Shown: positions 1 to 64,000 of the stretch, piece by piece
How positions within the stretch are numbered: the first letter of the stretch is position 1
How the letters are laid out: each line of letters starts with the position of its first letter
Assembly (NCBI RefSeq): GCF_014640315.1
Contig: NZ_BMGS01000016.1
Coordinates: 1 to 64,000 of the forward strand
DNA length: 64,000 bases
Direction of reading: 5' to 3'
From: Hymenobacter glacieicola
GTDB taxonomy: Bacteria; Bacteroidota; Bacteroidia; Cytophagales; Hymenobacteraceae
Notes under the pieces: generated by a model
Database searches by the model: none
Seen by the model: only the letters and a program-made list of their open reading frames with translations
What the model was told of the DNA's origin: nothing
Translations under genes and position numbers: made by a program

Positions 1-1
1 A

Positions 2-3000
2 AAAAAAAAAGACGCTGCCTCCGCGCCCTCACCTACCGCTGCTGGCTCGCCTGGGGCAGATGGTGCGGCTTCTGCTAACCCGCTGGCACCCGCTGCCCTA
101 GCGGACTTCCCCACGGCGGCCAATGCCCTGAACCCCACGCGGGGGCAGGTGGAGGTAGGCAACTTAATGACCCCGGAGCAGGCCCAGGCCCAGATTGACG
201 CCGAGCTGCAAGCCGACGCCGACCAGGACGGTAATCTCGTGACCGGGCTCAAGTCCTTTCTCAACGAACTGGACCCTCGCCGCATTGGGGGCAACCTTGC
301 TGACTACGGCGGCGACGTGATGGACCTGGCCCGCTACGGCGTGGTGCTACCCGGCAAGCCGACGGACCAGTGGGCCGACGAAATGCGGGCCAAAGCCGAT
401 AAGGGGGCGCTCAAAATCAGCCGCAAGGCCAACGCCTCCGTGCTCGATGAGCCCACCAACCCGCTCGCGTGGAGCAAGCTGCTGGGTAGTGGCGCGGGGT
501 CCATCGTGCAGGTGGGCACGGCTACGGCCCTCGGCGGCCCCGGCGCGGGCATTGCCGCAGGGGCGGGTCTGAGCATTTCTTCCACCAAGGATGCGGCACG
601 CGAAGCGGGGGTAAGCGACACGGAAGCGGCCGTAGCAGCCTCCATCCTGGCCCCGGTGGTGGGCGTGCTCGAACAGGTCGGCTTGGGCTTTATCACCAAG
701 AACAAGGCCGCTACCCGCCTGCTGGAAACGGCCATTGTGCGCCGCGCCCTGGCCTACGGGGAGGGAAAACTTGCCAAGACCGCCGTGGTGAAAGCCGCCG
801 CCGAGCTACTACCCCAGGTAGTGAAGCGCTACGCCGGGCGGGCCGTGACCGGGGCGGCTGGTGAATCCGTGACGGAAGGGCTGCAAACCGCCCTGGAACT
901 GGAAGGACAGGTAGTGGCCGACAAGCTGCGCGGCAACCCCGAGGCTCCGGCAGGGGAGGGGCGCTACGGCACCACCCAGCGCGACGTAGCGCGGGGCGTC
1001 GGCGAGGCAATGGCTGCCGCTGCCGTGCTCGGCGGGGGAGGGGGCGTACTGAGTGCCTCTGCCCAAGGGAATGCTGCCGAGGTGGCCCCTGCAATCCAAC
1101 CGGCCCCGGCCGCGCTGGCTCGCCCCGAGTATGTGGCCGAGCAGGATTTCGCAGCGGCCCGTGAGCAGTTTCCGCAGCCCGTGAGCGTGAAGACGCCCGA
1201 GGGGGAGGTGCTGCATTCCAACGTGCAAGTGGTGGAGCTTTCCACGGATGGCACGATAGCACGAATCGTGGGTGTAGATTCTTCGGGTGCGCCCTTGGAG
1301 ACAGCCGTACCCGTGGCGTATATTACAGAGCAATCAACCGCAGAAGCAGATGCAGCAGTTAACGATTTATCAGGAGCTAATGCTCAAGCAGGCTCTGCGC
1401 CCACAGATGAGGGAGTCAATAGCGCAGCAAGTGCGCAGAACATCGGAGTTAGTTCGCCGCTTACACCAGACGAACAAGTGGCGGCCACTTCACAACAACT
1501 TCTCGATAGTGAGGGAAACCTCATCCCCGAGGACGACGAGTTATTTAACGTAGCCCTGCCAACCAATGCTACTCAGTCTCCCGATACAGAAGAAAATCAA
1601 GTCTTACCTGTTGACCAGCAGCCCGTTGAAAGCCCCGAAAGCGTGGAGCCTGGTATGGCCGACGGGCAGAATACTAGCCAAGAGCCTGGCCTGCCACTCG
1701 ACACCGCGCCACTATCCACCCCACCAGAGAATGTGGCCGAAGTGGGTGGTAATGCCGATGTATCTGCACCTGCCTCAAGTGAACAGGGGCCGGTAAGGCA
1801 GCACACGGAGCGGTACGACGAGGCCACGCAAAACGCGCTGACCGACGCGGAGCGCTACCGCCGCACGACCAGTGAGTTGCTGGCTGCCGCCGACGTGGAC
1901 GGCTACCTGGCCGCAACGCCCCTGGACGACGCCTACGAGCGGGCGCAGCTTTCCGTCTCCCAAGCCATTCCTGCGGGCATGAGTGAGGATGAGGCCCAAG
2001 TTGCCCACGCCAAGCTCCGGCAGAAAGTCGGGGCCGCCTACAAAGCCCAGGCCGCTGAATTGCTGGCCGCTGGCGATAAGGCGGGGGCTGACCGCGCCAC
2101 CGAGCGCTACGTGCGTATGGTGGGGGCGCGGGCGCAGCAAGCCACGGGGGCCGCCCAGGTGCTTCGGGACATGGTGGGCGCGGCGGGCGTCGTCGGGGAT
2201 TTGGTCACGGCCGAAGACCCCGAAGCCACGGCCGAGAAAACGGTGGATGCCATGCTCGGAGACATTGGCCGCAACAACGCCGCTGCCGAAAAGCAGAACG
2301 CCGTCACGGCCAAAGCCGCCACCAAGCAGGCGAAAGTGCAGCGCAAGCAGGCCGTACAGGCCGCCGTAGCCAGCGAAGCCGTGCAGACGGCCGTAGCAGA
2401 AGTGGCCGCCGAGCAGCGCGGCGACGCCCCGGCCAAGGCCAGCCGGAAGGAAGAAATCGCCCAGGTGCGGGCCGAGCGCAAGGGCTTGTTCGACAAGCTC
2501 AAGCGCCTGAACAACTCCTTCGGCATCGTGCCCCAGGAGGAGGAGCGGGCGCGGCTGCACATTGAAATCTTCCGCACCTACATCAAGGAGGGTGTGCTGC
2601 AAGTCAAGGAACTCGTCTCGCGTTTCCGCGCCGATGCCGGGAGCTACGAGGCTACGGACGACGAGTTGAACACCCAGGCCGAGGCGGCGGTGGAGCAGGC
2701 CGTGCGCCAGGAGTCGGCCGAGAGCGTGGCAACCCGCGTGCTGGGCCGCCTGCAACCGGCCACGGCGGGCGTGTTCGACCCCCTGCGCGAGCTGGTGAAT
2801 ACGCTCACCGGCAAGGTCAACGAGAAGCTGGATCCCAAGGCCAAGGGGCCGAAGAAACTTGCCCGCGAGGCCATTGCCCACGCCCTGCAAAACCGCCAAG
2901 AGTACGCCGACGTGTACGAGCAGAGCAAGAAGCTGGTGGAGCAGAAAATCGAGCAAAGCAAAGCCTCCGATGCCACGAAAGCCAAGTGGCGCAAGGAGTT

Positions 3001-6000
3001 GGACGCCTACTACCAGGAGCACATCGGCCAGAGCTACGCCGACACGCAGTTTGCCCGCGCCTACCGCGAAGCCCTGGCCGCCGCCCTGCCCGACGGGCGC
3101 ACCCGCCAGAACGCCTTGCGGGATGCCGCTACGGGCGACGCCGCCCAACTCGACGCCCTGCGCCAGCAGGTAATCGACCACGTAACCGCCGACCTCAACC
3201 CCGCCTCCCCGGAGCGCGCCGAGCTGGCTGCCCACGTCGGCAAGACGTTCGACGCGGACGTGATGAGCCGCCGCCAGAAGGAAGCGGGGCGGCGCTACAA
3301 AGCCCTGCCCGCCCGCATCAAGCAACTGGTGGACGACGCGCTGGCAACTTCCTCGGATGCCGACCTGGCCGCTACCCGCGCCGAACTGCAACAGAAGGTA
3401 GCCCGTGGCCTGAGCGCCACCGATTCCGGCACGGCTATTCTGATGCAGAAAGCCGGGGAAGTGTTCGATGCGCTGGTAGAGGCCAAGCAGCAGCAGGCCC
3501 GCAACAAAGCCGGGGTGTACGACCAAGGGCAGAGCGCCCCGCAGAAGCGCCAGAATACACGCCATACGCTCCCCGAGCGCCTGACCCGACTCTACGCCGC
3601 CCGCGCCACCGATGAGCAGGTAGCGGGCCGATTAGCCGGTGATTTTGCCACCCGTGGCGTGAAGGACTTGGGCAAGACCGTGGCCCGCATTGCCCGCGAG
3701 CACGCCGGGGCCATTGACGAGTACGGGCAGACGCTCAAGGACCGCTTGCTTGGTGACCCCACCCTGGGCCTCACGCCCCAGCAGGCCAGCAAGCTCGCCG
3801 ACGCGGTAGAAGCGGCGTATAAGGAGCAGGTGAAGGCCAGCAAAATCAAGGAGCTGGCCCGCCGTGTGCAAAGCAAGCTGCCCACCACCGAGAAGCGGGC
3901 CACCCAGCAAGCCATTGACAAGCTGGTGGAAACGCTCAACATCGGGGAGGGGCTGGACGCGGCCGACTACGCGGGCCAGTCGCCCGCCGAAGCACTGCTC
4001 AAAAGCCTGCTGGGTAATGAGGTGGAAATTTCCGCTACCGAGCTGGCTCAGATTGAGGACTTGAAGCGCACGTACATCGAGGCGGCCCAGCGCAAGGCGG
4101 CCACCATCGGCGGCAAAACCGTGACGGTTGCCAACACTGAGGCCGTAACCCGCGCCGCTACGGATTTGATGCGGGCCGTGGGCCAGCTCAAGGGCGTGGA
4201 CAAGATGCGCAAGTCGGCCATGAGCGACGCGCTCTGGTACGCCTTTATCCTGTCCAACCCCGCCACGCACGCCCGGAACTTCAAGGGTAACGTGGTGCAG
4301 GCTGCCGCCGAGCAACTGCTGATTAACCTGCCCTACGCTGTGGGCAAAACCCGTGGCCTGCTGGGCGGTCAGGGCTTGCGCGGCTTCGGGGCGGGCACGG
4401 CCGAGGGCTTTGCCAAGGGCGTGAACATTTTTGGCTCCGGCTACCAGAAGGGCGGGGGCGAGAAGTTCGTCAACAACGCGCCGCTGGAAAAAGCCGAGGG
4501 CATGGTGCCGCGCCTGTTTAAATACGTGACGCGGGCGCTCGGGGCTTCCGACGCCTTCTCCTACCAGCAGCACGCTACCAGCCGCTACTACGAACTGGCA
4601 ACCTACCGGGGCATGGAACTGGCCCGTCAGAATCCGGGGCTGTCCGCGTTGGAGGTACGACGCAAGGCCCTGGCCTATGCCGACGAGCAGTTGTTCCGCA
4701 CCACGCAGGCCCTGGCCGATATTGAGGCCATCATGCAGCAGGAAGGGGTGACCCTACCCACCGCCGCGCAAATCAAGGCCGACCCGAAAGCCGCCGCCCG
4801 GCAGTGGGTGGACTACCAGGTGCGTAAGGGCGACTTGCTTAACCAGGCCCGCGCTGCCGAGAACCCCGAGTGGGCCAAGGAAGCGGACGACTACGCCCGC
4901 CGCATGACCTTTAACGCCGACTACGAGGGGCACCTAGGATACATCGGCTGGAAGATAGGAGACTTTCTGAACGGTTCTGACTCTGACGCTATCCGGGTCG
5001 TTGGCAAGGTTCTTACTCCTTTTGCCAAGGTCGTAACCAATGTTCAGGTACAGCGCCTAGAATGGGCGGGCTTGGGCTTGCTACGGGCCATCAATGGCTC
5101 CGTGGGCGGACGTTTTGCCAAATCAAACGACAAATCCTCCTTCTACCGCAAACTCACGCCGGAGGAGCGGGTAAAGTCGGCCATGCGGTCGGTGTACGGC
5201 ATCGGCTCGGCCTTCGCCCTGTACTCGCTGGCTTCGGCCGGAACCATTGCTGTGACGGGCTTTCCCACCGGCAACCGCGACGAGGACAAGGAGAAGCCCC
5301 CGTTCAGCATTCGCATCGGCGGCAAGTGGATTACCTACAAGGATTCGTCCTTCGAGATTCCGCTGCTGCTGTTAAACAAGCACCTGGCCTACGAAACCAA
5401 GCAAGCCCAGGGTGAAGACCCGGCGTTGCTGGAAGATATGCTCGGTATCTACGCCGCCACGGTGGGCACCTGGGCCGTTTCCACGGGTCCGGTCAGCGGC
5501 CCGGCCGACTTTTTCTCGGCCGTCTCGGACGCCAAGCAGAACGAGCGCGGGGCCATCGGCTTCTTTGAGCGGGCCACCAAGAACGCCATCAAGTCCCGCG
5601 TGGTGCCTGGCGTCGTGACGGGCATATTCCAGTTCTACGACCAGATGGCCGACCTTCCGGCCGCCGAGAAGCGCAGCAACTCGCTCTACCGTCGCTTTAT
5701 GACTACCATTTTCGGTGACGTGCCCTACTGGCACGGGGGCGGGGAGGAGGCCATTGACGTGCTGGGCGACGTGATGCGCCGGGGCGACGAGGGCGAAGTG
5801 AAGCGCACCCCCGAAAAGCAGGGCGTGGTGGACTTTCTGGCTCTCAACCACCTCATGCCCAAGGCTCCTGCCCCCACGGCCCCGGAACTGGCCCTCTACG
5901 ACCCGCTCGGAGAGAAGGTGGAGGCGCTCAGTGACAGTGAGTACAAGGAGTTTATGATTGTACGGGGCCGCGCCCTCTATACGGTGCTCACTACGCCGCT

Positions 6001-6238
6001 TAGGGTAGATGCTGAAATGATTTCCCGCCTACGTCGTGGCGACCCCTCGCTGGGGATAAAAGGCATTGGCGCAACGGGCATGGAAACCATGCAGATGCGG
6101 GTAGCAGAAGGCGACGCCAAAGCGGCGAAGAAAGTGCTGACCAAAGCCGTTCACGAGGCCACCGACGCGGCCAAGAAGCGGGTACTAGAACTCCGGGCCG
6201 AGCGAGGCGCGCAGGCCACGTTCGAGAAAAAGAAGTAA
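2..6238 (+). CDS. Giant internal virion (ejection/polyvalent) protein, 5' partial
   Basis: The reading frame is open from the first bases of the window, so the true start lies to the left; a GTG at 149 and an ATG at 167 are only internal options. Counting from 149 it has 2029 residues. An Ala/Gly-rich hydrophobic stretch lies at about residues 110-170, followed by a long Ala/Gln/Lys-rich helical middle. Near residue 1360 is ALWYAFILSNPATHARN, a signature I associate with large phage polyvalent/internal proteins. A second hydrophobic stretch lies near 1680-1705. Size, composition and position between connector and fibre genes suggest a protein carried in the capsid or ejected with the DNA. No lytic transglycosylase or peptidase motif is evident. 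Residues about 380-545 are a low-complexity linker with different codon use. Assignment as a virion protein is fairly safe; its exact role is inference. Confidence 0.75.
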   Translation, partial: KKKDAASAPSPTAAGSPGADGAASANPLAPAALADFPTAANALNPTRGQVEVGNLMTPEQAQAQIDAELQADADQDGNLVTGLKSFLNELDPRRIGGNLADYGGDVMDLARYGVVLPGKPTDQWADEMRAKADKGALKISRKANASVLDEPTNPLAWSKLLGSGAGSIVQVGTATALGGPGAGIAAGAGLSISSTKDAAREAGVSDTEAAVAASILAPVVGVLEQVGLGFITKNKAATRLLETAIVRRALAYGEGKLAKTAVVKAAAELLPQVVKRYAGRAVTGAAGESVTEGLQTALELEGQVVADKLRGNPEAPAGEGRYGTTQRDVARGVGEAMAAAAVLGGGGGVLSASAQGNAAEVAPAIQPAPAALARPEYVAEQDFAAAREQFPQPVSVKTPEGEVLHSNVQVVELSTDGTIARIVGVDSSGAPLETAVPVAYITEQSTAEADAAVNDLSGANAQAGSAPTDEGVNSAASAQNIGVSSPLTPDEQVAATSQQLLDSEGNLIPEDDELFNVALPTNATQSPDTEENQVLPVDQQPVESPESVEPGMADGQNTSQEPGLPLDTAPLSTPPENVAEVGGNADVSAPASSEQGPVRQHTERYDEATQNALTDAERYRRTTSELLAAADVDGYLAATPLDDAYERAQLSVSQAIPAGMSEDEAQVAHAKLRQKVGAAYKAQAAELLAAGDKAGADRATERYVRMVGARAQQATGAAQVLRDMVGAAGVVGDLVTAEDPEATAEKTVDAMLGDIGRNNAAAEKQNAVTAKAATKQAKVQRKQAVQAAVASEAVQTAVAEVAAEQRGDAPAKASRKEEIAQVRAERKGLFDKLKRLNNSFGIVPQEEERARLHIEIFRTYIKEGVLQVKELVSRFRADAGSYEATDDELNTQAEAAVEQAVRQESAESVATRVLGRLQPATAGVFDPLRELVNTLTGKVNEKLDPKAKGPKKLAREAIAHALQNRQEYADVYEQSKKLVEQKIEQSKASDATKAKWRKELDAYYQEHIGQSYADTQFARAYREALAAALPDGRTRQNALRDAATGDAAQLDALRQQVIDHVTADLNPASPERAELAAHVGKTFDADVMSRRQKEAGRRYKALPARIKQLVDDALATSSDADLAATRAELQQKVARGLSATDSGTAILMQKAGEVFDALVEAKQQQARNKAGVYDQGQSAPQKRQNTRHTLPERLTRLYAARATDEQVAGRLAGDFATRGVKDLGKTVARIAREHAGAIDEYGQTLKDRLLGDPTLGLTPQQASKLADAVEAAYKEQVKASKIKELARRVQSKLPTTEKRATQQAIDKLVETLNIGEGLDAADYAGQSPAEALLKSLLGNEVEISATELAQIEDLKRTYIEAAQRKAATIGGKTVTVANTEAVTRAATDLMRAVGQLKGVDKMRKSAMSDALWYAFILSNPATHARNFKGNVVQAAAEQLLINLPYAVGKTRGLLGGQGLRGFGAGTAEGFAKGVNIFGSGYQKGGGEKFVNNAPLEKAEGMVPRLFKYVTRALGASDAFSYQQHATSRYYELATYRGMELARQNPGLSALEVRRKALAYADEQLFRTTQALADIEAIMQQEGVTLPTAAQIKADPKAAARQWVDYQVRKGDLLNQARAAENPEWAKEADDYARRMTFNADYEGHLGYIGWKIGDFLNGSDSDAIRVVGKVLTPFAKVVTNVQVQRLEWAGLGLLRAINGSVGGRFAKSNDKSSFYRKLTPEERVKSAMRSVYGIGSAFALYSLASAGTIAVTGFPTGNRDEDKEKPPFSIRIGGKWITYKDSSFEIPLLLLNKHLAYETKQAQGEDPALLEDMLGIYAATVGTWAVSTGPVSGPADFFSAVSDAKQNERGAIGFFERATKNAIKSRVVPGVVTGIFQFYDQMADLPAAEKRSNSLYRRFMTTIFGDVPYWHGGGEEAIDVLGDVMRRGDEGEVKRTPEKQGVVDFLALNHLMPKAPAPTAPELALYDPLGEKVEALSDSEYKEFMIVRGRALYTVLTTPLRVDAEMISRLRRGDPSLGIKGIGATGMETMQMRVAEGDAKAAKKVLTKAVHEATDAAKKRVLELRAERGAQATFEKKK

Positions 6239-6241
6239 ACA

Positions 6242-6270
6242 AAAAGCCCCGGTGTTGTGCCGGGGCTTTT
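6242..6270. terminator. Bidirectional rho-independent terminator
   Basis: Perfect 11-bp stem AAAAGCCCCGG / CCGGGGCTTTT with a 7-nt loop, A-run on one side and T-run on the other. It sits between the convergent giant virion gene and the minus-strand gene ending at 6274, so it can stop both. Confidence 0.9.
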
Positions 6271-6273
6271 TTG

Positions 6274-6816
6274 TTAATCCTGTTTGGCAATGAACTGATG
6301 GGGCTCTAAGCCGACCGCGAAGTGCAGGGAGCGGAGTTGGGTGTAGCTTTGCAGTAAATTTTCGAGGTGGCTTATTTCGCCCTCGTCCTCAAGGAAAAAG
6401 CTCCAATCGGCCAAGATTGAGATGTCGCCCACCAGCGTTTCACCTACTTCAGCGTCCCATTGCATGAGGCGTACTGTTACCCGATTCCTGCGCACTTCAT
6501 GGACCTGATAGGAGTATCGAGCCGCCCAGTCGTTTGCCAGCAACTTCGCCACCTCTACCGCTGGCACTGTCCCATCTGCCAGCGGCTTTACTAAGGCCTC
6601 AAAGGGGCGTAGAATGGGTGTAAGCTCGGACAGGCTTACCTCGAAACTATCACCATCCGTGCCTGCCTTGATAATATCTACTGTCTGCCCATCTAGGGCG
6701 AGGCGCAGAATTTCATATTCTCCCGCCTCGCCTTGATAAGCGAATCTTGGCTCATACGGCAGGCAAGGGGCTGCTACTTCCAACGTCGTTCCGGTACTTG
6801 TTGCGGTAGTTGTCAT
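6274..6816 (-). CDS. Hypothetical protein, last gene of accessory cassette
   Basis: 180 codons from an ATG, not recognised. The N-terminus is Thr-rich (MTTTATSTGTT), followed by mixed alpha/beta sequence with many acidic residues and no membrane segment. It is the distal gene of a five-gene leftward cassette that begins near 8317 and ends at the terminator at 6242-6270. The cassette interrupts rightward virion genes, which suggests an acquired accessory role. Confidence 0.7.
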   Translation of the reverse strand: MTTTATSTGTTLEVAAPCLPYEPRFAYQGEAGEYEILRLALDGQTVDIIKAGTDGDSFEVSLSELTPILRPFEALVKPLADGTVPAVEVAKLLANDWAARYSYQVHEVRRNRVTVRLMQWDAEVGETLVGDISILADWSFFLEDEGEISHLENLLQSYTQLRSLHFAVGLEPHQFIAKQD

Positions 6817-6830
6817 GGTGTATGCTGTTG

Positions 6831-6998
6831 TTATTGTTGGCTTCTGTTTCTTATTGCCACCCGAATCTTACGGATTTCCGCCGTGCGTGGCCGACACGGC
6901 AAGGTGCTGTTTAATTCCAATTCCTCCAACTGCCGCAGCCGGTTTTTCAGTACGGGCAAGGTGTAGGCGGAAGGCTGTATGTTTTCGTGGTATTGCAT
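6831..6998 (-). CDS. Small basic hypothetical protein (55 aa)
   Basis: ATG at 6998, one base after the stop of the upstream methyltransferase gene, and stop 14 bases before the next gene, so it fills the gap in the cassette exactly. The product begins MQYHENIQPSAY, has a helical LKNRLRQLEELEL segment and a basic C-terminus ending RNRSQQ. Not recognised; tight gene packing is the main support. Confidence 0.55.
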   Translation of the reverse strand: MQYHENIQPSAYTLPVLKNRLRQLEELELNSTLPCRPRTAEIRKIRVAIRNRSQQ

Positions 6999-6999
6999 T

Positions 7000-7863
7000 C
7001 TACTTACGGCGAAAGATTGCGGATAAGTGCGTGTTGAAAGGAATATCAATGCTCGTATCCTTCTTGATGCGCTCCTGGATAAAGTCCGGGCAGTGGTGGT
7101 TCCAGTACACCGGCTCGTAGCCCAGCGGGGCCAGCACCGGGCGGAGGTCGGGCAAGGCAAAGTAGATTTCTTCTAACTCCCGCTCCCAATTCTCTACGAA
7201 TGGGTATTTCAGTAAATACTCTGTGGCAATTCTAGCCTCCATAGTTGACTCCCCGCACGGCAGGCTGGCATTAAACTCCGTAAGCTGGGCCGAGTGAGTG
7301 CCCTTAGCAATCCATTTGATGAATTGGCAATAGGGGGTGGGGTACTCGCTTAGGAGGTAGTCGCCCTGCGGCCCCCAAAACATATCCCGAATTACTATGT
7401 AGTCCACGCCGGTAGCCGCCACATCTTTCCAGTGCTGCCTCATCTGTGCGGACGTGCCATGCGTGTACATTTCGTGCAGCACAGAGCTAAAGAGAATACC
7501 CGTGCCGCCATACTGGCGTGCTGGCTCAGAGAACGGCACCTTGCGCCCGCGATAAGCCCATTCAGCGGTAAACCGCAACGCCTCAAGGGCGCTCGGGGCA
7601 TCTTCCCAAATAGTTGCTTTCTTATTCCATTCCAAGCCGTCAAACTTCGCAACGGCCTGGTCCACCATCCGCTCGTCGGTGTCGTGGCCGAGTAATAGAA
7701 TTTCTGGCCGCTGCTTGCGCACTTCGGCCAGCAGTGTGCCGTCAGCGCAACCCCAATCCAAAAGGGCTTCCAACTCGGGTAGGTGTTCGAGAAAGAACAG
7801 CTTGTGTTCCAGGCCGTGCGCCATCGACGCGCAGTACGAGGTGATGCAATTAATAGGAGCCAT
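7000..7863 (-). CDS. Class I SAM-dependent methyltransferase
   Basis: 287 residues. Motif I is LDWGCADG (35-42), the glycine-rich SAM-binding loop, and the acidic residue ending strand 2 is in LLLGHDTDE (57-64). This is the Rossmann methyltransferase fold. The C-terminal half (PYCQFIKWIAKG and onward) may bind the substrate, but no DNA-MTase catalytic motif such as NPPY or PCQ is seen. A small molecule, protein or RNA target is as likely as DNA. It is the central gene of the leftward accessory cassette, adjacent to 7865-8098. Confidence 0.75.
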   Translation of the reverse strand: MAPINCITSYCASMAHGLEHKLFFLEHLPELEALLDWGCADGTLLAEVRKQRPEILLLGHDTDERMVDQAVAKFDGLEWNKKATIWEDAPSALEALRFTAEWAYRGRKVPFSEPARQYGGTGILFSSVLHEMYTHGTSAQMRQHWKDVAATGVDYIVIRDMFWGPQGDYLLSEYPTPYCQFIKWIAKGTHSAQLTEFNASLPCGESTMEARIATEYLLKYPFVENWERELEEIYFALPDLRPVLAPLGYEPVYWNHHCPDFIQERIKKDTSIDIPFNTHLSAIFRRK

Positions 7864-7864
7864 G

Positions 7865-8098
7865 TTAGTTGTTGTTTAGTTCTGATACACGTTTCTTGAC
7901 TGCCCGCACGAAGCGCTTTAGCACGTCCTCGGTGGTATAGGCAATGACACAGACCTCCTTGGTTATGTCGTCGCCCAGCAGGCGTAGGCGGTAGTGGTTG
8001 CGCCCGTTCTCGTAGAGGTCCAACGCCGCCACGGAGGCGTCGGGCAGCAGTTCGGCCAGGCGGGTCTTGGCTTCGGCGGCTAGTTCTTTGGAAGTCAT
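7865..8098 (-). CDS. Hypothetical protein (77 aa)
   Basis: Starts MTSKELAAEAKTRLAEL, then a beta-rich segment NHYRLRLLGDDITKEVCVI and a helical basic end. No known family recognised. It lies one base upstream of the methyltransferase in the same operon, implying co-translation and perhaps a functional link. Confidence 0.65.
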   Translation of the reverse strand: MTSKELAAEAKTRLAELLPDASVAALDLYENGRNHYRLRLLGDDITKEVCVIAYTTEDVLKRFVRAVKKRVSELNNN

Positions 8099-8107
8099 TC
8101 TATTGAG

Positions 8108-8317
8108 TTAACAGGAGCAAAAAGGAGTTTCGGCTTCATTCCACTCCGTTAGCAGGAGCAAGGCAATCCGATTACCGTCTTTTATGTGCTGCTTAAATTC
8201 TTTGCGGGCCTCCTTGCTGTCTTCGCACCACGGGAAGGCAGCAACACGAATCCATCCTTGGCAATGCTGGCAGTATGCGGCTTTCACCTGCCGAGTGTCT
8301 GTTGCTTCTTGTATCAT
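8108..8317 (-). CDS. Small Cys-containing protein (possible zinc ribbon), first cassette gene
   Basis: 69 residues from ATG 8317 (MIQEATDTRQ). An in-frame ATG at 8350 lies inside the promoter -7 box (TACTATTG, 8347 to 8340), so it cannot be the start of that transcript. AYCQHCQGW gives one CxxC and the C-terminus (TPFCSC) offers another pair, compatible with one zinc site. Function unknown. Confidence 0.65.
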   Translation of the reverse strand: MIQEATDTRQVKAAYCQHCQGWIRVAAFPWCEDSKEARKEFKQHIKDGNRIALLLLTEWNEAETPFCSC

Positions 8318-8339
8318 GTTGTGTGTTTTAAGTCCGCAG

Positions 8340-8371
8340 CAATAGTACATATTAGTTCCGTCCTTCGCAAA
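8340..8371 (-). promoter_or_regulatory. Leftward promoter of the accessory cassette
   Basis: On the minus strand TTTG (8371-8368) is followed by exactly 20 bp and TACTATTG (8347-8340). This matches the Bacteroidota -33/-7 layout. The same TTTG-N20-TACTATTG arrangement recurs before the RNA ligase (19164-19133) and the C5 methyltransferase (54793-54762). Confidence 0.7.
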
Positions 8372-8376
8372 CAGAC

Positions 8377-8399
8377 AGCAAACTTTATTTGTACTTTGC
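8377..8399 (+). promoter_or_regulatory. Rightward promoter, divergent from the cassette promoter
   Basis: AGCAAACTTTATTTG followed by TACTTTGC (-7 box, 8392-8399). The T of the -7 box is exactly 20 bp from the CAAA (8368-8371) that serves as the -33 of the leftward promoter. Confidence 0.65.
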
Positions 8400-8438
8400 G
8401 TGTGCTAACTGACCAACCGCACCAACCAAGCACCGCCT

Positions 8439-8666
8439 GTGAAAGTAACCGAACGCACTCCTCTGCCCGATGGCATCCTGGGTTCCCGCGAGGGCGACCC
8501 GGCCACCAACGACCTGCACGTATCCGATTTCAACCGGAGCAGCAGCACGAACCTCTGGCCCGCGCTAGGGGAGGTGGCTATCAAGCCCGCCCTGATTGCC
8601 AAGGCAGCAGCCAAGCGGCCGAACACGCCCGCCGTACTTAACGGCCTGTCCGCCTCCATTATCTAG
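8439..8666 (+). CDS. Small hypothetical structural-region protein (75 aa)
   Basis: Begins at GTG 8439, about 40 bases after the -7 box at 8392; no ATG is available in frame. The N-terminus is MKVTERTPLPDG and the C-terminal part is Ala/Lys-rich. It ends two bases before the next gene, which supports it as first gene of the tail/fibre operon. Function unknown. Confidence 0.55.
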   Translation: MKVTERTPLPDGILGSREGDPATNDLHVSDFNRSSSTNLWPALGEVAIKPALIAKAAAKRPNTPAVLNGLSASII

Positions 8667-8668
8667 CA

Positions 8669-9382
8669 ATGCCCGACTTGCACCCCGCCCGTCTTGCCAC
8701 CCTGCACGCCCGCGCCACGGCCGCGTACGTGCGCCACGCCACCCGGCCCGCCGTGCATGGGGCCTGGGACGAGCACTTGCGCACCTGGCAGCTTGCCTAC
8801 GAGGCCCGCGCCGCCTTCAACGACGGCAACCCCGTCTTTAGCGGAATGCTGCTGCCCTCGGAAGCTACGCAGACGGCGGGTACGGTAACGGGCCTGCCGC
8901 TGCTACCAACCGGCGTGCGCTGGGAACTGGACGCGCCCAAAGCCGGGATGCTGACCATTACCGCCGACGTGGCCGCCGCCCAGGGCGTTACCGCCACCGT
9001 CATTCGCCCCGACAAGAGCGAGCACCAGGTCGTGAGCACCGTCGCCGCCACCCGCACCACGCTCATCGCCAGCGCCCCGGTGGACGGCATTTACACCGTC
9101 ACGCTCAAGGCAATGGGCGGCCCACTGGCAACCCTGCTCATTCCCGTGCAGCGCACCGTCTTCCGTCGGTTCCGCGAAGACTCCCGCGCCCTCGGCTACG
9201 CCTTCCGCGCCACGCTGCCCCCGCCGCCCACCCCAGCCATGCGCCTGCGGCTGGCCCTGAGCATCGGGGCCGAGTCCGCCGCCCACACCGGCAACGCCCC
9301 CCTAGCCGACAAGCTGCGCCTCGACGCCGAGCGCCTGCCCCCGCCCGAGACGACCACCGCCCTCTTTCCCTTCCTGCGCTAA
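8669..9382 (+). CDS. Putative tail/baseplate-region structural protein
   Basis: 237 residues, helical N-terminus then beta-rich centre (GVRWELDAPKAGMLTITADV) and Pro-rich C-terminal part. No family recognised. It lies between the accessory cassette and the fibre genes and is followed by its own terminator. Virion role is inferred from position only. Confidence 0.6.
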   Translation: MPDLHPARLATLHARATAAYVRHATRPAVHGAWDEHLRTWQLAYEARAAFNDGNPVFSGMLLPSEATQTAGTVTGLPLLPTGVRWELDAPKAGMLTITADVAAAQGVTATVIRPDKSEHQVVSTVAATRTTLIASAPVDGIYTVTLKAMGGPLATLLIPVQRTVFRRFREDSRALGYAFRATLPPPPTPAMRLRLALSIGAESAAHTGNAPLADKLRLDAERLPPPETTTALFPFLR

Positions 9383-9385
9383 CGC

Positions 9386-9414
9386 AAAACGCCCGGCAAC
9401 TGACCGGGCGTTTT
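9386..9414. terminator. Bidirectional terminator
   Basis: AAAACGCCCGG / CCGGGCGTTTT perfect 11-bp stem with a 7-nt loop and a T-run on the right and A-run on the left, immediately after the gene ending at 9382. The left-facing half would also stop transcription from the orphan leftward promoter at 9437-9468. Confidence 0.9.
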
Positions 9415-9436
9415 TTGTTGCGTGTGGTGTGTGGGC

Positions 9437-9468
9437 GAATAGTACGGATTATCTCCGTAAGTTCCAAG
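9437..9468 (-). promoter_or_regulatory. Orphan leftward promoter with no gene downstream
   Basis: TACTATTC (9444 to 9437) lies exactly 20 bp from a CAAG/CTTG -33-like box (9465-9468). That box is exactly 20 bp from the rightward -7 box at 9489. The spacing is the same as in the four divergent promoter pairs that flank minus-strand genes, but no minus-strand gene is present here before the terminator. Confidence 0.45.
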
Positions 9469-9473
9469 TCCCG

Positions 9474-9496
9474 AGCAAACTTTATCTGTACCTTGC
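9474..9496 (+). promoter_or_regulatory. Rightward promoter for tail/fibre operon
   Basis: AGCAAACTTTATCTG followed by TACCTTGC (9489-9496), nearly identical to the elements before 19198 and 51460. The first coding region starts 22 bases downstream. Confidence 0.7.
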
Positions 9497-9517
9497 CCAG
9501 AGCTACCGTACAGTTCC

Positions 9518-9937
9518 TTGGCCGCACAACCCTCCTTTCCTACGCTGCTGGATGCCGCCCACGTTCGGCTCGCCCAACTGGCCGCCGCCCTGCGCGACGC
9601 CCGGGCGGCGTACCCGGACGAGCACGAACTGGTCACGCGCCTCGTGGCCGCCGTGCTGGACCTGCGCTTCGGCGTGGAGAATGCCGCCCGCGTGCCCGAG
9701 GGCTCCCTTGAGCAGCAGCGCATCCTGGGCTACCTGACGGAAACCTACGGGCTGTCCGTGACCCTGACTGACCCGCTGCTGCGCTCCCAGCTCCCGCCTA
9801 TTCCCGCCGAGGGCGCAACCGTGGTGCGGCGCGTGCTGCAAGCGGCCAGCGGCCCTTATATCGTCTTTCCCAACGGTCGTCTGCTGCTGCTTAGTGCCCG
9901 GCTCACGGCTGCCACCCCGGCCCCGGCTACTCCTTAA
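9518..9937 (+). CDS. Hypothetical tail-region protein with TTG start
   Basis: 139 residues. The frame has no ATG or GTG near its beginning; TTG at 9518 is the first start after the promoter -7 box at 9489-9496 and gives MAAQPSFPTLLDAAH. The N-terminal half is helical and Ala/Leu/Arg-rich. The C-terminal half looks beta-rich (GPYIVFPNGRLLLLS). Its stop is followed within four bases by the Ig-domain fibre gene. Function unknown. Confidence 0.65.
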   Translation: MAAQPSFPTLLDAAHVRLAQLAAALRDARAAYPDEHELVTRLVAAVLDLRFGVENAARVPEGSLEQQRILGYLTETYGLSVTLTDPLLRSQLPPIPAEGATVVRRVLQAASGPYIVFPNGRLLLLSARLTAATPAPATP

Positions 9938-9940
9938 TCC

Positions 9941-11992
9941 ATGTCGCTAAACCCCGCCACTTTAGAAGGCCAATTGGGCGTCCCGTCTACCGACCCGGAC
10001 GTGCCGGGCACGGCCAACGCCACCCAAGACCAGCTCACCGACCAGCACCGCCTTATGGTCTTTACCCCGGCCGGGGAGCCCCTCTCGGTAGAGATGGGCG
10101 TAACCCGCGCCGTGTTGGCCCCGAACGACCGTTACGAGCCCCTGGCCCCCACGGCCCAAACAGCGGGCACGGAAGGGCAGAAGTGGTACCACAAAAAGGC
10201 GACAACCAATAACTTCGACCAGTACCAGTACGAGGCCGGAGTCTGGGTGCTGCGCCTGAGCGGCGTCGCGCAGACGACCAGCACCCCGGCCGTAAACACC
10301 GTGCCCACCGCCACGCTGGCCGTCAGCGCCGCCAATCTTATTCTGGGCGGCAAGGTTACCCTCACGGTGCTGGCCGAGGACAGCGACGGCATCGACCGGG
10401 TAGTGTTCTTCGAGGGGGCTACGCCCTTGAATACGGTCAACACCGCGCCCTATCTGCTGGACGTAACCCCGGCCACGGCGGGCACCAAGTCGTACACGGC
10501 CACGGCCTACGACAAACTCGGGGCCGCGCGCTCCACCGCACCGCAGGCCGTGCAGGTGTTTGCTTCCGCCAACCAGTTGCCCTCCGTTTCCCTCTCCCTG
10601 AGCAATACCAGTACGGTAGCGGGCCAGAACGTAACGATTTCGGCCGTCGCCAGTGACGCGGACGGGCAAGTGCTGCGCGTAGAGTTCTACGACGCCTCGA
10701 CCCTGATTGGCTCGGATACGGAGTCGCCCTATTCCATCACCTACGCGCCCACCGCGACCGGCAACCGGCAGATTACAGCCAAGGCCATTGACAACGCCGG
10801 GGGCAGTCGGGAAACGGCCGCCAAAAACCTCACCGTCACGGCCGCCCCCGTTACCAGCAACCAGTCGCCCACGGTCAGCTACTCGCAGTCCGTCAACTCC
10901 GTGCAGGTGGGCAAGGTGGTCACGCTCTCGGCCAACGCCGCCGACGCGGACGGCACCGTTACGCGGGTCGAGTTCTACCAGGGCGGCACCAAGGTCGGGG
11001 AGGCGCTGCAAGCCCCGTACTCCTACAACTTCACCCCCACGGCGGCCGGGTCGTTTACGATGTCGGCCAAGGCGTTTGACAACGCGGGCGCATCTACCAT
11101 TACGGGCGGCGTCACGCTGACGGTAACGGCGGCAGCCTCGCAGAACGCGACGCCCGCCGCCCCGACCTACGAAGGCTTTAGCGACACGCAGCCGGGCGGG
11201 CAGGTGCAGATTGTGCCCGCTCCCGGCGTTCCCGTTTCGCTGGTGCGCTACAAGCTACCCGGCTCCAATATTGAGTTGGAACTACCCGAGGGCTCGGACG
11301 GCACCGTGACGGTGGGCAACGTGGCCGGTCCCGTACAGGCCCGCACCGTGGCCGGGGGCTCGTTTTCCGCCTCACCCAGCAGTTCCTCCCTGCCCTTCAC
11401 CGTGTACTCGCCCCCGGCGGGCAACGCGGCCCCGACCGTGACGCTGACCGCCTCCCCCGCCTCCGTTGCCAGTGGCGGCTCGACCACCCTTACGGCCACG
11501 GCCGCCGACTCGGACGGCACGGTAAGCAAAGTGGAGTTCTACGAGGGCGAAACCAAGCTCGCGGAAGACACTGCGGCTCCCTATACCCTGGTCCTGACCC
11601 CGGCCAGCGGCCAGCACACCTACACGGCGCGGGCCACCGACAACGCGGGCGCGGTAACGATTTCCGCCCCCATCACGGTGACGGTAGCCGCCGCCCCGGT
11701 CGCCTTTAACCGCACGCTGACCAGCCAGAGCCCCGCCGACGAATCGGTGCAGCTCACGGCCGACCCCGGCACGGAGCTCTCCTTCACCGGCCCCATTATT
11801 TCCGGCGACCCCTCGCCCGGCGTGATGCTGCCCAGCGTGGGCGGGGTACAGATTGCCCAGGTGGACTTCAACCTGACGGACTCGGCCAATACCGCCGTGG
11901 TGGGCCGTCCCTGCGCCTTCAAGTACCAGGGCGTGACATACCAGACGACTTTCCAAAACACGCCCGCTGGCACTCTTACCCCTATTGACTAA
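9941..11992 (+). CDS. Virion fibre/decoration protein with tandem bacterial Ig-like domains
   Basis: 683 residues. After an N-terminal 100-residue region, at least four repeats of a Big-type Ig fold are seen, each with the core A-S/D-D-G...V-E-F-Y-G-T-L followed by Y/F-T-A-T-A-x-D-N-A-G (for example ASDADGQVLRVEFYDAS and AADSDGTVSKVEFYEGE). Repeats lie at roughly residues 125-205, 210-300, 305-390 and 490-575, with a different beta domain before the last. Such Ig repeats on phage tails or capsids are thought to bind surface carbohydrate. Its stop overlaps the next start by one base. Confidence 0.8.
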   Translation: MSLNPATLEGQLGVPSTDPDVPGTANATQDQLTDQHRLMVFTPAGEPLSVEMGVTRAVLAPNDRYEPLAPTAQTAGTEGQKWYHKKATTNNFDQYQYEAGVWVLRLSGVAQTTSTPAVNTVPTATLAVSAANLILGGKVTLTVLAEDSDGIDRVVFFEGATPLNTVNTAPYLLDVTPATAGTKSYTATAYDKLGAARSTAPQAVQVFASANQLPSVSLSLSNTSTVAGQNVTISAVASDADGQVLRVEFYDASTLIGSDTESPYSITYAPTATGNRQITAKAIDNAGGSRETAAKNLTVTAAPVTSNQSPTVSYSQSVNSVQVGKVVTLSANAADADGTVTRVEFYQGGTKVGEALQAPYSYNFTPTAAGSFTMSAKAFDNAGASTITGGVTLTVTAAASQNATPAAPTYEGFSDTQPGGQVQIVPAPGVPVSLVRYKLPGSNIELELPEGSDGTVTVGNVAGPVQARTVAGGSFSASPSSSSLPFTVYSPPAGNAAPTVTLTASPASVASGGSTTLTATAADSDGTVSKVEFYEGETKLAEDTAAPYTLVLTPASGQHTYTARATDNAGAVTISAPITVTVAAAPVAFNRTLTSQSPADESVQLTADPGTELSFTGPIISGDPSPGVMLPSVGGVQIAQVDFNLTDSANTAVVGRPCAFKYQGVTYQTTFQNTPAGTLTPID

Positions 11993-12528
11993 TGGCTGAC
12001 CTGCTCCCTGGCTTCCGCTACATTATCTGGAACGGCCCGTCAACGGCCCTGGCCTCGGCCCCGTGGAAGGGCAACCTGCTGGCCGTCTACAAGGTCAGTG
12101 CCAACGGGCAGGGCCACATTTCCTTCGTGCCGCCCGGCAGCCAGTTCTCAGCCGTGCAAACCCTGGAGCCCGACCAGCTCTACGAGCTGCGGGTGAAAAC
12201 GGCCTTCACCCTGGCCGAGGCCATGCTGCAAGCCGCTCCGGCCGGGGCAGGCGGAGAGACGCCCGCCGCGCCCACCCCCGATACCATCCTGCTCGCCGGA
12301 CCTGCGGGGGAAACGGTAACGGAGTTCGAGGAGGTGTTCCGCATCAGCGAGGCGGCCACTACTGCCGTCACCTTCACCAGCGGGGCGGGCACCGTGGAAC
12401 TGAGCCTGGACGAAGGGCAAAGCTGGGGGCCACTCCCGGCCTCCCTGCCCGCCAATTCAGCTTTCGCCCTGCGGGTGCAGTACCCGAACTCGGCCGCCTT
12501 TGCCGCCTCCCTCACCTTAACCTACTAG
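11992..12528 (+). CDS. Putative fibre accessory protein, paralogue of 12951-13253
   Basis: 178 residues. The N-terminal about 85 residues (KVSANGQGHISFVPPGSQF) align by eye with the product of 12951-13253 (KANQNGQGLISFRPGSSFPP), which indicates a duplicated domain. A Pro/Ala linker leads to a beta-rich C-terminal domain. It sits in a chain of overlapping or nearly touching fibre genes, so a role as a small domain of the host-recognition apparatus is likely. Confidence 0.65.
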   Translation: MADLLPGFRYIIWNGPSTALASAPWKGNLLAVYKVSANGQGHISFVPPGSQFSAVQTLEPDQLYELRVKTAFTLAEAMLQAAPAGAGGETPAAPTPDTILLAGPAGETVTEFEEVFRISEAATTAVTFTSGAGTVELSLDEGQSWGPLPASLPANSAFALRVQYPNSAAFAASLTLTY

Positions 12529-12534
12529 CCGCTC

Positions 12535-12951
12535 ATGGGAACGCTCACCGCCACCCGCAAAACCCCCGCCACCTTCCCGCTGGCTTCCCCCACCCAGGTG
12601 GGCATGATTAAGTATAGCGCCAACGACTTTGCCGTGGATGGCAACGGGGTGCTCATGCTCAACCCCCTGCCGGGCAACATTGGCGTCTCAGCCGTGCCCG
12701 GCAACCTGACAATTAGCCGAGAGCCCGACGTGGCGAACCGCCTGAATTGGGATCCTTCCCCCGGTGCCAGCCTCTACATCGTGCGCTCCAAGGTTAACGG
12801 TGGGGCCAAGACCATCATTGCCACCGTGCCCTTTTCCTACTTCAACGACACCAGCTCTCCGGCCAACTCCGCCCCGGTCTACGTCGAGTACTTCGTGACG
12901 GCCGCCAACAGCTCCGGGGAAAGCAACGAAGCCTTTACCAGCATCGGGTAA
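12535..12951 (+). CDS. Fibronectin type III-like fibre protein
   Basis: 138 residues. The second half reads as an FnIII fold (NRLNWDPSPGASLYIVRSK ... YFVTAANSSGESNEA). The N-terminal part resembles a fibre connector (TQVGMIKYSANDFAVDGNG). The stop codon overlaps the start of the next gene. FnIII modules are common in phage tails as surface-binding domains. Confidence 0.65.
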   Translation: MGTLTATRKTPATFPLASPTQVGMIKYSANDFAVDGNGVLMLNPLPGNIGVSAVPGNLTISREPDVANRLNWDPSPGASLYIVRSKVNGGAKTIIATVPFSYFNDTSSPANSAPVYVEYFVTAANSSGESNEAFTSIG

Positions 12952-13253
12952 TGACCATCGCCAACAAGGTGCAGTTGTTCACCTACTCCGGCCCCGGCCT
13001 GAACCTGCTCACGGCCTCCTTTCTGAGCAACGTCACGCGCATTACCAAGGCCAACCAGAACGGGCAGGGACTCATTTCCTTCCGCCCCGGCAGCTCCTTC
13101 CCGCCCTTTACTTCCCTGCAAGACGGGGAAAGTTACGTGGTGTACTCCGCCGCCGTGCCCTACACCATTCCTACCTCGGACCAGCCCAAGCCCAGCGCCC
13201 TGCCCTTCGTGGGCATCGGGTCCGCTTTTGTCAAAACCCAGCCCCTATCCTAA
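12951..13253 (+). CDS. Small fibre-module protein, paralogue of 11992-12528
   Basis: 100 residues, ATG overlapping the upstream stop by one base. It shares the pattern KANQNGQGLISFRPGSSF with the first domain of the gene at 11992, so the two genes stem from a duplication separated by the FnIII gene. Likely a small adaptor in the fibre complex. Confidence 0.6.
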   Translation: MTIANKVQLFTYSGPGLNLLTASFLSNVTRITKANQNGQGLISFRPGSSFPPFTSLQDGESYVVYSAAVPYTIPTSDQPKPSALPFVGIGSAFVKTQPLS

Positions 13254-13255
13254 TC

Positions 13256-15616
13256 ATGGCGGATTTACAACGCTTAAACGACATTCTCTACGGGGGCATT
13301 GACGAGCACACGGGCGATTTTGCGCAGTACGTCAAGGTAACCACCTTCGAGGACGGCCGCCCCATGAGCGACGCGCTCTGCGACGACGTGGTGTACGTCA
13401 AACTTCCTTCCGGCGAGTACTTCAAGCGGGTACTGAGCAACAACCGCATCAACCTGCGCTGGTACGGGCTCGTGCCCAACGACAAAAGCAAGGCCCTGGC
13501 GAATGCCCTGGCCCTGCACGCGGTTATCCGCCGCTACAAGTACGGCCACTTTGTCTTGCCCCGCTCCCCGCTGGGCAACGTGTACTGGTTTGCTCCGGTC
13601 CCGAACACCGGGGTCCAGTTTCCGGGCGAGGACCGGGGGCCGGACTTTGCCATTAACTTCGTCAACTCCCTCTGCGCCTTTGAAATGGAGCTGGGAGTAA
13701 GCGCGACGGTTACCACCGGCTCGGGCGGCATTCAAGCCTACCGCACCACGGGCAACAGCAACGTGCAGCTCATCAACGTGAGCATCGACCACGAGAACGG
13801 AGCCAACTCCGTGCCGGAGCACTGCCGCCTGCCCGACGGCACCTACGACACCAACTGGGGGAATTACAAGCTCAACGGCATGAATTTCTACTCGTTGGGA
13901 ACCTGGCATAACCTGAGCGTCTCGGGTTTCCCCGGCCACGGGGTCTGCGTGTTTGGCAACACGACCATTCGCCTGAACGGGGAAACCCTGACGGCAACCG
14001 GGGCGATGGCCACCTACACGGACGCCAACGGCACCTACCGGGCCTTCCGCCCCGACGACCAGGCCATTCTACCCTTCCCCGGCCTGGACGATCTGACCAA
14101 GCGCTTTTTTATCAACGGCGTAACCAGTTCCACCATCGGGCAAGCAGGGCAGCTGCTGGTGCTAAAGCCCACCATTGACGGGCCGGAAGGCATCAACCAG
14201 GAGCCGGACGGTACCCCGGTCACGATGAGCTACTACAAGCAGGGCAACACCTTGTTTGCCGACCACATCACCACCAGCGGCTTCAACAACCTCGACTTTA
14301 ACGGCGGGGCCGGTATTTTCGTCACGGGCGACGAAGCCAACGCCTCCAACTTCCAGAACATTTCCTGCCGTAACAACGGGGCGTGGGGCATTATTGACTC
14401 CTCACTGCTGGGCAACTACTGGCCCGGCCGCCACACCACCCAGAACGGGGAGCGCTTCAACGACTTCACCGTGGAGCCGCACAAACTGGTCATGGGCGGC
14501 TTTACCAATCGGGGCAACCCCAACCCGCGCTCCGTGCTGGTCAGCGGCTACACGGAAGGGGGCAACTCGGGCGGGGATGAACTCACGCAATGCTCGGTCA
14601 TTCTGGGCGGCGTAATGGCAGCGGGGGTAACAGGCGGCTTCGGCATCCTGGACTTCGGGCAGATGCACAACCTGTTCAGTCAGACCGATGCCGACGAGGG
14701 CACCATTCGCTACGGCAGCAAGCTCACCTTGCAGCAGCCCGCCTCGCCGGTCAACCACTTCCTGCAACCCGTGGACAACGGCTGGGGCGTGGGGGACGAG
14801 CAGGGGGTGCATTGGAAAGCCTCGCCGGGCGGCTTGCTCAACCCCGTGGCGGGGGAAATTTCCCGCCTCATGCCCCGGCGCTTCCTCGAAACCAAGAGTA
14901 TGCTGGTGGACGGGCGTTTCCTGCGCTTTACCCCCTCGCTGTCGGCTATTCTGGGCAGCGGGGAAACAGACTGGCGCAGCGGGGACACCTACGAGAACAG
15001 CGACCACCGCCCCAATACCCCTTCCGGTTGGAAGTGCGTAGCCGGGGGCACCACCCGCACCTACGCCGAGGGTCGCACGGCCAAGATTGAGGGCAACTAC
15101 ATCACGCTCAGTGCCGCGACGGCCGTACTCAAGCCGGGAGACTTCATTACCCTCAACGGTCAGCGGGCGCAAATCACCACCTTTGACCAGCCCCAAGTCA
15201 ACGGCTTCCTGTACTTTCTCATTGACCGCTCCCTGCCCAATACCACCGGGGCGACCATTGCCTTTGCCCCGCCCATCTTCCAGCCCCAGGGCAGCGGCAC
15301 GGGCACCCTGGCCCAGCGCCCGGACCTGAGCGGGCTGGCTGGCCCCTGGGCCTACTACAACACAACGACCAGCAGTAAGCAAATCTGGGAGGGAACTCAG
15401 TGGGTAGAAGAAAGCAGTCTGCGCTTTAGCGTGGACGAGGCCAAGCAAAGCAGCGTGAAAGCGGGCACTTCCTTTCCCGTGGCCGAGTCAGACCCCGCTT
15501 ACCGGGGCAAGGCGTTTACAGACCTGACCAACGGGGTATATACCGCCTATGAGTGTCGCCGTCTAGGCAGTACGACGAACTGGCTCTGGTTTAAATCCGA
15601 CTTTCTAACTTCCTAA
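13256..15616 (+). CDS. Tail spike/fibre with beta-helix region
   Basis: 786 residues. The first about 110 residues probably attach to the tail. The centre has the irregular Asn/Gly/Val-rich rungs of a right-handed beta helix (NVQLINVSIDHENGAN; NLDFNGGAGIFVTG), as in pectate-lyase-like spikes. The C-terminal part carries AYYNTTTSSKQIWEG, typical of a fibre end domain. Catalytic residues for a depolymerase cannot be assigned by eye. It is the largest fibre gene and probably the main receptor-binding or capsule-degrading protein. Confidence 0.7.
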   Translation: MADLQRLNDILYGGIDEHTGDFAQYVKVTTFEDGRPMSDALCDDVVYVKLPSGEYFKRVLSNNRINLRWYGLVPNDKSKALANALALHAVIRRYKYGHFVLPRSPLGNVYWFAPVPNTGVQFPGEDRGPDFAINFVNSLCAFEMELGVSATVTTGSGGIQAYRTTGNSNVQLINVSIDHENGANSVPEHCRLPDGTYDTNWGNYKLNGMNFYSLGTWHNLSVSGFPGHGVCVFGNTTIRLNGETLTATGAMATYTDANGTYRAFRPDDQAILPFPGLDDLTKRFFINGVTSSTIGQAGQLLVLKPTIDGPEGINQEPDGTPVTMSYYKQGNTLFADHITTSGFNNLDFNGGAGIFVTGDEANASNFQNISCRNNGAWGIIDSSLLGNYWPGRHTTQNGERFNDFTVEPHKLVMGGFTNRGNPNPRSVLVSGYTEGGNSGGDELTQCSVILGGVMAAGVTGGFGILDFGQMHNLFSQTDADEGTIRYGSKLTLQQPASPVNHFLQPVDNGWGVGDEQGVHWKASPGGLLNPVAGEISRLMPRRFLETKSMLVDGRFLRFTPSLSAILGSGETDWRSGDTYENSDHRPNTPSGWKCVAGGTTRTYAEGRTAKIEGNYITLSAATAVLKPGDFITLNGQRAQITTFDQPQVNGFLYFLIDRSLPNTTGATIAFAPPIFQPQGSGTGTLAQRPDLSGLAGPWAYYNTTTSSKQIWEGTQWVEESSLRFSVDEAKQSSVKAGTSFPVAESDPAYRGKAFTDLTNGVYTAYECRRLGSTTNWLWFKSDFLTS

Positions 15617-15620
15617 GGCA

Positions 15621-16985
15621 ATGGCGCTGCACCCCTCCCGTCAAAAAGACATTGACGACTACTTGGCACAAGTGCTGGGCCTGAGCAAAGACGGGCAAGG
15701 CAAGCTCCAAGCTATCAGCTTGCTTGCTCGCCTGTCCGCGCTGGAAGGAGCCACCCCGCCGACGGGCGGGGGCAGCGCAGCGCAGAAGTTTACCCTGGAC
15801 TACTACCAAGGGCCGTTGCCGCAAACCTACGCCCCGCTGCCCAAGCGGCCCAAGCCGACGACGGGCTGGGAGGGGCCGCAGGACATGAAGCCGGGCACAA
15901 CCAACCTGGTGATTGAAAACCGCAACTTCACCAACAACGACAACGGCGGCCCGGCCCTGCAACTGAGCAACCTGCGGGGCACTTCTCTTATCATTAGAAA
16001 TTGTAACTTTACGGGGTGGTCGCCGTCCTGCCTGTTGCAGATCAACGACGCCATTGCCTCGGTGAACATTGTCGTGGAAAACTGTTGTTTTTACGGCTAC
16101 CAGACGCCCGCAGGCAAGACCGGCTACCCCGGCAAGGGCATTGACATTCAGAACGCGGTAGCGGGCAACGTGACCATTCAGAACAATCACTTTTACAAGA
16201 TCAAGGGCATTCTCGTGCAGAGCTACTCCAACACGGTGAACACCGTGACCATCAAGGGGAACTGCATCTTTGACTTGCAGAAGTTTGACCAAAACGGCAA
16301 CACGGACCAGTTGCAGTCCAATGGCTACCAGGTAACCCAATCCAGGGGCGTGAAGGTGGATATTCTCTACAACTCCATCTTCAACACCCTGGGCAACTGC
16401 ACCCAGCAGGACGCCATCAACCTGCACGGCTCGTATGGGACGGCCGACCGCTACATCAACATCAAGGGCAACTTCCAGGACCGCATCTTCCTGCACCCCT
16501 CGGCCTCCAACGGTACGGGCTCCTCGATTACCACCGACAACGACGCCGGGGATATTCGGGCCAACGACCCGCACTACGTCAACATCGTGGAGAACTACAC
16601 GGTGGGCTACACCTTCGGCGGCTTTAACTGCGCTGGGGGCTACCTGATTAACTTCTCGCGCAACATTGCCCTGAACACCGGCAAGCTCCCGGACGGGGTG
16701 ACCGGCAACGGGGTATTCATCGGCGGCATTTCGATTTACCCGTGGCTTTCCCCGCCCCCGGAGTTTCACCGCGACTTTATCTGCGAAGGCAACCTGCTGG
16801 GCGTGAAAAACCAGGCGGGGGAGCGCGTGGACAAAAGCCCCGGCTCCGGGGCCTTCGTGGACCTTGCCAAGCAACTGCTCTTTCCCGACTCGTTTATTAC
16901 CGAAGCAAACCAGGACAAAATGTACCACTTCTGGCGCAAGGACGCCCAGGACGCGGGCGTGGCGGTTGGCCTGCTTTCCGTTTAG
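15621..16985 (+). CDS. Parallel beta-helix tail spike
   Basis: 454 residues. From about residue 90 to 330 there are repeated rungs such as LVIENRNFTNND, SLIIRNCNFTG, NIVVENCCFYG, NVTIQNNHFYK and TVTIKGNCIFD, diagnostic of a right-handed beta helix (pectate lyase-like fold). The N-terminus (HPSRQKDIDDYLAQVLGLSKD) is a helical attachment segment. It may bind or cleave surface polysaccharide. Last of the fibre genes before the lysis block. Confidence 0.75.
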   Translation: MALHPSRQKDIDDYLAQVLGLSKDGQGKLQAISLLARLSALEGATPPTGGGSAAQKFTLDYYQGPLPQTYAPLPKRPKPTTGWEGPQDMKPGTTNLVIENRNFTNNDNGGPALQLSNLRGTSLIIRNCNFTGWSPSCLLQINDAIASVNIVVENCCFYGYQTPAGKTGYPGKGIDIQNAVAGNVTIQNNHFYKIKGILVQSYSNTVNTVTIKGNCIFDLQKFDQNGNTDQLQSNGYQVTQSRGVKVDILYNSIFNTLGNCTQQDAINLHGSYGTADRYINIKGNFQDRIFLHPSASNGTGSSITTDNDAGDIRANDPHYVNIVENYTVGYTFGGFNCAGGYLINFSRNIALNTGKLPDGVTGNGVFIGGISIYPWLSPPPEFHRDFICEGNLLGVKNQAGERVDKSPGSGAFVDLAKQLLFPDSFITEANQDKMYHFWRKDAQDAGVAVGLLSV

Positions 16986-16989
16986 CCCT

Positions 16990-17463
16990 ATGCCCCCGAA
17001 GAAGAACCCGCCTGCCGACCCACCCAACGTGGCCCGTCTCCCGCCCGACCAGCAGATTGCCTACCTCGTGCGCCAACACGAAGAATTTTCCGATTGGCGC
17101 ATCAAGGTAGACGAGCGCTTGGACAAAACCGAAACCGCCGTAGACGAACTCACCACCTCGGTTGGCGAAATGCGCAAGGAGGTGCGGGAAAGCCACATTA
17201 CCGGCCGCGAGAGCAATGTTACCCTCGGGGAAATCAAGCTGTTTCTCACCGGCCAGCGCACCCCCGGCCTGGAACGGCCCGGCCTGAGCGACGACTTCAA
17301 GACCATGCAGGACAAGTGTAAGAGCTTGGAGGAAAAGCACGCCGAGTGGGAAAAGAAGTTTAACAAGTATTTCTGGTGGGCCACCGGCTTTCTGGCCGCC
17401 AGCGGCGGGGCGGGCTTTTTTGGCGGCAAGGCACTTTCCCAATTCCTAGACCTACTCAAATGA
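16990..17463 (+). CDS. XhlA-like coiled-coil membrane protein (lysis block)
   Basis: 157 residues from ATG 16990. The N-terminus is Pro-rich, the middle is heptad-rich (FSDWRIKVDERLDKTETAVDE) and one C-terminal transmembrane helix (FWWATGFLAASGGAGFFGG) is near the end. This resembles hemolysin XhlA/holin-associated proteins. The stop TGA overlaps the ATG of the next lysis gene (ATGA). Start chosen because upstream codons belong to the fibre gene. Confidence 0.65.
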   Translation: MPPKKNPPADPPNVARLPPDQQIAYLVRQHEEFSDWRIKVDERLDKTETAVDELTTSVGEMRKEVRESHITGRESNVTLGEIKLFLTGQRTPGLERPGLSDDFKTMQDKCKSLEEKHAEWEKKFNKYFWWATGFLAASGGAGFFGGKALSQFLDLLK

Positions 17464-17831
17464 GCCTCACGCCCCGCACCAAGCTCACTATCCTGGCCGC
17501 CCTAATGGTGTTAAGCAGCGTTTTCTTCCTGCGCTCCTGCTACGTGGCCGGGGAGCTGAACCAGGCTGTCAAGACCAACCCGCCCCTGTCCACGAAGGCC
17601 GCCAAGAAACTGCGCGGCCAAGTGCAGCAGCTCAAGGCCAAGGGTCAAGCCGACAGCACCCGCTCGGCCCGTCAACTCTCCATTTACCAACGCCAAATCG
17701 CTCAGGTCGCCAGTTACCAGGCTGCCGCCGACGCGGCCCGTACCCGCTATGAAACCATTCCTTCCGCTGATTCTCTCTCTGTTCCTCGCCTCACCGGCCT
17801 TCTCTCAACATACCGCCCCGCTCCCCCCTAA
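17460..17831 (+). CDS. Inner-membrane spanin-like protein
   Basis: 123 residues. An N-terminal transmembrane helix (LTILAALMVLSSVFFL) is followed by a Gln/Lys/Ala-rich coiled coil (KLRGQVQQLKAKGQADSTR), the layout of an i-spanin/Rz protein that spans the periplasm. Its last 83 bases are overlapped in another frame by the gene at 17749, as in Rz/Rz1 pairs. Confidence 0.6.
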   Translation: MSLTPRTKLTILAALMVLSSVFFLRSCYVAGELNQAVKTNPPLSTKAAKKLRGQVQQLKAKGQADSTRSARQLSIYQRQIAQVASYQAAADAARTRYETIPSADSLSVPRLTGLLSTYRPAPP

Positions 17832-18174
17832 GGCCCAGCCCTACGGGGAAACAATGGTCTGCATCGACCCGGCCCAGGCGCGGGTAATCTGGAAGTCCCT
17901 GCAACAGTTCGAGGCCCTCAAGCCCGAAGTACGCGCCCTGCGCCGCACGGTGGACACGCTGCACGCGGCCAACCACACGCTGCTGCTCCGCTCCCGCGCC
18001 GACAGCGCCCAGGCCAGCTCGTACAAGCAGGCCCTTGGCACGCAGGAGCGCCTGACCGTGGATGCCGACAACCGCGCCACCATCGCCCAGCTAAAAGCCC
18101 GCAAAAGAGGCTGGCTCTCTGCGGGCTTAGGGGCGTTACTGGTCGTGGTAACAGGATTGGCCGTTAGCCACTAG
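17749..18174 (+). CDS. Exported coiled-coil protein overlapping the spanin gene
   Basis: 141 residues. A clear signal peptide (MKPFLPLILSLFLASPAFS) with a likely cleavage after AFS, then a helical region (ALRRTVDTLHAANHTLLLR) and a C-terminal hydrophobic segment (GLGALLVVVTGLAV). There is no lipobox cysteine, so it is not a classical Rz1 lipoprotein. The embedded overlap with the previous gene and place next to the lysis genes still suggest an outer partner in envelope disruption. The last four bases overlap the convergent RNA ligase gene. Confidence 0.55.
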   Translation: MKPFLPLILSLFLASPAFSQHTAPLPPKAQPYGETMVCIDPAQARVIWKSLQQFEALKPEVRALRRTVDTLHAANHTLLLRSRADSAQASSYKQALGTQERLTVDADNRATIAQLKARKRGWLSAGLGALLVVVTGLAVSH

Positions 18175-19109
18175 AATAAGTCAGGGCGCAGGGCTTTTAC
18201 CCGTCCAAAGACGAAATGTTGCAGCGTGTTGAAGTTGATAGTGGGGTTCTTTCGCGCTTTTACAAAGTTCCAGCACTCCTCTCGCACCACGTCATAGTAG
18301 ACCGTGTGAAGCAGTTGAGGGATGCGACGGGCAGTAAAGCCGCCATCAAGATCAATTTTGGCGAACACCTTGTCTACCAGCGCTTGTGTAACAAATTCAG
18401 TGGCAATTTCTTCCTCGACCAATTTACGCTCGGCGTGCAGGGGAGCGCCCATCGTTTTCGCGTGCTTTTCTTTAAACTCCGAGGTAACAATCTTCGCCCA
18501 CGTCTGCCGTCCGTACTTGTTGAAGAAAGCATAGTTCTTGATAACCACCCCTTCCCCGCATCCTTGCCCGTCTTTAATGAGACACACGTTGTTTTGCAGT
18601 TCATGGCAGAACGCCTCAAAGGTTCCGTTGCGGATAATCTTGAGCGGAGCCAAGTACTCGATACCGTGCCGCTCAAGTAGCGGTTTATAGGCATTGTAAG
18701 GCAAATATGCCTCTGGTTCTTCTTCTGACTCGGCCATTAGGTGCGGGGCCGCTACATCGAACACGTAAAACTTGCGCCACGCATCATCTCGATAGGTGCT
18801 AATGGAGTGAGGCACCAGCCATTCCCCAAACAGCCGATGGTTGGGGTTTTCACTCAAATAGTTAAACAGTTCTACTGACTTACTGGCCCAGGCGTAAAAA
18901 CCGGCGTTGTCGGATTCAAGGCTTAGCTCGCGGTTGCGGCTGCCAGCCTTCACCACACCATCTTCCAACCATACGGAAGCATTGGTGCCATCAATCTTCG
19001 GGAATACATAGGTTTCTCCTAACTCAATTCCCAGCACCTCTGGCGTGCCAAAGCGCTCAAGGTGCATATACTTCTTAAATCTGCTGGCGGTAGCTACTGC
19101 CTGTTCCAT
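18171..19109 (-). CDS. RNA ligase (T4 Rnl2/nucleotidyltransferase family)
   Basis: 312 residues from ATG 19109; an in-frame ATG at 19205 lies upstream of the promoter and is rejected. Nucleotidyltransferase motifs are present: motif I KIDGTN with Lys38 as AMP acceptor, motif III around RLFGEW (92-97), motif IV EGVVIK (186-191) and motif V WAKIV with Lys206. The enzyme would seal 3'-OH/5'-phosphate RNA ends, typically to repair tRNAs cut by host defence. It is a single minus-strand gene placed between spanin-like and holin-like genes, with its own promoter and visibly lower GC than neighbours. Confidence 0.85.
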   Translation of the reverse strand: MEQAVATASRFKKYMHLERFGTPEVLGIELGETYVFPKIDGTNASVWLEDGVVKAGSRNRELSLESDNAGFYAWASKSVELFNYLSENPNHRLFGEWLVPHSISTYRDDAWRKFYVFDVAAPHLMAESEEEPEAYLPYNAYKPLLERHGIEYLAPLKIIRNGTFEAFCHELQNNVCLIKDGQGCGEGVVIKNYAFFNKYGRQTWAKIVTSEFKEKHAKTMGAPLHAERKLVEEEIATEFVTQALVDKVFAKIDLDGGFTARRIPQLLHTVYYDVVREECWNFVKARKNPTINFNTLQHFVFGRVKALRPDLF

Positions 19110-19132
19110 AAAGTAACGTGTTTGATTCAGCG

Positions 19133-19164
19133 CAATAGTACATATTCCTTTCGTTGTCTCCAAA
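19133..19164 (-). promoter_or_regulatory. Leftward promoter of RNA ligase
   Basis: Minus-strand TTTG (19164-19161), 20 bp, TACTATTG (19140-19133). An ACGAAAG element lies in the spacer. The gene starts 24 bases downstream. Confidence 0.7.
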
Positions 19165-19192
19165 TCTTCCGCCAACTTTATCTGTACCTTGC
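19165..19192 (+). promoter_or_regulatory. Rightward promoter of holin-like/endolysin genes
   Basis: AACTTTATCTG then TACCTTGC (19185-19192), exactly 20 bp from the CAAA at 19161-19164. The ATG at 19198 is only five bases from the -7 box, so the transcript is probably leaderless or nearly so. Confidence 0.65.
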
Positions 19193-19197
19193 TCACA

Positions 19198-19442
19198 TGG
19201 GCCAACTACTAGACCGTCTGAAATCCGAGACGCCCGTGTTCTGGAAGAACGTGCGCTCCCAAGCCATTTGGGCCATTACCTTCCTGGTGGGGGCCTACGC
19301 CGTAGACCTGGGCCACGCCCGGCTGAACCTGGTCAAGAACGTGGCCGTGGCCTTCGTGCAAGCCATGCTGTTCGGTATTGTCATTGCCGCCTCCTTTACC
19401 TGTATCAGCTCCACGGAGGTAGAAGACCAACCCACTCAATAA
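19198..19442 (+). CDS. Small membrane protein, candidate holin
   Basis: 81 residues. Two hydrophobic helices (AIWAITFLVGAYAVDL and VQAMLFGIVIAASFTCI) separated by a basic turn, with a charged C-terminal tail. It immediately precedes the M15 peptidase, which is the classical holin-endolysin order. Start chosen from ATG 19198 after the promoter; the longer frame to the left would run through the promoter. Confidence 0.65.
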
Positions 19443-19448
19443 GCACCA

Positions 19449-19931
19449 ATGGCAACCACCGCGCAACTAACTAAACGATACGGAGCGGCTTACCCCCGCA
19501 GCGCCGCTTTTGAAACGCGGTGGCTGACCATGTATAAATTTCCCGACTGGCTCAAGCCTCACTTTGCCACGGCCTATGGAGGGCAGCCGGTTACGCGCAT
19601 TTGGATGAATAAGGACGCGGTAACGCCCTTTGAGGCGGTGATGCGCGAACTGGTGGATACGGGCCGCATCAAGGAAATAAAAACCTACGACGGCTGCTAT
19701 AACCCACGTTTGATGCGTGGCCTGAACGCGCCTTCGGTTCACTCGTGGGCGCTGGCCTTTGATTTTAACGCCAAGCAGAACCCCCTGGGGAAAGCCCCTT
19801 ATCAGGCAGGTATGTTCACGCGGGAGTTTGTGGCTATTTGGAAGAAGCACGGTTTCCGCGCTGGCGCTGATTTCGGTGCTGGCCGTGCGGATTCGATGCA
19901 CTACGAGTATGTAGCCCTGGCCGTTAAATAG
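19449..19931 (+). CDS. M15-family peptidase endolysin
   Basis: 160 residues. The zinc site of M15 D-Ala-D-Ala/L-Ala-D-Glu peptidases is visible: SVHSWALAFDFN supplies His98 and Asp105 (SxHxxGxAxD with Gly replaced by Ala), and DSMHYEY supplies His151. It should cut peptidoglycan stem peptides at lysis. There is no signal peptide, so export would depend on the holin upstream, six bases away. Length fits stand-alone phage M15 endolysins. Confidence 0.85.
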   Translation: MATTAQLTKRYGAAYPRSAAFETRWLTMYKFPDWLKPHFATAYGGQPVTRIWMNKDAVTPFEAVMRELVDTGRIKEIKTYDGCYNPRLMRGLNAPSVHSWALAFDFNAKQNPLGKAPYQAGMFTREFVAIWKKHGFRAGADFGAGRADSMHYEYVALAVK

Positions 19932-19973
19932 TAATCTGCTAAGGAAGGCAGCAAAATAATTCTCCGCTACTGC

Positions 19974-20004
19974 TTGGTAGCAACGAAAGTTTCTTGTACT
20001 TTTC
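19974..20004 (+). promoter_or_regulatory. Rightward promoter of phosphoesterase operon
   Basis: TTG (19974-19976), 20 bp containing AACGAAAGTTTCTTG, then TACTTTTC (19997-20004). ATG of the next gene is 31 bases further. Confidence 0.65.
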
Positions 20005-20035
20005 GGACAAGTAAGCACTTGTACCACACGTCTCT

Positions 20036-21556
20036 ATGCCCGGACAATTAACCACTGACTCCCTCGCTGGGCACGCCCGCGAGGTGTATGCTATTCTGCC
20101 CACCACCGACCCGGCCGAACTATCGGAACAGTTGCTCGTCTCGTATCCGCAGTACAAGCAGTACGCCCGCAAGGCGGTAATGACGGCCTGCCGCCGCGCC
20201 ATTCAGGGCACAAGCGGCTGGACGCCCCGCAAAGGAGAGGCAGCCGAGGCGCAGGCCGACGTAGAGGTGGAGTTGGATGAAGAAGCGGAATTGCCGTGGG
20301 TGGTCGAGAACGGGGAGTACGCCTGGACGGCGGGCAACGGCAAGGCCATTCGCTTGTCCGTTGCCATTGTTGATGAGCTATTCTTCCAGTACAGCGTCCA
20401 CGGGCTGAACAAGTCTCAGGTGCAGATTCTCAACGACTTTGGCCTGCAACCCTGGCAGTGGAACAGCATCAAAGTACGCCTGTTTCTGCAAAAGACCAGT
20501 AACGTCTTTTCGCCCCACACCGTCTCCATTACCGCCCCCGAGCAGTTAGAGGCCATGATGGAGGCTAAGATGAGCCGCCGCTACGAAAAGCAGGGGCCGC
20601 TTATCGAGCGGGCGCACGCCAACGCCGCCGTGAAGCAGCTCAACAAGGTGCTGGAACAGAACGCCAAGCGCGACGCCTTCTGGGATGAGTTTCGCATGGA
20701 AATGGCCGACTTGCTGCCTACCACGCGCTACCGCTACGTGCCCCGCGTGCCGACCGGCCCCTCAGCTCCTGAGCACCTGGTCGTAACCCTGGCCGACCCG
20801 CACATCGGGGCCGAAGTAGACAAGATGCTCAACTCCCCGGCCTACAATTGGGACGTGGCAAAGGGCTACGCGCAACAGATGGCCGACCGCATCAACGAGC
20901 GCGGAGCCAAGAAGGTCTACCTCGCCGGGCTAGGAGATTTTATTGAGTCGTGGAGTGCAAAAAACCACGCAAACAGCTTCCTGAGCATGGGCCGGGGGAT
21001 GCGTGGGGCCAAGGCCGTGTTCTCGGCCCTTGAGTTCATGTCCTTCCTGATTGAGCGCATTAACAACGTGGCCGAGGTGTGGGGCATTAGCGGAAACCAT
21101 GACCGCGTAAGCGCCGATAGCCACGACGATACGCGGGGCGAGGCCGCCGAGCTGCTGTTCGGCTTGCTGCAAGAGCGGTACGCCAACACCGGCATCCAGT
21201 TCTCGTACCAGTACGACGTGCTGGTGAAGGCGGTAGACGGCATCTGCTACCTAATGACGCACAACCACCTGGGGCTTGCCAAGGGCGAGAAAAACATGTT
21301 GGAAACGCTCATGCGCCACCGAATCCCCGGCCTGTACTGCGTTATTCTCGGGGCGCACTGGCATTCGCGGCAAACCAGCATGGACTCCGATTCTTACCGC
21401 CGCTACGTGTGCCCGCCCCTGTTCACCGGCAATGGCTACTCCTCGGACGGCGGCTGGTCAACGCTCCCTGGCTTTATGACCTTCGAGAGCCGGGGCGGCA
21501 AGTTCCCCCGCGTCATTGATGAACCTCTGTACAATCTACAAACCCAAATTGCTTAA
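20036..21556 (+). CDS. Calcineurin-like metallophosphoesterase with N-terminal helical domain
   Basis: 506 residues. Metallophosphoesterase motifs appear in order: LADPHIG (Asp254, His256), GLGDFIES (near 302), GISGNHDR (near 351-358), THNHLG and GAHWHSRQ, giving the di-metal site of the SbcD/Mre11-type fold. The first 240 residues carry an acidic stretch and a helical region (VDELFFQYSVHGLNKSQVQ) that may be DNA-binding. Substrate could be DNA ends or a nucleotide. It heads an operon with three membrane proteins. SbcD-like nuclease is possible but no SbcC partner is present. Confidence 0.75.
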   Translation: MPGQLTTDSLAGHAREVYAILPTTDPAELSEQLLVSYPQYKQYARKAVMTACRRAIQGTSGWTPRKGEAAEAQADVEVELDEEAELPWVVENGEYAWTAGNGKAIRLSVAIVDELFFQYSVHGLNKSQVQILNDFGLQPWQWNSIKVRLFLQKTSNVFSPHTVSITAPEQLEAMMEAKMSRRYEKQGPLIERAHANAAVKQLNKVLEQNAKRDAFWDEFRMEMADLLPTTRYRYVPRVPTGPSAPEHLVVTLADPHIGAEVDKMLNSPAYNWDVAKGYAQQMADRINERGAKKVYLAGLGDFIESWSAKNHANSFLSMGRGMRGAKAVFSALEFMSFLIERINNVAEVWGISGNHDRVSADSHDDTRGEAAELLFGLLQERYANTGIQFSYQYDVLVKAVDGICYLMTHNHLGLAKGEKNMLETLMRHRIPGLYCVILGAHWHSRQTSMDSDSYRRYVCPPLFTGNGYSSDGGWSTLPGFMTFESRGGKFPRVIDEPLYNLQTQIA

Positions 21557-21566
21557 CCAACCAGCC

Positions 21567-22052
21567 ATGCCCACCAAGATTATTGACAAGCTAACGGATG
21601 CCGTTGGCCGGGTTCACGACTTTCTGTTTGACGTTCGATTCTCTCCACATAGTCCAGGGGGAGTGGTTAGTACACCAACACCAACAGGTAGAGCAGTTAT
21701 AACAGCGCTTAATATAGTCGCCTACTTCGTGTTCTGCTACTTCGCCGCCTTCTTCGCTCAGGCGGTAACAGGGGTCAAGATTGACTTCAACGACATAAAC
21801 AGAATCCTGCTGACCATTTTCTTCATTAAGAAGGCCGCCAAAATCATCCTGCAACCAACCAACCCCATGAGACAACTTATCGTCCTTCTGTTCTCAGTCG
21901 CCGTCGCCATGATTGGCTACACCATTCACGGGAGCATCTTCTGGTCCATCGTGGACTTCATCTTCTCGCCCATTGCTCTGATTAAGTGGCTTATCTGCCA
22001 CGAGCTTACGCTTACTGTCTTGCATCAAACCTTCGACTTCTTACTCAAGTAG
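21567..22052 (+). CDS. Multi-span membrane protein
   Basis: 161 residues from ATG 21567, preceded by AACCAACC. Three to four hydrophobic helices are visible (ALNIVAYFVFCYFAAFFA; LIVLLFSVAVAMIGYTI; IFWSIVDFIFSPIALIKWL). Not recognised. It is followed by two further membrane proteins, so the operon may encode an envelope-modifying or superinfection-exclusion function (inference). Confidence 0.65.
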   Translation: MPTKIIDKLTDAVGRVHDFLFDVRFSPHSPGGVVSTPTPTGRAVITALNIVAYFVFCYFAAFFAQAVTGVKIDFNDINRILLTIFFIKKAAKIILQPTNPMRQLIVLLFSVAVAMIGYTIHGSIFWSIVDFIFSPIALIKWLICHELTLTVLHQTFDFLLK

Positions 22053-22056
22053 CCCC

Positions 22057-22281
22057 ATGAAACAAACCCTCGCTTTCCAACTCTACGGCACCCGGCGTGA
22101 TGCCGCCGTATTCTTCGTTACCCTCGCCCTCTTTGTTGCAGGCTTGCTTGGCTTAATCTTCACACCAGACGCCGATTCTCTGGGTCTAGGCGCTACCATC
22201 GTCGGCGGGGCAATGTTCGGCCTTAATTTCGGCGCAACGCTCCTGAGCAAAGAAAACCGCCGTCTGCGTGGAGAACTATAA
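22057..22281 (+). CDS. Small two-helix membrane protein
   Basis: 74 residues. Hydrophobic helices FFVTLALFVAGLLGLIF and GATIVGGAMFGLNFGATLL, basic N-terminus and charged C-terminal tail (SKENRRLRGEL). ATG lies four bases after the previous stop and the end overlaps the next gene by 14 bases. A second holin-like or accessory membrane protein is possible. Confidence 0.6.
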   Translation: MKQTLAFQLYGTRRDAAVFFVTLALFVAGLLGLIFTPDADSLGLGATIVGGAMFGLNFGATLLSKENRRLRGEL

Positions 22282-22699
22282 TCCACAGACTCTCTACTAC
22301 TGCTGCTTGTGGGCGCTGCTGTGCTACGTGTATATCGACGCTCGGGCACAGGGCGCACTCACGCTGCTCTCGCGGGAGTTCATCCCGCCTACCGCTCAGC
22401 AGAGGCTTAACCAACCTCTGCACCGCGCCTATCCTGCCTGCTACGCCCTGCTAGTGTTCACGGTAGCCTTTCTTATGCGCAACCCGTGGCTGCTGCTGGC
22501 GGGAGTGCTGGTTCGAGTTGCCGTCTTTGACCCGATACTCAACTGGCGTAAAGGCGACCCGGCATTTGCCGTGGGCAGCTCGGCTAGCACGGACAAAGCC
22601 ATTCGGTTTATAGCCAAGCTCCTGCACGCCAACCCCTCCGTCGTCAGCGCCGTAGTTCGTGGCATGGCTTTTGGCTTACTATACGTGTTGCCCGTCTGA
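22268..22699 (+). CDS. Membrane protein with GTG start
   Basis: 143 residues; GTG at 22268 within the end of the preceding gene, giving MENYNPQTLYYCC. Hydrophobic segments LYYCCLWALLCYVYI, YALLVFTVAFLM and PWLLLAGVLVRVAVF suggest three membrane spans. Last gene of the phosphoesterase operon before the terminator at 22723. Function unknown. Confidence 0.6.
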   Translation: MENYNPQTLYYCCLWALLCYVYIDARAQGALTLLSREFIPPTAQQRLNQPLHRAYPACYALLVFTVAFLMRNPWLLLAGVLVRVAVFDPILNWRKGDPAFAVGSSASTDKAIRFIAKLLHANPSVVSAVVRGMAFGLLYVLPV

Positions 22700-22722
22700 G
22701 CCTATCAGATATTGCTTTCGAG

Positions 22723-22751
22723 AAAGCCCCGTGGTTTTGCTGCGGGGTTTT
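22723..22751 (+). terminator. Rho-independent terminator
   Basis: AAAGCCCCG paired with CGGGGTTTT (one G-U) around a 10-11-nt loop, followed by a short T-rich stretch, 23 bases after the membrane-protein operon. It separates that operon from the non-coding transcription unit. Confidence 0.8.
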
Positions 22752-22778
22752 CTGTGAAAAATATTTTCGCAACAGCAG

Positions 22779-22808
22779 TTGCAAGAGCGAAAATTTCCCG
22801 TACTTTTG
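22779..22808 (+). promoter_or_regulatory. Promoter of the non-coding transcription unit
   Basis: TTG (22779-22781), 19 bp, then TACTTTTG (22801-22808), an exact TAnnTTTG -7 box. GCGAAAATTT lies in the spacer as in other phage promoters. The predicted start, about 22815, directly precedes the first paired element GGTGGAG (22819-22825). Confidence 0.75.
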
Positions 22809-22814
22809 GTATCA

Positions 22815-23396
22815 ACAAGGTGGAGTCGGATAATCGTATTCCCTAGACCCATTGGTAATGACGGGCTGTTGTTCGCCCCGAACTGGCAGAGTATTGGTTG
22901 GTACCAACTGAGAAGTGTCGTCTAGCCGTTGCAACGGTGGTGGTTCAATTCCACCCTCCACTTCAATTACAGCCAGCCAATCGGGCGGCTGCCATAATAG
23001 AGAGTAGCAAGGGACACGGCTAAGACGGATAACAAGCCCCTGCTGAGAAACTACCAAGCCCTCCACCGCGCAAGCCGATGGGCTCAGGCGTTACTCTCTA
23101 CCTTTCCCCAAACAGGGCGTCGCCTAAAGAAACTCTCGTCCGACTGCACGGGAGAGAAGGCAATGATTGGTGTATCCCGTTGCTCCCTGCGCGTTGCCAG
23201 AACGAGTCTTGGCGGACTTGTTCTGCCTACCGCACACGCGAATCATCGGCGGGAATACATAGTAGGGGGTGGCGACTGAAAAGATTTGCCCCTAATCATT
23301 GCAAGCAGTAAAACAGAACCCTGGACGCCTCTCCCGGAAGCGCACCAGCCGGGGTCGAAAAGCAAAAGCCCCGACTGGACAACCAGTTGGGGCTTT
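22815..23396 (+). ncRNA. Candidate large structured non-coding RNA with a tRNA-like T-arm
   Basis: About 580 nt between a strong promoter and strong terminator with no convincing reading frame. Helices seen by eye: 11 bp with one G-U at 22998-23008/23090-23100; 11 bp with one G-U at 23198-23208/23215-23225; CGGCT 23017-23021 with AGCCG 23073-23077; TAGGGG 23263-23268 with CCCCTA 23289-23294; CCCGG 23333-23337 with CCGGG 23349-23353; palindromes GTTGGTACCAAC and CCGTTGCAACGG. At 22939-22955 there is a canonical T-arm (GGTGG, loop TTCAATT, CCACC) followed by CTCCACT, which can pair with the 5' GGTGGAG. CTCCACC at 23061-23067 is an alternative partner. Not a complete tRNA, and no tmRNA tag frame was found. 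Size and phage setting recall the ROOL and GOLLD large phage RNAs, but identity is not established. Confidence 0.65.
23365..23396. terminator. Strong bidirectional terminator
   Basis: 14-bp stem AAAGCCCCGACTGG / CCAGTTGGGGCTTT (one mismatch or wobble) with ACAA loop, A-run before and T-rich sequence after. It ends the non-coding RNA and also serves the convergent gene ending at 23416. Confidence 0.9.
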
Positions 23397-23415
23397 CTGT
23401 TTCCAGTCAGGGTGA

Positions 23416-25050
23416 CTAGGCGTATTGAATCACAATAATCAAGTCATTGGCCCCGATGCCGGAAACCAGGCCTCCGACCAGCGTACCCAGGCTCGGGGCC
23501 GTGCCAATGGTAATACCCAGGCCGTTTGTAAGCGTGATGTACTTGCCGTCCAGGGAGAAGCGGAAAGTCTGCCCGGCCGGGATGGCAAAGCTAATGGCCG
23601 GTACGCTGCCCGTGGTCGGGGTGGTGGCCTGGTTAAAGATGTTTAAGTAGCGCAGCGTCGTCGTCGTGTTCGTGACGTGGACGGAGTAGAGCTGGGCCGG
23701 GGCGTTTTTAATGAGGGCCGGAGTGCCCGCCAGCGAGGAGGACGTGTACACCGTGGCCGGGGCGGCATTGTTGATGGTCAGGTTGCCTACGACGGGTACT
23801 GCCCCGCCGACCAAGGGCGGGGTTCCGGCCGCGATGGTTTGCAGGGCCGTATTGGCAATGTCCTGTTTAGCCGCCGTGGCTACTTTGCTATCCAGATTAG
23901 CAAGGGAGGCATTCCCGGCCGTTTGCAGGGCCGACGTTGCCACCTTCGTATCGAGGCTGTTGAGGGCCGTGATTTCCAGGTTTTGATTGGCCGCCGTCGC
24001 CGCCCCGGTGGGCAAGGGTTGGGAGACTTGGCTTACCTGCTGGTTAACCGGAAAGGTCACGGCGACAGCCAGCGGATTGCCCGCGTCGTTCTTGATTTCA
24101 ACCTCCCCCTGCACACTGACCGCCTGCACGGAGGGAAAGGCCACCTGCGCGGTTACGGAGCCGCTGACGGGCAGCGGATTGGGCAGGTTCACGTCCACCG
24201 GCACCCGCCCGTTGACCGGGGCAGGGAGCTTATCACCCACGGCCTGCACGGCGCGGGTGGTGGCCGCCTGCCCGGTGGTCGTGGCGTAGTCCGCGCTCGG
24301 GTTGTCGAGGACGACGTGCAGGGGCGCGGCCCGCAGTTCCGTATCGGTCAGCGCGTCGCTTTGCTGGCTCTGCTGGGCGGCGAGTACGAGCTGGTCCAGG
24401 ATGGCCGCGAGTTGGGCTTCAATGGCCTGCTGCTGGACTTCCGTGGCCGCCCCGTAGGCCAGGCTCGACTCGCTGACAATGTTTACGTCTAGGGTGCTGT
24501 TGAGCACGTCTACGCGCAGCTTTTGGGGCTCGCGCAAGCTCACCAGCAGGTTCCCGGCCTCATCGGTATGCAGCTTGTTGTCGAGCGAGACGAGGCGCTG
24601 GGCGGAAAGCGTCTGCATGGCCGAGTCGTCGGGGCTGCTACCGCTGCCGCCGCCCGTGGGGCCTTCGTAGGTAGGCGTACCGTCGTCGGTGGTGGGCACG
24701 GCGGCGGTGTTGGTGGCCTGCACCCCGGCCCCTTGAATAAGAAAGGTGGAGTCAAAGCCGAAGGGGGTGCGGCGGCGGAAGGGCTGCTCGGCCAGGGTGG
24801 CGGGCGAGGCCCAGGCGGCGAGGAAGTCGGCCCGGTCCTCGAAGGCCAGGTAGCGGAAGGAGGCCGAGTTGCCGGAGCGGGTACGGGAGATAATCAGCCA
24901 GTAGCCGAGCGCCGGGACGGCCATTGCATAATATTCTACCCCTGTGCTAGTTGAGTGTATTTCGAGTAAGGTTAGCTGCGCCTGCTGGGCCACGATAAGG
25001 GCGGTATTAAAGGGTGGATTGTTCCGGTCCAAGATACCAAAAAGCCGCAC
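23416..25050 (-). CDS. Head-fibre/decoration-like structural protein
   Basis: Up to 544 residues. An N-terminal domain is followed by a Thr/Gly/Pro linker, then long repeats of short helical heptads (VATSALQTAGNASLANLDS, KVATAAKQDIANTAL), a beta region of VPVDVNLPNPLPVSGSV type and a beta-rich end. This pattern resembles phage head or tail fibres. The GTG start at 25050 lies inside a leftward terminator hairpin (25041-25066). A TTG at about 25032, GTG at about 24993 or ATG at about 24929 are alternatives. It is the only fibre-like gene in the leftward early block. Confidence 0.65.
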   Translation of the reverse strand: MRLFGILDRNNPPFNTALIVAQQAQLTLLEIHSTSTGVEYYAMAVPALGYWLIISRTRSGNSASFRYLAFEDRADFLAAWASPATLAEQPFRRRTPFGFDSTFLIQGAGVQATNTAAVPTTDDGTPTYEGPTGGGSGSSPDDSAMQTLSAQRLVSLDNKLHTDEAGNLLVSLREPQKLRVDVLNSTLDVNIVSESSLAYGAATEVQQQAIEAQLAAILDQLVLAAQQSQQSDALTDTELRAAPLHVVLDNPSADYATTTGQAATTRAVQAVGDKLPAPVNGRVPVDVNLPNPLPVSGSVTAQVAFPSVQAVSVQGEVEIKNDAGNPLAVAVTFPVNQQVSQVSQPLPTGAATAANQNLEITALNSLDTKVATSALQTAGNASLANLDSKVATAAKQDIANTALQTIAAGTPPLVGGAVPVVGNLTINNAAPATVYTSSSLAGTPALIKNAPAQLYSVHVTNTTTTLRYLNIFNQATTPTTGSVPAISFAIPAGQTFRFSLDGKYITLTNGLGITIGTAPSLGTLVGGLVSGIGANDLIIVIQYA

Positions 25051-25066
25051 CCTAATGGATGCGGCT
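25041..25066 (-). terminator. Leftward terminator overlapping a putative start
   Basis: Read on the minus strand AGCCGCA, 10-nt loop, TGCGGCT then a TTTTT run. It follows the gene ending at 25097 and separates the leftward operon from the fibre-like gene. Confidence 0.75.
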
Positions 25067-25096
25067 CGGTGGAGGTAGCCGGTTCAACGACGAGGG

Positions 25097-25396
25097 TTAT
25101 TCGTCCTCGTCAACGTCAAATTCTTCCTCCTCATCATACAAGTATTCAAAAGGGTTGATGCCAGATTCCAACCCATGCTCCGCTACCACCTTAATAACCT
25201 CCGGGGCATCAGTTACTAACGTAAATTGCTTGGCATCAGCGGCAAAGGATATTTCGGAATGTTTGCCCAGCACTTCATAGAAGTACAACCCTTTGCCGAT
25301 AATACCCTCAATCTTCTCGGGGGTAGACAGGAATACGCCGGATAGGTCGCCCGACCGGCCGCAATCCTTATAGAATTTGTACAGGGCTTGTGCCAT
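25097..25396 (-). CDS. Hypothetical protein with acidic C-terminus (99 aa)
   Basis: Begins MAQALYKFYKDCGRSGDLSG; the last 15 residues are almost all Asp/Glu (DEEEEFDVDEDE). No family recognised. The start is preceded on the minus strand by AACCAACC, the leader motif shared with many small genes further upstream. The acidic tail could mimic DNA, but that is speculative. Confidence 0.65.
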   Translation of the reverse strand: MAQALYKFYKDCGRSGDLSGVFLSTPEKIEGIIGKGLYFYEVLGKHSEISFAADAKQFTLVTDAPEVIKVVAEHGLESGINPFEYLYDEEEEFDVDEDE

Positions 25397-25408
25397 AGTA
25401 AAGGTTGG

Positions 25409-25876
25409 TTATTTGGTGAGTACTCGTTGAACAAACTCTTGCAAGGGCAGGCTAATCCACTCCTTTGCCTGCCGGTAAAACTCGGGCTTCTGCCCCTCGC
25501 AGGCTTGCAGCAGCACCTGGGCCGCTTCCTGGCAGAAGGCGTGCTGGTGGGCGTGCCACTCGGCGGCCGGGGTATCCTCGCTGAACCGGGCGCGTTGGGG
25601 GCGGTTGCGGTGGTCCGTGACGGGTGTAGTGGGCATGTACCAGTCGCCCATACGCGGGGGCTTGGGGCCGCACAACCCGAGCGGGGCGTCGCAGAGCGCT
25701 TCGTAGAGCGTTTGCAGGTCAGCGGCCTTGATCTTGTGCCGCAAAGCCGTGAGTAGCGCCCGCTCGCTCTTGTATTCCGTGGCCGTGTGCAGGTTCTTGG
25801 GAACGTGGCCTATATCCGTGTTCACCACCGGCCGCAGAAGGCCGGATTCCTGGTAGGGCGAAGCCGGGCTGTTCAT
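25409..25876 (-). CDS. Hypothetical protein (155 aa)
   Basis: Begins MNSPASPYQESGLLRPVVN; helical, with several His/Cys but no clear metal motif. Its ATG overlaps the stop of the upstream membrane protein gene (ATGA). Part of the leftward operon; function unknown. Confidence 0.65.
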   Translation of the reverse strand: MNSPASPYQESGLLRPVVNTDIGHVPKNLHTATEYKSERALLTALRHKIKAADLQTLYEALCDAPLGLCGPKPPRMGDWYMPTTPVTDHRNRPQRARFSEDTPAAEWHAHQHAFCQEAAQVLLQACEGQKPEFYRQAKEWISLPLQEFVQRVLTK

Positions 25877-26082
25877 GCAAAGAAGAACTTAAAACCGTTC
25901 GACACAATCCAAAGAAAACCAGCGGAGAAAAGAAGCCCTACTGTCAACTGAATAGCGCCTAGCTTACGCTTCCCTTCCTCCATCAAAGATAGAAGGCCGG
26001 TAAAGACATTAAGCGACAGAAAGCCGGAGGCCAGGACGAGGATAATCCAGCCAATAAAGAGAAAACAGTTAAAGAAGGTCAT
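25873..26082 (-). CDS. Small two-span membrane protein
   Basis: 69 residues. Helices FLFIGWIILVLASGFLSL and LTVGLLFSAGFLWIVSNGF separated by a charged loop (EEGKRKLG). Stop overlaps the next start by four bases and its start overlaps the RusA-like gene. Function unknown. Confidence 0.65.
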   Translation of the reverse strand: MTFFNCFLFIGWIILVLASGFLSLNVFTGLLSLMEEGKRKLGAIQLTVGLLFSAGFLWIVSNGFKFFFA

Positions 26083-26600
26083 GTGGCTACGTATTCAATA
26101 ATGGTGAAAATGAACGTGTTAGGGGCAAGGGCAAAGTCCGGCTCTATTGCCAACCCACCCCGTTGGATTGTAGGGTTGTCATCGGTGATAATCCCGCAGT
26201 GGGTCAGCGCATCGACGCAGAATTTCATCATAACGCTACACCCGTCGGGGTCGTGCTTGGAGCAGTACCGCAGCTCGACGCGGAAGTAGGGCAGGGGCGG
26301 TATCTGCGCCTCGTGGATGAGGGCCGAGAAGATGCGGTCATACTTCTTTACTACCCCGTCCCGCTCCCGCCACGAGGCGCGTGCTAGGAGCGTGTTCAGC
26401 GACACCGCAGGCCCGGAGTAGGTCAATACCCATTCGCGGCCCGAACGTGCCACTGCGGCCAGATTTTCGGCCTTCTTGGGCTTGCTGGCTTTCTTCTTGG
26501 CCGGGGCTTTCTCCGGGACTACCGCCGCCTTCACGCGGGGCTTACCCACGGTCTTGAGGTTGCGGTAGTCCTCGGCGGTATAGGCTTCGGTTTTATTCAA
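26079..26600 (-). CDS. RusA-like Holliday-junction resolvase
   Basis: About 173 residues from TTG 26600, which overlaps the upstream stop (26593); the longer frame to 26759 would overlap that gene entirely. A basic Lys/Pro linker is followed by SLNTLLARASWRERD and then DPDGCSVMMKFCVDALTHC and GIITDDNP. The spaced acidic residues and Lys match the RusA active-site pattern (D...K...D.L...G...DD). It would resolve recombination and replication junctions before packaging. N-terminal boundary uncertain. Confidence 0.65.
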   Translation of the reverse strand: MNKTEAYTAEDYRNLKTVGKPRVKAAVVPEKAPAKKKASKPKKAENLAAVARSGREWVLTYSGPAVSLNTLLARASWRERDGVVKKYDRIFSALIHEAQIPPLPYFRVELRYCSKHDPDGCSVMMKFCVDALTHCGIITDDNPTIQRGGLAIEPDFALAPNTFIFTIIEYVAT

Positions 26601-26838
26601 TGTCCTGGAAAAACTCGTAGCCCTCGCGCTCTCCTGTTTCAATGACAGCACGGAGTGATGTATAGTATCCATATGCTCCGAACGACCCGCCAATACGTAG
26701 AATCCACCTCCCGTCTTCTTGAACAAGCATCCCAGCCAATCTTCCGTCCTTTTTGGCAAAAATGGGCGCGCCTTGGTTAACTTGAGGAAAGGGGATGGTG
26801 GGCACTAACTTTACTGGTCCTAACAGAATCTTCTTCAT
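26593..26838 (-). CDS. Hypothetical protein (81 aa)
   Basis: Begins MKKILLGPVKLVPTIPFPQ, beta-rich with Gly/Tyr (GGSFGAYGYYTS), and ends EGYEFFQDIE. It lies between two leftward genes with two-base and few-base junctions. Not recognised. Confidence 0.6.
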   Translation of the reverse strand: MKKILLGPVKLVPTIPFPQVNQGAPIFAKKDGRLAGMLVQEDGRWILRIGGSFGAYGYYTSLRAVIETGEREGYEFFQDIE

Positions 26839-26840
26839 GA

Positions 26841-27290
26841 CTACTGGGCTTTGGGCTTAAAATCTTCTGGGGTTACGTCGTGGCCGAGCTTCTTGGCGAG
26901 CTGGTATTCCAGCACGGCCACGTTCTCGGGTAGCGCCTGCTGCATGAAGACCAGCATGGTCTGGAAGTAGCGGCGGTTGGCCTCAATGCTCTTATTAATC
27001 TCCACGGCGCACTTCTGTACTTCGGCCGTGAGCAGCACCCGCTTGTTGTTGGAAAGTTTGGCCCACGCCTCGGGCGCAAACATGGACTTTACCAAGTTCA
27101 GGTCAATATCTACGCCTTCAATCAGGTCGGCGTAGCGCTGCCAGATGGGGTCCACCTGCGCGACGTGCGCGGCAATTTCCAGTTGCAGGGTAGCGCCTTC
27201 CGCCCCGAGCTGACGGGCCAGCAGGCGTTCGGTCAGACGCCCGGCAATTTCGCGCACGTCGTTGTTATTCAGAGAGTGTTGCTTAGTCAT
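26841..27290 (-). CDS. Hypothetical helical protein (149 aa)
   Basis: Begins MTKQHSLNNNDVREIAGRL. Almost entirely helical by composition, with conserved-looking NNKRVLLTAEVQKCAVEIN. Overlaps the upstream gene by eight bases. No family recognised. Confidence 0.65.
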   Translation of the reverse strand: MTKQHSLNNNDVREIAGRLTERLLARQLGAEGATLQLEIAAHVAQVDPIWQRYADLIEGVDIDLNLVKSMFAPEAWAKLSNNKRVLLTAEVQKCAVEINKSIEANRRYFQTMLVFMQQALPENVAVLEYQLAKKLGHDVTPEDFKPKAQ

Positions 27291-27456
27291 TTGCTTGATC
27301 TTCTATCACGGCGTTGATGTATCGGTTTACGAGCACACGTTGTTGTTCAGGCGAGAGTTCTTCTTTGTACACGTCTGTCAGGAAAACAGATGGAGTTTGC
27401 TCGGAGGCGAAGTCAAGAAAATCAAGAATGAGGCGCTGAGCTTGTTCTGGTGTCAT
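27283..27456 (-). CDS. Small hypothetical protein (57 aa)
   Basis: From ATG 27456 (MTPEQAQRLILDFLDFA); the longer frame to 27516 overlaps the neighbour and lacks better support. Helical and acidic. Overlaps both neighbours slightly, as usual in this operon. Confidence 0.55.
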   Translation of the reverse strand: MTPEQAQRLILDFLDFASEQTPSVFLTDVYKEELSPEQQRVLVNRYINAVIEDQAND

Positions 27457-27616
27457 GAGGTTTGGGTTGGGAGCGAAGGATGGCGGTGATGAGCAGGTCT
27501 TTGTAGCGGGAAGCATCGGCTAGGGCGAGTTCCACGGCCCTCTCGGCAACTAGTGTATGGTGCTGGCCGGGGAGCTGTTCTATGGCTGCTTCGAGGTATT
27601 CGCGGGGTGTTTTCAC
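27422..27616 (-). CDS. Small hypothetical protein (64 aa)
   Basis: Begins MKTPREYLEAAIEQLPGQH and is helical with Ala/Leu/Asp-rich repeats and a Pro/His/Ser tail. ATG overlaps the stop of 27613-27846 by four bases. Unknown function. Confidence 0.55.
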   Translation of the reverse strand: MKTPREYLEAAIEQLPGQHHTLVAERAVELALADASRYKDLLITAILRSQPKPHDTRTSSAPHS

Positions 27617-27846
27617 TTATGGCGGCGTTTTCGCCCCATATACCCTACATAGCGAGGCTGCTCGAAATAAACAGGTGGTGTATAGAGGTCGGGGAAATCT
27701 CTTATAGTGAACTCGTGAACCTTCTCTGTTTCTTTGAGCAGCCGCTCGGCTTTATCCACGCACTCGCCAGATACCCCGTGTTTTAATAATTCGTGCGCCA
27801 CGATAGCCCCTATAGCGCTACCGCCTGCCAGTAATAGCTTGTTCAT
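27613..27846 (-). CDS. Small hypothetical protein with N-terminal hydrophobic segment
   Basis: 77 residues. The N-terminus MNKLLLAGGSAIGAIVAHELL is a weak signal or membrane segment. The rest is charged and ends GRKRRHK. Four-base overlap with the next gene. Unknown function. Confidence 0.55.
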   Translation of the reverse strand: MNKLLLAGGSAIGAIVAHELLKHGVSGECVDKAERLLKETEKVHEFTIRDFPDLYTPPVYFEQPRYVGYMGRKRRHK

Positions 27847-27850
27847 GTGC

Positions 27851-28402
27851 TTACAGCGTGTAAAGTGGTGGTTCGGGGGAGCCGTAGAGTTCGGCGCGAT
27901 ACGCGGCCGTCATGTCCGGCGGGCAGTCGTAGGGGGTGTAGCCGTTCTCAGCGAAACGTTTCTGTACTTTGGTTATGTGGGCCAGCTCCTCGTCCGTAGC
28001 CTTGCGCCACTTGGGCAGCAGCCCTACGGCAATCATGTTGCGCTGGGTACCCTCGGCGTAGGCGTCCACGCGCTGCTTTTCGGCCTCATCCTCGCGCTGC
28101 TGCTTGTCGCTTTTCGTGGCCTGCTGCTGCGCCCGCTCCCGCGCCAGGGGCGTGTTGGTTTCCACGCGCTTGATTTCGTGGCGGGAAGCGTACTCTACCA
28201 CCTCGCGCCGCCCCATGCCGACCCGCTCGCCCAGCTCCTGCAAGTCACCTGCCGGGTAGTAGGCTTCAAACAGGGCCAGCACCTGCTCGGGTGGCAGGGA
28301 AGGGGCGTGGTTAGTGAGTTTCTTCTGGGCTCCCCACCGCCCGGCCTGCGGATTATCCCGCAAGTGGGCGGTGAGAGACGGGAGGGCGAGGGCGTGGGTC
28401 AC
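27851..28402 (-). CDS. Hypothetical protein with helix-turn-helix-like centre
   Basis: 183 residues. LPPEQVLALFEAYYPAGDL followed by QELGERVGMGRREVVEYAS reads like a helix-turn-helix (start of recognition helix at GMGRREV). A highly charged helix (ARERAQQQATKSDKQQRED) follows. It is first after the promoter at 28434-28464 and heads a nine-gene leftward unit, so it may be a regulator. Confidence 0.6.
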   Translation of the reverse strand: MTHALALPSLTAHLRDNPQAGRWGAQKKLTNHAPSLPPEQVLALFEAYYPAGDLQELGERVGMGRREVVEYASRHEIKRVETNTPLARERAQQQATKSDKQQREDEAEKQRVDAYAEGTQRNMIAVGLLPKWRKATDEELAHITKVQKRFAENGYTPYDCPPDMTAAYRAELYGSPEPPLYTL

Positions 28403-28433
28403 AAGGAGAAAATACAGTGGTACTAGGATGATT

Positions 28434-28464
28434 CAAAGTACAGGGAATTTTCGCACTTGCGCAA
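28434..28464 (-). promoter_or_regulatory. Leftward promoter between helicase and downstream operon
   Basis: Minus-strand TTG (28464-28462), 21 bp containing GCGAAAATT, then TACTTTG (28440-28434). The next gene starts at 28402. A second AACGAAAATAATTTTG element lies at about 28497-28480. Confidence 0.65.
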
Positions 28465-28486
28465 GGGGTAGGCAAAATTATTTTCG

Positions 28487-29578
28487 TTAGAACGGCGGGT
28501 CTTCCTCAAAGGTCGAAGCGACGGTCAAAGGGCGCAGTTCGTGATGGGTTACGCGGCGTGACTCGGCCTCGCTGCCAGCCTCCGTCAGCGGGATTCCCTT
28601 GAACAACCACGGGGCGTGCGTATCCAGCGGGCTTTCTCCGTTCAGAGAGTAGCGGTTGGTTAAGTAGTTGAAATCCATGTCGCAGAAGCCAGGACGGCCC
28701 ACGCGCTTCTGCTTCTTGATTTTGTGGCTCCACCACTGCACGGCGGTATCGGCCTTGTTCTCGTGGTAGTTGGGCCGGTGGTTGGCGAGAATGTTGTCCA
28801 GCTTGTTGCCGAACATGGCCCCTTGGTTGAGTAGAAACTGGTCCGGCACCGGCAGCGGGCCGTCGCCCTTCTTGACCTGGGTGGGGTGGGCGGTCAGGTG
28901 GGTGCAGTAGTTGTTTTTCACGGTCCAGCGCTTTAACTCCGACAGGACTTCCGACAAATACTGGTCGTCGCGCTGCCCCTTCATTAAGTGGGTAATCTGG
29001 TTCCAGGGGTCAAATTCCACTCCGTACAGCCCCGATTGCCCGTTCAGGTAGTCGAAGTAGTCCATCAGGCATTCCAGCGTGGGGGCTTCCTCCTCGGGGT
29101 AGATAAAGATGAAATGGCTTTCTATCCACTCCATTGCCCGCTCATAGGCCGCAAGGCTTACTTGGAGCTGGCCGTACTGGCGGCACCAGTCGGGGTCGGC
29201 GGAAAAGCCGGTGAGCTTGTGAACCAGGCTGTCGTAGAACTCGTCGGCGGGGGTGTTTTCTGGCGAGAAGATACCCCAACGCTTGTCGGGCTCGGCGGCG
29301 GACTTAACGACCATTAACTCGTTGAGCATTTCAGACTTGCCCATGTTGGCGTAGCCGGTGGTTAGCGTTACCTCGCCCTGCTTGTGCGTCCAGTGCTGGT
29401 CAAACTCCCGGAAATAGGTCGTGGTGCCACGCGGCTTGCCGTGGGTGTAGCCGTGCAGCATGGCGTCCTTTACGCGGCTTACGCGCCAGATTCCCGATTC
29501 GTAATTGCGTTCTTTCTTCTCGGGGGCGGCAGCAGGGCCAGCAGGCAGGCGCAACTCGTCGTCGTCAAATAAGCTCAT
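28487..29578 (-). CDS. DnaB/Twinkle-type replicative helicase (RecA fold)
   Basis: 363 residues. Walker A GYANMGKS (75-82), Walker B-type strand YGVEFDPWNQI with Asp190, and a motif 3-like HLTAHP (227-232) place it in the SF4 hexameric helicase family. It lacks the N-terminal primase or DnaB N-domain, so it is a stand-alone helicase core. It lies three genes downstream of the replication initiator in the same direction and overlaps the upstream gene by 14 bases. Replication helicase is a confident call. Confidence 0.8.
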   Translation of the reverse strand: MSLFDDDELRLPAGPAAAPEKKERNYESGIWRVSRVKDAMLHGYTHGKPRGTTTYFREFDQHWTHKQGEVTLTTGYANMGKSEMLNELMVVKSAAEPDKRWGIFSPENTPADEFYDSLVHKLTGFSADPDWCRQYGQLQVSLAAYERAMEWIESHFIFIYPEEEAPTLECLMDYFDYLNGQSGLYGVEFDPWNQITHLMKGQRDDQYLSEVLSELKRWTVKNNYCTHLTAHPTQVKKGDGPLPVPDQFLLNQGAMFGNKLDNILANHRPNYHENKADTAVQWWSHKIKKQKRVGRPGFCDMDFNYLTNRYSLNGESPLDTHAPWLFKGIPLTEAGSEAESRRVTHHELRPLTVASTFEEDPPF

Positions 29579-30023
29579 GTGGTAGTAGGCCGAAGGTGGC
29601 CGCGTAGGTGGCGGGGGAGGTATGTAAATGATTCATGCGAAATAGCGCATTCTGTGCGCGGCGGCAAACGTCCGGCCACTGCTCATCGGGCGGGTCCGGG
29701 AGGCGCTTGCCCCACACGTCCAAGGTGCGGGTAAACAAGTCCTCGTAGAGACTGGCTTGCTCGGCCACGTCTACCACGCGGGCTTTCACTTGCTCGGCCG
29801 CTTCCCGCTCCTGGGCAGTGCACAGTTCCAAGTTCTCGAACACTAGCCCAACGGCCGTGGTGGTGTCCCGAAACAAGTCAATTTCGCGCTGCTCGGCGGC
29901 AATGGCCCGCACGGTTTGCTCGGTTTGCGGCTGGGCTTGCAGTTGCTTGATGCGTTCGACCCGGCGCTTGGTGCGTTCTAGCAGCGGGGCGAAGGCTCGC
30001 TTGAGTTCCGCTGTGCTGCTCAT
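29565..30023 (-). CDS. Coiled-coil protein next to the helicase
   Basis: 152 residues from ATG 30023 (MSSTAELKRAFAPLL). Rich in Lys/Glu/Gln heptads (RTKRRVERIKQLQAQPQTE). It is placed between the 212-residue gene and the helicase, where loaders or primase accessory proteins are often encoded, but no ATPase motif is present. Helicase-loading role is speculative. Confidence 0.6.
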   Translation of the reverse strand: MSSTAELKRAFAPLLERTKRRVERIKQLQAQPQTEQTVRAIAAEQREIDLFRDTTTAVGLVFENLELCTAQEREAAEQVKARVVDVAEQASLYEDLFTRTLDVWGKRLPDPPDEQWPDVCRRAQNALFRMNHLHTSPATYAATFGLLPHELI

Positions 30024-30025
30024 GG

Positions 30026-30664
30026 CTAGAAGATACTGGCTCCGTGGCGGGCGGCGTAGGCGGGGTATTCTTCTTCCCACTGCGCGTACTGGTGGGCCTG
30101 GATGCGCAAACGGGGGTGGGGGGTGTCTTGAGCCTGGGGGCTGTTCTTGTACGGCTCGTACAGGGTGCGCTCAATAATCTGCTTAATGCCGGTGCGCAGC
30201 AGGCTATCGTTGGGCGGGGTGGGCTGGGTACGGATGTATTCCATGACCAGGGACTCGGCTTCCAGCAGTTGCGCAAACCGCATGGGGGCGGCGTGGTAGT
30301 GGTGCCAGTAGGAAAGGCAGCGGGGGGCGTTTTGCTTAACCCACTGGTACACGCGGGGGAAGTTGAGCGCGAGGTTCTTGTACTTGTCCAGCTCGCCCTT
30401 GTAGCCCGCTTTGATAATGCCATTCAGCTCTTGCAAAGACAGGTAGGAAAAATCTTCGCTTATGTCGTCCAGCAGTGTTTGCCAGCCATCTGCTTGCAGC
30501 AGGTCAAAGTTATTGGTTCGGGCCAGCTCTGCCTTCCGCAGAATGCCCATCATCATTTCCGGGTCGCTAGAGGCCCAATCCTTTAGCGCGTCGGATGCCT
30601 TCAAGTCGGCGGTTGTGGTCAACGAGCCCGAGTTCTTGGGCGCGGGTAGATTGCTGGGTTGCAT
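30026..30664 (-). CDS. Conserved replication-region protein, possible helicase loader partner
   Basis: 212 residues from ATG 30664; ATGs at 30556-30550 are shorter options that would remove a 98-base overlap with the initiator gene. Contains SYLSLQELNGIIKAGYKGE and NFPRVYQWVKQNAPRC, predicted helical. No Walker motif. By order (initiator, this gene, coiled coil, helicase) it may be the lambda P equivalent, but only position supports that. Confidence 0.6.
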   Translation of the reverse strand: MQPSNLPAPKNSGSLTTTADLKASDALKDWASSDPEMMMGILRKAELARTNNFDLLQADGWQTLLDDISEDFSYLSLQELNGIIKAGYKGELDKYKNLALNFPRVYQWVKQNAPRCLSYWHHYHAAPMRFAQLLEAESLVMEYIRTQPTPPNDSLLRTGIKQIIERTLYEPYKNSPQAQDTPHPRLRIQAHQYAQWEEEYPAYAARHGASIF

Positions 30665-31841
30665 GGGTATTGTTTAAAAGTTGTGAAACAATGTTGTTTA
30701 GGTTGTCGCCAATCTCATAGAGGTTTCGCTTGCGTTGCAGGAAGGGCTCTAACCGGCCCCACTGAGAAAGCAGCATGGAGAAGGCGTCGTAGGCGTCCTG
30801 GTCAGCGGCAGCTTGGGGTTGAGAGCGGAAATAGGCAAATATCTTCTTTGCCGCCGCGCCATCACGCGCTGTAATGACGGGCTTCATCCCGGCGCTTTGT
30901 TCACAAAACCAATCATGGTACAAGTCAACGACCACCTTGGTTGATTGCTGGGCCGTGGGAGAGGCTCGTTCCTTCACCACTGCCCCCAACGCCACGCCTC
31001 GGGAAATGAACTCGGCCCGCAGTTCTGAATCAATGGCGGGCGGTGTCGGCAGCGCGTTCCATAATTCCTTTACCTGCTTCTGGCTTTTAGCGAGGCTTAA
31101 CGCCGTCTTGGCAAACGGGACGGTGACTTGTGTTACCGGCTCAACTTTATCAGCTAACCCAGCAGACAAGATTTCAAGGTCGATTTTTTGCTGGGCTGCG
31201 AGTGCGGTAGCAGCTCGCAAATTTTCGTCAAGCTCGGTTACTAAAGAACGTAACGTTAGTAGTTCATTATATTCTTCTTTAGTAATTAATATATGGTCGC
31301 CACTTTGGCTACTTGAAGTCGCCACTTTGGCTACTTGTAAGTCGCCACTTTGGCTACTTGAAGTCGCCAAGTCGCCACTTTGGCGAGTCGCCACTTTGGC
31401 GAGTTGGCTATTTAGCGCGACCAGTTTTGAGAAGTCGCCACTGAAATATGCCTGCCGAACAACCTCTGCTGGCTGCACTCTGCGCCCGTGTCCGGGGGTG
31501 CCATCAATGAGGTTCAGTTCGTGCAGCAGCTTCATATACCGGGTCACGGAACGCTCGCTTGTGCCCGCTTCGGCGGCTAGTGATTCGTTGCCCGCCCAGC
31601 ATCCTTTTAACCGGCTCTCGTGCAGACCGCAGACAACGGATAACAGACGCCGTGCGGCTCCTGGAATGTTATCAAGACAAGCAATGGCTTTCGTGATGGG
31701 TAGTCGCTCCTCTCGTTGCTTATAAGGGGCGGGCGACTCCTCGACTGTTGAGGCGATAGCTATATCATAAACAACCGCGTCCTGCGTCTCCACCGTGGAA
31801 GATGCATTAAACAAGGGTGGTTGGTAGGCGGAGAGAGGCAT
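30567..31841 (-). CDS. Replication initiator with winged helix, lambda O-like layout
   Basis: 424 residues from ATG 31841; upstream residues to 31907 belong to the intergenic operator region. Residues about 55-145 form a winged-helix domain (GNESLAAEAGTSERSVTRYM then KLLHELNLIDGTPGHGRR). The centre, about residues 145-185, is a Ser/Gln/Asp-rich repeat (ATSSSQSGD) encoded by a DNA iteron array with an adjacent AT-rich stretch. The C-terminal third is helical. An initiator with its origin inside the gene, followed by helicase genes, is the plan of phage lambda O. Confidence 0.7.
   Translation of the reverse strand: MPLSAYQPPLFNASSTVETQDAVVYDIAIASTVEESPAPYKQREERLPITKAIACLDNIPGAARRLLSVVCGLHESRLKGCWAGNESLAAEAGTSERSVTRYMKLLHELNLIDGTPGHGRRVQPAEVVRQAYFSGDFSKLVALNSQLAKVATRQSGDLATSSSQSGDLQVAKVATSSSQSGDHILITKEEYNELLTLRSLVTELDENLRAATALAAQQKIDLEILSAGLADKVEPVTQVTVPFAKTALSLAKSQKQVKELWNALPTPPAIDSELRAEFISRGVALGAVVKERASPTAQQSTKVVVDLYHDWFCEQSAGMKPVITARDGAAAKKIFAYFRSQPQAAADQDAYDAFSMLLSQWGRLEPFLQRKRNLYEIGDNLNNIVSQLLNNTHATQQSTRAQELGLVDHNRRLEGIRRAKGLGL
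31254..31400. repeat. Iteron array and AT-rich stretch, candidate replication origin
   Basis: Five complete copies of GTCGCCACTTTGGC start at 31296, 31318, 31341, 31371 and 31387, with a partial copy at 31363. The first three are 22-23 bp apart, two helical turns. Each contains the inverted repeat GCCA...TGGC. Bases 31254-31295 just to the left are very AT-rich, suited to unwinding. All lies within the initiator gene. Confidence 0.65.
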
Positions 31842-31859
31842 GGCAGCAGGACGGTAATC

Positions 31860-31875
31860 TTTTACATCTGTAAAA
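31860..31875. promoter_or_regulatory. Perfect palindromic operator upstream of the initiator gene
   Basis: TTTTACA-TC-TGTAAAA, 7-bp arms. It lies between the 49-residue HTH gene and the initiator start at 31841. Further half-sites TGTAAAA at 32053-32059 and TTTTACA at 32151-32157 flank the HTH gene. Confidence 0.55.
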
Positions 31876-31890
31876 CAAGCGGGCAGCAAA

Positions 31891-32040
31891 TTATGCTGCC
31901 TCCACAAAAATGCGGCCCCCGATAACGTGGCTCTTTACCATCTTGGTGCGAATCCAGTTGTAAACTGTTTGGCGAGTAACGTTCTCGTCCTTAGCGTGTT
32001 GCGCTGGGGTTTTGAGGCGGTCAGGCTGTACGACTTGCAT
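31891..32040 (-). CDS. Small excisionase/MerR-like helix-turn-helix protein (49 aa)
   Basis: ATG 32040 to TAA 31891. The product begins MQVVQPDRLKTPAQHAKDE, then NVTRQTVYNWIRTKMVKSH and VIGGRIFVEAA. This is the compact HTH_17/excisionase pattern: helix, turn, recognition helix with YNWI, then wing IGGRIFV. It probably represses or activates the initiator gene immediately downstream through the TTTTACA palindrome. Likely autoregulated. Confidence 0.7.
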   Translation of the reverse strand: MQVVQPDRLKTPAQHAKDENVTRQTVYNWIRTKMVKSHVIGGRIFVEAA

Positions 32041-32069
32041 ATTTTTCCAAGTGTAAAATTTGGTATTTT

Positions 32070-32099
32070 AACAAGCGGGGGGGTAACACCCCGCTTGTT
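32070..32099. promoter_or_regulatory. 11-bp perfect inverted repeat upstream of the HTH gene
   Basis: AACAAGCGGGG / CCCCGCTTGTT with an 8-nt spacer, 30 bases before the HTH gene. There is no T-run on either strand, so it is an operator or attenuator-like stem rather than a standard terminator. Confidence 0.55.
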
Positions 32100-32152
32100 G
32101 ACCAAATGTACGAATAGTTCCGACTGGTGGTTCTCTTTGGTGAAAATTTATT

Positions 32153-32410
32153 TTACAGCCCGGCCAAAATCGTCTTGGCAATATCGCCGTGCCACGTTTG
32201 GGCGTAGTTGTGACTGCGGTAGTTCCACGGGATGCTCATGTTCCAAGCAAGTTTCGTGGCATCCCATTCCCCGAATTTGTCGCGGATTGCCAATGCCTCG
32301 TCTCCATCAGCATACAGGCTAGTAACGCCAATTATATACGAATCAGAGGGTTTTTGGAGCGGAACATGCTGAACGGGGTCGTGCGTGTCTACGTTGAAGG
32401 CTTGTAGCAT
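32153..32410 (-). CDS. Hypothetical protein (85 aa)
   Basis: Begins MLQAFNVDTHDPVQHVPLQ, then a mixed region with WDATKLAWNMSIPWNYRSH. Trp/Tyr-rich and not recognised. It follows the MazG-like gene by four bases. Confidence 0.6.
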   Translation of the reverse strand: MLQAFNVDTHDPVQHVPLQKPSDSYIIGVTSLYADGDEALAIRDKFGEWDATKLAWNMSIPWNYRSHNYAQTWHGDIAKTILAGL

Positions 32411-32414
32411 GATG

Positions 32415-33026
32415 TTATTTGCTTGTAGTAAAGTTGTTCAAGATAGCGCCCAAATCCGGCTCCTGCCAGCCCAAGGGCTTTAATATCTTGCCCGTGTCCA
32501 GGCGGTAGATAATAAGGTTGTGGTTGGCTTCTATGTTTTCATTCACGAGCCAGCGAGCCGGAATGCCCTTGGCGTTATATTGTGCCACGGCCGCATCTGC
32601 TTCTTCTACAGTGGCCCCAAACTTCTCCATATTGGTTCGGTGAACCTCGGCCATTGACGCCTCAAATGCGCCCTGTAAGCCACTGGAAACGATTGCCCCG
32701 TCGTTTACCACCCGCAGGTCACAGCAAGCGTCTAGGGTGTCAATGGCGCTGTATTCCAGCGTGTCCTTAATGTCGGCGGGCAGTGATACGCCGTTGAAGC
32801 CAACCTTACATAGCACCATCAAAATAAAGCTGCGTTCCAGCCCGTAGCCATCTACGGCCAGCTCCATCAGCTCCTCAAAGCACAGGGCCAGGTTGAGCTT
32901 GCGCTCCTCGACGGTCGGCTCGCCGGGGGTGTCGCGTACGGGCTGGCCTCCGTACTTCATGAATTGGATTTTATATTGAATGGTATCGGCGGCCTTGGGG
33001 CGGCATGGGGTGCTCTTACAGGTCAT
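32415..33026 (-). CDS. MazG/phosphoribosyl-ATP pyrophosphohydrolase-like NTPase
   Basis: 203 residues from ATG 33026 (MTCKSTPCRPKAADTIQYK). The metal-binding helices of the all-alpha NTP pyrophosphohydrolase fold are visible: LALCFEELMELA (ExxE) and AIDTLDACCDLRVVNDGAI (DxxxD), then AEVHRTNMEKFG, which is typical of phage family members. It may hydrolyse alarmones or modified dNTPs, keeping host physiology or nucleotide pools favourable for the phage. Confidence 0.75.
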   Translation of the reverse strand: MTCKSTPCRPKAADTIQYKIQFMKYGGQPVRDTPGEPTVEERKLNLALCFEELMELAVDGYGLERSFILMVLCKVGFNGVSLPADIKDTLEYSAIDTLDACCDLRVVNDGAIVSSGLQGAFEASMAEVHRTNMEKFGATVEEADAAVAQYNAKGIPARWLVNENIEANHNLIIYRLDTGKILKPLGWQEPDLGAILNNFTTSK

Positions 33027-33231
33027 GGCGGAGAGTAATGAAGGAGGAAGTGGTATCGGTGAAGGGCTGGGGGTAGGCGCGGTCGTGCAGACCAAGCGAG
33101 GTGCGGGCCACGGAGCAGCTACTGCCGGTTAAGGCCAGCAGGGCGCAGCCGAGCAGGACCAGGAGCCAGTACGCCTCAATGCGGCGCTTCTTCTGGTGAT
33201 AGCTGGGGACGGGGAAGTGGGAGCGTATCAT
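33016..33231 (-). CDS. Small membrane-anchored protein
   Basis: 71 residues. A basic N-terminus (YHQKKRRIEA) is followed by one hydrophobic helix (YWLLVLLGCALLALTGSSC) ending in Cys. The sequence before Cys is a poor lipobox. Overlaps the next gene by 11 bases and the upstream tiny gene by four. Function unknown. Confidence 0.55.
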   Translation of the reverse strand: MIRSHFPVPSYHQKKRRIEAYWLLVLLGCALLALTGSSCSVARTSLGLHDRAYPQPFTDTTSSFITLRHDL

Positions 33232-33332
33232 TTCACGGCGTTTTTAATGGCGGGGAGTAGCTCGCGCAACGGGCCGTGAAATCCGATGAGGCCCACTTTA
33301 ACAGGCTTAGGAGAAGGCAGGGTATTAGGCAT
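33228..33332 (-). CDS. Tiny hypothetical protein (34 aa)
   Basis: ATG 33332, product MPNTLPSPKPVKVGLIGFH then GPLRELLPAIKNAVK. Its stop and the next start share ATGA (33228-33231), and its start overlaps the previous stop, so it fits exactly into the coupled chain of leftward genes. Confidence 0.5.
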   Translation of the reverse strand: MPNTLPSPKPVKVGLIGFHGPLRELLPAIKNAVK

Positions 33333-33477
33333 GGGGCGTAGAGATAAGAGAGGTGTAGTCGTTAATCCACGTCAGGAGCGAACGGCCGATTACGGCAATG
33401 CAGAAGGACGGAGCGCGGTACAGGAGCCGCCCATCGGCGGCGACCACGAGGCGGTCGGAAAGCGCGGGGGTGTTCAT
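33325..33477 (-). CDS. Small hypothetical protein (50 aa)
   Basis: ATG 33477 overlaps the stop of the S24-like gene (33474). Product starts MNTPALSDRLVVAADGRLL and contains APSFCIAVIGRSLLTWI. Both ends overlap neighbours by a few bases, supporting translation by coupling. Unknown function. Confidence 0.5.
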   Translation of the reverse strand: MNTPALSDRLVVAADGRLLYRAPSFCIAVIGRSLLTWINDYTSLISTPHA

Positions 33478-33899
33478 GCGGATACAAGGGTTGCCGGCGT
33501 GTTCGTTAACTCGCGCACCACGCCCAGCAGGCGGTTAATAGGGTGTGCTGCCAACGGCGATACGGGGCTGATATACGCCGCTGCCTCCCACACTTCCAGC
33601 ACTTGCTCAACGGGCAGCAGCTCGGCCAGGTACGCGGGGTTGTCGGCCCGCAGGTCCAGCGCGGCCTCCGTCTTGAGACGGTTGAACACGCGCCGGAACT
33701 GGATGCCTTCGGTTTCGCTCACCACGATACACGGCGTTCCGTCCGGCAGCAGCTGCCAATTGTCTACGTAGCGGCCGACGAGCACGCTGCCGCAGCCGTA
33801 GGGCGGCATAGCATCTTCTCGTATCTCAAAGGCCCGGAGCAGGCCGGTCCCACCGGGGAGAGGCAAACGAAAGCGCGGAATTTCTTCGCAGGTAGTCAT
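33474..33899 (-). CDS. Stand-alone S24/LexA-like domain lacking catalytic residues
   Basis: 141 residues. The pattern EDAMPPYGCGSVLVGRYVD ... DGTPCIVVSETEGIQFRRV ... LRADNPAY follows the C-terminal S24 domain of Bacteroidota repressors (normally DSMxP... dGdi/v ... yvivt ... Krv ... SdNpaY). The nucleophile Ser is Ala30 and the general-base Lys is Arg in FRRVFNR. No HTH domain precedes it. It may act as a decoy or dominant-negative partner of a host or phage repressor, or bind as a non-cleaving dimer domain. The family assignment is by eye. Confidence 0.55.
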   Translation of the reverse strand: MTTCEEIPRFRLPLPGGTGLLRAFEIREDAMPPYGCGSVLVGRYVDNWQLLPDGTPCIVVSETEGIQFRRVFNRLKTEAALDLRADNPAYLAELLPVEQVLEVWEAAAYISPVSPLAAHPINRLLGVVRELTNTPATLVSA

Positions 33900-33948
33900 G
33901 GCGTAGCGAAATTTTATTTGGTGGTGTATATAGGGTATATGTTGGCCT

Positions 33949-34623
33949 TTACGCGGCCTTCTGTGCTCCTTCGCGTTCTTCGATAGTAGCGTTCAGCTTG
34001 GTAATGGCTCCGTCAGCCCGCTCCTCGGTGAGCTGGTGAATACCAAGCAGCATTTTGGTCTTTTCGCCTGGCTTAATGACGGGGTTGTTCAGCAGGCGCG
34101 TGATTTCTGCTTTCTGCTCCTCCGATGCGTAGGCAATCTCACTAATAGGCTGCTGGGCAGCGGGTTGGTTAACCACAGCAGGGGCGGAAGCAGTCGCCTG
34201 CTGAGCTTGCTGGACGGCCTTGCCGAAATCCTCGCTTTCCTCCTCGCCGAAGAAGCCGTGCTGGTAGAGGCCCGTGAGCTTGAGTACGGCCCGTGACAGC
34301 GCCCGCTTCTCGGCCGTTTCGGCGAAGTAGGAGTTCTTACAGTTGGTAGCCGTGGCCGAGCCGTAGGTTTCAATCTTGGCGGTCGTGTTTTCCTCTACCA
34401 TCGTGCCGATTGCCTTAATCACCACGTACTTCTCTTGCAGCACGAGGGCTTTGTAGCTCACCTGGATACCATAGTGAGCCTGCACCTTCTCAATGCCTGA
34501 CCGGGTGAGAATGGTGTAATGCTGGTGTACGTGTACGTCTTCTTTGACCAGGCCGCACTCTTTGTACAATGAGTTGAGCTTATCCTTTTTGGTGGCCGGG
34601 GCTGCTTTGACGGTAGCTGACAT
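33949..34623 (-). CDS. Rad52/ERF-like single-strand annealing protein
   Basis: 224 residues. The core ALVLQEKYVVIKAIGTM ... ENTTAKIETYGSATATNCK ... ETAEKRALSRAVLKLTG matches the GEA-type beta sheet followed by the EKRALSRAvLkLtG helix of Rad52/ERF-superfamily phage annealases. The C-terminal part is Gln/Ala-rich, then helical. It would bind ssDNA and anneal strands during phage recombination, with the RusA-like resolvase downstream. The start is preceded by the AACCAACCCC leader motif. Confidence 0.6.
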   Translation of the reverse strand: MSATVKAAPATKKDKLNSLYKECGLVKEDVHVHQHYTILTRSGIEKVQAHYGIQVSYKALVLQEKYVVIKAIGTMVEENTTAKIETYGSATATNCKNSYFAETAEKRALSRAVLKLTGLYQHGFFGEEESEDFGKAVQQAQQATASAPAVVNQPAAQQPISEIAYASEEQKAEITRLLNNPVIKPGEKTKMLLGIHQLTEERADGAITKLNATIEEREGAQKAA

Positions 34624-34638
34624 AATACAGGGGGTTGG

Positions 34639-34908
34639 TTAGCGTGTGGAAACGGGGGTAAACGACCTAACGGGGAAGCGCAGGGACAGCTCCCGGCGAA
34701 ACTCGTTGAGGGCAACTTGCATGAGGGTGCGCGAGAAAGCGAAAAGCGGGGTGTCCTCGTCGGCCGTGCGGTGCAGGGAGATAGTGTACTTGACGACTCC
34801 TCCCCGCGAGGAAACCGTGGCGGCGCAGCAGCACCCGGCCGGGAGGGCAAAGCCCTTGGCAATGGTGAGGGCGAGCTGTTCGACGTGGCAGGCGGTGTAA
34901 ACTAGCAC
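34639..34908 (-). CDS. Hypothetical protein (89 aa)
   Basis: Begins MLVYTACHVEQLALTIAKG, with a Cys cluster (AGCCCAAT) and a helical basic second half. ATG shares a base with the upstream stop. Not recognised. Confidence 0.55.
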   Translation of the reverse strand: MLVYTACHVEQLALTIAKGFALPAGCCCAATVSSRGGVVKYTISLHRTADEDTPLFAFSRTLMQVALNEFRRELSLRFPVRSFTPVSTR

Positions 34909-35171
34909 TAGTTGATAAATTCTGGGCCTTTGGTAAACGAGTAGGCAGCAACCATGTCTCGGTAGTATTCTTCTGTAATCTTTGGCGTAGTCGCCTCGTC
35001 ACTGAAGGCCATCATTTCTCCCTCGGGGCTTCCTGATATAAACAGGTGGGAGTCTGAGTAACACCTTTCGGCCCAAAGTGTGCAGCCGGCCGCCAGGGCC
35101 AGGTCTAGCATTTGCTGCTTGTGGGCTACGTCCCGGCAGGGCAGTAACCAGTTGCTATCAGTGAGTTTCAT
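34908..35171 (-). CDS. Hypothetical protein (87 aa)
   Basis: Begins MKLTDSNWLLPCRDVAHKQ; mixed alpha/beta. Start overlaps the previous stop (35168-35171) and is preceded by ACCAACCCC 16 bases upstream. Unknown function. Confidence 0.6.
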   Translation of the reverse strand: MKLTDSNWLLPCRDVAHKQQMLDLALAAGCTLWAERCYSDSHLFISGSPEGEMMAFSDEATTPKITEEYYRDMVAAYSFTKGPEFIN

Positions 35172-35407
35172 GCTACTTTGGATTTCGGGGTTGGTAATTC
35201 AACGGGGATAAAGCGGGATACGGAGCGGTGAAAGTGGCCCAGGGCTTTGCTGGCCGAACTGGCTCCTTCCGTGTCCACTACACGCCCGTCCGGGGCAGTG
35301 TACCGGACCCAGAACCAGTCCTCAGCGGGGGCAGTATGCGCGGTGGCAGATAACGAGAACTCGGCGGCAACGGCCGAAACCAGGGAAGCAAACGCATCGA
35401 AGCGCAT
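35168..35407 (-). CDS. Hypothetical protein (79 aa)
   Basis: Begins MRFDAFASLVSAVAAEFSL; contains WFWVRYTAPDGRVVDTEGA. First gene of its leftward run. The 173 bases upstream contain AACGAAAATAATTTG (about 35549-35535), a promoter-associated element, and TATACTTTCC near the start. Confidence 0.6.
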   Translation of the reverse strand: MRFDAFASLVSAVAAEFSLSATAHTAPAEDWFWVRYTAPDGRVVDTEGASSASKALGHFHRSVSRFIPVELPTPKSKVA

Positions 35408-35580
35408 GGACAGGGAAAGTATAAGTTGAAAGGCATAAGAGTAACGGGGTTTGCTTTCGTGGTAGTATAGGTCGGTGCTGCTAAACTACTTAGTCAAGGT
35501 GGCTTATGCAAGGGCTTGGTCCTTTTATTGTACAAATTATTTTCGTTGGCCTGCGGCGGGGTTGGTCGCATGAGGACTGG

Positions 35581-36384
35581 CTATTTGTAGAGGCCCGTGG
35601 CGTGACAGAACGTCTTGAGCGCCACGTCATACCAGCGCTGGTATAGCTGGTTTTGCGGGCCGGTGAGCTGCCAGGGCTGGCCGGGTTCGTAGCGGCGCAG
35701 CGCGGCCCGGTCCAGCAGGTACTCGTTCACGTCCTCATTGATGGAGTAGCCAAACCCCTCGCACCCGCCTTCCCGCGCCTGCTGCCGCACGGCTACGCGC
35801 TGCTTGATCTGGTCCAGGGAGCGGAACTGGTAGTGTTTAATCTTAATACGGCGGTTGTGCAGCACCCCCATGTGCTTTGGAGCGTGAGCCGGGGCCGCCC
35901 ACTCCATGCCGGGCCGGTGGCGGAAAAAGCGGGCCTCGCTCCACGTCGAGGGCTGGTAGTAGCGAATCTCATCCACGCTGGCCGGACCAGCGGAGCCGCC
36001 CGCAAAATCCTCTTTCGTCAGGTTAAAGAAGATGGTTTCCGAGGCTACGAAGTGATGGTGGGTTGGTACGCGGGGCAGGAACTCGCGGGGGTTGTCGGCG
36101 TAGATTTCGTCGGCGTCGAGGCGGTAGCACCACCAATCACCCGCTTGGGCCAGCCAGCGGTAGTGGTTGAATACCTGGGCGCGGATACCGTCGTAGAAAG
36201 GGGAGAAATCCTGCTTATAGGGAACAATTTTGTCCGAGGCCAGGGATTGTACAATTTCCCAAGTGGCGTCCGTGCTGCCGTTGTCGAGCACAAAGATTTT
36301 ATCCGCCCACTGGCTTGCCGCCAGCAGGTTGGCGGCGATAATGTCGGCTTCATTTTTTACAACGGAAATGGCAAAAATTTTCAT
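35581..36384 (-). CDS. Family 2 glycosyltransferase
   Basis: 267 residues. The N-terminus ISVVKNEADIIAANLLAAS followed by KIFVLDNGSTDATWEIV is the GT2 nucleotide-sugar site, and YRLDADEIY supplies the DxD metal motif. The C-terminal half (RFFRHRPGMEWAAPAHAPK) is the acceptor side. Targets could be hypermodified DNA bases, giving protection, or surface glycans. No base-hypermodification pathway is visible nearby, so the acceptor is unknown. Single gene between two intergenic regions. Confidence 0.8.
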   Translation of the reverse strand: MKIFAISVVKNEADIIAANLLAASQWADKIFVLDNGSTDATWEIVQSLASDKIVPYKQDFSPFYDGIRAQVFNHYRWLAQAGDWWCYRLDADEIYADNPREFLPRVPTHHHFVASETIFFNLTKEDFAGGSAGPASVDEIRYYQPSTWSEARFFRHRPGMEWAAPAHAPKHMGVLHNRRIKIKHYQFRSLDQIKQRVAVRQQAREGGCEGFGYSINEDVNEYLLDRAALRRYEPGQPWQLTGPQNQLYQRWYDVALKTFCHATGLYK

Positions 36385-36511
36385 GTTACGGGGAACTTTT
36401 TTGAAAAGTTGTGTATGTATTGGTAATATTTGTTTTCAGCTCAACACTAAGTGGTTAGCGTCAGAAAGCCAACTATTTAGCGGAATAATTCTTCGCGGGT
36501 TGGTTGCTTTT

Positions 36512-36536
36512 AACGAAAGATTATTTGAACTTGGTA
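36512..36536 (+). promoter_or_regulatory. Candidate rightward promoter/regulator site
   Basis: AACGAAAGATTATTTG followed by GAACTTGG in place of the usual GTACTTTG. The AACGAAA(G/A)-ATTATTTG word also occurs at about 42481-42496 and, on the minus strand, at about 35549 and 28497. Precedes the lone plus-strand gene at 36622. Confidence 0.45.
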
Positions 36537-36621
36537 CAACCAAACCAAAATACCCGTCGTAAGTGCGGCCAGCCCTCAAGCGGGATACCACCACAACACC
36601 ACCACACAAATCTAGTACAAC

Positions 36622-37191
36622 ATGGCTTACCGTACGCCCGCAAATCAGGAGGACCAGGTAGAGAAGAATAAGTTGCGAGCAATCACTGAAAAAGACGTAA
36701 CCGATCAGGAGCAATGGTTGATCGACCGGCGCTTTGTGCTGGAATGCCAGCGACTTGAACGCGAGGGGCGGGTAGAAAACCGCGTGACCTTGGAAGAACA
36801 TCTGGGCATGTTCAAGGGGGCTCTCGCCGCGATTCGCCGGGGCGTGCTGGGCACCCGCCCGTTTCACATTTCCCGCCTCAAACAGCGCTACAACGGGGAT
36901 GTGAACTACATTCTGTTTGCCTTGCGCCAGGAGGAAATTTCCGCCCCCATTCGCTACATGGCCGGGGTTGGTAAAGTGGACTTGCGCAAGTTCGAGCCCT
37001 TCACCCACGAGTACAGCCAGACGGCCAAATGGAAGGCCGGCCCGCTGGCCGAGGAGGACGCCGGGCACTTCCCGGACGATCCGCAGAACCTCAAGCATCC
37101 CCACCTGATCGGCAAGCACAAGCGGGACGAGAAGGGGAGTGAGGAAAGCGAAGACGACGATACCCCCGTCTATAAACTTCAAGTAGCGTAA
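36622..37191 (+). CDS. Hypothetical charged protein, lone rightward gene in early block
   Basis: 189 residues. Begins MAYRTPANQEDQVEKNKLR. Helical and highly charged, with an acidic C-terminal tail (EESEDDDTPVY). It has its own promoter candidate and a bidirectional terminator (37195-37226), and is the only plus-strand gene between 23.4 and 42.4 kb. Independent expression suggests a regulator, inhibitor or highly expressed early protein, but no family is recognised. Confidence 0.65.
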   Translation: MAYRTPANQEDQVEKNKLRAITEKDVTDQEQWLIDRRFVLECQRLEREGRVENRVTLEEHLGMFKGALAAIRRGVLGTRPFHISRLKQRYNGDVNYILFALRQEEISAPIRYMAGVGKVDLRKFEPFTHEYSQTAKWKAGPLAEEDAGHFPDDPQNLKHPHLIGKHKRDEKGSEESEDDDTPVYKLQVA

Positions 37192-37565
37192 TAGCAACCC
37201 CGTTCGGTGTAAGCTGGGCGGGGTTGTTTGCTTGATACGCCGCAGTACGTGTCCCAGCCGCCTGCCTTGATAATGCGCTTTAGAAGGTCGATGTTATTGT
37301 GAAAATATTCCCAGGCATAGGACTGGAACACACTGGATTTGCGACCTTCCTCGTTGCGGAAATACTTGCCGACTTCCGCAAACTTGCGGCGGTTGCGCCG
37401 GAGTAGCTTGCGCCATTCCTTTAGGCTAGTGATGCTCCAATCTCCGTTTGGCATGGAATTATCCTGAAATCTACCCTTGCGAAGTCGATAGTCAAACACG
37501 GTACGATGGGCGCGGATTCGGTTGCGGCCTCTGAGTACTCCGGCAGTAGCAGGTAGAGCTTTCAT
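37179..37565 (-). CDS. Basic hypothetical protein (128 aa)
   Basis: From ATG 37565 (MKALPATAGVLRGRNRIRA), preceded by AACCAACCCC; the frame continues to 37649 but that region is leader. Very Arg/Lys-rich (LLRRNRRKFAEVGKYFRN), so possibly nucleic-acid binding. Its end overlaps the convergent gene by 13 bases. Confidence 0.6.
   Translation of the reverse strand: MKALPATAGVLRGRNRIRAHRTVFDYRLRKGRFQDNSMPNGDWSITSLKEWRKLLRRNRRKFAEVGKYFRNEEGRKSSVFQSYAWEYFHNNIDLLKRIIKAGGWDTYCGVSSKQPRPAYTERGCYYAT
37195..37226. terminator. Bidirectional terminator inside convergent gene ends
   Basis: CAACCCCG / CGGGGTTG 8-bp stem, followed by TTTGCTT on the plus strand. The minus-strand gene ends at 37179, so its last codons lie past the hairpin. 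Confidence 0.6.
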
Positions 37566-37585
37566 CTTATCGGGGTTGGTTGGGT

Positions 37586-37816
37586 TTACAGGGGGTAGGC
37601 TTCTGTGATAAGAGGGAGCAACTTTTGTACTCGGTATTCTGTGCCCCATCGACTCCGGCGTGGTTTGGTGTTTTCAATCAGTACACAGTTGACATACTGC
37701 TTATCAACACGCTGCGGCCACAGGTTAAACGGTTGGCTATCGGCCTGATAAGTAACTGTGCTATTAGGAGTTAATTTAAAGAGCTCCCCAGACCAGACAA
37801 AATCTTGAATTGTCAT
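37586..37816 (-). CDS. Hypothetical protein (76 aa)
   Basis: Begins MTIQDFVWSGELFKLTPNS; beta-rich, with a short SH3-like feel, ending LPLITEAYPL. Leader has the variant AACTAACCCC. Not recognised. Confidence 0.55.
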   Translation of the reverse strand: MTIQDFVWSGELFKLTPNSTVTYQADSQPFNLWPQRVDKQYVNCVLIENTKPRRSRWGTEYRVQKLLPLITEAYPL

Positions 37817-37824
37817 AGGGGGGG

Positions 37825-38079
37825 TTAGTTGGTGGCGGGCAGCTCAACTTCGCAATTTGAAAAATGCCATTTTATTTCTGCACCAATCCAGCGTTTTTCG
37901 CGGGTGGCAATGCGTACTTTATACCGCTTTGCTCCTTCGCTAATTCCGCCCGATACTACCTCGTACGCCTTGGTATTAGGCTTGTTTCGGGCGTTGGTTA
38001 ACCCCTGAGCTATCATTTGAGCAATAGCTTTACGTTCGGTCGCTGTTACGTGCGAATGATTGGGAACTATGAATTTCAT
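37825..38079 (-). CDS. Hypothetical protein (84 aa)
   Basis: Begins MKFIVPNHSHVTATERKAI; helix then beta strands (KRYKVRIATREKRWIGAEI). Leader motif AACCAACCCC lies 8 bases before the ATG, preceded by a tRNA-like hairpin at 38110-38149. Unknown function. Confidence 0.6.
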   Translation of the reverse strand: MKFIVPNHSHVTATERKAIAQMIAQGLTNARNKPNTKAYEVVSGGISEGAKRYKVRIATREKRWIGAEIKWHFSNCEVELPATN

Positions 38080-38109
38080 GGCGTTACGGGGTTGGTTGGA
38101 TTAGTTCGC

Positions 38110-38149
38110 GCCGGTCCACGAGTCGAACGTGGAGCTATGCCATTCCGGC
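38110..38149 (-). other. T-arm-like mini hairpin in a gene leader
   Basis: On the minus strand: GCCGG, an 11-12-base insert, CCACG with loop TTCGACT and CGTGG, then CCGGC. The loop matches the tRNA T-loop pattern TTCRANT, and the outer GCCGG/CCGGC forms a short acceptor-like stem. D and anticodon arms are absent. It is flanked by two GGGGTTGGTT copies (38088-38097, 38151-38160). Confidence 0.4.
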
Positions 38150-38164
38150 TGGGGTTGGTTGTTT

Positions 38165-38404
38165 TTAATAATCGTATCCTACAATCTTGCTCACTAATGC
38201 CCGTTGTTCCGGCTCCGTAATGCCTGGCCGTTGGCATTGTGCTAGATATTTAATCCACTGCCTTTCTGTCATTACTACCCACTGAGAGGGCATGTTTTCC
38301 CAGGCTGATTTGGCGTCCTTGCGTTTGGCAAACCTAATGCTACCTTCGGCGGCAGTCATTGGATTCACGCAGACGTAGCGAGTTTCTGTCTTTGACTTAT
38401 TCAT
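38165..38404 (-). CDS. Hypothetical protein (79 aa)
   Basis: Begins MNKSKTETRYVCVNPMTAA; basic, with SAWENMPSQWVVMTERQWI. Start preceded by AACCAACCCC six bases upstream. Unknown function. Confidence 0.6.
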   Translation of the reverse strand: MNKSKTETRYVCVNPMTAAEGSIRFAKRKDAKSAWENMPSQWVVMTERQWIKYLAQCQRPGITEPEQRALVSKIVGYDY

Positions 38405-38472
38405 TTTGTGGGGTTGGTTAAAGTGAGAAGGAAAGATAAGATGCTGCTGCCCGCAAACCAGACATTATGTGT

Positions 38473-38715
38473 CTACTTAGTTCGGTAGTCGTTGATAATG
38501 CCACGTAAGGCCCAAGCCGCAATAATGCTATTTGCCTTTTCGGGGTCAGCCATATTCACGTTGCGAGCGGGCCAGCGCGTACCGTCAGAGTAGCGCACGT
38601 AGATAGCCGTGTAGCCGGGCTCTATGTCGTCAAATAGATCAACGCCTACGGTGGCGAGTTGGGGAATATCGGCGGCGGTAGTGTGCGGCCATTCGGATGC
38701 GAGACGGTGAGTCAT
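38473..38715 (-). CDS. Hypothetical protein (80 aa)
   Basis: Begins MTHRLASEWPHTTAADIPQ; contains YTAIYVRYSDGTRWPARNV. Leader AACCAACCCC eight bases before ATG. Not recognised. Confidence 0.6.
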   Translation of the reverse strand: MTHRLASEWPHTTAADIPQLATVGVDLFDDIEPGYTAIYVRYSDGTRWPARNVNMADPEKANSIIAAWALRGIINDYRTK

Positions 38716-38731
38716 AGTGGTGCGGGGTTGG

Positions 38732-38983
38732 TTATAGTTGGCGAAAGTCGCCGGTTTTTGTTTCTCTGTAATGGGCTACTACTCGCGGGTTTTCCCAGCT
38801 CAACACGCTCAATATGTGGCGATAACTGGTCTTTACTACCCCGTATTGGTAGGTGCATTTACGTTCCACAATGAGCTTTTTATGCCCTACTTCTACGCGG
38901 AATTGTTTATTAACTGAATTGCCTGCTACGGCGGCTATTGCCTCGTAAGTAGCTGACTTAGGGTCGAGTGTTATAATATCCAT
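38732..38983 (-). CDS. Hypothetical protein (83 aa)
   Basis: From ATG 38983 (MDIITLDPKSATYEAIAAV), with AACCAACCC and a second CCCCAACC in the leader; the frame to 39079 overlaps another gene. Beta-rich basic middle (HKKLIVERKCTYQYGVVKT). Unknown function. Confidence 0.55.
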   Translation of the reverse strand: MDIITLDPKSATYEAIAAVAGNSVNKQFRVEVGHKKLIVERKCTYQYGVVKTSYRHILSVLSWENPRVVAHYRETKTGDFRQL

Positions 38984-39029
38984 CGTGTTATGTGGTTGGG
39001 GTTGTTCGGGTTGGTTAAAGTTGACTGAA

Positions 39030-39257
39030 TTATGCGCTGTAAGGGTCGCGCCGTGCCTCTCTTGCATAATATTGAGCATCCTGTTCGGCTTCCCAATTAG
39101 CTACCTCCTCATCCGATGGGAGATAAACAAAAGCTACTTGCTCGGCATACGGCAGTTTCTCATGCAGTATATTGTGGGTGTAAGTAATATTACGCCCATC
39201 GACTACCCCTGTGGAGCCGTGGGGGTGTAATCTTCTTTGTTGGTTGTAGTATCCCAT
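39030..39257 (-). CDS. Hypothetical protein (75 aa)
   Basis: Begins MGYYNQQRRLHPHGSTGVV and ends with an acidic then basic helix (EVANWEAEQDAQYYAREAR). The leader motif lies about 70 bases upstream (39327-39336) rather than adjacent. Unknown function. Confidence 0.55.
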   Translation of the reverse strand: MGYYNQQRRLHPHGSTGVVDGRNITYTHNILHEKLPYAEQVAFVYLPSDEEVANWEAEQDAQYYAREARRDPYSA

Positions 39258-39334
39258 TATCGTATGTGTTTGGGGTAAAGCCTCCTCAGTGCCGGAGTTA
39301 TCGGCAGACGGCCGGAGCCGTTTCGGCGGGTTGG

Positions 39335-39802
39335 TTATTGGTCCAGTAGGTTAGCTAGTTCAAACTGCTCATCGGGTGTAATGCCCAATAATTCCAGCTT
39401 TTCAGATGCTTTGACGCAAGCCTTATAGATGCGCGTAGCGCGTTGGTATTCTTTCCGGCTGTCTACATTCCAACCAAACTCACTCATCAAATCCTCTACG
39501 TTGGTTGCATTTATGCCCGTAGTAGCATCCGAAACAAAGCAGCTTAAAGCACCTTTTAAGGCTGCGCTGTCAAGCTCTTGAATGCCTTTATTATAATTAG
39601 ACTGCGAGTCAAAGAAATCAAATGTGGCCTTTTCGCCGTTGCTGCTTTTAACTGTGACTTTGAATTTATTATGCTGGCGGCTGTCTTCGCTATTTGGAAA
39701 CGGCACCCGCAATGCTTTAATGGTAGCTTGTACAGTTAGCCACACATCGGCGCATTGTACAGTATAAGCGGGAGCAATAGCGGCAGTAGTGGCGTTTTTC
39801 AT
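39335..39802 (-). CDS. Hypothetical protein (155 aa)
   Basis: From ATG 39802 (MKNATTAAIAPAYTVQCAD); ATG 39817 is an alternative. Contains KVTVKSSNGEKATFDFFDS, then a helical C-terminal half with EYQRATRIYKACVKASEKL. Not recognised. Confidence 0.6.
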   Translation of the reverse strand: MKNATTAAIAPAYTVQCADVWLTVQATIKALRVPFPNSEDSRQHNKFKVTVKSSNGEKATFDFFDSQSNYNKGIQELDSAALKGALSCFVSDATTGINATNVEDLMSEFGWNVDSRKEYQRATRIYKACVKASEKLELLGITPDEQFELANLLDQ

Positions 39803-39909
39803 GGCGGTATGAGACAAAAAAGCGGGGGTATGGCACTAGGATAGTGCGGAAAAATTCGGTGAATGAGGAGGGGAAAGCGAAACTATTTTTCGCGGGGTTG
39901 GCGGGTTGG

Positions 39910-40320
39910 TTATAGTGCGGTAAAGACTTGAAAACCCAAACTAATCAGGTAGTCTTGCACGGCTCCTGTTCCCCGGCCGCCAAGGCTAATAGGGGTTATT
40001 ATGCCGTTCCGGTCCAGGCAGTCAGCAAAAGACGCCGAACGCTTGTCGTAACCACCACCCCCCGCCGAGCCAATCACAAACGAAGTAAGGTGCAAATCTT
40101 CTGCGTTCCGTTCGGGTGCGCCAAAAGCCGCAATCCCCGCGCCGTGATGTACAATAACGCTGCATTTCCATTGCCCGCCCGCGCCAATGCTCCATATTAT
40201 TTTGCCGGCTTCTTTTCCGTTGTATAACAGCAGCCACACAGAGACGTTGTTAAAAGCGGAAGACTCCAACAGGGACTTAGCAGATACTTTTACTTTTGGT
40301 GCTTTTATGGTGGTATTCAT
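39910..40320 (-). CDS. Hypothetical protein (136 aa)
   Basis: From ATG 40320, immediately preceded by ACCAACCCC; the frame to 40407 would overlap the next gene. Contains SVWLLLYNGKEAGKIIWSI and a Gly-rich segment (IGSAGGGGYDKRSASFAD). Similar in style to small phage early proteins, but no family recognised. Confidence 0.6.
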   Translation of the reverse strand: MNTTIKAPKVKVSAKSLLESSAFNNVSVWLLLYNGKEAGKIIWSIGAGGQWKCSVIVHHGAGIAAFGAPERNAEDLHLTSFVIGSAGGGGYDKRSASFADCLDRNGIITPISLGGRGTGAVQDYLISLGFQVFTAL

Positions 40321-40354
40321 GGGGTTGGTATGGTGAGTTGTGAGGGGTTGATTT

Positions 40355-40714
40355 TTAGGCTTCTTCGACGTATAGCAGGACATAGCAGTATGTCTCACCG
40401 TCATCATTAAGCCCGTTACGTTCGTAAAATTCCGCTACGGTTTCACCTTTTAAATCCTTTGCTACCGACGGTAGATAGGCGGTATCATAGACTTCGGAGG
40501 CGCATTCTACGGCGTCGTTATATGCTTCCTGTGGGGTGCTCCCGATGCCCGTATACACCTCTGTATAGTACTTGTCCTTGGCAGTCTTCACGGCGTGAAT
40601 ACTCGCGCCGGGGAAGTAATCAGGCGTATCAATACCACGATTTACAACCTTAAAGGATTTGATAGCAGCGAGTCCAAGAGTCGTAGCCTGTTCTTTTTTA
40701 TCTGCGAGTTTCAT
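40355..40714 (-). CDS. Hypothetical protein (119 aa)
   Basis: Begins MKLADKKEQATTLGLAAIK; contains a helix EAYNDAVECASEVYDTAYL and ends TYCYVLLYVEEA. Acidic, cytoplasmic. Unknown function. Confidence 0.6.
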   Translation of the reverse strand: MKLADKKEQATTLGLAAIKSFKVVNRGIDTPDYFPGASIHAVKTAKDKYYTEVYTGIGSTPQEAYNDAVECASEVYDTAYLPSVAKDLKGETVAEFYERNGLNDDGETYCYVLLYVEEA

Positions 40715-40739
40715 CTGAGTATATGTTGAATTGCGAGGG

Positions 40740-40850
40740 CTAGAATTGAATACCTAACGCGTCGGTAACGGCGAACCAAATGGCTTTTGCTTTGCCGTGT
40801 TTGCAGGCAGTGGTGTAGTAGCGGTATTCGGTGCGGAAGGTGTGCAGCAT
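40740..40850 (-). CDS. Tiny hypothetical protein (36 aa)
   Basis: ATG 40850 to TAG 40740; product MLHTFRTEYRYYTTACKHG then KAKAIWFAVTDALGIQF. Ends 26 bases before the next gene and starts six bases after the previous one. Basic N-terminal half. Supported only by fit and codon use. Confidence 0.45.
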   Translation of the reverse strand: MLHTFRTEYRYYTTACKHGKAKAIWFAVTDALGIQF

Positions 40851-40855
40851 GGCGT

Positions 40856-41083
40856 TTAGTCTTCAATAGTGAAAAACTCATTTATTGCACTTAGATCGAG
40901 CAGATAGCCGGAGCCTATATGCCCTTTGCCGGCCTTGTCTACCATTACCGACTCTGTATTTCTGTAACCGGGGGAAGTAACTACCATACGCTGTCCCTGC
41001 TTAATCTTAACCTTTCGGCCCCGTGCGCCTGGCGTGGAAAATTCAATACCTGTTTTTGCTATTAAGTAAGTGCCTTGTTTCAT
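40856..41083 (-). CDS. Hypothetical SH3-like basic protein (75 aa)
   Basis: From ATG 41083 (MKQGTYLIAKTGIEFSTPG). Beta-strand pattern VKIKQGQRMVVTSPGYRNT suggests a small barrel. Basic N-terminal half and acidic end. Unknown function. Confidence 0.55.
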   Translation of the reverse strand: MKQGTYLIAKTGIEFSTPGARGRKVKIKQGQRMVVTSPGYRNTESVMVDKAGKGHIGSGYLLDLSAINEFFTIED

Positions 41084-41191
41084 GGTATTGTGTGTTAACA
41101 AAAGGTTGAAAGTACGTATTTTCTTCGTTGGTTGGGGAAAAGAAGAGGAGGAAATTTTCGTCCTCCTGTTTTGCCTTTATTTATGTTGTTG

Positions 41192-41401
41192 CTAGGCTTG
41201 TTTTGGTCGAATTGTATAGGTGTCGTAGCTATATATTTTGTGATTTTCGTAGCTAAACCCTGATAATTTATGGAAAGCCCCGAAGCACCCCGCGTTAGTG
41301 CCGGTCTTAAGCACCTCTTTTGTCTGGTCGTTAATCAGTTCGTAGTATTCTGCTGGCTGTAGCGCACTGGCAATGTGCGGAGCAAGGATTTTTGGTTTCA
41401 T
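41192..41401 (-). CDS. Hypothetical protein (69 aa)
   Basis: Begins MKPKILAPHIASALQPAEY; Tyr-rich, with IYSYDTYTIRPKQA at the end. Preceded by an operator-like inverted repeat at 41438-41460. Unknown function. Confidence 0.6.
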   Translation of the reverse strand: MKPKILAPHIASALQPAEYYELINDQTKEVLKTGTNAGCFGAFHKLSGFSYENHKIYSYDTYTIRPKQA

Positions 41402-41437
41402 TCTCGTTATTGTTAGTGGTTGATGCTGTAAATATAT

Positions 41438-41460
41438 GTTGGTTTACTGAATTAACCAAC
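41438..41460. promoter_or_regulatory. GTTGGTT/AACCAAC operator overlapping a leftward promoter
   Basis: Perfect 7-bp inverted repeat GTTGGTT ... AACCAAC, 9-nt spacer. On the minus strand a TTGG and a TATATTTA box lie about 20 bp apart on either side, so a dimer bound here would cover the promoter of the gene at 41401. Confidence 0.5.
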
Positions 41461-41466
41461 TATTTG

Positions 41467-41670
41467 TTACTTTTTTTCTGATTTATTTTTTCTGTTGTGC
41501 GCTGGCTTATCAAAGTGTGTGTCGTTTTCGGGGCAATCAGCTATTACCTCAACCCCGTATAGCGTTTTGGTTATCAGCTTGCCGGCCTTTAATAGCTTAC
41601 TGATTCTAGCGCGGGAAACACCTTTCTTTTCAGCGTACTCAAACTTTCGGAGGTAGGTAGTGTTACTCAT
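41467..41670 (-). CDS. Small helix-turn-helix DNA-binding protein (67 aa)
   Basis: From ATG 41670 (MSNTTYLRKFEYAEKKGVS), continuing RARISKLLKAGKLITKTLY. The segment EYAEKKGVSRARISKLLKA is a typical HTH with wing LYGVEVIA; C-terminal tail is Lys/Asn-rich. Ends 7 bases before the operator 41438-41460 and is a good candidate to bind it. Confidence 0.65.
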   Translation of the reverse strand: MSNTTYLRKFEYAEKKGVSRARISKLLKAGKLITKTLYGVEVIADCPENDTHFDKPAHNRKNKSEKK

Positions 41671-41700
41671 TTTCTTTGCTTGCTGCAAGCTATCGTTTGC

Positions 41701-41910
41701 CTATGAAACAGGCACTGCTTCTGAGCTGGCAATGCGACTAATAGCCTCGGCTGCATTAGACCATCTATCGGCCTCTACATAAGATTGCCAGTTGGTTTCT
41801 AAGTGGTCAGCTTTTTCGTGGCATACTTCACTGGCGGCCTCTAATAACTCGGCTAGGCTGGCGCTGTCTATTATCTGCTCTAACAGGTCTTTGATTACTT
41901 GCTTATTCAT
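41701..41910 (-). CDS. Small acidic helical protein (69 aa)
   Basis: Begins MNKQVIKDLLEQIIDSASL; fully helical and acidic (AELLEAASEVCHEKADHLE). First gene after the promoter 41942-41973 and upstream of the HTH gene. Unknown; could be an antitoxin-like or regulatory peptide. Confidence 0.55.
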   Translation of the reverse strand: MNKQVIKDLLEQIIDSASLAELLEAASEVCHEKADHLETNWQSYVEADRWSNAAEAISRIASSEAVPVS

Positions 41911-41941
41911 GGCGTTGTGTGTTTTGGGTTACTTGATGAAT

Positions 41942-41973
41942 CAAATGTATAACGGGTAAACGAGTTAACCAAA
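41942..41973 (-). promoter_or_regulatory. Consensus-like leftward promoter with operator in spacer
   Basis: TTTG (41973-41970), exactly 20 bp, TACATTTG (41949-41942), a full TAnnTTTG box. The spacer carries the imperfect inverted repeat GGTTAACTCGTTTACC, a likely repressor site. Confidence 0.7.
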
Positions 41974-41997
41974 TAAACAGGTTAATTTATTTTCAAA

Positions 41998-42423
41998 CTA
42001 TTTCATAACTGACTGTTTATCAGTCTTATTATTTTCTTTCTTCTTTGTGTAGGTCCGGCGAATCTTGCCTCGTCCGGCACCCGTCAGCATTTCCCCGCAC
42101 GTTCTGAGTTCTCGCCGGATACGCTCTATAAGTAGTAGTCCGGCAACCGTGACCACCAGCGTAGGGGTAGACTTGCCCGCACTAGCCGTTCCCGTCCGTT
42201 CCAGCCAGCCAGCCGCAATCAGCCTACGTGCTGCCTTATATAGTTTATGCCGCTTGTCTAGCCCTGCTTTGTATAAGTCATTCACGAGCACGCGCTGCCC
42301 CATCTGTCCCAACTCATACGTCCAGGTCAGCATTTCTAGGTCAAGCAGCCGGGAGCCTTCGCGTTCGGCTACGCGTTGGTAAGCGTGACGGGCAAGGGAG
42401 GGAAAGCGTAAGGAGATAGCCAT
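41998..42423 (-). CDS. Winged-helix DNA-binding regulator
   Basis: 141 residues from ATG 42423; the ATG at 42456 lies within the promoter. LDLEMLTWTYELGQMGQRV, LVNDLYKAGLDKRHKLYKA and ARRLIAAGWLERTGTASAG form a MarR/winged-helix core with wing TLVVTVAGLLLIE, and a basic Lys/Asn tail follows. It is the first leftward gene next to the divergent control region, so it may be the early regulator. Confidence 0.65.
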   Translation of the reverse strand: MAISLRFPSLARHAYQRVAEREGSRLLDLEMLTWTYELGQMGQRVLVNDLYKAGLDKRHKLYKAARRLIAAGWLERTGTASAGKSTPTLVVTVAGLLLIERIRRELRTCGEMLTGAGRGKIRRTYTKKKENNKTDKQSVMK

Positions 42424-42441
42424 AAGCCACAAGGTAGGCAA

Positions 42442-42465
42442 GGAAAGTACATGCAAGTTCCGCGC
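42442..42465 (-). promoter_or_regulatory. Leftward promoter at the edge of the control region
   Basis: Minus-strand TTGCGCGGAACTTGCATG then TACTTTCC (42449-42442), 19 bases before ATG 42423. Confidence 0.5.
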
Positions 42466-43260
42466 AAGTCACCCCGCTAACGAAAGATTATTTGCCCCGT
42501 CGGTTCAGCTACGAGCAAGGGCAAGAGTGTACAGTGTGGGATGTAGTGGTGAGAGGAGAGGAATAGTAGGTATATGTCTGGCTCACTCTCTCACTCACGC
42601 CCCCTCCCAGCCTCATATCCCCGCCTGACCAGCAGAAAGGAGGCCAAACCCCATTTGGCATTTTACAAAGGGACGTTTAATAAATGCCAAATGCACGTAT
42701 ATCCGGCTTTCCTGTTCCTCCTCGCACACTATGCAGGAGCTTTGCTTGCGGGATGGGGGTACGGGGGTGGGTCGTTGTTTGGGGGTAGGGGGTTTGGCAG
42801 AACGGTTTCCGGTTGACGCGGCGAGTGGGCAGAACGTAGGGCTAGGTCATTCATCACACCCTCAGAAATAGTTCATCACACCCTCATCTCTGCCAAATCT
42901 GCCTCAAAACACCTCCTTATCAGCCCACTTTTCAGTCAAAACCACTCACTTTTCACCTGATTTTCTCTCAAACCCGACCAAAAGGGAGGGAAAACCGCCT
43001 GCTGGCTCATGGCTTTTGGGCTCCAAACATGCCGTGAAAGTTGCCACCTGTGCAAGTGGCCGGAAAAGGAGCATGTATTGTGGTTTCGCTATGTAGGTGA
43101 GAGACTACCCATATACCAGTTACTTTAATTTCCCTAAGAATGAAATTTATTCCCACTCATAATCAGATAGTTGCAAGTATATACTGGTGTTGATAGTACA
43201 ATAAATATGCACTATGCGTATATTCACTGCACAATAGCACCTAATACAAGCCCAAAACTT
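42466..43260. promoter_or_regulatory. Repeat-rich divergent control region (no convincing gene)
   Basis: About 800 bases between leftward and rightward early genes. Contents seen: AACGAAAGATTATTTG at about 42481; an 11-bp perfect inverted repeat ATTTGGCATTT (42653-42663) / AAATGCCAAAT (42682-42692); TTTGGCAGA (42793-42801) / TCTGCCAAA (42889-42897); direct repeats TTCATCACACCCTCA at 42850 and 42872, 22 bp apart; CACTTTTCA at 42926 and 42947, 21 bp apart; G-rich runs at 42755-42795; AT-rich 43110-43250. It could hold early promoters, operators or a second origin. A possible 80-codon frame here (42574-42816) spans the inverted repeat and is not credited. Confidence 0.55.
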
Positions 43261-43497
43261 ATGTTGACACCCCAAGAAAAGGCATACCGCTCCCATCTCA
43301 AGCGGAGTTACAAGCGGTACAAGTGGAGAATTGGTTCGCGCCGAGGACGCCGGAGAATAGCCGAGATATTCAGCGACTTGTACGAGCGGCGAAATAGGGA
43401 AATCAATGGCCCATATCGACCTGGATTTAGCTGGACGCGAGACAGGATTCGTTTGGTCCGCTCGCTACTGGCAATGAATAGGGCGTCTAAGCCATAA
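43261..43497 (+). CDS. Very basic small protein (78 aa)
   Basis: From ATG 43261 (MLTPQEKAYRSHLKRSYKR); ATG 43207 is an alternative start. Arg/Lys make up about a third (GSRRGRRRIAEIFSDLYER), suggesting nucleic-acid binding. First rightward gene after the control region. Not recognised. Confidence 0.55.
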   Translation: MLTPQEKAYRSHLKRSYKRYKWRIGSRRGRRRIAEIFSDLYERRNREINGPYRPGFSWTRDRIRLVRSLLAMNRASKP

Positions 43498-43503
43498 CTC
43501 GAA

Positions 43504-44031
43504 ATGAATCTATCCAGACGAGAATCCTTGCGCATGGCGGTGCCGGACATTAAAAGCCACCGCCATTCCACCAACCCATTCCTTGAGAATTGGGAGCCGC
43601 CCTTCGTGGAGAAGATGAAGCGCATCGACGTAACCGGCAAAGGCTACCTAGACAACAAAGGAGTTGAGCTAACAGGTAAAATGCTGGTCCCAATAAAGAA
43701 GGACGCCGACCGCTTCGTGAAACTGGTTCACTCTACCCTTTCGGAGCTAACGAACCTCTCGACCACCGCCGTTGCCGTCTTGGCTTACATTATGCACCAG
43801 GCCCTGCCTAACAACAGTATTGTGTATCTGCCGACCGAAGAGGCGTTAGAGTTCTGCCGATTCCGGCAGCCCAAGAGTTTTTACGATGGCCTGAACGAGC
43901 TTATCCTTTACCAGTTCGTTGCGCGTAGTGAAAAGCGCTACTTCTACTTTCTTAACCCGCAGAAACTATTTAACGGCCGACGCAAGAACATGAAAGCATT
44001 GTATCACAAACCACGAAAACACGCAGCATGA
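43504..44031 (+). CDS. RepL-like winged-helix protein
   Basis: 175 residues. LTNLSTTAVAVLAYIMHQA, IVYLPTEEALEFCRFRQPK, SFYDGLNELILYQFVARSE, then RYFYFLNPQKLFNGR. This order (helices, winged helix, strand ending in NPxxxFxG) resembles RepL-type plasmid replication proteins. It may bind DNA in the adjacent control region as a regulator or second initiator. ATG 43504 follows the previous gene by six bases; the last four bases overlap the next gene. Confidence 0.6.
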   Translation: MNLSRRESLRMAVPDIKSHRHSTNPFLENWEPPFVEKMKRIDVTGKGYLDNKGVELTGKMLVPIKKDADRFVKLVHSTLSELTNLSTTAVAVLAYIMHQALPNNSIVYLPTEEALEFCRFRQPKSFYDGLNELILYQFVARSEKRYFYFLNPQKLFNGRRKNMKALYHKPRKHAA

Positions 44032-44213
44032 TAATCAAGGTAAATTTCTCCCTAAACATTGGCTTAATAGGCCGTCAAGAAGACACGATAGAAATTGAAG
44101 TCGAAGACAATTTCTATGAGTTGCCGGAAGATGTTCGGGATGCCATCCTAGAATATGAATGGAAAGAATGGGCAGGCAATTACATTGACGGTAATATTAA
44201 AATTGTTGAGTAA
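44028..44213 (+). CDS. Small acidic protein (61 aa)
   Basis: Begins MIIKVNFSLNIGLIGRQED; two strands then EIEVEDNFYELPEDVRDAI and an acidic Trp-containing helix. Overlaps the previous stop by four bases. Typical tiny phage early protein; function unknown. Confidence 0.6.
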   Translation: MIIKVNFSLNIGLIGRQEDTIEIEVEDNFYELPEDVRDAILEYEWKEWAGNYIDGNIKIVE

Positions 44214-44216
44214 ACC

Positions 44217-44477
44217 ATGCTGACAGTCACCCTCTCCTTCACGCCCCTGAGCGCCGACAAGCCCCGCGTCATTACCTGGGCCGACCCGCAGCCTTTCCCG
44301 AAAGAGTGGAAGGACGAGTACCTGGACCAGATACGGCAGGTAGAAGCCAGCGGCCCCGAGCTGCGGCTTATCACCAGCAGCTTCATTAACCTCCCAGCCT
44401 TCGCCGGGAGGAACGGGCCAATCACCCGCTGGTACGGCGACCACGCGAAATTCATCATCGGCAACCTGTTTAGATAG
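44217..44477 (+). CDS. Hypothetical protein (86 aa)
   Basis: Begins MLTVTLSFTPLSADKPRVI; Pro/Trp-rich (WADPQPFPKEWKDEYLDQI), mixed fold. Three bases after the previous stop. Unknown. Confidence 0.6.
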   Translation: MLTVTLSFTPLSADKPRVITWADPQPFPKEWKDEYLDQIRQVEASGPELRLITSSFINLPAFAGRNGPITRWYGDHAKFIIGNLFR

Positions 44478-44478
44478 C

Positions 44479-44721
44479 ATGGACTACGAAGCAGAATACA
44501 AGCGTGCCCTGGCCGCCTACTACCAACTGGACCAATCCATCATCGACATTCTTGGCCCCGCGTTGGGCTATCCAACTGGCCCCTTCCCCGAAGTGTGTGG
44601 CACTTGCGAAGGCGGCCCTTGCAGCCAAATTGATAAATGCAGCAAGCAGTGCCTGTCTGCGCCCTATACGGCAGAGGATTTGGCCTTTGAAGCTGCGCAC
44701 CAACTCAAAACCAATCGGTAA
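44479..44721 (+). CDS. Cys-rich hypothetical protein (80 aa)
   Basis: Begins MDYEAEYKRALAAYYQLDQ; Cys-rich core VCGTCEGGPCSQIDKCSKQ plus one more Cys, enough for a zinc site. Overlaps the next start by one base. Unknown. Confidence 0.6.
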   Translation: MDYEAEYKRALAAYYQLDQSIIDILGPALGYPTGPFPEVCGTCEGGPCSQIDKCSKQCLSAPYTAEDLAFEAAHQLKTNR

Positions 44722-44861
44722 TGCACGACTATCTGGACGACCTTATCGACTTTGTAATCGACGGCCTGCTCTGGTACTTCAACCCGGACAGCAAATGGAA
44801 GCCGCTACTCTGGCTGCTGACCCTTGTTCTTTTCCTTTTACTCATCAACCGAGACAACTAA
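44721..44861 (+). CDS. Tiny single-span membrane protein (46 aa)
   Basis: ATG 44721 shares its A with the previous stop; TAA at 44859. Product MHDYLDDLIDFVIDGLLWY then a hydrophobic helix (PLLWLLTLVLFLLLI). Four bases before the next ATG, which has the leader AACTAACCCC. Good fit in the chain of overlapping genes. Confidence 0.55.
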   Translation: MHDYLDDLIDFVIDGLLWYFNPDSKWKPLLWLLTLVLFLLLINRDN

Positions 44862-44865
44862 CCCC

Positions 44866-45084
44866 ATGAAGTATCAAACCACTGCTTTCGATTCTGCCAC
44901 CGCCAAACCAATAGAAGCCTGCTTGATGCAACTTATGCAGGTAACATGGGACGGCGACTTGATTAGTAAGAGCCACCGCAAATGGCTGGCAGAGGCTGGC
45001 CTAGTCGTTCGGCATGATGGCTGGAATATGATTACGCCTAAAGGCGTCATGTATCTTCTTGATTTGGGCTTAATTCACGCATAA
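44866..45084 (+). CDS. Small winged-helix-like protein (72 aa)
   Basis: Begins MKYQTTAFDSATAKPIEAC; LISKSHRKWLAEAGLVVRH and GWNMITPKGVMYLLDLGLI look like the second half of a winged helix. Overlaps the next gene by one base. Confidence 0.5.
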   Translation: MKYQTTAFDSATAKPIEACLMQLMQVTWDGDLISKSHRKWLAEAGLVVRHDGWNMITPKGVMYLLDLGLIHA

Positions 45085-45791
45085 TGCATAATCTTAAACT
45101 ACTAGGAATCAGCGGGAAACGCGGTTCCGGCAAAGGAGCAGTAGTTTCTATCCTCGAATACCACTGCGGCTACCACCACCCGGACGTTATCGTGCTCAAC
45201 TTCGCGGACCCGCTGAAATCCGTGTGCGCCACGCTGGAAAACCCATTGGAGGGCGAAGCCGATGCCGAGCCGTACTACACGCAGGAGGGCAAGGCCGCTC
45301 CCTCGGGCCTGCTGGGGCTAACTCGCGGCCAGCTCCTGCAAGACGTGGGCCAGGCGCTCCGGGATAAGCACCCCTCGATTTGGGTGGATGTAACGACGAA
45401 AACCGTGGCCGCGCTGCTGCCCAAGTTGGAAGAAGACGAGGTTATCGTTGTGGCCGACATTCGCTACCCAAACGAAGCGGAGGCTATCAAGAACCTTGGG
45501 GGTATTCTGCTCCGCGTAGAGGGCGACCCGCTCGGGCAGCGCGGCGACGGCACCCGCGACGACAACCATCCCAGCGAAACGGCGCTGGACGAGTACGCAG
45601 GGTTCGACCAAATATTGCTCAACAATGGCACATTGGACAGTTTAAAGCATGGAGTGCGAGAGGTGCTGGGTGTGCTTCCGCACTGCAAGGGCGGGCAGCG
45701 AATAGCCAGTGCCAGAACTGGAAACTCCCGGTGGAGACGCGACTTCCGGCCATTGTCAGAGTTATTGGCCGAGACGAAAAAGACATACTAA
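45084..45791 (+). CDS. Deoxynucleoside monophosphate kinase
   Basis: 235 residues. P-loop GISGKRGSGK (8-17), LTRGQLLQDVGQALRDKHP and VVADIRYPNEAEAI, the pattern of phage T4 gp1-type dNMP kinases (LTxGxxLQxxGxE/A...; DxRxxxE). It phosphorylates dNMPs from host DNA breakdown to supply phage dNTPs. Last gene of the rightward early run, followed by a terminator. Confidence 0.75.
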   Translation: MHNLKLLGISGKRGSGKGAVVSILEYHCGYHHPDVIVLNFADPLKSVCATLENPLEGEADAEPYYTQEGKAAPSGLLGLTRGQLLQDVGQALRDKHPSIWVDVTTKTVAALLPKLEEDEVIVVADIRYPNEAEAIKNLGGILLRVEGDPLGQRGDGTRDDNHPSETALDEYAGFDQILLNNGTLDSLKHGVREVLGVLPHCKGGQRIASARTGNSRWRRDFRPLSELLAETKKTY

Positions 45792-45803
45792 GCGCCTTTA
45801 CCC

Positions 45804-45832
45804 AAAGCCCTGCCCTAAACCAGCAGGGCTTT
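45804..45832 (+). terminator. Rho-independent terminator
   Basis: AAAGCCCTGC / GCAGGGCTTT 10-bp stem, 9-nt loop, followed by TTTCG; ends the early rightward operon and abuts the next promoter. Confidence 0.85.
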
Positions 45833-45845
45833 TTCGTTACCTTGC
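45830..45845 (+). promoter_or_regulatory. Late-region promoter fused to terminator end
   Basis: TTACCTTGC (-7 box TACCTTGC, 45838-45845) begins six bases after the terminator stem. ATG 45853 is seven bases from the box, so a leaderless or very short-leader transcript is predicted. Confidence 0.5.
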
Positions 45846-45852
45846 CTGAGCT

Positions 45853-46413
45853 ATGCCCGACCGTCTTTCGTCCTCTCCCCGCCTGGGCGGCTCCGTGCCG
45901 CTGGGCCGCTACTCTACCGCCCAGCAGGTGCAGAGCCAGCACCTCTCCGACCGCAACGCCACGGCCGAATACCTGGGCCGGTTCAGCCAAGACCCACGCG
46001 GGTTGCAGGAAGCCTACGGCGCGGCCATCAACGACGTGCCCCACCCCGTTACCGGCCAGCCCGTGAGCTACGCCGCCCTGCGAGCCGAGTTTGCCCGCAA
46101 CTCCCGCCCCCTAACCGAATCGGCGGCCTACCGCCAGGGTGGCTACAAAACCACCGACGACTTCCTGCGTGCGCAGTTCGAGGCGGGCAGAAAGCGCCTC
46201 ATGCAGCGGGCCGTGCAGCAGCCCCAGGTCAACGCCTTTGGCCTGCCTGCCCAGGGCTCGGCCGACGCGGTGCGCCGTCAGAACTTTATCCGCGAAACCC
46301 AGGTCGTGTTGCCCGATGGCTCGCCCGTGCAGGTGGTGGCCGCCGACCTGGCCCGCCGCCGAGCCATGCTGCCGACCAGTGGTCAGGCCGTCGCGCCGGG
46401 GTTCTCGCGCTAA
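45853..46413 (+). CDS. Hypothetical late protein (186 aa)
   Basis: Begins MPDRLSSSPRLGGSVPLGR; helical, Arg/Gln/Ala-rich (FEAGRKRLMQRAVQQPQVN), with a beta segment QVVLPDGSPVQVVAADLAR. First gene of the late block. Structural or scaffolding role possible; not recognised. Confidence 0.6.
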   Translation: MPDRLSSSPRLGGSVPLGRYSTAQQVQSQHLSDRNATAEYLGRFSQDPRGLQEAYGAAINDVPHPVTGQPVSYAALRAEFARNSRPLTESAAYRQGGYKTTDDFLRAQFEAGRKRLMQRAVQQPQVNAFGLPAQGSADAVRRQNFIRETQVVLPDGSPVQVVAADLARRRAMLPTSGQAVAPGFSR

Positions 46414-46436
46414 CGAAAATAAAGTTCGTTGACTAG

Positions 46437-46467
46437 TTGCCCGTAGCGGAAACAATTTGTACTTTCG
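46437..46467 (+). promoter_or_regulatory. Rightward promoter
   Basis: TTG (46437-46439), 20 bp with GGAAACAATTTG, TACTTTCG (46460-46467). ATG 46491 follows. CTAACGAAAATAAAG lies just upstream. Confidence 0.65.
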
Positions 46468-46490
46468 ACACGTTGTTAACCCATCATACC

Positions 46491-46868
46491 ATGTCGGAAG
46501 AACTTCCCAAACAAGAGGCAATAGTACGCTCTATTGCTCCAAAAACCACATCACCACAACTCATCGCTATGGCTGACCACTCATCCCCATTGGAGAAGAT
46601 GCTGACGGACCAACTCGCCCAGTACGAGGAGGAATTGTTGAAGAAAGAAGAAGAAAACCAGCGCCTGCGTAACATTATTGACTCCAAGGTAGAGGACCAA
46701 CTGGCGTGGCAGCAGGATTTTGAGGCTGCCGCGCTAATTCACAAAACGCTGGATTGTGTGTCCGCTCGGGGCGATAAAGATCAACAGGATGCCCTACGCA
46801 AACGCCTGCACGAGATTCTGCTCAACGGCGTCACGTTTCCCCGCACCGAAGGTAATAACGCGGCGTAG
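46491..46868 (+). CDS. Coiled-coil protein (125 aa)
   Basis: From ATG 46491 (MSEELPKQEAIVRSIAPKT). A strong heptad region EEELLKKEEENQRLRNIID, then a helical domain. Stop TAG shares a base with the GTG of the GroES-like gene, so the two are probably co-translated. Confidence 0.6.
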   Translation: MSEELPKQEAIVRSIAPKTTSPQLIAMADHSSPLEKMLTDQLAQYEEELLKKEEENQRLRNIIDSKVEDQLAWQQDFEAAALIHKTLDCVSARGDKDQQDALRKRLHEILLNGVTFPRTEGNNAA

Positions 46869-47845
46869 TGGCAGAACAACTACTCTTACGAGCCCCGGCG
46901 AACTGCTTCATTGTGTCCGTGCCGAAGCGGAAAGTGCAGGTGGAGCGGGCGAAAAATCCCGATGGGCTGCTGCTGACCCTGCCCACCTACCGCGACGACG
47001 TGCGCGAGCTGGACTACGCCCTGCGCAACGGCTTGGAGTTCAACATGGAAAGCGAGGCGCTGGAGCCCCAGCACCCGGAATGCGGCCTGGCTACCGTACT
47101 GGCCGTGCCGGAGCGCCTGACGGACGAGTTGGCTATCTGCGCTGGTCCCTTCTCGCGCACCAAGGGCAAGTTCGTGCGCTCGGACAATGGCCGTAGCCCG
47201 TTTGTGGAGTCGCCCATCTACTCGCAGGAAGTTGCCATTCCCCGCACGGCGGCCGACATTCGGCAGACGGTACGGGTTGGCGACGAGGTGTTCGTGGGCC
47301 ACTTGGCCTTCACCGACGAAAGCGAGCTGCCCGGCTACCCCGGCCTGTATCGGATTCCGGTAAGCGAGGTGGTGTATCGACGCTATAAGACGAATACACT
47401 ACTCCTAAGCAATCCACCCCAGCCAAAATATGCCATTGAGCCTTTTGGCGGCTATTCCCTGCTGCGCAGGGTATTTACTAAGCCTGCGGAGCGCGGGGGC
47501 TTGCTGCTGGAACCAACAGTAATAGACAACGAGGGGGTAGTCGCCTACGTCGGCGAGCCGCTGGGGCAGCAGTCGTTTCGCTTGCAGCCGGGCCAGCAGG
47601 TTGTATTCGGCAGCGGCCACGGCACCACGTACACCATCGAGGGCGAGGAACTGATTGCCGTGCGCCAGGACTATGTATTAGCCGTGCGTGAGCCGCAACC
47701 AGCGCAACAAAACGCGGGTGTTATTGAAATCGCCAATCAGCTATTCAAAGGCCCCCGCCCCCTGACTGGTTTAGAGTACGATGTTCTGACGGAGGTTGCC
47801 AACCGGGAGGCGCTGAAAGAGTCAAAAATCCCTGGAATGCTTTAG
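46868..47845 (+). CDS. Double GroES-like co-chaperonin
   Basis: 325 residues from GTG 46868. C-terminal domain (about 190-274): GGYSLLRRVFTKPAERGGL, NEGVVAYVGEPLG, LQPGQQVVFGSGHG, EELIAVRQDYVLAV, which follows Cpn10 strand order with the GGLLL mobile-loop side. The N-terminal domain (about 12-171) repeats the plan: CFIVSVPKRKVQV, DGLLLTLP, CGLATVLAVPE, VRVGDEVFVGHLAF, YRIPVSEVVYRR, but with a roughly 45-residue insertion. A tandem co-chaperonin could cap host GroEL for folding the capsid protein, as T4 gp31 does. Fold assignment is by pattern. Confidence 0.65.
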   Translation: MAEQLLLRAPANCFIVSVPKRKVQVERAKNPDGLLLTLPTYRDDVRELDYALRNGLEFNMESEALEPQHPECGLATVLAVPERLTDELAICAGPFSRTKGKFVRSDNGRSPFVESPIYSQEVAIPRTAADIRQTVRVGDEVFVGHLAFTDESELPGYPGLYRIPVSEVVYRRYKTNTLLLSNPPQPKYAIEPFGGYSLLRRVFTKPAERGGLLLEPTVIDNEGVVAYVGEPLGQQSFRLQPGQQVVFGSGHGTTYTIEGEELIAVRQDYVLAVREPQPAQQNAGVIEIANQLFKGPRPLTGLEYDVLTEVANREALKESKIPGML

Positions 47846-47847
47846 CC

Positions 47848-48045
47848 ATGAGTAAGTTCTACGAAGCGGTAAAGCGCCACTTGAGCGACAACAAGCAATT
47901 CAGGTTGCTGATAGGCTGTCCAGGTGGATTTGAAGCGGCTCGGCTCATGGGGTGGAATAAGAGGCCCTTGCGCAGTGGCGCGGGCAGGGTGTGGTATCGT
48001 CAGTACACGCACATTCCGCTGCACCTCCCCTGCTACGACGCCTAA
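47848..48045 (+). CDS. Small basic protein (65 aa)
   Basis: Begins MSKFYEAVKRHLSDNKQFR; contains GGFEAARLMGWNKRPLRSG. Two bases after the GroES-like gene and before a terminator. Unknown. Confidence 0.5.
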   Translation: MSKFYEAVKRHLSDNKQFRLLIGCPGGFEAARLMGWNKRPLRSGAGRVWYRQYTHIPLHLPCYDA

Positions 48046-48070
48046 ATTCAGATTGTACAACAATATTGGA

Positions 48071-48107
48071 AACACCCAAAGAGCGGATTGTCCGTACTTT
48101 GGGTGTT
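48071..48107 (+). terminator. Terminator before packaging genes
   Basis: AACACCCAAAG / CTTTGGGTGTT perfect 11-bp stem with a 15-nt loop, followed by TTGCTT. Confidence 0.75.
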
Positions 48108-48115
48108 TTGCTTAC

Positions 48116-48123
48116 TACCTTGC
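48116..48123 (+). promoter_or_regulatory. -7 box of the terminase operon
   Basis: TACCTTGC located eight bases after the terminator stem, followed by the AACCAACC leader word (48128-48135) and ATG 48142. No clear -33 box. Confidence 0.45.
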
Positions 48124-48141
48124 TGGCAACCAACCTGTCCT

Positions 48142-48831
48142 ATGCCAGCAAAAGACCCGCAGTATATCCACGCCTTCGGCAAGTACGACCCCACTAAGCT
48201 CAAGGCCAACGAAACCATCCTAGACCGCTGGCCTGAGTTGGCGGTCAATGACGTGTTTGTAACCTACGGCCAGGGCGATAATGACAAGTACCTGCGCTAC
48301 TGCCTGTACTTGGGCCAGGGCAGCGGCCTGCACCGCTCCGTAACCGATTGGGGCGACCGGAAGCGCGAGGCGCTACGCCTAGCGGGCATTGCTCCCGGCG
48401 ACCCCCGCGCCGAAAAAATCCTAACTCTCACCGACGACGGCGTTTCCGAGATGCGCTGGCAGTGGATGCGCGTGACTAGTAACCGCAAGTTCCGCGCTTA
48501 CGTGGCGGGCTGCGAGGCATTCGAGCAAACCTGCGAAAAGGTGGAGGCGGCTATTCCCGAGGCCGGCGCCGGAGCTGACGAGCCGAAGTTTGTAGACCTG
48601 AGCAAAGGCAAGCCTGCCAACAACGACCTCAAGGCCGACGCGGAAATGCGGACCTACACCTCGCGTATTGCCGTGTGGCGCGACCTGCACGAAATGGAGA
48701 AAGAACTGTCGGCAATGGAGGCTGACTTGTTCTTTGGTGACAAGGACATGGAGGAGTTGTCGGTGCAGAAGATGGCCGAAGAGAACGGTACGAGCTGGGA
48801 GGATATTATTCACCGCGAGCGGAAGAAATAA
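48142..48831 (+). CDS. Candidate small terminase subunit
   Basis: 229 residues from ATG 48142 (MPAKDPQYIHAFGKYDPTK). N-terminal alpha/beta region, then helices and a long coiled coil (WRDLHEMEKELSAMEADLF). It directly precedes the large terminase by six bases, the usual place for TerS. No classical HTH is obvious, so the name rests on context. Confidence 0.5.
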   Translation: MPAKDPQYIHAFGKYDPTKLKANETILDRWPELAVNDVFVTYGQGDNDKYLRYCLYLGQGSGLHRSVTDWGDRKREALRLAGIAPGDPRAEKILTLTDDGVSEMRWQWMRVTSNRKFRAYVAGCEAFEQTCEKVEAAIPEAGAGADEPKFVDLSKGKPANNDLKADAEMRTYTSRIAVWRDLHEMEKELSAMEADLFFGDKDMEELSVQKMAEENGTSWEDIIHRERKK

Positions 48832-48837
48832 GCCCCT

Positions 48838-50919
48838 ATGCAGCGCGGAATCGAATTTACCAAGTGCAAGGACGGGCGACTCAAGGCCATCATTGGCGAA
48901 ATGGAGTGCTTTACCCCTCCCATGCCTAAGACCCCCGATGGGTTTCTCAACGGGCACGTCAAGAAGAAGGCGGACCAGCGCTGGAAGCGCGACTTCCCCG
49001 ACGAGGAGGAAATTGAGCGCCTGAGCGAGTACGACCAGGAAGCCTTGCGTACCCGCGAGGCGCTGCGGCTGCTTTACGGGGCGTGGTTCCTCAACGATGG
49101 GGAGCCTACCTACCTCACGCCTGACCACTACATGTTCCTCACCCACTTCCAGCTCATCAACTCCACCTACCCCGACTACCGGGAGGTGGACGGGGAGGAT
49201 TTTCTGTGGACGATGAACGTGGAGGCCGACGAGCAGTGCATCGGTGGCGTGTTCATGGGGGCTCGTCAGCGCGGCAAGACCGCCCGCCGCGCCTGCCGTA
49301 TCCTGCGGCTGGCAATGGTCACGCCCGGTGCTCACCTCGGCATTCAGAGCAAGACCGACGACGACGCCCGCGAAGTACTGAACACCTTCATTTCGCACGC
49401 GCTGCGGAATATGTCGCCGCTGATTAAGCCCGTTACCTCGCTCACCACGGACGACCCCAAGACCGAAATTGAATTTAAGGCCCCGGCGCGGCGCGGCAAG
49501 ACCGCCCAGGCCAGCAAGAAGGTACGGGCGCTGAACTCGCGTATCACCCGCAAAAACTCCAAGCCAAACGCCTACGACGGCCGCACCCCCTTCGAGCTAC
49601 TGTCGGACGAATGGGCCAAGAAGCAGGACTACGACACGGAGGAGCGCATGACCGTTATGAGCCGCCCTTTGTGGCGCGGCGGCAAGCGCATCGGCCGTAT
49701 TTGGATGTACTCCACGATTGACGAAAAGGAGGATTTTGAGCCCGAAATGCCGGAGCGGGTCTGGAATAACTCCAACCCAAACGAGCGCAACGACAAGGGG
49801 CGCACGGAAACCGGGCTGGTGCGCCTGTTCATCCCCTCCTACAAGGGGCACATCATGGATGAGTACGGCCGCTCGCTCATTGCCGAGAGCATTGCCGACC
49901 TGGAAGCCTCCTGCCCGAAAGACCCCATCATGGCCCGCCGCTACTGGCGGGCCAACCCGCGCACCGTGGAGGATGGCCTAAGCTCTGCTGGGGGCGACTC
50001 CATCCTTAACCTGGAAGCCCTGAACGAAACCCTGCGCAAGCTGCGGGGCGGGGAGATTCCCGACAACGTAGTGCAGTGGGGTAACTTCGCCTGGACCGAT
50101 GAAACGCGCACGGCCGTCAAGTTCGACCAGGTGAAAGACCCCAAGAACGGGCGCTTCTGTGTGGTGCGGCGCTGCTTTCCCGACCAGCAGAACCACGTCG
50201 AGAGCGACGGCTACGTGCAGAACGAAATGGGCCAGATGGTGCAGCGCTGGAAACCCCTGCACGATTATCGGTTTGCCATCGGCATTGACCCCTACGACGC
50301 CAAGAGCGTAGCCAAGCTCTCCACCGCCTCGAAGGGGGCGGCCTACTGCTTCTGGAAGTACGACTCGCTCAACGAGGAAAAGCGCGACAAGCCGGAGTAC
50401 TGGCCCAGCGACTCGTTTATTGTCGAGTACGTCAACCGCCCGCCCCGCCCGATTGACTTCTACGAGGACATGATTAAGCTCTGCCACTTCTTCGGCTGCA
50501 AAATCCTGCCCGAGCGCCAGAAGCCCGGCATTATCCACCACTTCCAGAACCGGGGCTACGCGGCCTTTGTGAACGGCGAGGTGGCCCTGACCGACATTGC
50601 CGCCCGGAAGCTGCGTAAGAAGAAAGGCAAGCAACTTGATAACTACGGCCACGCTGCCTCGGTGCAGGCAACGGAGGAATGGGCGGGCCTGCTGGCAACC
50701 TACTCCCACGGGCGGCTGGTGGATGACTTCCGCCGTATGCCCTTCCCCGCCCAGGTCAAGGACTGGCTGGCTCTGAACGTGCTGGACACGCAGAAAAACG
50801 ACGCCGCCGTGGCCTCGGGCTGGACGCTTATGCTGGCCCGCCAGTTTACCCGGCCGCCCCGCCCCGCCTCCTCTGTGAGCAGTTCCGCCTTCGACCTGCG
50901 GCAGTACTTCAACTTCTGA
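48838..50919 (+). CDS. terL: Terminase large subunit
   Basis: 693 residues. ATPase: Walker A-type GARQRGKT at about 141-148 and Walker B-type FELLSDEWAK at about 252-261 (DE catalytic pair). Nuclease: FAIGIDPYDAKS near 479-490 with the first metal-binding Asp, and further acidic residues downstream. It packages DNA into the prohead through the portal. The length is at the long end for TerL. The last 11 bases overlap the convergent HNH gene. Confidence 0.9.
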   Translation: MQRGIEFTKCKDGRLKAIIGEMECFTPPMPKTPDGFLNGHVKKKADQRWKRDFPDEEEIERLSEYDQEALRTREALRLLYGAWFLNDGEPTYLTPDHYMFLTHFQLINSTYPDYREVDGEDFLWTMNVEADEQCIGGVFMGARQRGKTARRACRILRLAMVTPGAHLGIQSKTDDDAREVLNTFISHALRNMSPLIKPVTSLTTDDPKTEIEFKAPARRGKTAQASKKVRALNSRITRKNSKPNAYDGRTPFELLSDEWAKKQDYDTEERMTVMSRPLWRGGKRIGRIWMYSTIDEKEDFEPEMPERVWNNSNPNERNDKGRTETGLVRLFIPSYKGHIMDEYGRSLIAESIADLEASCPKDPIMARRYWRANPRTVEDGLSSAGGDSILNLEALNETLRKLRGGEIPDNVVQWGNFAWTDETRTAVKFDQVKDPKNGRFCVVRRCFPDQQNHVESDGYVQNEMGQMVQRWKPLHDYRFAIGIDPYDAKSVAKLSTASKGAAYCFWKYDSLNEEKRDKPEYWPSDSFIVEYVNRPPRPIDFYEDMIKLCHFFGCKILPERQKPGIIHHFQNRGYAAFVNGEVALTDIAARKLRKKKGKQLDNYGHAASVQATEEWAGLLATYSHGRLVDDFRRMPFPAQVKDWLALNVLDTQKNDAAVASGWTLMLARQFTRPPRPASSVSSSAFDLRQYFNF

Positions 50920-51370
50920 GGTCTTTTTTCTTTTGGTAGCCCCTTCGCTGCCTAGTCCTCTCGCATGTTTTACACCGTCGATACATCTTGCCGTTTATTC
51001 GTAGGTTATAGATATTGCCTTCGGTATAAGCGTGTCCGTTCTTGCAGCAAAGCAATGGGCCGCCATTTCTAGTGTTGCCGTTTTCGGAGCGAGTTTTTGC
51101 TATATCATCTTGATTGCCAATGCGAAGATGGCTCGGATTCAAGCATCTTCGATTTGCGCAAGTCCTGTAAACTTTCTGCTGTTCTGGTATAGCGCCATAA
51201 GTCAGTTCATATGCAATTCTATGGACAGTAACAACACGTCCATTGTAGAGTAAGTATGGCTGACCCTTGGAATTTACCCCTCCCTCCCAGAGCCAGCAGT
51301 CGCCCCCTTTGTTTACTTGGGTCCAAAGACGTTCGGGAAAAGGCTGTTTAGTTTTAATGTATTTACTCAT
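50909..51370 (-). CDS. HNH endonuclease (homing-type)
   Basis: 153 residues. VTVHRIAYELTYGAIPEQQ then YRTCANRRCLNPSHLRIG is the HNH_3 pattern (H...C.N..C.NP.HL); the usual His before the first Cys is replaced (YRTC). A second Cys/His region (LCCKNGHAYTEG ... YRRCKTCERTRQRR) is a zinc or DNA-binding end. It sits alone on the minus strand between terminase and portal, with lower GC, as free-standing homing genes do. Confidence 0.8.
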   Translation of the reverse strand: MSKYIKTKQPFPERLWTQVNKGGDCWLWEGGVNSKGQPYLLYNGRVVTVHRIAYELTYGAIPEQQKVYRTCANRRCLNPSHLRIGNQDDIAKTRSENGNTRNGGPLLCCKNGHAYTEGNIYNLRINGKMYRRCKTCERTRQRRGYQKKKDLRS

Positions 51371-51374
51371 GTCT

Positions 51375-51406
51375 TAATAGTACAAGAAACTTTCGTTACC
51401 GCCAAA
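51375..51406 (-). promoter_or_regulatory. Leftward promoter of HNH gene
   Basis: TTTG (51406-51403), 20 bp containing AACGAAAGTTTCTTG, TACTATTA (51382-51375). Only four bases separate it from ATG 51370, implying a leaderless mRNA. Confidence 0.65.
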
Positions 51407-51434
51407 TCCTCCGCGAACAATATTTGTACCTTGC
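51407..51434 (+). promoter_or_regulatory. Rightward promoter of portal gene
   Basis: GAACAATATTTG then TACCTTGC (51427-51434), exactly 20 bp from CAAA 51403-51406. ATG 51460 follows. Confidence 0.65.
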
Positions 51435-51459
51435 CCATTAGCCACACTTCCCGCGCTAC

Positions 51460-53868
51460 ATGGACCTTACCTCCCTCGGCCTTGCGCCGGTTGCCCCACC
51501 TGACCTTTCCTCGACCGACCCCGCCGACAAGACCCCGCTCTACATTCGCCAGTGGGGCTTGTGGTTTCTTTCCGCCTACCAGCGCTCCGGCACCCAGGAC
51601 TTCCATGCGGGCTTTACCTCCGGGCGCTACGCCCTTGCCGAACGCTACCTGAACGGGGAGCACCAGCCCACGCCGGTTCTCAAGGACGACAAGGGCGAGG
51701 TGGACGCCGAGCGCATGAGCAAGCTGGACTTCCGTCCCCTGCCCTGCCTCAAGCGCCCCATGCGGGCCTTGGATGGGCTGCTGGCCGACTACCAGTACGA
51801 CCCGACCTGCTCCATCCTGGACGACGAGGCCGTGGCTGAGCGCAACGCCTACGAGGGTCAGGCCCGCGCCGCAATGGAAGTCGGCCCGCGCCTGCAACAA
51901 ATGGGGCTGGAAATGCCCTTGCCCGAAGGCATGAGCCAGCCCCCGCTCGATGAGGATGACCTGGGCCTGCACATGGAAAGCGAGTACCAGCACCCCGACG
52001 GGCGGGTGATGGAAAAGAAGCTGCTCAAAGGGCTGGATATGGCCCGCTACGGCTTCCAGGAAGCCCAGCTCTGCGCCGACGCCTACACCTACGGCGTGCG
52101 CGTACAGTGGCAGAAGCCCGTGGCCGGGGTGCGTATCCCTACCCGCATTCGCCCCCACGACGCCTTTATTCTCCCCTCCCAGGACGAAACGTTTAGCAAC
52201 CTGCAAGGCGGGGCGCACCTGGAACATATCCCCCTCTCCGGCCTGAAAGCCGAGGTGGCGCAAGACCCGACGAGCCCGCTGTCGAAGCAGAATTGGGAGT
52301 CGCTGAAATCCCACGCCGAGGCTACGCTGTCCAGCGGCGGCCGGTTCGGCACGACCAGCTACGACCAGCAGCGCGAGCGGGAGCTGGCGGGCTTAATTCC
52401 CGTCATTCGCTTTTCCTTTATCGCCACCGAACTCGTTACCGATTCCCAGGGCGGACAGGTGCCCACGCAGTTCGTGTACGAAGGCACGCTCCTTCCCGGC
52501 ATCTCGGCTGAGGACGGGCAATGGGTGGGTTACAACTGCCGCAAAGCCTTCGGCCAGCTCCGCGCCGAGGACAACCCCTTGAAAGCCCTGCCTCTGTACA
52601 CGGTGTACGCCCCCGGCCTGATTGGCGGCAAAACCCGCTCGCTGGTGGAGGACTGTATGCCCGCCTACGATGGCTTCAACCGGGAGTTTATCAAGATGCA
52701 GGATATGGCCGCCAAGTCGCCGCAAGCTATTATCCAGTTTAACCCTGATGCTATTCGAGCGCACACCCTCGAAAGAGGTGCAGAAAAAACCGAAGCAGGC
52801 GTGCAACAAGCTATTCGCACCATGTATAAGCACGGCTGGATACTTGGCGGCGGACCGTATGTTAATGAGGATGGGGATACGGTACAGGCTGATACGGTTA
52901 AAATAATCCCGAATGACATTTCGGCCATCCTTGCCCAGCATTGGAACTCGATGCAAAGCTATCTGCGCCAGATTGAGGACTTAACCGGCATCAACCAGAG
53001 CGTCGCGGCCGGTAACGCCAAGCAGGACGTGGCGGCCAAGAGTCAGGAAATTGCCATTCAGGGCAGCGTGAACGCGCTGAACTTCCTCTCGCGGGCCAAG
53101 GAGTACTGCTTTCTGCATAACTGCCGGGCCATGTCGTTTTCCATTCAGGACGCGGAAACCCCCGCTGGCGAAGGAATGCCGCCGAAGCAGCCGCTCACGG
53201 GCGAAGTAGCCCTTCCCGGTGGAGCAGTCGAGGTGCTGGCCCCGCGCCCTTCGTTGGCCCTGGATAAGCGCCGCGTGTACGTGCTCATCGAGCGCCTGCC
53301 CTTGGAGCAGGAAAAGCAGGAGTTTACCCAGCAGCTCGGCCAGTACACCATTGCCGCCCCCGGCCAGCAGGCGCTCTTGACCCCCGCCGACATTCAGGTG
53401 GTGCAGGGAGCCCGCACGCTCAAGGACAAGTGGTACAAGCTGGCAACGCTCGTGAAGCGCAACCGCCAGGCGCAGATGCAGCAAGCCCAGCAGCAAAGCG
53501 AAATGCAGAGCCAGTCGGCCATGCAAGCCAACGAGCAAAGCGAAATGCTCAAGGCCCAGAACGCCGAGGCGGCCCACGGCTACAAGATGGCCGAAATTGC
53601 CGCCCAGGGCGAATGGTCGCTCAAGGGCATCTACGCCCAGGCCGAGGCCAACGCCAGCAACCTCGACAAGCAGCTCGCCGTGGACTTGCAGAAGCAGGCC
53701 ATGATGGGCGAGCAGGCCGCCAGCAAGCACGAGCGGGAGCTGGCCCACGACGCCGAGCAGCAGGACGCCGACCGCCTGCACGAGTCCTTGCAGTTGCAGG
53801 ACAAGATTGCGGGCGACGTGGAGAAGGAGAAAGCCAAGCCGAAACCCAAGCCAGCCGCAGGGAAATAG
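51460..53868 (+). CDS. Portal protein
   Basis: 802 residues. Follows TerL; alpha/beta core with KLLKGLDMARYGFQEAQLC, RIRPHDAFILPS and a long helix region after DLTGINQSVAAGN, the segment where portal proteins carry the stem/clip helices. The C-terminal 170 residues are Gln/Ala/Glu-rich helices (barrel). The large size is typical of podoviral, including crAss-like, portals. Twelve copies would form the DNA channel. Confidence 0.85.
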   Translation: MDLTSLGLAPVAPPDLSSTDPADKTPLYIRQWGLWFLSAYQRSGTQDFHAGFTSGRYALAERYLNGEHQPTPVLKDDKGEVDAERMSKLDFRPLPCLKRPMRALDGLLADYQYDPTCSILDDEAVAERNAYEGQARAAMEVGPRLQQMGLEMPLPEGMSQPPLDEDDLGLHMESEYQHPDGRVMEKKLLKGLDMARYGFQEAQLCADAYTYGVRVQWQKPVAGVRIPTRIRPHDAFILPSQDETFSNLQGGAHLEHIPLSGLKAEVAQDPTSPLSKQNWESLKSHAEATLSSGGRFGTTSYDQQRERELAGLIPVIRFSFIATELVTDSQGGQVPTQFVYEGTLLPGISAEDGQWVGYNCRKAFGQLRAEDNPLKALPLYTVYAPGLIGGKTRSLVEDCMPAYDGFNREFIKMQDMAAKSPQAIIQFNPDAIRAHTLERGAEKTEAGVQQAIRTMYKHGWILGGGPYVNEDGDTVQADTVKIIPNDISAILAQHWNSMQSYLRQIEDLTGINQSVAAGNAKQDVAAKSQEIAIQGSVNALNFLSRAKEYCFLHNCRAMSFSIQDAETPAGEGMPPKQPLTGEVALPGGAVEVLAPRPSLALDKRRVYVLIERLPLEQEKQEFTQQLGQYTIAAPGQQALLTPADIQVVQGARTLKDKWYKLATLVKRNRQAQMQQAQQQSEMQSQSAMQANEQSEMLKAQNAEAAHGYKMAEIAAQGEWSLKGIYAQAEANASNLDKQLAVDLQKQAMMGEQAASKHERELAHDAEQQDADRLHESLQLQDKIAGDVEKEKAKPKPKPAAGK

Positions 53869-53870
53869 AA

Positions 53871-53894
53871 AAGGCCCGTCACACGACGGGCCTT
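53871..53894. terminator. Bidirectional terminator
   Basis: AAGGCCCGTC / GACGGGCCTT 10-bp stem, 4-nt loop ACAC, followed by a run of T. Placed between the convergent portal and C5 methyltransferase genes. Confidence 0.9.
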
Positions 53895-53897
53895 TTT

Positions 53898-54737
53898 TTA
53901 AGCAGCCTGTGCAAAAGGATGTTGTTGTAGCTTGACTTTCGTAAGCCCACTTAGCAAGTGGGCAATAACATCAACCGTCCATCCATTGCCTAGCAACTTT
54001 AGGCGCTGACCGTGGCTCAACCCATTGTCAGTGTAGCCCACGGGAACGGTTTGTAGTAACTCGCACTCCTCGGCCGTAAGGTGGCGAAACACCCCGTCCA
54101 CAATGACTCCATTCAATTTCTCTACATAAGAGGCTACTACGCAGTTGCTCTTGCCATCTTTCCGAACATTTGTAAAGGGTAGCACGCCTTTTGGCGTTAC
54201 TTGATTGCGCAGAGCTGCGCCTTGTCCGCCTGGTACGAACTGGTCAAGCGTAATGCCCATGTCTATCGGCGCGCAGGCATCGGGTAGATTTGTCCAGTAC
54301 CATCTATCCCGGTTCTGCGCCGATACAAGGGCGCTATTAATGCGAATTGGCTCTACCCCCAATAATTCAGTTATGATGCGGCGGTCCTCGTCTTTAATCT
54401 TGCCAACATTCTCAAGCAGGAAATAGGCTGGGCGGCACTCTTGCCATACTCGGTAGTACTCGTAAAACAACTTGCTTTTGTCGCCTTTCAAACCGAGTCG
54501 TCCGGGGCGAAGGTCTTGGCATGGGCTACCCCCTATAAGCAGATCAATCTGCGGTAGATCAGCAGCGGCAACACTGGATACGCAGCCCAAGTGCTTCGTG
54601 AAAGGAAAGTTCTTTCGCGTTACGGCTATGGCGTGCTTGTCAATTTCGGACGCAAAGTAGTTGTCATGGGCAACACCAGCGCGTTGCAAGGCCAGTTGGC
54701 CGCAGCTCATGCCATCAAAAAGGCTAAGTACATTCAT
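53898..54737 (-). CDS. DNA (cytosine-5) methyltransferase
   Basis: 279 residues from ATG 54737 (MNVLSLFDGMSCGQLALQR). Motif I FDGMSCG, motif IV GGSPCQDL with catalytic Cys73, motif VI LENVGK (108-113), motif VIII QNRDRWYW (141-148), motif X GNGWTVDVIAHLL. The short target region suggests a small recognition site. Probably protects phage DNA from restriction. Solitary minus-strand gene with own promoter and no partner nuclease; an orphan methyltransferase. Confidence 0.9.
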   Translation of the reverse strand: MNVLSLFDGMSCGQLALQRAGVAHDNYFASEIDKHAIAVTRKNFPFTKHLGCVSSVAAADLPQIDLLIGGSPCQDLRPGRLGLKGDKSKLFYEYYRVWQECRPAYFLLENVGKIKDEDRRIITELLGVEPIRINSALVSAQNRDRWYWTNLPDACAPIDMGITLDQFVPGGQGAALRNQVTPKGVLPFTNVRKDGKSNCVVASYVEKLNGVIVDGVFRHLTAEECELLQTVPVGYTDNGLSHGQRLKLLGNGWTVDVIAHLLSGLTKVKLQQHPFAQAA

Positions 54738-54761
54738 GTGATATGGCGATTGAATACAGGG

Positions 54762-54793
54762 CAATAGTACATATCAGATTAATTATGTGCAAA
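54762..54793 (-). promoter_or_regulatory. Leftward promoter of C5 methyltransferase
   Basis: TTTG (54793-54790), 20 bp, TACTATTG (54769-54762), same form as before the RNA ligase. An inverted repeat AGCGAAA / TTTCGCT (54799-54805, 54811-54817) lies just upstream. Confidence 0.7.
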
Positions 54794-54831
54794 CTTTCAG
54801 CGAAATTTTCTTTCGCTACCTCTTGGCGTCC

Positions 54832-54853
54832 AGCGAAAACTTCTCGTACTTTG
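54832..54853 (+). promoter_or_regulatory. Rightward promoter of HAD gene
   Basis: AGCGAAAACTTCTCG then TACTTTG (54847-54853); ATG 54858 is four bases away, so the mRNA is probably leaderless. TTG lies near 54823. Confidence 0.65.
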
Positions 54854-54857
54854 AAGT

Positions 54858-55400
54858 ATGAGCAAAGTATGTTTCTTAGACATTGACGGAGTGATTGCCA
54901 CCAACGAGTCCCTTTATGTGGCGATGGCAAACTACTACGGCGTCCCGGAGGGCAAGTTATATCGTGAGCGTATCCATGAGGCATTCGACACCAGCAATCT
55001 GCCGCGAATGATGCTATCGGGAGACTGCTGGCCGTTTAGCCACCATGCTATTCGACAAGTGTATCGGCTGTTGCGTGAAACCAACTGCGAGTTCGTAGTT
55101 AGCTCCTCCTGGCGCTATTCGGACTCGCCAGAGGATATACGCAGACTTGAATACTTGTTCAATGCCAAGGGGCTGCACATTCGCCTGCGTGACGTAACAA
55201 AGCGCAGTAAAGAGGCGATTCGTGGACTGGAAATCCAGGAGTGGTTAGACCGGCACCCCGACATTACTACCTACGTCATTCTGGATGATGAGGCATTTGA
55301 CATTGCCCAGCACCACCCAAAAAACCTTGTGCAGTCCACGCAGCAATTAGGCTTTACCAAGCCGCTGTGTGACCAAGCCATAGCCATTCTTAACGCATGA
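54858..55400 (+). CDS. HAD-family phosphatase (RNA-repair type)
   Basis: 180 residues. HAD motif I FLDIDGV (Asp8, Asp10), motif II VSSSWR (81-86), motif IV ILDDEAF (Asp143, Asp144). The SSSWR and LDDE forms are those of HAD domains found in multifunctional RNA-repair proteins. It could remove 3' phosphates from cleaved RNA before sealing by the RNA ligase at 18171-19109. No kinase domain is attached. Overlaps the next gene by four bases. Confidence 0.75.
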   Translation: MSKVCFLDIDGVIATNESLYVAMANYYGVPEGKLYRERIHEAFDTSNLPRMMLSGDCWPFSHHAIRQVYRLLRETNCEFVVSSSWRYSDSPEDIRRLEYLFNAKGLHIRLRDVTKRSKEAIRGLEIQEWLDRHPDITTYVILDDEAFDIAQHHPKNLVQSTQQLGFTKPLCDQAIAILNA

Positions 55401-55816
55401 AAACCGACGACCTGAAAGCGGCTGCCCTTAAGATTGAGCCCGATATTCTGCGCTCCGAGCTGGCAACGGCCATCCTGCTGGCGGCCAAGTACGACGAGGT
55501 GATGGGCTTGCCGGAAGGTAGCAAGGTGATGAGCAACGCCCCCGGTGCGCTGGCTTACTGCTGCGAGCAAGGCTGGCTGCAAAAGCGCGACTCTATGGGC
55601 GTAGTGGAAATCTGGCGCTGCTCCAAGCCGGGGCAGTGGGCCACGATTCCCAGCAAGCCCCGCGAGTTGGACAAGGCCGCGCTGCTGGCCCGCACCCGCA
55701 AGCAGGAAGCCAGCCACGTTCTCGCTGGCAACACGCTGGATGCCGAGCAAAAGAAAACCGGCCGCTCCAAGAAGAAGCAGCCGGTTGCCGTGCCCCAGGG
55801 CGAGCTATTTGTTTAG
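55397..55816 (+). CDS. Hypothetical protein (139 aa)
   Basis: Begins MKTDDLKAAALKIEPDILR. Middle resembles a small winged helix (SNAPGALAYCCEQGWLQKR). Basic Lys-rich C-terminal tail (KKTGRSKKKQPVAVPQGEL). Starts inside the stop of the HAD gene and ends on the stop of the convergent gene. Unknown. Confidence 0.6.
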   Translation: MKTDDLKAAALKIEPDILRSELATAILLAAKYDEVMGLPEGSKVMSNAPGALAYCCEQGWLQKRDSMGVVEIWRCSKPGQWATIPSKPRELDKAALLARTRKQEASHVLAGNTLDAEQKKTGRSKKKQPVAVPQGELFV

Positions 55817-56079
55817 CCCCTATAACGCTCAAACTCTGCATAGGCCAAGTACTCGTGTACTTGGTCTTTGTTGTTGTATTGAAGGGTGCAATACCACTTG
55901 TCGCCGTCGTGGTCAAACCAGCCAATATCATACTTCCTACGAATCATGCCAATCTGGTCCTTGACCGTGTAGCAGATCAACACGGCCTGCGTTGCCACGC
56001 TGTAATTGTCGGCAGGCGGCAACTCCATGTTCAACTCGTAGGGCTTGTCGTAGCCTAAGTCAATCTTAATCCAGTTCAT
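55813..56079 (-). CDS. Hypothetical protein (88 aa)
   Basis: Begins MNWIKIDLGYDKPYELNME; beta-rich (YDIGWFDHDGDKWYCTLQY). Distal gene of a three-gene minus-strand cassette; ATG overlaps the upstream stop. Unknown. Confidence 0.6.
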   Translation of the reverse strand: MNWIKIDLGYDKPYELNMELPPADNYSVATQAVLICYTVKDQIGMIRRKYDIGWFDHDGDKWYCTLQYNNKDQVHEYLAYAEFERYRG

Positions 56080-56390
56080 TCGCAGGTTGTCCAGTATTCG
56101 AGTGAGAAATGCAGGGTGAGGTAATACAGGGTTTTCGTGTCCGGGTCAGCCTGCGCGTAGACGTGCAGTCCACCGGAGCTGCGGTAGCAAAATCCGGTTT
56201 CTAGCGCTGCCTGAGCGGCCCCTTGCAAGTACGTTCGTGCTGCCTGGCGCAACTCTACCACGTCGGGCACTGCGGCGGGCGTGGTGCGTGCCCACTTCCA
56301 GCCTATCAACTCCATGTGGCGCTGCACCTTATGGAAGTCGAAGGTGTCCATGATTTCGTCTATGTGCTCTTGGGTGGTGCGGCTGCTCAT
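56076..56390 (-). CDS. Hypothetical protein (104 aa)
   Basis: Begins MSSRTTQEHIDEIMDTFDF. HMELIGWKWARTTPAAVPD and ARTYLQGAAQAALETGFCY recall a widespread phage small protein type, then a beta sheet SSGGLHVYAQADPDTKTLY. Function unknown. Confidence 0.6.
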   Translation of the reverse strand: MSSRTTQEHIDEIMDTFDFHKVQRHMELIGWKWARTTPAAVPDVVELRQAARTYLQGAAQAALETGFCYRSSGGLHVYAQADPDTKTLYYLTLHFSLEYWTTCE

Positions 56391-56391
56391 G

Positions 56392-56556
56392 CTATTGAAT
56401 GTTTTCGTGTTTGAGGCCGATACGGATAAGCTCGCGTAGGGCGGCGGCGCGGGAGTCGAAGCTGGCGGCGTATCTTGATACGCGCTCCTGGTCGTAGGTG
56501 GAGAGAGTGGTTACCTCTCGATTGGGGTTTCTCGTGGGTTTCGTTTCGCTGGGCAT
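56392..56556 (-). CDS. Ribbon-helix-helix-like regulator (54 aa)
   Basis: ATG 56556 to TAG 56392, two bases before the next gene. Product MPSETKPTRNPNREVTTLS, then TYDQERVSRYAASFDSRAA and ALRELIRIGLKHENIQ. A short strand followed by two helices with ALRELIRIGL is the RHH (Arc/MetJ) plan. First gene of the cassette, so probably autoregulatory at the promoter 56589-56610. Confidence 0.6.
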   Translation of the reverse strand: MPSETKPTRNPNREVTTLSTYDQERVSRYAASFDSRAAALRELIRIGLKHENIQ

Positions 56557-56588
56557 TTCCTGTGCTGATTGAGGGCTGAATTAATGAT

Positions 56589-56610
56589 GCAAAGTACGCA
56601 TTTATTTCGC
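56589..56610 (-). promoter_or_regulatory. Leftward promoter of the RHH cassette
   Basis: GCGAAATAAATGCG then TACTTTGC (56596-56589) on the minus strand, 32 bases before ATG 56556. Confidence 0.6.
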
Positions 56611-56653
56611 TCTGTAGGTTTCTTCGCCCTAGGCAATCAACCAGCCCTACCGA

Positions 56654-57757
56654 ATGGACCCAAGTACGCACGAAGCTCTATATGGCACTGCCCCCGCCCC
56701 CGAAACGGTGCCGCAGCCTGCCGTAGCAGATGCTCAACCTCAATCGCAAGATCAACCCATTGTCCAGTCTGGCAATGATACCCCTGTATCCACTGCGGTA
56801 GTGGACCCGGCCGCCACCCCTTCCCCTGCTGCCGCTGCCACCCCCGCCACCCCGGATTACAACGCCTACCTGCAAGAGCAGTTCGGTGTAAGCGACCCTG
56901 CCGCTATCAAGGCCCAGCTTGCCGAAGTAGCCCGCGTAGCCGAGCTGGAAAAAAACCAGCGCACGCAGGCCGACCTCACGATTCAGCAGTGGCTCACGGA
57001 AAAGCCCGCCGAAGCCCTCGAATACTTCCGCTTACAGCAGACCGACTTCAACGCCGCCCCCGGAAAGGACGTGCTGCTGGAAGTGTTCCAGCGCAGCCCC
57101 GAAATGGCGGGCCTCTCCGCCGACGTGGTGAAAACCATCTTCGAGGACGAGTACCAGCAGAAGTACGGCGTGCTGGACTTTGCCGACGACACCGACCCGG
57201 AAACCCAGCAGAAGGTGCGCGTGGCCCAGGCCCGCCTCACTCAAGCCGAAACCGCCGCCCGCGCCCAGATGAACGGGGTGAAAGCCGCCGCGCAACTGCC
57301 CGTGCCGCAGGCTCCGACCCAGCCCTCCCAGGCCGACATTGACCGCATGGTAGTCGAGCACCAGCAGCGCCTCGACGCCTACCTCGCCACGGGCAAGGAA
57401 GTGTTCAAGGTGGGCGACCTGGACGTGGAGGTGCCGGTGACGAACCGCGAAGCCTTCATTGCCGCCGCCGACGACCCCATTGCCTTCATCAACAGCTTGA
57501 TTCTTACCCCCGAGGGGCAGCCCAACTACGCGGGCATCAACCGCCTGCTCGTGCAGCTCACCCAGGACGTAAGCGGGGCCGCCTTGGCCGCCTACCAGGC
57601 CAAGCAGCCTGCCTCCGTGCCGGTGGCTACGCTCACCAACCCCCCGGCTCCGCAGGCCGCGCCCCCGGCTGCCGGTGACTGGATTGCCTCCATGCGCCAG
57701 GCCGTTGCCGAGCGCGGGAGCGTGAGCACCAACAACAGCTCTATTTACGGATACTAA
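56654..57757 (+). CDS. Probable capsid scaffolding protein
   Basis: 367 residues. The N-terminal 70 residues are Pro/Ala/Gln-rich and disordered. Then come long helices (YLQEQFGVSDPAAIKAQLA; QQKVRVAQARLTQAETAAR) and a C-terminal helix-turn (DWIASMRQAVAERGS), as in scaffolds that bind capsid protein. It lies directly before the major capsid gene, 31 bases apart. No protease motif found. Confidence 0.65.
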   Translation: MDPSTHEALYGTAPAPETVPQPAVADAQPQSQDQPIVQSGNDTPVSTAVVDPAATPSPAAAATPATPDYNAYLQEQFGVSDPAAIKAQLAEVARVAELEKNQRTQADLTIQQWLTEKPAEALEYFRLQQTDFNAAPGKDVLLEVFQRSPEMAGLSADVVKTIFEDEYQQKYGVLDFADDTDPETQQKVRVAQARLTQAETAARAQMNGVKAAAQLPVPQAPTQPSQADIDRMVVEHQQRLDAYLATGKEVFKVGDLDVEVPVTNREAFIAAADDPIAFINSLILTPEGQPNYAGINRLLVQLTQDVSGAALAAYQAKQPASVPVATLTNPPAPQAAPPAAGDWIASMRQAVAERGSVSTNNSSIYGY

Positions 57758-57788
57758 CCACGTTTCTTTTCCCCACTTGTAGCCCTTC

Positions 57789-59210
57789 ATGGCAACCACC
57801 CTCACCTATTCCCCCGCCTTTGCGTCGTCAGCGTACAGCATCGACCAAATCGGCACCCGCGTCCTGAACGCGGACGGCTTCCAGCTCGTGCGCGACATTC
57901 TGCCCACGGTGGACCCTGACTTTGACGACTACAAGTTCATTTCCTTCCTGGAAACGGGCAAGAACCGCGTGGTCAAAGCCCTTACCTTCAACCACTTCGA
58001 GAAAGGCCCGTTGCTGCGTGCCGTAACTCCCGGTGGCGTAATCGGCGTGGCTACGGCCGCCAGCGCAACGGTAACCCTGACGGCCAACTCGTTTACGGCC
58101 TCGGGTAGCGGCGACAAGACCAATCTCAAGCAGCGCGACATCGTTCACCTCTACGGCGACATTTTCGGCTTCGTGGCGGCGGTTTCGGGCTCGGGCACGA
58201 CCAAGCAGTTTACCATCACCCGTCGGGCAGGCACCACGGAGGACGTTGGCGCTTCGCTGACCTACATGGTGAATAACGCGCTGCCAATGGCTATCATGTC
58301 GAACGGTAACCGCGAGGGCTCGGGCATGACGCAGGAAGGCATCAACTCGAACTACACCCGCTACTCGGGCCAGTTCCAGACCATCAAATCCTACGGCGCT
58401 ATCACGGGCGACGCCGACGCCGTGCTCATGGAGTTCTCGGACTCGGCCGGTTCGCGCTACAAGCTGCCCCAGCAGACGGCCGACATGCTGAAAGTGCATA
58501 AGGCCATGCAGAACTTCGCCCTCAAGTATTCGCCCGACGGCGCATTCTCGGAGGTAGAAGCCGGTGACGTTCCCCTGACCGCCTCGCTGCGCTCCAAGCT
58601 GAAAGCCATCGGTAACAAGCTGCTCTACGATGGTACCACGGGCTTCACCCTGGCCGACCTGGACAAGCTGACCACCGGCATCAAGCGCAAGACCGGCAGC
58701 AAAGTAGTAGACGTATTCGTTGGCCCCACCATCCGGGGTGATTGGGAAAACCTGATTCGCGCCTTTACGGCTAACGGCGGCATCACGGCCGCTGGCACCC
58801 AGCAGGGCTTTAACGGGGTTCGCTACAACGACAACGTGCAGAGCAAGGGCGTAGACGCCGACCTGGAATGGTTCCAGTACAAAGGCATCAAGTACGTGCT
58901 GCACGAGGAGCGTATCCACGAGGCGGTAAACGGCCTGAGCTGGCAGTCCTTCGAGCGCGAGGCGTATATCATGCCCGCTGGCAACATGAGCGTAACCAAC
59001 GTTTCGACGCTGGTAGGCGCTAAGAGCATCGTTATTCCAGCCCTGACCCTGTGCTACAAAGTGCAGTCGGGCGGTCAGGACCGTCGCTTCCGCGAAATCA
59101 ACCGGGGCATGGACGTAACGTTCAACGACGTGGACGAGAAAGGCTTGCAGACCCAGGAAGGCTTGCAGTTCGTGGGTGCTCGTGAGGGTTGGTTCATTTC
59201 CCCCGCCTAG
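57789..59210 (+). CDS. Major capsid protein
   Basis: 473 residues. Position after the scaffold and portal, length and highly biased codon use (strong expression) fit a HK97-fold capsid protein. Features: N-terminal arm, VDPDFDDYKFISFLETGKN, a beta-rich region, AIGNKLLYDGTTGFTLADL, VVDVFVGPTIRGDWENL and YIMPAGNMSVTNVSTLVGA near the C-terminus, ending with YKVQSGGQDRRFREINRGM. Followed by a strong terminator. Confidence 0.8.
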   Translation: MATTLTYSPAFASSAYSIDQIGTRVLNADGFQLVRDILPTVDPDFDDYKFISFLETGKNRVVKALTFNHFEKGPLLRAVTPGGVIGVATAASATVTLTANSFTASGSGDKTNLKQRDIVHLYGDIFGFVAAVSGSGTTKQFTITRRAGTTEDVGASLTYMVNNALPMAIMSNGNREGSGMTQEGINSNYTRYSGQFQTIKSYGAITGDADAVLMEFSDSAGSRYKLPQQTADMLKVHKAMQNFALKYSPDGAFSEVEAGDVPLTASLRSKLKAIGNKLLYDGTTGFTLADLDKLTTGIKRKTGSKVVDVFVGPTIRGDWENLIRAFTANGGITAAGTQQGFNGVRYNDNVQSKGVDADLEWFQYKGIKYVLHEERIHEAVNGLSWQSFEREAYIMPAGNMSVTNVSTLVGAKSIVIPALTLCYKVQSGGQDRRFREINRGMDVTFNDVDEKGLQTQEGLQFVGAREGWFISPA

Positions 59211-59250
59211 TAGCTTGGTTGGTTGAATCGGGGTGCGCTACGCCCCAAAA

Positions 59251-59279
59251 AAAGCCCCGGTCAACTTGGCCGGGGCTTT
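59251..59279. terminator. Bidirectional terminator after the capsid gene
   Basis: AAAGCCCCGG / CCGGGGCTTT 10-bp stem with a 9-nt loop and a long A-run on the left; also ends the convergent Mom-like gene. Confidence 0.9.
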
Positions 59280-59299
59280 GTGTTTTACGAGTATGGCGC

Positions 59300-59884
59300 T
59301 TACAAAAGGTTAAAAACAAACTTGTGCTTGGGGTAGGCTGGCGTTTGCTCATAACCCAAAGCAAGCATTTCAGACTTTGTTCTGTTGACAGTCGCCTTGG
59401 GGGCTATCTGCCGCCCAGTTGCGGGCTCAATCCATCTTCTGCGTGGCCGTGTCATGCCAGCGTATTGCCAATTAGTTGCCACATAGATTTTGCCCTTGTG
59501 GCCCTGAGATTCATCGGCATAAGTAACCAAGGATACAAAGCGAGCATCCCTCTTGATTAGTCGCATACTGCATCCAAGCAAAATGGTGGCCGCGTTCCTT
59601 GGCTCTCCTGGGGCAATTACTAGCCGAGACAATCCTACTACGCGCTTCCAGTCACTATTCACTGCCTTGCACGCTGCTTTTGTGGGTGGCAGCCACCATG
59701 CGACTCCTACCAGCTTGTTATCAGCCACTCTATACAGACCGTGGAAATAACATCCTGTATTAGAACCGCCTTTTGCGTAGTGATGCTGCTCAACTAATAC
59801 CCGAGCTTCCTTTGGTGGGGTATCTTGGATATAATAGTCGCTTTTTCGGGCACTGCGAGAGTGGTCATAATCATCTCTATTCAT
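59300..59884 (-). CDS. Mom-like DNA adenine modification protein (GNAT fold)
   Basis: 194 residues from ATG 59884 (MNRDDYDHSRSARKSDYYI); the ATG at 59899 is inside the -7 region. HHYAKGGSNTGCYFHGLYR, KLVGVAWWLPPT, VVGLSRLVIAPGEPRNAAT and LVTYADESQGHKGKIYVAT followed by NWQYAG match the order of conserved blocks in the phage Mu Mom family. Mom converts adenine to N6-carbamoylmethyl-adenine and blocks many restriction enzymes. Single minus-strand gene between capsid and connector genes. The family call rests on pattern, not on a search. Confidence 0.7.
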   Translation of the reverse strand: MNRDDYDHSRSARKSDYYIQDTPPKEARVLVEQHHYAKGGSNTGCYFHGLYRVADNKLVGVAWWLPPTKAACKAVNSDWKRVVGLSRLVIAPGEPRNAATILLGCSMRLIKRDARFVSLVTYADESQGHKGKIYVATNWQYAGMTRPRRRWIEPATGRQIAPKATVNRTKSEMLALGYEQTPAYPKHKFVFNLL

Positions 59885-59888
59885 ATCT

Positions 59889-59920
59889 TGAAAGTACAAG
59901 AAACTTTCGTTACCGCCAAA
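59889..59920 (-). promoter_or_regulatory. Leftward promoter of Mom-like gene
   Basis: TTTG (59920-59917), 20 bp with AACGAAAGTTTCTTG, TACTTTCA (59896-59889). ATG 59884 is four bases further, implying a leaderless mRNA. Confidence 0.65.
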
Positions 59921-59948
59921 CAGGCAAGGGAAAATATATGTACCTTGT
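59921..59948 (+). promoter_or_regulatory. Rightward promoter of connector/tail genes
   Basis: GGGAAAATATATG then TACCTTGT (59941-59948), exactly 20 bp from CAAA 59917-59920. ATG 59977 follows. Confidence 0.65.
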
Positions 59949-59976
59949 CCCTTGACCCAACCTTCTTGCTCTCTAC

Positions 59977-60867
59977 ATGAACCGCGAAGATTACAACCGA
60001 ATCAGCCCGAGCCTGCGCAACCGCATCCCCGCTTTCCCCAAGGGTAAGAGCGTGACCCTGCGCTCCCTCGATACGCCCCCGCCCGCCCGGCAGATTATCA
60101 ATACGTCGAACGACACGGAGTTGCGCCCGCAGACGGCCTCCCCCATGAGCATCAAGTCGTCGGCTATGATTCTCGACCCCGAAAACGGCGACGTGCAGAT
60201 TGCGGGCCTCGGGGCCAACACGCTGCAAAACGGCGGCACGCCAATGGCCCGCTACGAGCCGACTATCCTGTACTTTGAATTTGACGAGACGGGCACTTGC
60301 CTGCTCGGAGAAAAGGACAAGCAGCTCTACGAAGTTGCCATGCTCCACCCCGCTAACAAAGACAACGTAGTGCCTGGTGCGCCCATGCCCGCCACCGGCT
60401 ACCGCTTCGAGGTAGTGGACATTGAGAAAGCCGCTGACGACGACGTGGCCCTGCTGGAAAAAGCCCTGGCCGTGAAAATGGAAGTAGGCCAGCTCTCCTC
60501 GGCCGTGCTGCGCGAAACCGCCCAGCGCATCGGCGGTATCGACTCTACGGGCACGGACGCGCAGATCAAGAAGGCGCTCTACGCCCTCTGCGACGCCAAC
60601 CCCGAGAACGTGCGACGCCACATGAGCGACCATGTAACGCAGAACACCGCCCTGGTGAAAGAAGCCAAGGAGGCGGGCGCTATCCGCTTCGTGGACGAAA
60701 AGCAGGCGTGGGAGTTCGTGGCTACCGCTGGCCTGATTTACGCCTCCGGCACGGAAGACCCGCTGCTCTCCCTGGTGGACTATCTCTCCACCCCGCTCGG
60801 CAGCAAGCAGCGCACCGCCATCCAGACCGCCCTCGACGCGGCCAAGAAATCCACTAAGCGCCGCTAG
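59977..60867 (+). CDS. Structural protein after the capsid gene
   Basis: 296 residues. Begins MNREDYNRISPSLRNRIPA. The first part appears beta-rich (EPTILYFEFDETGTCLLGE). The second part is helical with VDYLSTPLGSKQRTAIQTA at the end. Position suggests a head decoration, head-completion or ring protein. Unknown family. Confidence 0.6.
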   Translation: MNREDYNRISPSLRNRIPAFPKGKSVTLRSLDTPPPARQIINTSNDTELRPQTASPMSIKSSAMILDPENGDVQIAGLGANTLQNGGTPMARYEPTILYFEFDETGTCLLGEKDKQLYEVAMLHPANKDNVVPGAPMPATGYRFEVVDIEKAADDDVALLEKALAVKMEVGQLSSAVLRETAQRIGGIDSTGTDAQIKKALYALCDANPENVRRHMSDHVTQNTALVKEAKEAGAIRFVDEKQAWEFVATAGLIYASGTEDPLLSLVDYLSTPLGSKQRTAIQTALDAAKKSTKRR

Positions 60868-60868
60868 T

Positions 60869-61102
60869 ATGCACAACCTGAAAAGTGTGTTACAGGCGCT
60901 GCTAAACGAGCCTGTTAGAGAGTGTTCTAGGGGTATGGGTCCAGGCCCAGCCACGGAACACGGAGTTAGTATTGGCGATGGCGGCAAGGCAAAGTGCTTC
61001 GCCACGGTATCTGCTCAGGAGCGTTACCAGAAGCTGCCTGCCTTGTCCGTGAAGGCTGCCGTGGAGTACATCGCCCGCGAAATGGATATCGACCTTGGCT
61101 AA
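60869..61102 (+). CDS. Small hypothetical protein (77 aa)
   Basis: Begins MHNLKSVLQALLNEPVREC; Gly-rich turn GMGPGPATEHG then a helix ending in AREMDIDLG. One base after the previous stop and overlapping the next gene by eight bases. Unknown. Confidence 0.55.
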   Translation: MHNLKSVLQALLNEPVRECSRGMGPGPATEHGVSIGDGGKAKCFATVSAQERYQKLPALSVKAAVEYIAREMDIDLG

Positions 61103-61802
61103 ACGCATCTTCTCCATCGTCTCCGTTATCCGCACCTTGCTCGATGAGCAGGGTGCGTATGCGAGCACGCCCCGTATTGCCGAAATGCTGGGGATGGCCT
61201 CCAAGCAGTTGCAGACGCACTACCTCGGCGGCACGGGCCTCTGGCGACCACGCCCCGGCGTAGACCTGAACACGGAATGCCGCCTTGCCCTGGCCCCCTT
61301 CCTGCGCGACCTGTTCTATGAAAAGGAGCAGGCGGGGGTCACGGAGCCGACGAACCTGCTGGAAGCCACGGGCGACTTCAACCTGCCCCTGCGCTTTCGC
61401 TACTCCACCTCGGCCGAAGTCGAGGGCGCGGTAGCCCCGGTGGAGTGGCTGGATGAGCACGCCAAGACCCACCGGCTGAACTGCCCCATCAAAGGCCCGA
61501 CGCCCGACCGGCCGCTGATTTCCCAGCGTACCGCCGTGGCCGGGTTGCGCCGCTGCCGCCTCCACCCCGCTTCCTGCCCCAATCTCACGCTCCAATACTA
61601 CGAGCTGGTGCCCGAGCCGGTGTACGCCGAATCCTACGCCTCGGGCAACCCCGAGTACGACGACGCGGCCAGCGTGGACACCGGCTGGGGCGAGGAGCAC
61701 GAACCCGAACTGATTACCCGCACCCTGCGCCTGCTGGGCGTTTCCCTGCGCGACGGCATGATGCAGCAAGCCGCCAACCTCCTCACCCAAGAGAACAACT
61801 AA
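61095..61802 (+). CDS. Connector/ring-type structural protein, TTG start
   Basis: 235 residues from TTG 61095 (MAKRIFSIVSVIRTLLDEQ). The C-terminus ELITRTLRLLGVSLRDGMM followed by QQAANLL has the LLGvslrD form that I associate with crAss-like tail/ring proteins, so it may belong to the neck. No catalytic motif. Overlaps both neighbours. Confidence 0.6.
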   Translation: MAKRIFSIVSVIRTLLDEQGAYASTPRIAEMLGMASKQLQTHYLGGTGLWRPRPGVDLNTECRLALAPFLRDLFYEKEQAGVTEPTNLLEATGDFNLPLRFRYSTSAEVEGAVAPVEWLDEHAKTHRLNCPIKGPTPDRPLISQRTAVAGLRRCRLHPASCPNLTLQYYELVPEPVYAESYASGNPEYDDAASVDTGWGEEHEPELITRTLRLLGVSLRDGMMQQAANLLTQENN

Positions 61803-62002
61803 TGGAGCTTATGCAAGATATTTCGCAAGTAAAGCCAGTTGCCATTGTGCTATTTGATGGACAGGAGCACAAGTTGTTCCTGCAAGCACCGCACTCAGGA
61901 GAGCCCTGTGAAATGCTTATTGGCCCTACCGGAGTACACAACCTTGCGAAAGGAAGTGCCAGAGAGCTATTAGAAGGTTCGCTCGTTCAGCTTATTGCTT
62001 AA
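61802..62002 (+). CDS. Small hypothetical protein (66 aa)
   Basis: Begins MELMQDISQVKPVAIVLFD; beta-rich (FLQAPHSGEPCEMLIGPTG). ATG and stop each share a base with the neighbouring genes. Lower GC than neighbours. Unknown. Confidence 0.55.
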   Translation: MELMQDISQVKPVAIVLFDGQEHKLFLQAPHSGEPCEMLIGPTGVHNLAKGSARELLEGSLVQLIA

Positions 62003-62760
62003 TGGCAGCTTCCTTCCCCTTTATTTCCCAGCCTGCTACCGAGGACTTGGACGTTGCCGCTCGGGAGGTATTCCTGATGGCGGGTGGCGGGCAGCCCACG
62101 GCTGACCTAAACGTGGACGAACGGGAGTGTCGCCTCGCGGTGGAGCACTTCTATCAGCAGCGCGTGCAGGCCGCTGACCAGTACAACAAGGACCGGCTGC
62201 AAAAGGATTTCTCCGAGCGCCTAGCCCTGGACAAGCAGCGGTACTTCGACCTGCTCAACGCCCGCCAGCTCGACGGCACGAACGCCGCCTACCTGTTCTA
62301 CTTCCAGAAGCCCGTGCTGCTGGACGCGGCCAGTGAGCAATACTACTGCGAGCTGCCCGAGGAGTTTGTCAAGCAGGAACAGTACGACCTACTGCCTGGC
62401 GAGGAACTGGTCAGCGTGTGCGAACACGTCAAGCAAGACCTGCGCCGCAAGCAGAAGGGCCGCTTGTTCGGCACCAAGGCCCAGGCCGAGCAATTTGTGA
62501 GCCTCTACCCCATCGCGCCCGACTTCGGCTACTACCGGGCCGGAAACCGCGTGTGGCTCACCCAGGACGACTACGCCGGGGAGTTCCCCGCCTCGGCCCT
62601 GCAACTCGGCTGCGTGATTCGCCCCGAGCGGGACAAGCTGCCGGAACCGGGGCTTATGACCGCCCTGGACCTAGCCGACATTGTAAACAAAGCCTACGCC
62701 ATGATTATGCAGCGCGGGCAGCCGGACAAACGCAACGACAGCAATAGCACAACCAAGTAA
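62002..62760 (+). CDS. Structural connector protein
   Basis: 252 residues. Helical N-terminal half (YNKDRLQKDFSERLALDKQ), beta C-terminal half (YYRAGNRVWLTQDDYAGEF) and a last helix ADIVNKAYAMIMQRGQPDK. Lies between the putative ring proteins, so head-to-tail connector is likely. Family not recognised. Confidence 0.6.
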   Translation: MAASFPFISQPATEDLDVAAREVFLMAGGGQPTADLNVDERECRLAVEHFYQQRVQAADQYNKDRLQKDFSERLALDKQRYFDLLNARQLDGTNAAYLFYFQKPVLLDAASEQYYCELPEEFVKQEQYDLLPGEELVSVCEHVKQDLRRKQKGRLFGTKAQAEQFVSLYPIAPDFGYYRAGNRVWLTQDDYAGEFPASALQLGCVIRPERDKLPEPGLMTALDLADIVNKAYAMIMQRGQPDKRNDSNSTTK

Positions 62761-63245
62761 TGACAGAATTAACGCAACTCTACACCATTGCGGAACACGG
62801 GCGGGGCGACTGCTGGCGTACCGCTTTTGCCTGTGTGCTCGACAAGCAACGCCCCGAAGAAGTACCCGATTTCGTGTATAACGCGGATGGAACCCCTAAT
62901 GACAACTACTTCCCCGATACCGTAAACTGGCTTTGGGAGCAGGGTTATGAATTGCAGTCTGTGGGATTAGGCCAGCGCCCGGCAGGGTATGAAATGGCTG
63001 CCGAAACAGCCGAGCGGCTTAAGACTGAATCCTACGTTGTTACCGGCCGCTCACCTCGCAAGTACCCTGATGGTCGCCCTATCTACCATGCTTGTGTCCG
63101 TCGGGGCGACGGAACTATCTATGACCCGCACCCTGAGAAGAATGGACTTGATGGCAACCCAGATTCTGCTTGGCTTCTAAACCCTAGAAGCATCGAAACA
63201 TATTGTCAATGCTCGGCGCGGAGCGAAAACGAATGCGTCTGCTAA
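62760..63245 (+). CDS. Papain-like cysteine peptidase, small
   Basis: 161 residues. GDCWRTAFACVLDKQRPEE gives a nucleophile Cys18, IYHACVRRGDGTIYDPHPE gives His110 and Asp122, and EEVPDF matches the substrate-recognition start. This is the C-H-D pattern of phage C39/papain-like peptidases. A Cys-rich C-terminal tail (CQCSARSENECVC) is unusual. It sits between connector genes, so a role in virion maturation is possible; anti-host function cannot be excluded. Confidence 0.6.
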   Translation: MTELTQLYTIAEHGRGDCWRTAFACVLDKQRPEEVPDFVYNADGTPNDNYFPDTVNWLWEQGYELQSVGLGQRPAGYEMAAETAERLKTESYVVTGRSPRKYPDGRPIYHACVRRGDGTIYDPHPEKNGLDGNPDSAWLLNPRSIETYCQCSARSENECVC

Positions 63246-63995
63246 ATGCCTAACCACTCTACCCTGCGCGAACTGGTTGACACCGTGGCGCTCAAAATCG
63301 ACGCTGAGCGCCCGGAGCGGTATTTCACCCGCCTCTGGCCCTTTGCCGTGAGTGGCCTGCAAGAGTTGGGCTTCTCCGGCGCGGGCGGGCACTCGCTCAA
63401 AACCATCCTGCTTGATGTAGGCGTGGACCGCGTAGCTACCCTGCCCGACGACTACCTGGAATGGGTGGCCGTGGGCCAGGGGTTTAGCGACGCGGCCGGT
63501 ACGCGGCGGGTGCGCAACCTTGCCTACGGTCCTTCGCTGAACTTGCACGCGGGCTACGAGCCCTTCCTCGACCCTGCCCCGCTGGATGCGCCCGTGGATA
63601 CCGCGTGGCCTGCCTACCAGTACTTCGGCTGGGACGGCGCGAGCCTGTGCGGCTACGGCTACGGGGAGTACCGCGAGGAGTTCCGCATCGACCCCAAAGA
63701 CCGGGTACTGCGCGTAAGCTCGCTGATTGACGCGGCTGACCCGCTGGTATTTCAGTACCTATCCAGCGACTCCACTCCAACGGCAGGTACACCCCTCCAC
63801 CCCTTCCTGCACCGCCCCCTGGAATGCTACATTCTTTCGGAATGGTGGAGTCACAAGCAGAACTGGACCGCCTCCGCGCAGTGGATGAAAAAATACCTCG
63901 GTGCCAAGACCAGTATGCAGAAGCGCTTCGACCCGTCCACGAGGGAAGGCATCCAGGAAGCCATTAGTAGCGCGTACAGCCTGAGTGTGAAATAG
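63246..63995 (+). CDS. Ring/tail-tube-type structural protein
   Basis: 249 residues. Begins MPNHSTLRELVDTVALKID. LPDDYLEWVAVGQGF and FLHRPLECYILSEWW, and the helical C-terminus (KKYLGAKTSMQKRFDPSTR), are in the style of crAss-like and P22 gp4-type neck proteins. Immediately follows the peptidase gene and ends five bases before the window edge. Confidence 0.6.
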   Translation: MPNHSTLRELVDTVALKIDAERPERYFTRLWPFAVSGLQELGFSGAGGHSLKTILLDVGVDRVATLPDDYLEWVAVGQGFSDAAGTRRVRNLAYGPSLNLHAGYEPFLDPAPLDAPVDTAWPAYQYFGWDGASLCGYGYGEYREEFRIDPKDRVLRVSSLIDAADPLVFQYLSSDSTPTAGTPLHPFLHRPLECYILSEWWSHKQNWTASAQWMKKYLGAKTSMQKRFDPSTREGIQEAISSAYSLSVK

Positions 63996-64000
63996 AAAAG

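Follow-up and report, generated by a model that had tools for sequence, protein, structure and literature searches.

A probable tRNA mimic lacking an anticodon arm at a tRNA-island site of a Hymenobacter phage

The window analyzed here, a stretch of 64,000 nucleotides from Hymenobacter glacieicola, comprises bases 1-64000 of an 80703-base (80.7 kb) phage contig. The contig ends overlap by 127 bases, indicating a circular phage genome. A search for related phages by terminase in 204 family genomes (E <= 1e-20) returned three matches: the phage's own genome, G203 (63% identity) and the prophage of H. metallicola 9PBR-1 (G049, 37% identity). The phage has terminase, capsid-region and tail genes in common with these two prophages. 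Terminase searches also revealed three distant relatives in IMG/VR and, with two peptide patterns applied to GTDB contigs (80 candidates, a search of low reach), H. metallicola only; searches with the peptidase and the phosphoesterase likewise returned only H. metallicola besides the phage itself.

The RNA locus is positioned at the end of a rightward run of genes encoding a peptidase, a phosphoesterase-like protein and small proteins, and a leftward gene (23416-25050, minus strand) converges on it head-on. ARAGORN identifies no tRNA gene in the whole phage contig. An RNA ligase of the phrog_548 family is encoded on the minus strand among the late genes of the phage; it fits an RNA-repair or counter-defence setting and is no proof of one. 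The coordinates of the features at the locus are given in Table 1.

Direct reading confirms the promoter that an earlier, sequence-only reading had placed ahead of the RNA, with TTG at 22779-22781 and TACTTTTG at 22801-22808. There are four TAnnTTTG sequences on the plus strand of the 64-kb window, and only the one at the RNA locus has a TTG 17-23 bases upstream. The promoter is a member of a family of nine sites in the contig with at least 15 of the 20 core bases CGAAAACTTCTCGTACTTTG and a TTG (window 19984, 22788, 28453, 51395, 54834 and 59909; contig 71633, 74039 and 76355). No such site arose in 10 first-order Markov simulations searched with the same template; since the template was derived from the counted sites themselves, the count of nine is descriptive. 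Seven of the nine sites are located 4-39 nt upstream of an ORF of at least 60 codons, and the two that have no near ORF are those ahead of the RNA locus and ahead of the leader RNA of the phage Ro60 gene. The prophage region of G203 has no site with at least 15 core bases and that of H. metallicola has one, without TTG. The spacer of the family is near-palindromic (CGAnAAnTTnTCG) and is perhaps an operator. The 14-bp terminator at the other end of the unit also proved correct on direct reading (one G-U pair). It is flanked by A and T runs, the A-run preceding the hairpin, and its sequence is such that it could also serve the convergent minus-strand gene.

Table 1. Features at the RNA locus and one gene of its surroundings, in window coordinates.
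Feature	Position	Strand	Basis and remarks
RNA ligase gene	18171..19205	-	PF09414, E 4.2e-17; phrog_548, E 1.5e-47; context only
Promoter	22779..22808	+	TTG (22779), TACTTTTG (22801-22808), spacer with CGAAAATTTCCCG; member of the phage family TTG-N7-CGAAAACTTCTCGTACTTTG
tRNA-like domain 1, 144 nt	22819..22962	+	Predicted 5' end of transcript; scans and folds
Acceptor-like stem, 5' strand, GGTGGAG	22819..22825	+	Direct reading, scan
D-arm-like hairpin GGA...TCC	22828..22842	+	Two bases past acceptor strand; minimum-energy fold of isolated domain
Stem TAGAC (22844-22848)/GTCTA (22920-22924), in the place of the anticodon stem	22844..22924	+	ARAGORN with introns and lowered threshold; constrained fold
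Variable-arm-like hairpin CCGTTGCAACGG, one base 5' of T-arm	22926..22937	+	Constrained fold only; absent from the unconstrained minimum-energy fold of equal energy
Canonical T-arm GGTGG-TTCAATT-CCACC	22939..22955	+	Direct reading; T-arm scan
Acceptor-like stem, 3' strand, CTCCACT, gapless to T-arm	22956..22962	+	Direct reading, scan
37-nt block common to the H. metallicola prophage	22968..23004	+	Hairpin CAGCC(A)GCCAATCGGGCGGCTG and TAGAGAG
First 11-bp helix, 5' strand	22998..23008	+	Pairing probability 0.61-0.73; TAGAGAG is also the H. metallicola 5' acceptor strand
First 11-bp helix, 3' strand	23090..23100	+	In the H. metallicola prophage, but not here, CTCTCTA comes after a T-arm-like hairpin
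Second 11-bp helix (23198-23208/23215-23225), tip of a long rod	23198..23225	+	Pairing probability 0.99-1.0
14-bp terminator hairpin	23365..23396	both	Direct reading; several sub-threshold Rfam matches on stem

The unit starts with a tRNA-like head. The T-arm and the acceptor strand that follows it close with the predicted 5' end as had been claimed, forming seven pairs of which one is G-U, and the bases 3' of the acceptor are TCA, not CCA. A strict scan for a T-arm with a 7-bp acceptor on both strands of the 80.7-kb contig yields a single match, the RNA locus. The same scan gave one match each in 2 of 20 shuffled contigs and none in 2,000 shuffles of the 547-nt region. If the acceptor requirement is dropped, the contig has three canonical T-arms. 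A 71-nt insert stands where the anticodon loop belongs (within 22844-22924), so this tRNA-like RNA cannot decode. The loop of the D-arm-like hairpin (22828-22842) has no GG.

When the isolated domain is folded, the acceptor forms, the D-like hairpin follows it after two bases, and the T-arm stacks on the acceptor helix. A cloverleaf-like fold constrained to contain TAGAC/GTCTA and CCGTTGCAACGG has an energy of -44.8 kcal/mol, equal to the minimum. The acceptor helix has a pairing probability of at least 0.75 in the isolated 146-nt domain and of 0.0 in the full 583-nt transcript, and the T-arm one of 0.74-0.75 and 0.92-0.95, respectively. The folding energy of the isolated domain is no better than that of shuffles (z -0.65, 48/200), and energy modelling by itself is insufficient to settle whether the acceptor of the head pairs.

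The statement of the sequence-only reading that this is neither a complete tRNA nor an obvious tmRNA agrees with ARAGORN and Rfam, which give no match at standard thresholds; in the window, ARAGORN with default settings reports no tRNA and Rfam no match at the gathering threshold. For ARAGORN to model a tRNA on this acceptor, introns had to be permitted and the threshold lowered to 60%, and this intron-type model has an anticodon loop (CCATTGC) without U33. An intron-free model at 22885-22964 (60% threshold) has a mismatched acceptor. We thus found no cloverleaf at standard thresholds and no 7-nt anticodon loop with U33 that would denote a tRNA. A tmRNA is modeled by neither ARAGORN nor Rfam, and at 60% there are only overlapping permuted models, with 'Tag not identified' in those listed. 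A group I intron in a tRNA is absent among the Rfam matches listed.

The two related prophages place the locus at a site of tRNA genes. In both, tRNA genes are located at, or no more than ~1.5 kb from, the corresponding place, with a tRNA-like structure devoid of an anticodon, and a terminator, close by. In G203, the homologue of the gene at 22268 is followed by a terminator-like hairpin, tRNA-His, tRNA-Trp, ~140 nt, the tRNA-like structure, ~180 nt and a terminator. The G203 structure (81 nt, GCGGAAC...CTAGG-TTCGAAT-CCTAG-GTTCTGC) was found by the same strict scan; U33 is missing from the loop at the anticodon position and a single base separates that arm from the T-arm, which excludes an ordinary tRNA. 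The H. metallicola prophage encodes tRNA-Met, tRNA-Pro, tRNA-His and tRNA-Trp by ARAGORN, and one further tRNA seen by Rfam alone (L051:15290-15364, minus strand, 41.8 bits) and missed by ARAGORN. Here small protein genes, over ~1 kb, separate the tRNA genes from the tRNA-like structure, which reads TAGAGAG...GCGGG-TATCCAAT-CCCGC-CTCTCTA and is followed by a terminator. The T-loop of this structure is 8 nt long. The strict scan did not return the structure, which was recognized by eye and from its fold. All three acceptor sequences, in the window, G203 and H. metallicola, are different, and each is complementary to the opposite strand of its own stem.

The H. metallicola prophage contains the one sequence homologue of the RNA that we found, a 37-nt block (E 1.2e-6 in a 160-kb search space; 0/500 shuffles as high). 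As this block includes TAGAGAG, the first 11-bp helix downstream of the head corresponds to the H. metallicola acceptor stem; in the window the helix is longer and the adjoining T-arm is missing. The G203 RNA has no significant similarity to the window RNA (214/500 shuffles as high) or to the H. metallicola RNA (166/500). Comparison of the region 22780-23365 with the 204 family genomes (E <= 1) gave some match in 142; those listed are short (17-44 nt), the best non-self match (E 1.3e-4) being near the 3' end. The listed non-self matches of the H. metallicola RNA in the same 204 genomes all fall in its last 60 bases, the terminator. A blastn search of the phage collection with window 22700-23420 returned three records, all on the terminator stem only, and the H. 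metallicola and G203 RNAs matched phages only in terminators and tRNAs. The RNA has no match in plasmids and matches only itself in its own genome. In IMG/VR, the exact pattern of the T-arm was not found and that of the hairpin only in the H. metallicola prophage; the hairpin pattern occurs twice among 390 genomes from the order, in the window's own genome and in H. metallicola.

Downstream of the head, the two 11-bp helices described by the sequence-only reading are present where it had put them. The region 22814-23360 contains two helices of at least 11 bp with no more than one G-U pair and a span of no more than 110 (shuffle mean 0.03, 0/60 shuffles reached two), a count for which the threshold was fixed at the observed value. 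Folded whole, 22965-23360 has a z of -1.54, with 13/200 shuffles as good, and 3 of 30 control windows of the phage (z -2.92 to 1.82) fall below it. Its halves folded apart have z of -2.01 (22965-23105, 10/200) and -2.25 (23106-23360, 5/200). The whole unit reaches a z of -3.37 (0/100 shuffles) with the terminator included in the fold. The Rfam covariance models of GOLLD and ROOL do not match the RNA at gathering and are not among the matches listed at E <= 10.

Of the known RNAs compared, the one nearest in build is annotated in phage T4. The T4 record lists rnaC (L101:1409-1547, minus strand) as 'small, stable RNA; species 1 RNA', 139 nt in length, beside rnaD and eight tRNAs. It starts with TCGATTCG and ends in CCGGG-TTCGAAT-CCCGG-CGTTTCG. 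We aligned eight sequences, T4 and seven relatives picked mostly for divergence among 40 of 718 and 60 of 710 matching records, with H163 (a partial match) and H160 excluded; the structure was drawn from T4 and therefore leans to it. Five of the seven pairs of the acceptor-like stem form, one with a compensatory change (A-U to G-C), and two central U-U never pair. Changes on both sides affect one pair of the T-stem and five of the hairpin. The percentage paired, the cells changed on both sides and the covariation score are above 500/500 shuffles, and the pairs changed on both sides (45/500) and the pair types (365/500) are not clearly above shuffles; all five measures exceed slid versions. The loop pairing TTGACG/CGTCAA and TTCGAGG are invariant in 8/8 aligned sequences, and the inserted domain is largely changed in three (CF-SP2, VPA32 and NM4.3). 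In four of the eight, rnaC is located between two tRNA genes. No Rfam family scores above gathering for rnaC.

The RNA studied here and rnaC are alike in size (144 and 139 nt) and in plan: a canonical T-arm stacked directly on the 3' acceptor strand, the 5' acceptor strand at the 5' end, a hairpin one base 5' of the T-arm, and a large insert in place of the anticodon arm. Both are at or inside a phage tRNA cluster, for the RNA here by synteny, and the best own-strand Rfam match of both is a sub-threshold tRNA-Sec (19.7 bits here, 17.5 bits for rnaC). The build of stacked T-arm and acceptor, insert and no anticodon arm is thus found here, but the full transcript folds without the acceptor helix. 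Two central U-U mismatches interrupt the rnaC acceptor, whereas the one here is fully paired, and the domain here has its own promoter and a ~400-nt tail. TTCGAGG, TTGACG and CGTCAA are absent from 22814-22964. No T4-like phage is listed at E <= 1 in the blastn search with 22700-23420, for which the phage collection included T4. In the absence of sequence kinship, the phage RNA is not a member of the rnaC family; it is probably of the kind that rnaC represents, and not a member of GOLLD, ROOL, YrlA, tRNA or tmRNA. We know of no function of T4 species 1 RNA, so the analogy yields none for the phage RNA, and of no report of rnaC as a tRNA mimic; an open-access literature search on T4 species 1 RNA found no paper, which says little.

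We propose that the locus is a phage non-coding unit at a tRNA-gene site whose first 144 nt are a processed tRNA mimic that engages tRNA-reading proteins, a reading to which we give about an even chance. The promoter family, the T-arm, the acceptor complementarity, the synteny and the absence of an anticodon arm can be read directly in the letters. Enzymes of tRNA maturation, like several tRNA-binding proteins, recognize a stack of T-arm and acceptor. Transcription would start a few bases 5' of the acceptor strand, and host RNase P and the tRNA 3' processing enzyme (RNase Z), recognizing this stack, could then release the 144-nt RNA. Cleavage would free the tRNA-like RNA, stable and devoid of an anticodon, from the segment downstream, and the mature RNA would engage proteins that read the T-arm/acceptor half of a tRNA. 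We infer expression, processing and stability from the sequence features, as we do a decoy role. Its most likely role would be that of a bait that spares real tRNAs, rnaC-like in build and place; taken by itself, this role is a tentative suggestion. A bait that has no anticodon would be appropriate for proteins reading the upper half of a tRNA. Two papers discuss phage tRNAs as answers to tRNA-cutting defences (PMC10264068, PMC12409363). Overall, the locus probably encodes a phage tRNA mimic of narrow distribution, situated at a tRNA island.

Among the alternatives, decay of a tRNA gene ranks first, though it is unlikely: phage tRNA genes would formerly have stood at the site, as they do in the relatives, and an insertion would have destroyed the anticodon arm of one of them and left a functionless transcribed pseudogene. 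The relatives have intact tRNA genes at this place, ARAGORN tRNAs are absent from the phage's own contig, the D-like hairpin has no usual GG and the domain folds no better than shuffles, all of which speaks for decay; PMC6582537 describes a pseudo-tRNA within the GOLLD gene of a Mycobacterium. The acceptor and the T-arm, however, are fully paired, the promoter is well kept, and tRNA-like structures with no anticodon are present close to good tRNAs in both relatives as well. The phage Ro60 gene provides another candidate explanation, which we consider improbable, in which the RNA would be a second Ro60 partner, a Y-RNA-like tRNA mimic bound via helix 22998-23100. The gene (TROVE/Ro60, contig 76725-78212, outside the window; PF05731, E 1.9e-16) has a leader RNA under the same promoter family, and GTAGCAAGG, next to the 11-bp helix, conforms to the motif in the three repeats of this leader, for which a relaxed contig scan gave one other fit outside the leader, at 55518. 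According to PMC7790460, Y RNA tethers bacterial Ro60 (Rsr) to PNPase in Deinococcus, and YrlA contains a tRNA-like domain. YrlA and the putative mimic here have resemblance to tRNA in common, and a Ro60 gene is present in the same phage under the same promoter family. Yet the RNA here is not permuted, does not adjoin the Ro60 gene and has no YrlA among its Rfam matches: the permuted module (T-arm, closed acceptor hairpin, D-arm) is absent at T-arm 22939 and present in the leader RNA and in 19/29 other Ro60 loci. The RNA and the leader RNA have no significant similarity (60/500 shuffles as high), G203 and H. metallicola have the locus without a phage Ro60 (one TROVE match each, elsewhere in the genome), and the H. 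metallicola block, read directly, has no motif. Nor is the motif enriched in other Ro60 loci: 30 Ro60 loci contain six modules, of which five belong to the locus of this phage, and 38 control loci contain four, and the motif is therefore no general Ro site.

A new class of large ornate RNA of the GOLLD or ROOL type, in which the tRNA-like head would be one component, is very unlikely in our view. The sequence-only reading had likened the RNA to ROOL and GOLLD and allowed for a new class with a tRNA-like domain; the tRNA-like 5' domain, the phage setting and the lack of an Rfam match remain of this, and the single large ornate RNA does not. Like GOLLD and ROOL, the RNA is several hundred nt long, non-coding and in a phage or prophage near tRNA islands, going by PMC6582537 and PMC12286853, the latter also stating that both RNAs are frequent neighbours of tRNA islands and that the GOLLD linker sometimes contains tRNAs. 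This island position is found by synteny with the two related phages, not in the phage's own contig. The helices exceed chance and the halves of 22965-23360 fold at z of -2.0 and -2.3. Kinship, however, does not follow from the resemblance, as neither family is among the Rfam matches at E <= 10, and no sequence homologue beyond 37 nt was found. As a whole, 22965-23360 folds about as well as other phage sequence, and on this evidence we do not accept a giant ornate RNA because this fold is ordinary and the terminator is usable by the convergent gene. That the locus is a short gene, or a leader or attenuator, is extremely unlikely. It contains a 77-aa ORF (23078-23311) and an 84-aa ORF on the opposite strand, but searches found no protein relative of the former, in line with the earlier judgement that the unit holds no convincing gene, and GGIEPP in the 84-aa minus-strand ORF is a reading of the antisense T-arm. 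Also against this reading, the next long gene beyond the terminator runs the opposite way.

Returning to an anticodon-less tRNA mimic as the preferred reading, we raise, as a doubtful generalization, a class of such mimics in phage tRNA islands with rnaC, the G203 and H. metallicola elements and the RNA here as members, which may share the job of holding proteins that grip or cut tRNAs. The class would, equally doubtfully, be defined by build and not by sequence, the acceptor and T-arm being kept and the anticodon half replaced by a fast-changing domain. Our literature searches for a class of anticodon-less phage tRNA mimics found no description. A second, unrelated phage lineage with the rnaC build at the same kind of site would make an oddity into a pattern, and such a pattern offers a test of whether these RNAs are bait for tRNA-targeting defences or for tRNA enzymes. 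Phage tRNA islands, often the sites of GOLLD and ROOL, may hide non-coding RNAs that tRNA finders and Rfam miss.

The leader RNA of the phage Ro60 gene is of interest in its own right. It is ~350 nt long (leader and gene, contig 76355-78212; L054:12356-14213) and contains three modules in tandem (GTRGYAA ... TTATC) as well as a permuted tRNA-like, YrlA-like module (T-arm, CCTAG...CTAGG, D-arm) with its T-arm at contig 76585. Rfam gives no match to the leader at gathering, the best being YrlA on the permuted module (17.6 bits against a gathering threshold of 69). By its sequence, the leader is a candidate for the phage's Y RNA. The best-matching phage TROVE protein (52% identity) is encoded by LR745206.1, a 634780-base uncultured phage. 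In the ~450 nt upstream of that gene (L112:1051-1505), a canonical T-arm was not seen, and GTAGTAA and TTATC occur in a leader-like style.

TROVE matches occur in 103 of the 204 family genomes. Canonical T-arms are present in 25 of 29 other Ro60 loci (L056-L084; 57 in total, 34 with a permuted YrlA-like module, in 19 loci), and 38 control loci contain three T-arms and no permuted module. An Rfam search of Ro60 loci L055-L074 at gathering named none YrlA and recovered three units as tRNA with a long insert. To judge from these sequences, the loci look like arrays of unannotated Y RNAs beside Ro60 in family genomes. The third canonical T-arm of the phage contig (window 38110-38149, minus strand; CCACG-TTCGACT-CGTGG with flanks GCCGG/CCGGC) occupies a short gap ahead of a minus-strand ATG at 38079 and is a possible mini tRNA-like leader.
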